In this document: in pieces, positions 1 through 10,946 of the stretch | Position numbering within the stretch: position 1 is the first letter of the stretch | Layout: each line of letters starts with the position of its first letter | Assembly (NCBI GenBank): GCA_013003145.1 | Contig: JABDLH010000281.1 | Span: 1-10,946 of the forward strand | Length of the DNA: 10,946 nt | From: Flavobacteriaceae bacterium | Lineage (GTDB): Bacteria; Bacteroidota; Bacteroidia; Flavobacteriales; Flavobacteriaceae | Direction: 5' to 3' | Program-made: the position numbers and the translations under genes | The notes under the pieces: generated by a model | Seen by the model: only the letters and a program-made list of their open reading frames with translations | Told to the model about the DNA's origin: nothing | Database searches by the model: none

Positions 1-1
1 A

Positions 2-1138
2 TTTAACTCCATCCTCCCCCTCGCCGAAGAATGGGGAGATAAGGAAATGATCTCTGCCATATATATCAATATCGGCTGGACCTATATTCATATGGATCAA
101 CACCAGCGAGCTTTACAAAACCTGGAAAAGGGTTTAAACATGGCCGAAGAATACGACATCTACGGTAATATTTATACGGCCAAAGCTTTTATGCACGACC
201 TCTATGAGAAAGAAAAGGATTATGAAAATGCACTTGAGTATTACGAACAAGCGCAGACCATACGCCGCCAGATCTCTAACGAACGGAATACCCGCTACGT
301 GTATGACGTGATCTCTAGGGCCGAATCTGAGGAGCGTACTAACCAGATGGAGTCCCTGGCCCAGGAAAACGAATTGGTGAAACTAAGACTAAAAAGAAAC
401 CAGAACACCCTGATCATCAGCACCCTGGTCCTAGCTCTTTTCCTACTCATACTATACGTGTTCTACAGGCAATTCCAGCTGAAGAGCGATAAGAAACTGC
501 TTACCCTGGAACAAACCATGCTTCGCAGCCAGATGAATCCTCATTTTTTATTCAACTCGCTCAATTCCATCAAGTTATATATCATCAATAATGAGAAGAA
601 GAATGCGGTACACTACCTGAATAAGTTTTCCAAACTGGTGCGCAAAATCCTCGACGCTTCCTCTGTTAAGGAGATCTCCCTGGCCGAGGAATTAGAAACG
701 GTGAAATTATATATGAATATTGAGAACATTCGATTTAATAACGAGATCAATTTTACGGTACGCATCGACCAGGAAATAGATCCTTACCAGGTAAAGGTGC
801 CATCGCTCATATTACAGCCATTTCTCGAAAATGCATTGTGGCATGGGCTTTCATCTAAAGAAGGTGAGAAAAATATCGAGTTATATATCTCCCGGGAGAA
901 CAATAAGTATATGCAGATTGCCATTACCGATAACGGTGTTGGCCGCGATGCTTCTGAAGAATTGAAGAAAAGCAGGGTATTAAAGAGAAAGTCCCTGGGA
1001 ATAGACATCACAAAGGCGCGATTACGGAATTTCTCTAAGGCCTATCGTAATTCGTTTGAAATTGATATTATCGATTTGTTTGATCGCATGCGTCACCCTT
1101 CAGGGACCCGGATCATCCTGCATATCCCTACTTCTTAA
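2..1138 (+). CDS. TPR-containing LytS/YehU-type sensor histidine kinase (5' end cut by window)
   Basis: The reading frame stays open to the window edge, so the N-terminus is missing and the ATG at 47 is internal. Numbering from that Met, two helical TPR-like units are visible (about 3-35 and 43-76), then a short charged, coiled-coil-like stretch (about 92-118), one membrane helix (about 119-139) and a His_kinase (PF06580) domain. The phospho-acceptor motif QMNPHFLFNSLNSIK places the active His at 166. The ATP-binding part has the N-box LQPFLENALWHG (Asn262) and the G-box DNGVG (295-299). The family autophosphorylates and passes phosphate to a LytTR-type response regulator. In this group the TPR part is usually periplasmic with a signal peptide, which cannot be seen here. 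No response regulator follows, because the next gene is convergent, so a partner would lie upstream or elsewhere. The stop overlaps the end of the DUF3109 gene by 11 bp. Confidence 0.92.
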   Translation, partial: FNSILPLAEEWGDKEMISAIYINIGWTYIHMDQHQRALQNLEKGLNMAEEYDIYGNIYTAKAFMHDLYEKEKDYENALEYYEQAQTIRRQISNERNTRYVYDVISRAESEERTNQMESLAQENELVKLRLKRNQNTLIISTLVLALFLLILYVFYRQFQLKSDKKLLTLEQTMLRSQMNPHFLFNSLNSIKLYIINNEKKNAVHYLNKFSKLVRKILDASSVKEISLAEELETVKLYMNIENIRFNNEINFTVRIDQEIDPYQVKVPSLILQPFLENALWHGLSSKEGEKNIELYISRENNKYMQIAITDNGVGRDASEELKKSRVLKRKSLGIDITKARLRNFSKAYRNSFEIDIIDLFDRMRHPSGTRIILHIPTS

Positions 1139-1700
1139 GGTGTTCTTCGGCTACTTTTTCGAGCTCGGTATACCAATCCTGTCCAAATTTTCGGACCAGC
1201 GCATCCTTCACAAACTTATAGACGGGTACTTGTAGTTCTGTACCCAGGCTGCAGGCAGGATCACAAATCTGCCACTTATGATAATTCACCGCGGTAAGCT
1301 CTGTGTATTCCCTGACCCGTACCGGGTACAGGTGGCAGGAAACCGGTTTTACCCAATCCGTTACCCCGTCTTTGGCCGCTTGTTCAAGACCACAGAGTGC
1401 GGTGCCATTTTCTTCGAAAGTTACGTAAGCGCATTCTTTATTGTTGACCAGGGGAGTTTCCCAATCACCATCGGTCCCTTTAACAAAGGTCCCCTGCTGT
1501 TCTATAGCGGTAATCCCTTCGGGTCTCAGGTAGGGTCTCACCTTGGGATAAATTTCCCTCAGGATCTCGGTCTCCTCCACCTCAAGGGGAGCACCGGCCT
1601 CACCTTCTACGCAACATGCCCCTTTGCAGGCGCTTAAATTGCATACAAAATCGTTCTCGATGATCTCTTCAGAAACTATGGTCTTTCCCAGTTGAAACAT
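1128..1700 (-). CDS. DUF3109 family cysteine-rich protein
   Basis: This 190-residue protein resembles the DUF3109 family, which is common in Bacteroidota and has no established function. It has no signal peptide or membrane helix, so it is probably cytosolic. Nine cysteines are visible: C20, C25, C29, C30, C90, C103, C122, C146 and C150. They fall in the patterns C-x4-C-x3-CC near the N-terminus, PVSCHLYP (119-126) in the middle and CDPAC (146-150) near the end. This layout recalls YkgJ-type zinc- or iron-chelating proteins and suggests a bound metal or Fe-S cluster, which is inference. The start at 1700 is supported by a perfect -7 motif about 20 bp upstream. The 3' end overlaps the convergent kinase gene by 11 bp. 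Family assignment rests on remembered family features, not a search. Confidence 0.85.
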   Translation of the reverse strand: MFQLGKTIVSEEIIENDFVCNLSACKGACCVEGEAGAPLEVEETEILREIYPKVRPYLRPEGITAIEQQGTFVKGTDGDWETPLVNNKECAYVTFEENGTALCGLEQAAKDGVTDWVKPVSCHLYPVRVREYTELTAVNYHKWQICDPACSLGTELQVPVYKFVKDALVRKFGQDWYTELEKVAEEHLKK

Positions 1701-1720
1701 ACCCCTTAATTTAAGTCGGC

Positions 1721-1728
1721 CAAAGATA
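1721..1728 (-). promoter_or_regulatory. Bacteroidota -7 promoter box for the DUF3109 gene
   Basis: The minus strand reads TATCTTTG, an exact match to the Bacteroidota consensus TAnnTTTG. It lies 20 bp upstream of the ATG at 1700 and implies a leader of roughly 15 nt. No clear -33 TTG element is visible. Confidence 0.6.
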
Positions 1729-1794
1729 CCGCTTTGTTGTTGTTAACACAGTAATAATTTAATGGTTTCATAATCCAAGGCTGCTACTTTGACG

Positions 1795-1802
1795 TACCTT
1801 TG
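1795..1802 (+). promoter_or_regulatory. Bacteroidota -7 promoter box for the marC-family operon
   Basis: TACCTTTG matches TAnnTTTG exactly and lies 22 bp before the ATG at 1825. An in-frame ATG at 1789 lies upstream of this box, so a transcript from here could not include it. This supports 1825 as the true start. The -33 element is weak or absent. Confidence 0.6.
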
Positions 1803-1824
1803 TCGACTTTTAAAATTAATTGCT

Positions 1825-2427
1825 ATGAATTTAGACGTTCGTGAAATAGCTACCACCACCATGGTACTCTTTGCTGTAATTGATATACTGGGCGGAATCC
1901 CTGTCATTGTCAGTTTACGTAATAAGGTAGGTCATATACAGTCCGGGAAGGCAACCATAGTAGCTGCCTGTATCATGGTCGCTTTCCTCTTTGTCGGGGA
2001 AGAGATCCTGAACCTGATCGGCATAGATGTAAATTCATTTGCGGTGGCAGGTGCTTTCATCATTTTTTTCCTGGCTATAGAAATGATCTTAGGGATCTCC
2101 CTGTATAAGGATGACGAACCGGAGAGCGCTTCTATTGTTCCCATAGCATTTCCGCTGATCGCAGGTGCGGGAACCCTTACTTCTTTATTATCTTTGCGGG
2201 CAGAGTATCACGTGGAGAACATCATTGTCGCCATTATACTGAACACCATTTTTGTTTACCTGGTATTAAAGTCGTCCGGACGTATCGGGCGCTTCCTGGG
2301 GAGGAGCGGATTAAGTGTTATCCGCAAAGTATTTGGTGTGATCCTGATGGCTATCGCTGTAAAATTATTTGCAGCCAATGTGCACCAATTATTCGCGATA
2401 CAGGAGAACCTAGCAATCCTTAAGTAG
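1825..2427 (+). CDS. MarC family (UPF0056) integral membrane protein
   Basis: From the ATG at 1825 the product is 200 residues, close to the usual MarC length, with about six hydrophobic helices. Family features include the first-helix segment DILGGIPVIVSL, the mid-protein FPLIAGAGTLTSLLSL stretch (compare the family's PLxxGPG motif, here with Ala for Pro) and the C-terminal GVILMAIAVKLF helix. MarC proteins sit in the inner membrane. Their early link to multiple antibiotic resistance was later withdrawn and the substrate is unknown. An in-frame ATG at 1789 would add 12 residues, but it lies upstream of the promoter box at 1795-1802, so I prefer 1825. The next gene starts 2 bp after the stop, so the two are almost certainly cotranscribed. 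Confidence 0.9.
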   Translation: MNLDVREIATTTMVLFAVIDILGGIPVIVSLRNKVGHIQSGKATIVAACIMVAFLFVGEEILNLIGIDVNSFAVAGAFIIFFLAIEMILGISLYKDDEPESASIVPIAFPLIAGAGTLTSLLSLRAEYHVENIIVAIILNTIFVYLVLKSSGRIGRFLGRSGLSVIRKVFGVILMAIAVKLFAANVHQLFAIQENLAILK

Positions 2428-2429
2428 TT

Positions 2430-2633
2430 ATGAACAAATACCTGAGTATAATTTTAGTCGTGCTGGCACTGGCCCTTATTGCCTACAATGTAACGGTGGT
2501 CAATTTTAATGATCCGCTGCAGGGTGACAGTACTATTGCTATTATCGGGATAGTCGCGGCACTTTGTGCTATTGTGCTTATCCTGATCTTCAATACTTCT
2601 AAGAAGATCCAAAAAAAGATAGAAGAGGATTAA
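2430..2633 (+). CDS. small two-helix membrane protein, function unknown
   Basis: This 67-residue protein starts 2 bp after the marC-family stop and is probably translated from the same mRNA. It has two hydrophobic segments, about residues 4-24 and 35-54. They are separated by a short polar loop with acidic and asparagine residues (NFNDPLQGDS), and a charged tail KKIQKKIEED follows. I recognise no catalytic motif. The strict coupling to a MarC-family gene makes a membrane partner or accessory role plausible, but this is inference. The stop codon overlaps the stop of the convergent protease gene inside a 12-bp palindrome. Confidence 0.75.
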   Translation: MNKYLSIILVVLALALIAYNVTVVNFNDPLQGDSTIAIIGIVAALCAIVLILIFNTSKKIQKKIEED

Positions 2634-2646
2634 TCCTGATTAATCA
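2626..2646. repeat. two adjacent palindromes over convergent stop codons
   Basis: AGGATTAATCCT (2626-2637) is a perfect 12-bp palindrome, followed at once by TGATTAATCA (2637-2646), a perfect 10-bp palindrome. The stop codons of the plus-strand small membrane protein (2631-2633) and the minus-strand protease (2632-2630) overlap inside the first. A role as a bidirectional transcript end is possible, but there is no T-tract and no loop, so a classical terminator is not supported. Confidence 0.45.
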
Positions 2647-4249
2647 TAGGAGTTTCAGGCTGCTCCAGTTGCAGTACTTTCTGCAACATGGGGTCATTTT
2701 CAGCTTTAATCCTGGCCTGTTGATTAGGCCCGAATAACTGTGCAGCCAGGGCGGCTTTCAGGTATCCTTTAATCCGCTCCTCCATGTCGTAATACCGGAG
2801 GTTCAGCTTCTGTACCAATGGCCATCGTTCCGCGTAATTGATGAAGTTCTCAAAAAGAATATCATCCACATTGAAACTGTTCATGAATTCCTGTTCACTC
2901 ATCTTCATATAGCGGGTCCTGTCTTCTTCCAGGTGGTCAAAGATAAACCTGGAGAATAAGCCGAAGGAACTGTCCAGGCTTTCTACCGCTTCTTCCTCAT
3001 GAGAGCCTATAGGCACAAAAACATCAGGGATGATCCCTCCCCCACCGTAGACCACTTTTCCTTTAGGGGTCTCAAAACGAAGGGAATCAGCTACCTTTAT
3101 ACTATCGGCCTCCATTAACTCGCCATTCTCATAACGATTCATAAATCGCTCGTAGTAATCCTCGGTACCGTTATCATAACTTTTCTGGATAGAGCGTCCT
3201 GTGGGTGTATAATACCTGGAAACGGTCAGTCTTACTGCAGATCCGTCACCCAGTTCCATTTCTCTTTGTACGAGACCTTTCCCAAAGGATCGTCTCCCAA
3301 CAATAGTTCCTATATCGTTATCCTGTAAAGCCCCGGCGACGATCTCGCTGGCCGATGCGGAACGCTCATTGATCAGGACATAGACCTGTTTATTCTCAAA
3401 ACTCCCTTTCTTAGTAGCATAGGTCTTTTCGACCTTGCCTTTTTTGTTCTTGGTAAAAAGAATGAGTTTACCATCCTGCAAGAACTCGTCAGACATTTTC
3501 TGAGCAATGCCCAGGTAGCCCCCCGGGTTATCCCTCAAATCGAGTACGAGTTTCTGAGCGCCTTTCTTCTGCAGGTTTCGCAATGCCCTGGTAAATTCTT
3601 TATAGGTAGATTCCGCGAAACGGTTCACTTTGATATACCCCAAATCCTCATCCAGCATATATTGTGCCTCTACACTGCTCAGGGGAATACGGTCTCTCCG
3701 GATATCCACATCAAATGTTTTGTCCCCTGTTTTCCTGTAGATCTTAAGTTTAACAGAGGTACCTTCTTTTCCTTTAAGTTTACTGACGATATCTGCACTG
3801 GGCAGTCGTTTCCCGAATAAGGTATCCGTATTCGCCATCAGGATACGGTCACCGGGCTTTATCCCTTTTTCTTCACTGGGGCCATTCTGAACCGCCCGGA
3901 TCACGGCGATGGTATCTTTATACATATAGAAGTTCACCCCTATCCCTACGAAATCGCCTTTCATATTCTCGGAGACCTGTTTCATATCCTCTTTAGGGAT
4001 GTATACCGAATGCGGGTCCAGTTTGTCCAGGATATTGTTCACCGTTACATCTACAATGCTGTCCGTATTGATATCGTCTACATATTCATAGTCGATATAA
4101 TCGATCAATCGATTTAGCTTGTCTTTTTTAGAATTGGTCGTGAAGAGTTTTTCAGGTGTGTCGTTGAAATTCAGTTTACCGCCAAGAAATATCCCGCATG
4201 CCAAGGCAAGGGCAACAACTGTAGGCCATAAGTAATACTGTTTTTTCAT
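2630..4249 (-). CDS. S41 family carboxyl-terminal processing protease
   Basis: This 539-residue protein is a CtpA/Prc-type serine protease with a Ser-Lys dyad. An N-terminal hydrophobic segment (about 7-24) should export it to the periplasm, probably membrane-anchored. Cys18 within it is a poor lipobox match. A helical region with the LDPHSVYI motif (77-84) is followed by a PDZ domain (about 95-185, including the GIKPGDRIL loop) that binds substrate C-termini. The protease core carries LVLDLRDNPGG (235-244), the nucleophile Ser299 in SASASE and the general base Lys324 in SFGKGLVQ. Their spacing of 25 residues matches known members. About 120 extra residues after IIPDVFVP form a helical C-terminal extension, as in Bacteroidota homologues. 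The gene starts 10 bp after the deaminase stop, so the two form an operon. Confidence 0.95.
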   Translation of the reverse strand: MKKQYYLWPTVVALALACGIFLGGKLNFNDTPEKLFTTNSKKDKLNRLIDYIDYEYVDDINTDSIVDVTVNNILDKLDPHSVYIPKEDMKQVSENMKGDFVGIGVNFYMYKDTIAVIRAVQNGPSEEKGIKPGDRILMANTDTLFGKRLPSADIVSKLKGKEGTSVKLKIYRKTGDKTFDVDIRRDRIPLSSVEAQYMLDEDLGYIKVNRFAESTYKEFTRALRNLQKKGAQKLVLDLRDNPGGYLGIAQKMSDEFLQDGKLILFTKNKKGKVEKTYATKKGSFENKQVYVLINERSASASEIVAGALQDNDIGTIVGRRSFGKGLVQREMELGDGSAVRLTVSRYYTPTGRSIQKSYDNGTEDYYERFMNRYENGELMEADSIKVADSLRFETPKGKVVYGGGGIIPDVFVPIGSHEEEAVESLDSSFGLFSRFIFDHLEEDRTRYMKMSEQEFMNSFNVDDILFENFINYAERWPLVQKLNLRYYDMEERIKGYLKAALAAQLFGPNQQARIKAENDPMLQKVLQLEQPETPMINQD

Positions 4250-4259
4250 CGATCAGCTT

Positions 4260-4700
4260 TTAGATCACTCTCTCCTCGATCACCGGGAGGTGCTGCAGTT
4301 CAACACCTGCTCTTTGCAGGAATTTTAGCCCGGAATCGTCTTTATACGCCGTTTGGTATACCACACGTTTTATGCCAGACTGGTGAATCAGCTTACTGCA
4401 TTCCTTGCAGGGAGACATGGTGATGTACAGGGTTGCCCCCTGGCAACTCTGGGTAGAAGATGCCACTTTTAATATGGCGTTGGCTTCAGCATGCAATACA
4501 TACCATTTTGTATAGCCTTCTTCATCTTCACAAAAGTTCTCGAACCCCGTGGGAGTTCCGTTATAACCATCAGAGATGATCATCCGGTCCTTTACGATGA
4601 TGGCCCCTACCTGCCGGCGAACACAATAGGATAATTTACCCCATTCATACGCCATCCGTAAATAAGCCTTGTCGTATTTTGCTTTTTTCCCCTCGTTCAT
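4260..4700 (-). CDS. dCMP deaminase-like cytidine/deoxycytidylate deaminase
   Basis: This 146-residue zinc enzyme belongs to the deoxycytidylate deaminase family, which converts dCMP to dUMP for thymidylate synthesis. The zinc site is complete: His70 and the catalytic Glu72 in HAEANAI, and Cys98 and Cys101 in SPCKEC. The segment GYNGTPTGFENFCE (45-58), typical of the dCMP deaminase branch, lies upstream, and SYCVRRQVGAIIVKD (24-38) is the conserved N-terminal strand region. The length is normal for the family. It is the first gene of a two-gene unit with the downstream protease (10 bp gap). A promoter with a well-spaced -33/-7 pair lies upstream of the start at 4700. No functional tie to the protease is apparent. 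Confidence 0.92.
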   Translation of the reverse strand: MNEGKKAKYDKAYLRMAYEWGKLSYCVRRQVGAIIVKDRMIISDGYNGTPTGFENFCEDEEGYTKWYVLHAEANAILKVASSTQSCQGATLYITMSPCKECSKLIHQSGIKRVVYQTAYKDDSGLKFLQRAGVELQHLPVIEERVI

Positions 4701-4734
4701 AAAGGTAATTCGGGTTGCGGGATTCTAATTGCTA

Positions 4735-4766
4735 CTAAGATACCTGCTTTAAGATCGCTTCACAAA
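4735..4766 (-). promoter_or_regulatory. candidate promoter for the deaminase-protease operon
   Basis: On the minus strand TTTG (4766-4763) is followed after 20 bp by TATCTTAG (4742-4735). The second element differs from TAnnTTTG at one base, but the spacing fits the 19-21 bp Bacteroidota rule. The implied leader before the ATG at 4700 is about 30 nt. Confidence 0.5.
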
Positions 4767-4783
4767 CCCCATACGGTTAATTT

Positions 4784-5386
4784 TTAATTAAAACACGCCT
4801 TCCAATTAGGGAACGTATCGATCAGCATCGGTATTGTGGCCAATCCTATAATTATCGCTCCCACAGTAATATACCACTGCGGTTTAACTTTAAACTGTGA
4901 GCGGAAAAGAAAGTTCAGTCCCAGTACCACGAGCAGGATCACCAGCTGTGATAATTCTATCCCTGTGGCAAAACCAAGTAGTGGCCCTGCCTTGGAGGTC
5001 TCCCCGGCCATCAGCATATTAAAGTAATTGGAAAAACCGAAACCATGGATCAGGCCAAAGAATGCCGCGGACAGGCTGTGCATATACAAATCCGTCTTGT
5101 CTGCATCCCTTTGGGTATACAACATACTAAGCACTGCGGTAATGACAATGGTGATCGGAATCAGGAATTCTATACACTCAGCGGGCACCCGGAAGAGTTC
5201 ATAAACCGAAAGCGCCAGGGAGGTACAATGAAAAATAGTGAATACCGTGGCCAGGAATAACACTTTTTTCCAGCCTTTAAAGGTAAACGGAAGGGCCAGT
5301 GCCGCGAGGAAGAGGATATGGTCATAAGCCCCAGGATCCAAAACGTGCTTATATCCCAATTCTACATAAAACCCGAATTCTCCCAT
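4784..5386 (-). CDS. HupE/UreJ family membrane protein
   Basis: This 200-residue inner-membrane protein has six to seven hydrophobic segments. It resembles the HupE/UreJ family, some members of which import nickel or cobalt for hydrogenase or urease. Likely metal-binding or structural motifs are His14 and Asp22-His23 in the N-terminal GYKHVLDPGAYDHILFL, His53 in FTIFHCTSLALS, His114 in GLIHGFGFSN, and Glu144 with Gln147 in GFATGIELSQL. No hydrogenase, urease or cobalamin gene is present, so the substrate cannot be read from context. A metal-transport role is family-based inference. The gene starts 33 bp after the stop of the upstream TerB-DnaJ gene on the same strand, so cotranscription is likely. 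The chosen start gives the family's usual short N-terminus before the His-Asp-His motif. Confidence 0.87.
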   Translation of the reverse strand: MGEFGFYVELGYKHVLDPGAYDHILFLAALALPFTFKGWKKVLFLATVFTIFHCTSLALSVYELFRVPAECIEFLIPITIVITAVLSMLYTQRDADKTDLYMHSLSAAFFGLIHGFGFSNYFNMLMAGETSKAGPLLGFATGIELSQLVILLVVLGLNFLFRSQFKVKPQWYITVGAIIIGLATIPMLIDTFPNWKACFN

Positions 5387-5419
5387 GGTCTGCTATTTAT
5401 TGTCGGTCAATTAAATTGC

Positions 5420-6151
5420 TCAGAGCCCTCGTTCGCGCTGAATCTGTTCGTAGGCTTTCTGTACTTCTTTAAATTTTTCCTCCGCACCTTTTTTGATCGC
5501 TTCATCTTTAGTGATTACACGGTCCGGGTGGTATTTTTTCGCCATTGTACGGTATGCACTTTTCACTTCATCGTCTGTGGCCGTTCGTTCTATTTCCAGA
5601 ATTTTATAGGCGGTATCTGCCGATTTTATGAACATGGCCTTAATACTCTCAAAGTCGTGAGACCCAATCCGGAGGTACCCGGCGATTTCTGACAGCTTGG
5701 CGATCTCCGCCGGGCTTGCCGATCCGTCTGCCTGTGCGATCCCGAAAAGAAAATGCAATAACTGCAGTCTTACTTCGTAGCGGGTACGCTGGTTAAGGAA
5801 GGCACAGATATGCTGTGCAGAAATCTCACGTTTTTTAACAACATCGTTAAATGTGCGGAAGATCGCATTGGCTTTTTCCTTTCCATAGGTGCTTAAAAAA
5901 TATTGCCGGACATAGTCGAGCTCTCGCTGGCTAACCTGCCCGTCTGCTTTGATGACTATAGAACAGAGGGAGAGCAGGTGTAATTCAAAATCAGATGGGG
6001 ATACCTGTTGCCTTGTAAAGTCACTGAAGACCGTCCTGCCTCCCCCGGACCTGGTTTGTGAATCCAATAAGCTTCCCAGGAAAAAACCTATTAATGCCCC
6101 GGGCAGTCTAAAGAAGAAATAGCCCAGGATGGCCGCTATCCATTTGATCAT
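5420..6151 (-). CDS. DjlA-like membrane cochaperone with TerB and DnaJ domains
   Basis: This 243-residue protein has the DjlA layout. A short glycine-rich N-terminal membrane segment (about 4-29, with [20 protein letters not shown]) comes first, then a TerB-like helical domain (about 54-165, with the acidic motifs [11 protein letters not shown] and [11 protein letters not shown]), then a C-terminal J domain (about 180-240). The J domain has the essential HPD tripeptide at 208-210 and stimulates the ATPase of a DnaK-type Hsp70. The protein is probably anchored in the inner membrane with the J domain in the cytoplasm. The linker SGGGRT (35-40) is flexible. A perfect -7 box sits 20 bp upstream of the start at 6151. 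The HupE-like gene follows after 33 bp. Confidence 0.93.
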
Positions 6152-6170
6152 ACGTCTCTAAAAATTTAGG

Positions 6171-6178
6171 CAAATATA
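6171..6178 (-). promoter_or_regulatory. -7 promoter box for the TerB-DnaJ / HupE-like operon
   Basis: The minus strand reads TATATTTG, an exact TAnnTTTG match, 19 bp upstream of the codon that starts at 6151. No good -33 element is visible at the right spacing. Confidence 0.55.
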
Positions 6179-6248
6179 GGACATTGCAGAGGATTTGCAG
6201 TTCGGTTTCAGTACGAAGCACAGAGTGGGTAATGTGCTATGAATTGGT

Positions 6249-6256
6249 TATCTTTG
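6249..6256 (+). promoter_or_regulatory. -7 promoter box for the bacilliredoxin gene
   Basis: TATCTTTG matches TAnnTTTG exactly and lies 27 bp before the ATG at 6284. An A-rich leader (AAAAAAAAGAG at about 6270-6280) precedes the start. This A-richness, rather than a full Shine-Dalgarno sequence, is typical of the phylum. Confidence 0.6.
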
Positions 6257-6283
6257 TAGCCTGAAATTTAAAAAAAAGAGCAT

Positions 6284-6694
6284 ATGTATCCTGCAGAATT
6301 AGTAAAACCAATGAGAGAAGACCTGGCGTCTGCCGGTTTCCGTGAATTATATTCCGCTGAAGAAGTGGAAAAAGCTATAAACCAATCCGGTACCACTTTA
6401 GTTGTGGTGAACTCGGTTTGTGGTTGCGCAGCTGCTAATGCACGCCCGGGAGCTAAGATGAGCCTGGACAACAGCAAGACCCCAAGTCAGTTGGTTACAG
6501 TATTTGCCGGGGTAGATACCGAAGCTGTAAATGCAGCCCGTGACCTGATGGTGCCATTCCCTCCATCATCACCCAGCATGGCATTATTTAAAGATGGTGA
6601 GTTGGTGCACATGATAGAGCGTCATCATATAGAAGGAAGGCCTGCGGAACTTATCGCAGAAAACCTGAAAGAGGCCTATAACGAATTCTGTTGA
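6284..6694 (+). CDS. BrxA/BrxB family bacilliredoxin (YphP/YqiW family)
   Basis: This 136-residue protein of thioredoxin-like fold is full length for the family. The redox motif Cys46-Gly47-Cys48 lies in VVVNSVCGCAAANARPG, and a third cysteine is the last residue (Cys136), as in characterised bacilliredoxins. Further family landmarks are the N-terminal MYPAELVKPMREDL and PFPPSSPSMALFKDGELVHMIERHHIEGR (92-120). In Firmicutes these enzymes remove bacillithiol from S-bacillithiolated proteins. Here the presence of the gene suggests bacillithiol or a derivative as a low-molecular-weight thiol, which is inference because no bsh biosynthesis gene is in the window. The gene is transcribed alone, between its own promoter and a terminator. 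Confidence 0.95.
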   Translation: MYPAELVKPMREDLASAGFRELYSAEEVEKAINQSGTTLVVVNSVCGCAAANARPGAKMSLDNSKTPSQLVTVFAGVDTEAVNAARDLMVPFPPSSPSMALFKDGELVHMIERHHIEGRPAELIAENLKEAYNEFC

Positions 6695-6739
6695 AAAGAC
6701 AGGGAGTAATGTCCTCTATACAGAAAGCATAATTTGGTT

Positions 6740-6768
6740 AAAAACCGTTCGTATCCGGGCGGTTTTTT
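6740..6768 (+). terminator. intrinsic terminator after the bacilliredoxin gene
   Basis: An 11-bp stem pairs 6740-6750 with 6757-6767. AAAAACCG pairs with CGGTTTTT, then come two G-U pairs and one C-G pair. The loop is GTATCC and the stem ends in a T6 run (6763-6768). The last T is also the first base of the -7 box of the next gene. Confidence 0.75.
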
Positions 6769-6775
6769 ATTTTTG
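6768..6775 (+). promoter_or_regulatory. -7 promoter box immediately before the plsC-like gene
   Basis: TATTTTTG matches TAnnTTTG and ends only 4 bp before the ATG at 6780. If it is used, transcription would start at or next to the start codon, giving a leaderless mRNA. The box lies in a T-rich terminator tail, so the match could be partly fortuitous. Confidence 0.4.
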
Positions 6776-6779
6776 AGTC

Positions 6780-7508
6780 ATGAGAAAAATATTCGCCTAC
6801 CCGTTAACGGTGGTTTATTTTATCTTTTTCGGTTTACTGCTACTGATCTTCCACCCCATACAGTGGATCTGCCTTAATATCTTCGGATATGATGCGCATA
6901 AGAAAAGTGTCAGTATCATGAACCTGGGTATCCTCCGGTTAACCCATTTATTAGGTACGCGATATTCTTTTAAGAAGGAAATTGAATTACCCGAGGACAG
7001 GCCTTTGATTCTCGTAGCCAATCACCAGAGTATGTACGATATCCCCATGATCATCTGGTTTTTACGTGCCTGTCATCCAAAGTTTGTCAGTAAAATGGAA
7101 TTAGGAAAAGGAATCCCGAGTGTTTCTTATAATTTACGCCATGGTGGATCTGTCCTGATCAATCGAAAGGATTCGAGGCAGGCCCTGACAGAGATCTCAA
7201 AACTGGGCAGGTATATTGAAGAGACCAAAAGGGCAGCGGTCATTTTCCCGGAAGGCACCCGGAGCCGCGATGGCAACCCCAAGAAATTCCAGCTGATGGG
7301 ACTCCGGATACTGATGAAAACGGCACCTTCTGCCCTGGTAGTTCCCATTTCGATCAACAATTCATGGAAAATGCTGCGGTACGGGAAATTCCCCCACGGC
7401 ATCGGTAGTCATTTAAAGATGCAGGTGCATGCCCCCATAGAACAAAACAGTGATCCGGAAGCACTACTGGCCAAAGTAGAAAAGAAAATCAAAGAAAACA
7501 TAAGATGA
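6780..7508 (+). CDS. plsC: 1-acyl-sn-glycerol-3-phosphate acyltransferase (PlsC family)
   Basis: This 242-residue membrane-associated enzyme should transfer an acyl chain to lysophosphatidic acid to make phosphatidic acid in phospholipid synthesis. An N-terminal hydrophobic hairpin (about 8-35) anchors it. The catalytic block NHQSMYD (81-87) provides the His82-x4-Asp87 pair. VSKMELGK (103-110) and the GSVLINRKD stretch (123-131) correspond to block II. FPEGTRSRDG (156-165) is the phosphate-binding block III and VVPISI (187-192) is block IV. The start at 6780 is fixed by an in-frame TGA at 6774-6776, while the next Met (residue 47) would remove the anchor. The 3' end overlaps the next gene by ATGA, suggesting coupled translation. 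Related lyso-ornithine or other lipid acyltransferases share these motifs, so the exact acceptor is less certain. Confidence 0.93.
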   Translation: MRKIFAYPLTVVYFIFFGLLLLIFHPIQWICLNIFGYDAHKKSVSIMNLGILRLTHLLGTRYSFKKEIELPEDRPLILVANHQSMYDIPMIIWFLRACHPKFVSKMELGKGIPSVSYNLRHGGSVLINRKDSRQALTEISKLGRYIEETKRAAVIFPEGTRSRDGNPKKFQLMGLRILMKTAPSALVVPISINNSWKMLRYGKFPHGIGSHLKMQVHAPIEQNSDPEALLAKVEKKIKENIR

Positions 7509-8164
7509 GCGACGCAGAGATCGTAGAACAAACCATCGCCTTTGTAAAGGAAACCCTCATGGGAGCTGAAGGCGGGCACGACTGGTTCCATATCCGACGC
7601 GTTTTCAACAATACCTTACTGATTGCCAAGGACGAGAAAGTAGATATCCTGGTCGTTAGCCTGGGAGCCCTGCTCCATGATATTGCAGACGCAAAGTTTC
7701 ACGGTGGAGACGAAAAGATCGGTCCCAGGATGGCCCGAGAATTCCTGAATTCCTTAGGGGTACCCAAAAAAACCATCGCCCACGTGGTAAAGATCATTAA
7801 ACATATCTCCTTTAAAAACTCCCTCTCCAAAACCAAGAGACCATTTAACTCTCGGGAGTTGCAGGTGGTCAGGGATGCAGACCGGTTGGATGCCATAGGT
7901 GCTATAGGGATTGCCCGGGCTTTTAATTACGGCGGCTTTAAAAACCGGACCCTGTATGACCCGGATATACAGCCCAAATTAAATATGAGCAAGGAAGAGT
8001 ACAAAAAATCTGAAGGACCTACCCTTAACCACTTCTACGAAAAACTATTACTGCTCAAAGATGGAATGCAGACCAAAACCGGCAAGAAAATAGCGGAAGG
8101 GCGGCATCAATTCATGCTGGATTACCTTCAGCAGTTCTACGACGAATGGAATGGTCGCCTCTAG
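7505..8164 (+). CDS. HD-domain metal-dependent phosphohydrolase (YedJ/YpgQ-like)
   Basis: This 219-residue soluble protein has the full HD-domain signature: His29 in GHDWFHIRRV (24-33), the His58-Asp59 pair in LLHDIAD, a possible fourth histidine at His100 (IIKHISF), and an aspartate in RDADRLDAIGAIG (123-135; the ligand is probably Asp124). The N-terminal HDW-x-HI-x-RV pattern and the DADRLDAIGAIGIAR stretch recall the YedJ/YpgQ branch. B. subtilis YpgQ, from that branch, has been described as a nucleotide pyrophosphohydrolase, but the substrate here is unknown. It begins within the stop of plsC (ATGA overlap), so translation is probably coupled. No functional link to lipid synthesis is evident. 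No clear terminator is visible in the 104 bp that follow. Confidence 0.9.
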   Translation: MSDAEIVEQTIAFVKETLMGAEGGHDWFHIRRVFNNTLLIAKDEKVDILVVSLGALLHDIADAKFHGGDEKIGPRMAREFLNSLGVPKKTIAHVVKIIKHISFKNSLSKTKRPFNSRELQVVRDADRLDAIGAIGIARAFNYGGFKNRTLYDPDIQPKLNMSKEEYKKSEGPTLNHFYEKLLLLKDGMQTKTGKKIAEGRHQFMLDYLQQFYDEWNGRL

Positions 8165-8268
8165 TATTTTTTCAAATCCCTATCTTAATTTTTAACCCGC
8201 GCTGTCTCTGAATCCGGACATTGAATTTTTGTGTATCTTCAGCATTCACCAAAAATGAATGACCAGCC

Positions 8269-9693
8269 ATGCAGCGAAGAAAATTTATAAAAAATGCAGC
8301 CGCTACTTCTGCGGCTTTTTCTATAGTTCCCAGTTATGTGCTCGGGAAAGGACACGTGCCTCCATCTGACACCCTGTACGTCGCCGCTTTTGGCGTTGGG
8401 GGACGAGGAGCCGGAGTCATGAACGGCCTTGACCGTACCGGGAAGGTGAAATATGTCGCCTTTTGTGACGTAGACCAGCGCAGGGCTGCAGATACCTATA
8501 AGAAATACCCCGATGTAAAACGCTATACTGACTTCCGCGATGTCTATGACAAACAGCTGAAGGATATTGATGCTATCATGGTGGCCACCCCGGATCATAA
8601 CCATGCGAGTATCGCCCTGCCTTTTATGCGGGCTAAGAAACACGCATACGTAGAAAAACCCCTGACTCACACCATCCGCGAGGCAAGGTTGATGACCGAG
8701 GCGGCCCGGGAAAACGGGATCGTCACCCAGATGGGGAACCAGGGGGCATCCAGTGATGGCAGCCGGGAAGCACGGGAATGGATAGACAGCGGAGTTATCG
8801 GGAAGATAGAACGGGTTGATTGCTGGACCAACCGCCCGGTATGGCCACAAGGGGTGCCGGTACCTACAGAAAAACACCCCATTCCTAAAGGCTTGGACTG
8901 GGATCAGTGGTTAGGACCTGCAGAAATGCGCGATTATAACGATGCTTACCTCCCATTTAAATGGCGAGGCTGGTGGGACTTTGGAACCGGGGCTTTAGGG
9001 GATATGGGATGCCATATCATGGAAACTCCTTTCAGCGTACTAGACCTGGGTTACCCCACGGAAGCTGAAGCCAGCTGCACCACGAACTGGGTAGGTGATT
9101 TTGTCGAGGCTGATTATAACGAATCATGCCCTTCATCTTCTATTGTACGATTAAAATTCGATACGCCTAACCACGGACCTATAGGACTTAACTGGTATGA
9201 CGGCGGAATTATGCCCGATCTTCCGGACGAATTAAAAGATGGGGAAACCATTGGTGATACCGGTGGAGGTACTGTCTTTTACGGATCTAAAGGGATACTG
9301 GTAACCGATGTATACTCCAGGAATGCGCGTATTCTACCTTCCAGCATGATGGACCTGCTGAATAAGCCTAAGCCTTACCTGGAACGGATAGAAGGAGACA
9401 CCGACGGGCACCAGAAGAACTGGGTTGAAGGATGCCTGAACGGAACTGCTACTTCATCGGATTTCAAGAAGGCGGGACCACTGACAGAGGCCGTACTGAT
9501 GGGGAACCTGGCGATTAAAGCTTTCCAGCATAAAGAGCTGAAGCCCGGCAAGAAATTAGGGGATTGGGATCCTTTCAATTACCCGGGTAGGATGAAATTA
9601 AAGTGGGACGGTGAAAACATGAGAGTCACCAATTATGACAAAGCCAACGATTGGGTTCGTGGTGAATATCGAAAGGGCTGGGAACTCAGTTAA
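8269..9693 (+). CDS. Tat-exported Gfo/Idh/MocA family oxidoreductase
   Basis: This 474-residue protein starts with a twin-arginine signal (RRKFIK at 3-8, then a weakly hydrophobic Ala-rich stretch to about 26), implying folding with cofactor before export to the periplasm. The Rossmann domain has GVGGRG (42-47) for NAD(P) binding, and the conserved EKP triad is at 129-131. The C-terminal domain carries GTGALGDMGCHI (239-250), where Asp245 and His249 fit the family catalytic pair. Such exported members in Bacteroidota and Planctomycetota act on sugars or glycosides, often by transient keto-sugar chemistry. The substrate here is unknown. Two upstream ATGs (8255, 8259) are out of frame, so 8269 is the start and the Tat motif confirms it. 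It stands alone and is followed by a strong terminator. No glycoside hydrolase or SusCD genes adjoin it. Confidence 0.93.
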   Translation: MQRRKFIKNAAATSAAFSIVPSYVLGKGHVPPSDTLYVAAFGVGGRGAGVMNGLDRTGKVKYVAFCDVDQRRAADTYKKYPDVKRYTDFRDVYDKQLKDIDAIMVATPDHNHASIALPFMRAKKHAYVEKPLTHTIREARLMTEAARENGIVTQMGNQGASSDGSREAREWIDSGVIGKIERVDCWTNRPVWPQGVPVPTEKHPIPKGLDWDQWLGPAEMRDYNDAYLPFKWRGWWDFGTGALGDMGCHIMETPFSVLDLGYPTEAEASCTTNWVGDFVEADYNESCPSSSIVRLKFDTPNHGPIGLNWYDGGIMPDLPDELKDGETIGDTGGGTVFYGSKGILVTDVYSRNARILPSSMMDLLNKPKPYLERIEGDTDGHQKNWVEGCLNGTATSSDFKKAGPLTEAVLMGNLAIKAFQHKELKPGKKLGDWDPFNYPGRMKLKWDGENMRVTNYDKANDWVRGEYRKGWELS

Positions 9694-9720
9694 GTCGACT
9701 TACAACTTCCACGCTATATC

Positions 9721-9756
9721 AAGGGCGGTTCAGAATAAACTGAGCTGCCCTTTTTT
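9721..9756 (+). terminator. intrinsic terminator of the oxidoreductase gene, inside the convergent gene's 3' end
   Basis: A 13-bp stem pairs 9721-9733 with 9740-9752, with loop AATAAA (9734-9739) and a T6 run (9751-9756). Two pairs are G-U in the plus-strand RNA (9727/9746 and 9729/9744). In the minus-strand RNA these become C-A and A-C mismatches, and no T-run follows, so the signal is directional and serves the plus-strand gene. It overlaps the last codons of the radical SAM gene. Confidence 0.85.
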
Positions 9757-10803
9757 ATACTGCTGATGCAGGCTGTTGTCTAAGGGAGGAAAAGACCGGT
9801 CATGGAAATACTGCTTTTTAGCCAGTTTTACCATGTCGTGAATTTGTTTGGCCAGGATGCCATCTCCTTTATTTCGTAGTCCGAACCTACTGTCGTTTAA
9901 GCTTCCCCCGTGACATTCAGCTATCTGGTGCAATACTTTATCCGCCTTGTCAGGCATGGCCTTCCTGATCCAGTCTGTAAAGATCTGTCCTATGGCCCCG
10001 TTTAAGCGAACCACCGTAAATGAGAAAGACCTGGCACCGTGATCGGCAACAGCCTTGGCCATGGGCAGAACCTCATGGCTGTTGATACCCGGGATGATTG
10101 GGGCCAACATGGCATTAACCGGGATATTATTATCGGATAGTTCTTGTATTGCCTGTAGTCGCTTGGCTATGGTAGCTGTCCTGGGCTCCAGGATCCGCCT
10201 GGTCTTTTCAGACAGCGAAGTAACAGAGATGTTGACCCCTAGCAGGTTGTGTGCCGCTAATTCTTTCAGCAAGTCCAGGTCTTGCAATATCCTGGAATTC
10301 TTTGTGATGATCCCGACAGGATGCCGGTATTTCAGGAATATTTCGAGACATGCCCTGGTAAGCCTGAATTTTTCTTCTGCCGGTTGGTAGCAGTCCGTAT
10401 TCCCCGACAGCACTATAGTTTCCGCTTTCCAATTCTTAGACCGCAGCTTCTCCTCCAACAAGGCCGGGGCATTTTCCTTGACCAGGATGCGGGTCTCAAA
10501 ATCCAGGCCGGCACTATAGCCCCAGTATTCGTGCGAATTCCGGGCATAGCAATAAATACAGCCATGCTCACATCCCTGGTAGGGATTCAGGGACCAATTC
10601 ATCCCAACATCCGGACTGGTGACCTTATTCACAATAGTTTTGGGAAAAATCGGCAGGTATTGTGTCTTCCCGGGGCTCAGGTCCTCGCCTTCTGCACGCA
10701 TGTATTCCAGGAAATCATCCCTGGTCTCATAGCGATGCTGATGGAATTTGTTATCAGGATTCTGCTGGGCGCCACGGCCTTTGTGAAAGCTGTCTGGGTT
10801 CAT
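9730..10803 (-). CDS. PA0069-family radical SAM protein (spore photoproduct lyase-like) with C-terminal QLSLF
   Basis: This 357-residue enzyme has the radical SAM cluster motif Cys78-x3-Cys82-x2-Cys85 (GCEHGCIYCYARN), which binds a 4Fe-4S cluster that cleaves S-adenosylmethionine. The next landmarks, SGNTDCYQPAEEKFRLTR (133-150), IITKNSRILQDLDLL (165-179), NISVTSLSEKTRRILEPRTA (191-210) and MLAPIIPGIN (232-241), are typical of the PA0069 family, which is related to SplB and uncharacterised as far as I know. The N-terminus (GRGAQQNPDNKF, 9-20) is also a family hallmark. The protein ends in QLSLF (353-357), which equals the consensus peptide that binds the bacterial beta sliding clamp. This suggests work at replication or repair sites. 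It is monocistronic. The promoter region carries paired palindromes, and the 3' end contains the opposite gene's terminator. Confidence 0.92.
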   Translation of the reverse strand: MNPDSFHKGRGAQQNPDNKFHQHRYETRDDFLEYMRAEGEDLSPGKTQYLPIFPKTIVNKVTSPDVGMNWSLNPYQGCEHGCIYCYARNSHEYWGYSAGLDFETRILVKENAPALLEEKLRSKNWKAETIVLSGNTDCYQPAEEKFRLTRACLEIFLKYRHPVGIITKNSRILQDLDLLKELAAHNLLGVNISVTSLSEKTRRILEPRTATIAKRLQAIQELSDNNIPVNAMLAPIIPGINSHEVLPMAKAVADHGARSFSFTVVRLNGAIGQIFTDWIRKAMPDKADKVLHQIAECHGGSLNDSRFGLRNKGDGILAKQIHDMVKLAKKQYFHDRSFPPLDNSLHQQYKKGQLSLF

Positions 10804-10806
10804 TTA

Positions 10807-10840
10807 TTGGATTTATTCCAAAATTATGGATTATTTCCAA
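10807..10840. promoter_or_regulatory. paired palindromic sites, possible operator of the radical SAM gene
   Basis: Two similar inverted repeats lie just upstream of the minus-strand start at 10803: TTGGA-n5-TCCAA at 10807-10821 and ATGGA-n5-TCCAA at 10826-10840. They are spaced 19 bp apart and share TGGATT at the left and TTCCAA or TCCAA at the right. The likely -7 box (10819-10826) sits between and partly within them. Two spaced dyads over a promoter are typical of a dimeric repressor or activator site, but no regulator is known for this sequence. Confidence 0.45.
10819..10826 (-). promoter_or_regulatory. candidate -7 promoter box for the radical SAM gene
   Basis: The minus strand reads TAATTTTG, an exact TAnnTTTG match, 15 bp upstream of the ATG at 10803. 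The implied leader is about 10 nt. No -33 TTG is seen at the right spacing. A second match lies further upstream in the tandem repeat (10910-10917). Confidence 0.45.
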
Positions 10841-10906
10841 TTTACTGCATTTGTTCGTGTTAATTCTGGGCTTTGAGAGTTTACCTCCCTTTAGGTGGAT
10901 AGGATG

Positions 10907-10946
10907 GGACAAAGGTACATAGGGACAGAGGTACATAGGCACATAG
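10907..10946. repeat. 16-bp tandem repeat reaching the window edge
   Basis: GGACAAAGGTACATAG (10907-10922) is followed directly by GGACAGAGGTACATAG (10923-10938), with one base different, and then by a partial unit GCACATAG (10939-10946) cut by the window end. On the minus strand the first unit contains TACCTTTG (10917-10910), a perfect -7 box pointing at the radical SAM gene. The second unit has TACCTCTG. The array may continue outside the window. The 10841-10906 stretch between repeat and palindromes shows nothing else that I can support. Confidence 0.7.

Follow-up and report, generated by a model that had tools for sequence, protein, structure and literature searches.

Why should a radical SAM enzyme end in a peptide of the kind by which DNA polymerases hold the sliding clamp? 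The question is raised by a gene at 9730–10803 on the minus strand of the window, the whole 10,946-nt stretch of Flavobacteriaceae DNA that we analysed. The gene begins with ATG and encodes 357 amino acids; its open reading frame ends ...LHQQYKKGQLSLF, followed by the stop TGA. Its last five residues are QLSLF (residues 353–357, positions 9733–9747), confirming what the original prediction had read there and taken for a binding site for the beta clamp, DnaN. The clamp motifs used for comparison belong to DNA polymerases; here the carrier is a radical SAM enzyme, and we know of no such enzyme among the described clamp clients. With a probability of about 0.8, the sequence evidence points to an SOS-induced radical SAM enzyme that would dock on the sliding clamp through its C-terminal QLSLF.

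The protein belongs to the PA0069 family. It matches NF033668 (rSAM_PA0069) with 467.4 bits, above the curated cut-off of 360 and over the full profile (1–348 of 348), and PF04055 with 74.5 bits; like it, most PA0069-family members that we read have a QxxLF C-terminus. The closest sister model is the Rv2578c family (NF038135), which it matches with 197.9 bits against a cut-off of 430 and to which it is therefore not assigned. Among the best 120 of 8,000 scored proteins, the nearest is from Zeaxanthinibacter (97% identity). The window's own genome (G000) is incomplete, with 309 contigs and 68% completeness. In an alignment of 61 proteins that are 37–97% identical to the window protein, the radical SAM cluster motif CEHGCIYC (CxxxCxxC with C78, C82 and C85; 10549–10572, minus strand) is invariant in 61/61. 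Two further conserved motifs on the same strand are KGRGAQQN near the N-terminus (10759–10782), of which G9, R10 and G11 are invariant in 61/61, and NTDCYQPAE in the core (residues 135–143; 10375–10401), whose C138 is a cysteine in only 40/61.

The family had also been described as related to spore photoproduct lyase, and this kinship proved weaker than implied. The radical SAM core is common to both, and the literature, in the passages available, groups genes of the window type with SplB-like genes. The window protein matched neither lyase model, TIGR04070 or TIGR03886, at E ≤ 0.001. In spore photoproduct lyase, an additional conserved cysteine donates the hydrogen. In the 61 aligned sequences the only invariant cysteines are the three of the cluster, C297 being present in 29/61, and a fourth invariant cysteine that could serve as a lyase-type hydrogen donor was not found. 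A lyase mechanism is thus unsupported by either the profile models or the cysteines. A search of solved structures returned no close relative, only SkfB and NifB over 51–79 profile positions.

The claimed match to the clamp consensus was borne out. The revised consensus, as given in the accessible part of PMC13254535, is Q-phi-x-[L/M]-[F/L] or Q-phi-x-[L/M]-x-[F/L], and QLSLF fits the first form. The same part of that paper describes the Q as helpful and not absolutely required, and the terminal LF as critical. PolC of B. subtilis carries the identical pentapeptide at the same extreme C-terminal position, and the QLSLF peptide binds B. subtilis DnaN with a KD of 3.8 µM (PMC12309361, in the portion available). 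The affinity of another QxxLF motif described there, QMGLF, is about 20-fold lower; a match to the consensus therefore does not by itself determine how tightly a peptide binds.

Conservation of QLxLF had been named beforehand as the decisive test of the clamp reading. In the 61-protein alignment, Q353 was kept in 58/61, L356 in 60/61 and F357 in 57/61, while position 354 was L or M in most sequences and position 355 was nearly free (3.02 bits). Mean column entropy was 2.46 bits in the tail (residues 325–352) compared with 1.31 bits in the core (residues 60–315); the motif is therefore an island of conservation that closes a diverging tail, and we took the poorly conserved residues 333–352 just ahead of it (9748–9807, minus strand) as a linker. 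Conservation of positions 1, 4 and 5 with looser positions 2 and 3 is the known clamp-motif pattern, as far as the available parts of PMC12309361 and PMC13254535 describe it.

The least biased sample for conservation is an even draw of 198 Bacteroidota genomes. Full-score copies were carried by 78 of these genomes, and all 79 matches were read. An exact QxxLF was present in 67/79, or 70/79 if QxxMF and QxxIF are counted. The pentapeptide stood no more than six residues from the end in 66/79 (63 QxxLF, 2 QxxMF and 1 QxxIF), four others had QxxLF at least 11 residues from the end (L194, L210, L213 and L225), and three had a hexapeptide-like tail (L117, L137 and L188). Counting against the clamp reading, four of the 79 had lost the Q and kept a hydrophobic end (e.g., SLSLF), and two retained only GLF (L116 and L203). 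A second Bacteroidota set, the best 80 loci of a longer list from genome contigs, held 71 pentapeptide tails, one hexapeptide-like tail, six tails lacking the Q and two lacking the motif by the rule used, GMESLF (L046) and NYGLGI (L057); these eight also count against it. Among relatives, all 19 full-score proteins carried the motif; the gene itself was present in 19 of 40 relatives and absent from the rest, which we count against our preferred explanation. Ten paralogues below the cut-off were read in the phylum (L108, L109 and L233–L240; weaker rows, with E above 1e-7, were left out), and nine of the ten lacked a clamp-type end, the tenth (L235) ending in EQFDLFG. The family counts include the window protein itself as a row (L098, and also L006 in one set), and those based on 125 ORFs hold both L009 and L100, which apparently come from one genome.

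A pentapeptide could arise by chance, and we compared family ORFs scoring above 250 bits (125) with neighbouring ORFs of at least 150 aa from the same loci (481). The strict C-terminal motif Q[LMIFVTYW]xL[FL] ended 77/125 family ORFs and 0/481 neighbours, and a looser motif no more than five residues from the end was found in 108/125 and 6/481, respectively. At the level of bare DNA the picture was different. In a genome of the same genus (G003), Q[LIMVF]x[LF]F followed by TAA or TGA matched 17 times as DNA compared with 13 for the reversed pattern. Fourteen of these matches encode Q[LIMVF]xLF, and among those 14, to which the frame lengths refer, the PA0069 gene is the sole one whose open frame exceeds 41 codons; the remaining three have F at position 4. 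In the window's genome, the motif with TAA or TAG stops gave six matches compared with seven for the reversed pattern. The bare pattern is thus not enriched, and the evidence lies in conservation within the family; this conservation, together with the 0/481 of the neighbour control, leads us to reject a chance pentapeptide.

The letters of QLSLF might instead be fixed at the DNA level. A terminator-like hairpin at 9721–9752 on the plus strand (one found, 0.3 expected from shuffles) covers the QLSLF codons and would serve the convergent gene, a Gfo/Idh-type oxidoreductase as named by eye. If such a terminator were what conserves the motif, its codons should not differ as they do: the 153 family loci with a motif contain 135 distinct 15-mers, with Q encoded by both CAG (81) and CAA (72) and position 4 by seven different codons, and the motif is retained in other phyla next to other neighbours. 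Constraint therefore acts on the peptide in spite of the hairpin that overlaps it in the window, which refutes an overlapping terminator as the general cause and leaves this explanation with a negligible chance of being right.

A conserved peptide at the end of an enzyme could also be a structural element that packs on the protein's own core or at a dimer interface. Two observations would fit this: the motif stands exactly at the C-terminus in 116 of the 153 loci bearing one, and the spacing between core and motif is fairly constant in Bacteroidota, at 37 residues in 70 of the 91 proteins measured. Across the three groups in which linkers were measured (91/173, 101/120 and 112/120 proteins), however, the spacing ranges over 34–48, 36–44 and 41–92 residues, respectively. 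The segment ahead of the motif is variable and poorly conserved, and in actinobacteria it is proline-rich, the linker there consisting of 31% proline and 20% alanine. The motif also persists in the four loci where 11–16 residues follow it, its position 355 is free to vary, and the tail alternates between the five- and six-residue clamp forms. We consider a purely structural role unlikely.

The same kind of tail was found outside Bacteroidota. With a query from Aeromonas, we read the best 120 of 8,000 scored homologues, a set that leans to close relatives and whose named members are all Pseudomonadota. A pentapeptide ended 106/120 (96 LF, 8 LL, 1 MF and 1 LW), and a further 7/120 were hexapeptide-like (e.g., QLGLDL and QLSLDGL). 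Three had variant tails (QLSFL, PRSLF and QMEFAGL), and in four, which appear to be truncated or frameshifted, the tail was missing altogether (P0158, P0162, P0164 and P0167). The actinobacterial Rv2578c-type set, again the best 120 of 8,000 scored and strongly weighted to Nonomuraea and its kin, gave a pentapeptide in 105/120 (103 LL and 2 LM), mostly QLTLL or QLRLL, and hexapeptide-like tails in 8/120 (QLSLPGL, QLPLDL and QLTLPLL); three had a variant or a motif further in, and four had no tail, three of them named as partial and one apparently truncated or frameshifted. These Rv2578c members thus also carry QLTLL, QLRLL, QLSLPGL or QLPLDL after a proline-rich tail, which, compared with that of the window protein, is longer and mostly ends in LL. 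The conservation on which the clamp reading was to depend therefore held in Bacteroidota and in the Aeromonas-query homologues, and mostly as QxxLL in the actinobacterial sister family.

Single cases extend the range: Paracoccus (QLSLF), Sinorhizobium (QLSLL), Azospirillum (QLTMF and QLPLF) and Sphingomonas (QGELF), as well as Legionella adelaidensis, in which QLDLF is followed by four residues (QLDLFAGIV, L140). Clamp-like ends were also seen in distant relatives, namely four from Clostridia (EQLSFF, EQLGF, QLSFL and QQSLFD; L154, L281, L282 and L283) and one from Gemmatirosa (QLSLGI). Since the clostridial relatives carry such ends, a tail of the clamp type may predate the split between PA0069 and Rv2578c. 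A clamp-type end was not seen in the mobile pair protein B or in the plasmid proteins of Runella, Paenibacillus and Staphylococcus. In two Chitinophagaceae loci (L083:2177–2788 and L086:2153–2776), a protein of about 205 aa, which by eye resembles a 2H phosphoesterase and is encoded immediately upstream of the PA0069 gene, has a QxxLF-type end of its own (TTKQGELFI or TTKQGELFM).

Most of the variation among the family tails obeys the published clamp rules, including the two lengths of the motif and the losses of Q alone. This bears on whether QxxLF might bind some other partner in the repair machinery. Sequence alone names no partner, which leaves room for such a reading, yet the hexapeptide alternatives and the loss of only the Q are the pattern that the accessible passages describe for the clamp pocket. 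As a positive control, we examined 30 DinB-type loci, of which 26 were read (L275–L278 were left out); in these related genomes, 26/26 DinB proteins carry the six-residue clamp form, as Q[LI]x[FLI]xF, among their last 12 residues, and DinB thus ends in the same motif class as the family. Against this, the other DinB type of the genus, which is linked to SOS, and two MutS-type genes of G003 had no clamp motif at the C-terminus. We regard a partner other than the clamp as quite improbable, and the reading of QLSLF as a predicted DnaN-docking tail, which the original prediction proposed, as supported.

The promoter of the gene carries the predicted operator of the phylum's repressor, twice. One GGA-N5-TCC palindrome, a predicted Bacteroidetes LexA-like operator, lies at 10809–10819 and starts 16 nt before the ATG; a second lies at 10828–10838, 19 nt from the first, and starts 35 nt before the ATG. 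In the part of PMC8565304 available to us, GGA-N5-TCC and CTAA-N5-TTAG are SOS-network motifs of Bacteroidetes, and an SplB radical SAM gene (COG1533) is listed under both; such passages treat the regulation of SplB as an SOS regulon member, and the SplB genes concerned may be of the PA0069 subfamily. Among Bacteroidota loci, GGA-N5-TCC was found in 24/125 family upstream regions compared with 12/391 controls, and CTAA-N5-TTAG in 25/125 compared with 8/391. Twenty-one of the 24 regions with GGA-N5-TCC had two sites, which were 19 nt apart in 18 of the 21. With a different selection of loci, either motif occurred in 39/101 deduplicated upstream regions (102 with a recognisable start minus one duplicate) compared with 20/391 controls, the latter being the sum of the two motif counts (Fisher p = 2e-16). 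The other 62/101 had neither operator, which counts against the SOS reading, and a palindrome search in these 62 returned mostly AT-rich arms.

The tandem arrangement of GGA-N5-TCC is rare and is common to a polymerase gene. Each of the genomes G000, G001, G003 and G004 has it at two places, whereas G008 lacks it, and the reversed control gave none. In each of the four genomes, one of the two places is the PA0069 gene. In G000 and G003, the other place precedes a DinB-type polymerase gene by 28 nt, and in G001 it lies, by position, beside a DinB match. At these loci of G000 (C13, L242) and G003 (C1, L241), the DinB-type polymerase is followed by a frame that by eye resembles the start of DNA polymerase III alpha.

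Operators of other forms precede the gene in other phyla. The alphaproteobacterial pattern, in the form given in the accessible part of PMC8565304, is the direct repeat GTTC-N7-GTTC, and of the 12 alphaproteobacterial loci, several of which share a genus, all but L285 have it ahead of the gene (11/12). It lies no more than 100 nt from the annotated or nearest start at seven of these loci and, depending on the start, 41–165 nt away at L161 and L288; the N-terminal frame of L162 is ambiguous, and at L163 about 405 nt separate the repeat from the nearest start, which we counted against the reading. Over the 68,063 bases of the 12 loci there are 12 sites, each upstream of the gene, and no other. 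Single boxes were found in Aeromonas caviae (CTGTATATATAAACAG, beginning 28–31 nt before the start), in Nonomuraea (GAACTGCTGTTC, 22 nt before the start) and in a Streptomyces (GAACATGTGTTC, 57 nt before the start). None of the three SOS patterns was present at L140, L152, L153 or L280. PA0069 itself is presumably a member of the LexA regulon of Pseudomonas aeruginosa. In the available portion of PMC3323433, regulation of splB is predicted in alpha- and betaproteobacteria and was not seen in the gammaproteobacteria examined; the Aeromonas box goes beyond that statement, as a single case. In Streptomyces venezuelae, mitomycin C induces the radical SAM gene vnz_31145 19.97-fold, and ChIP of LexA gives a peak at this gene, according to the accessible text of PMC9380542. 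The LexA-type operators ahead of the gene thus lend independent support to the suggestion of a DNA-damage role for the family, and we infer that in the window organism the gene would be induced by damage and its product would bind the clamp.

Gene neighbourhoods were a poor guide to the substrate. There is no universal neighbour in loci L009–L139, the most shared neighbour family occurring in 25 loci, and a conserved operon partner was set aside as a clue. Phage carriage was uninformative as to function; ten phage records were found, none covering 80% of the query and all under 60% identity, along with two viral contigs. By eye, a RecQ-like helicase frame directly follows the PA0069 gene on the same strand at L042:4047–5939. 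On a plasmid of Legionella adelaidensis (L140:2320–3858), the PA0069 gene is divergent from a PolX polymerase gene, and in Sphingomonas parapaucimobilis (L284:2973–4050) dnaE lies downstream in convergent orientation, separated from the PA0069 gene by a single small hypothetical gene. Two tail-less sister radical SAM genes are found on plasmids (L158 and L156): that of Runella adjoins a UvrD-type helicase, and that of Staphylococcus saprophyticus is flanked on one side by a DNA glycosylase, an Ada-domain protein and a methylated-DNA cysteine methyltransferase and on the other by a 2OG-Fe(II) oxygenase. These repair-gene neighbours keep DNA damage in view and name no lesion.

Taken as a pathway, the proposal would run as follows. 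Upon DNA damage, a LexA-like repressor would leave the two operators, and the radical SAM enzyme would be made together with the DinB-type polymerase. On damaged, gapped or stalled DNA, the QLSLF tail would then enter the hydrophobic pocket of a clamp. This would keep the radical SAM core close to the primer-template, where it could reverse or process a base lesion by way of a 5′-deoxyadenosyl radical. Our guess for the substrate is a polymerase-blocking lesion, most probably of a pyrimidine or another base. The tail might instead make the protein a competitor, SOS-induced so as to fill the clamp pockets and displace polymerases, while its chemistry has another target, such as RNA or a small molecule. 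The operators shared with a polymerase gene would suit this. The cluster and core motifs, however, are strictly conserved, which points to catalysis along with the tail, and the two related radical SAM genes described above adjoin DNA repair genes; we think it very unlikely that displacement is the protein's role.

Earlier work has described the family, SOS control of genes of this kind and the clamp motif, each separately; the link between them was not found in the literature that we searched. By 2012, lists of LexA regulons included a gene of the radical SAM splB class, according to the part of PMC3323433 available, and for the function of LexA-regulated genes of this class the accessible literature offers an analogy to spore photoproduct lyase and no tested substrate. 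We found no report of a clamp tail on radical SAM or PA0069 proteins in a search that covered the literature outside most subscription papers and supplements. The word “clamp” is absent from PMC8565304, PMC3765255 and PMC3323433, and “sliding clamp” from PMC9380542.

For the family, a conserved clamp tail would locate the enzyme to the machinery of replication or gap repair, and the last five residues offer a clean separation-of-function mutation. If the preferred reading is true, radical SAM chemistry joins the work that is done from the sliding clamp. Many species would be concerned, as 78 of the 198 evenly drawn genomes of the phylum have a full-score copy, and the reach would be wider still, given the related tails in Pseudomonadota and Actinomycetota, seen there in unevenly sampled best-120 sets. 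We speculate, at somewhat less than even odds, that from Bacteroidota to Actinomycetota a clamp-riding radical SAM enzyme may form a third arm of the SOS response beside excision and translesion synthesis, repairing or disarming polymerase-blocking base lesions in place and competing with, or preceding, the co-induced translesion polymerases for the clamp pocket.
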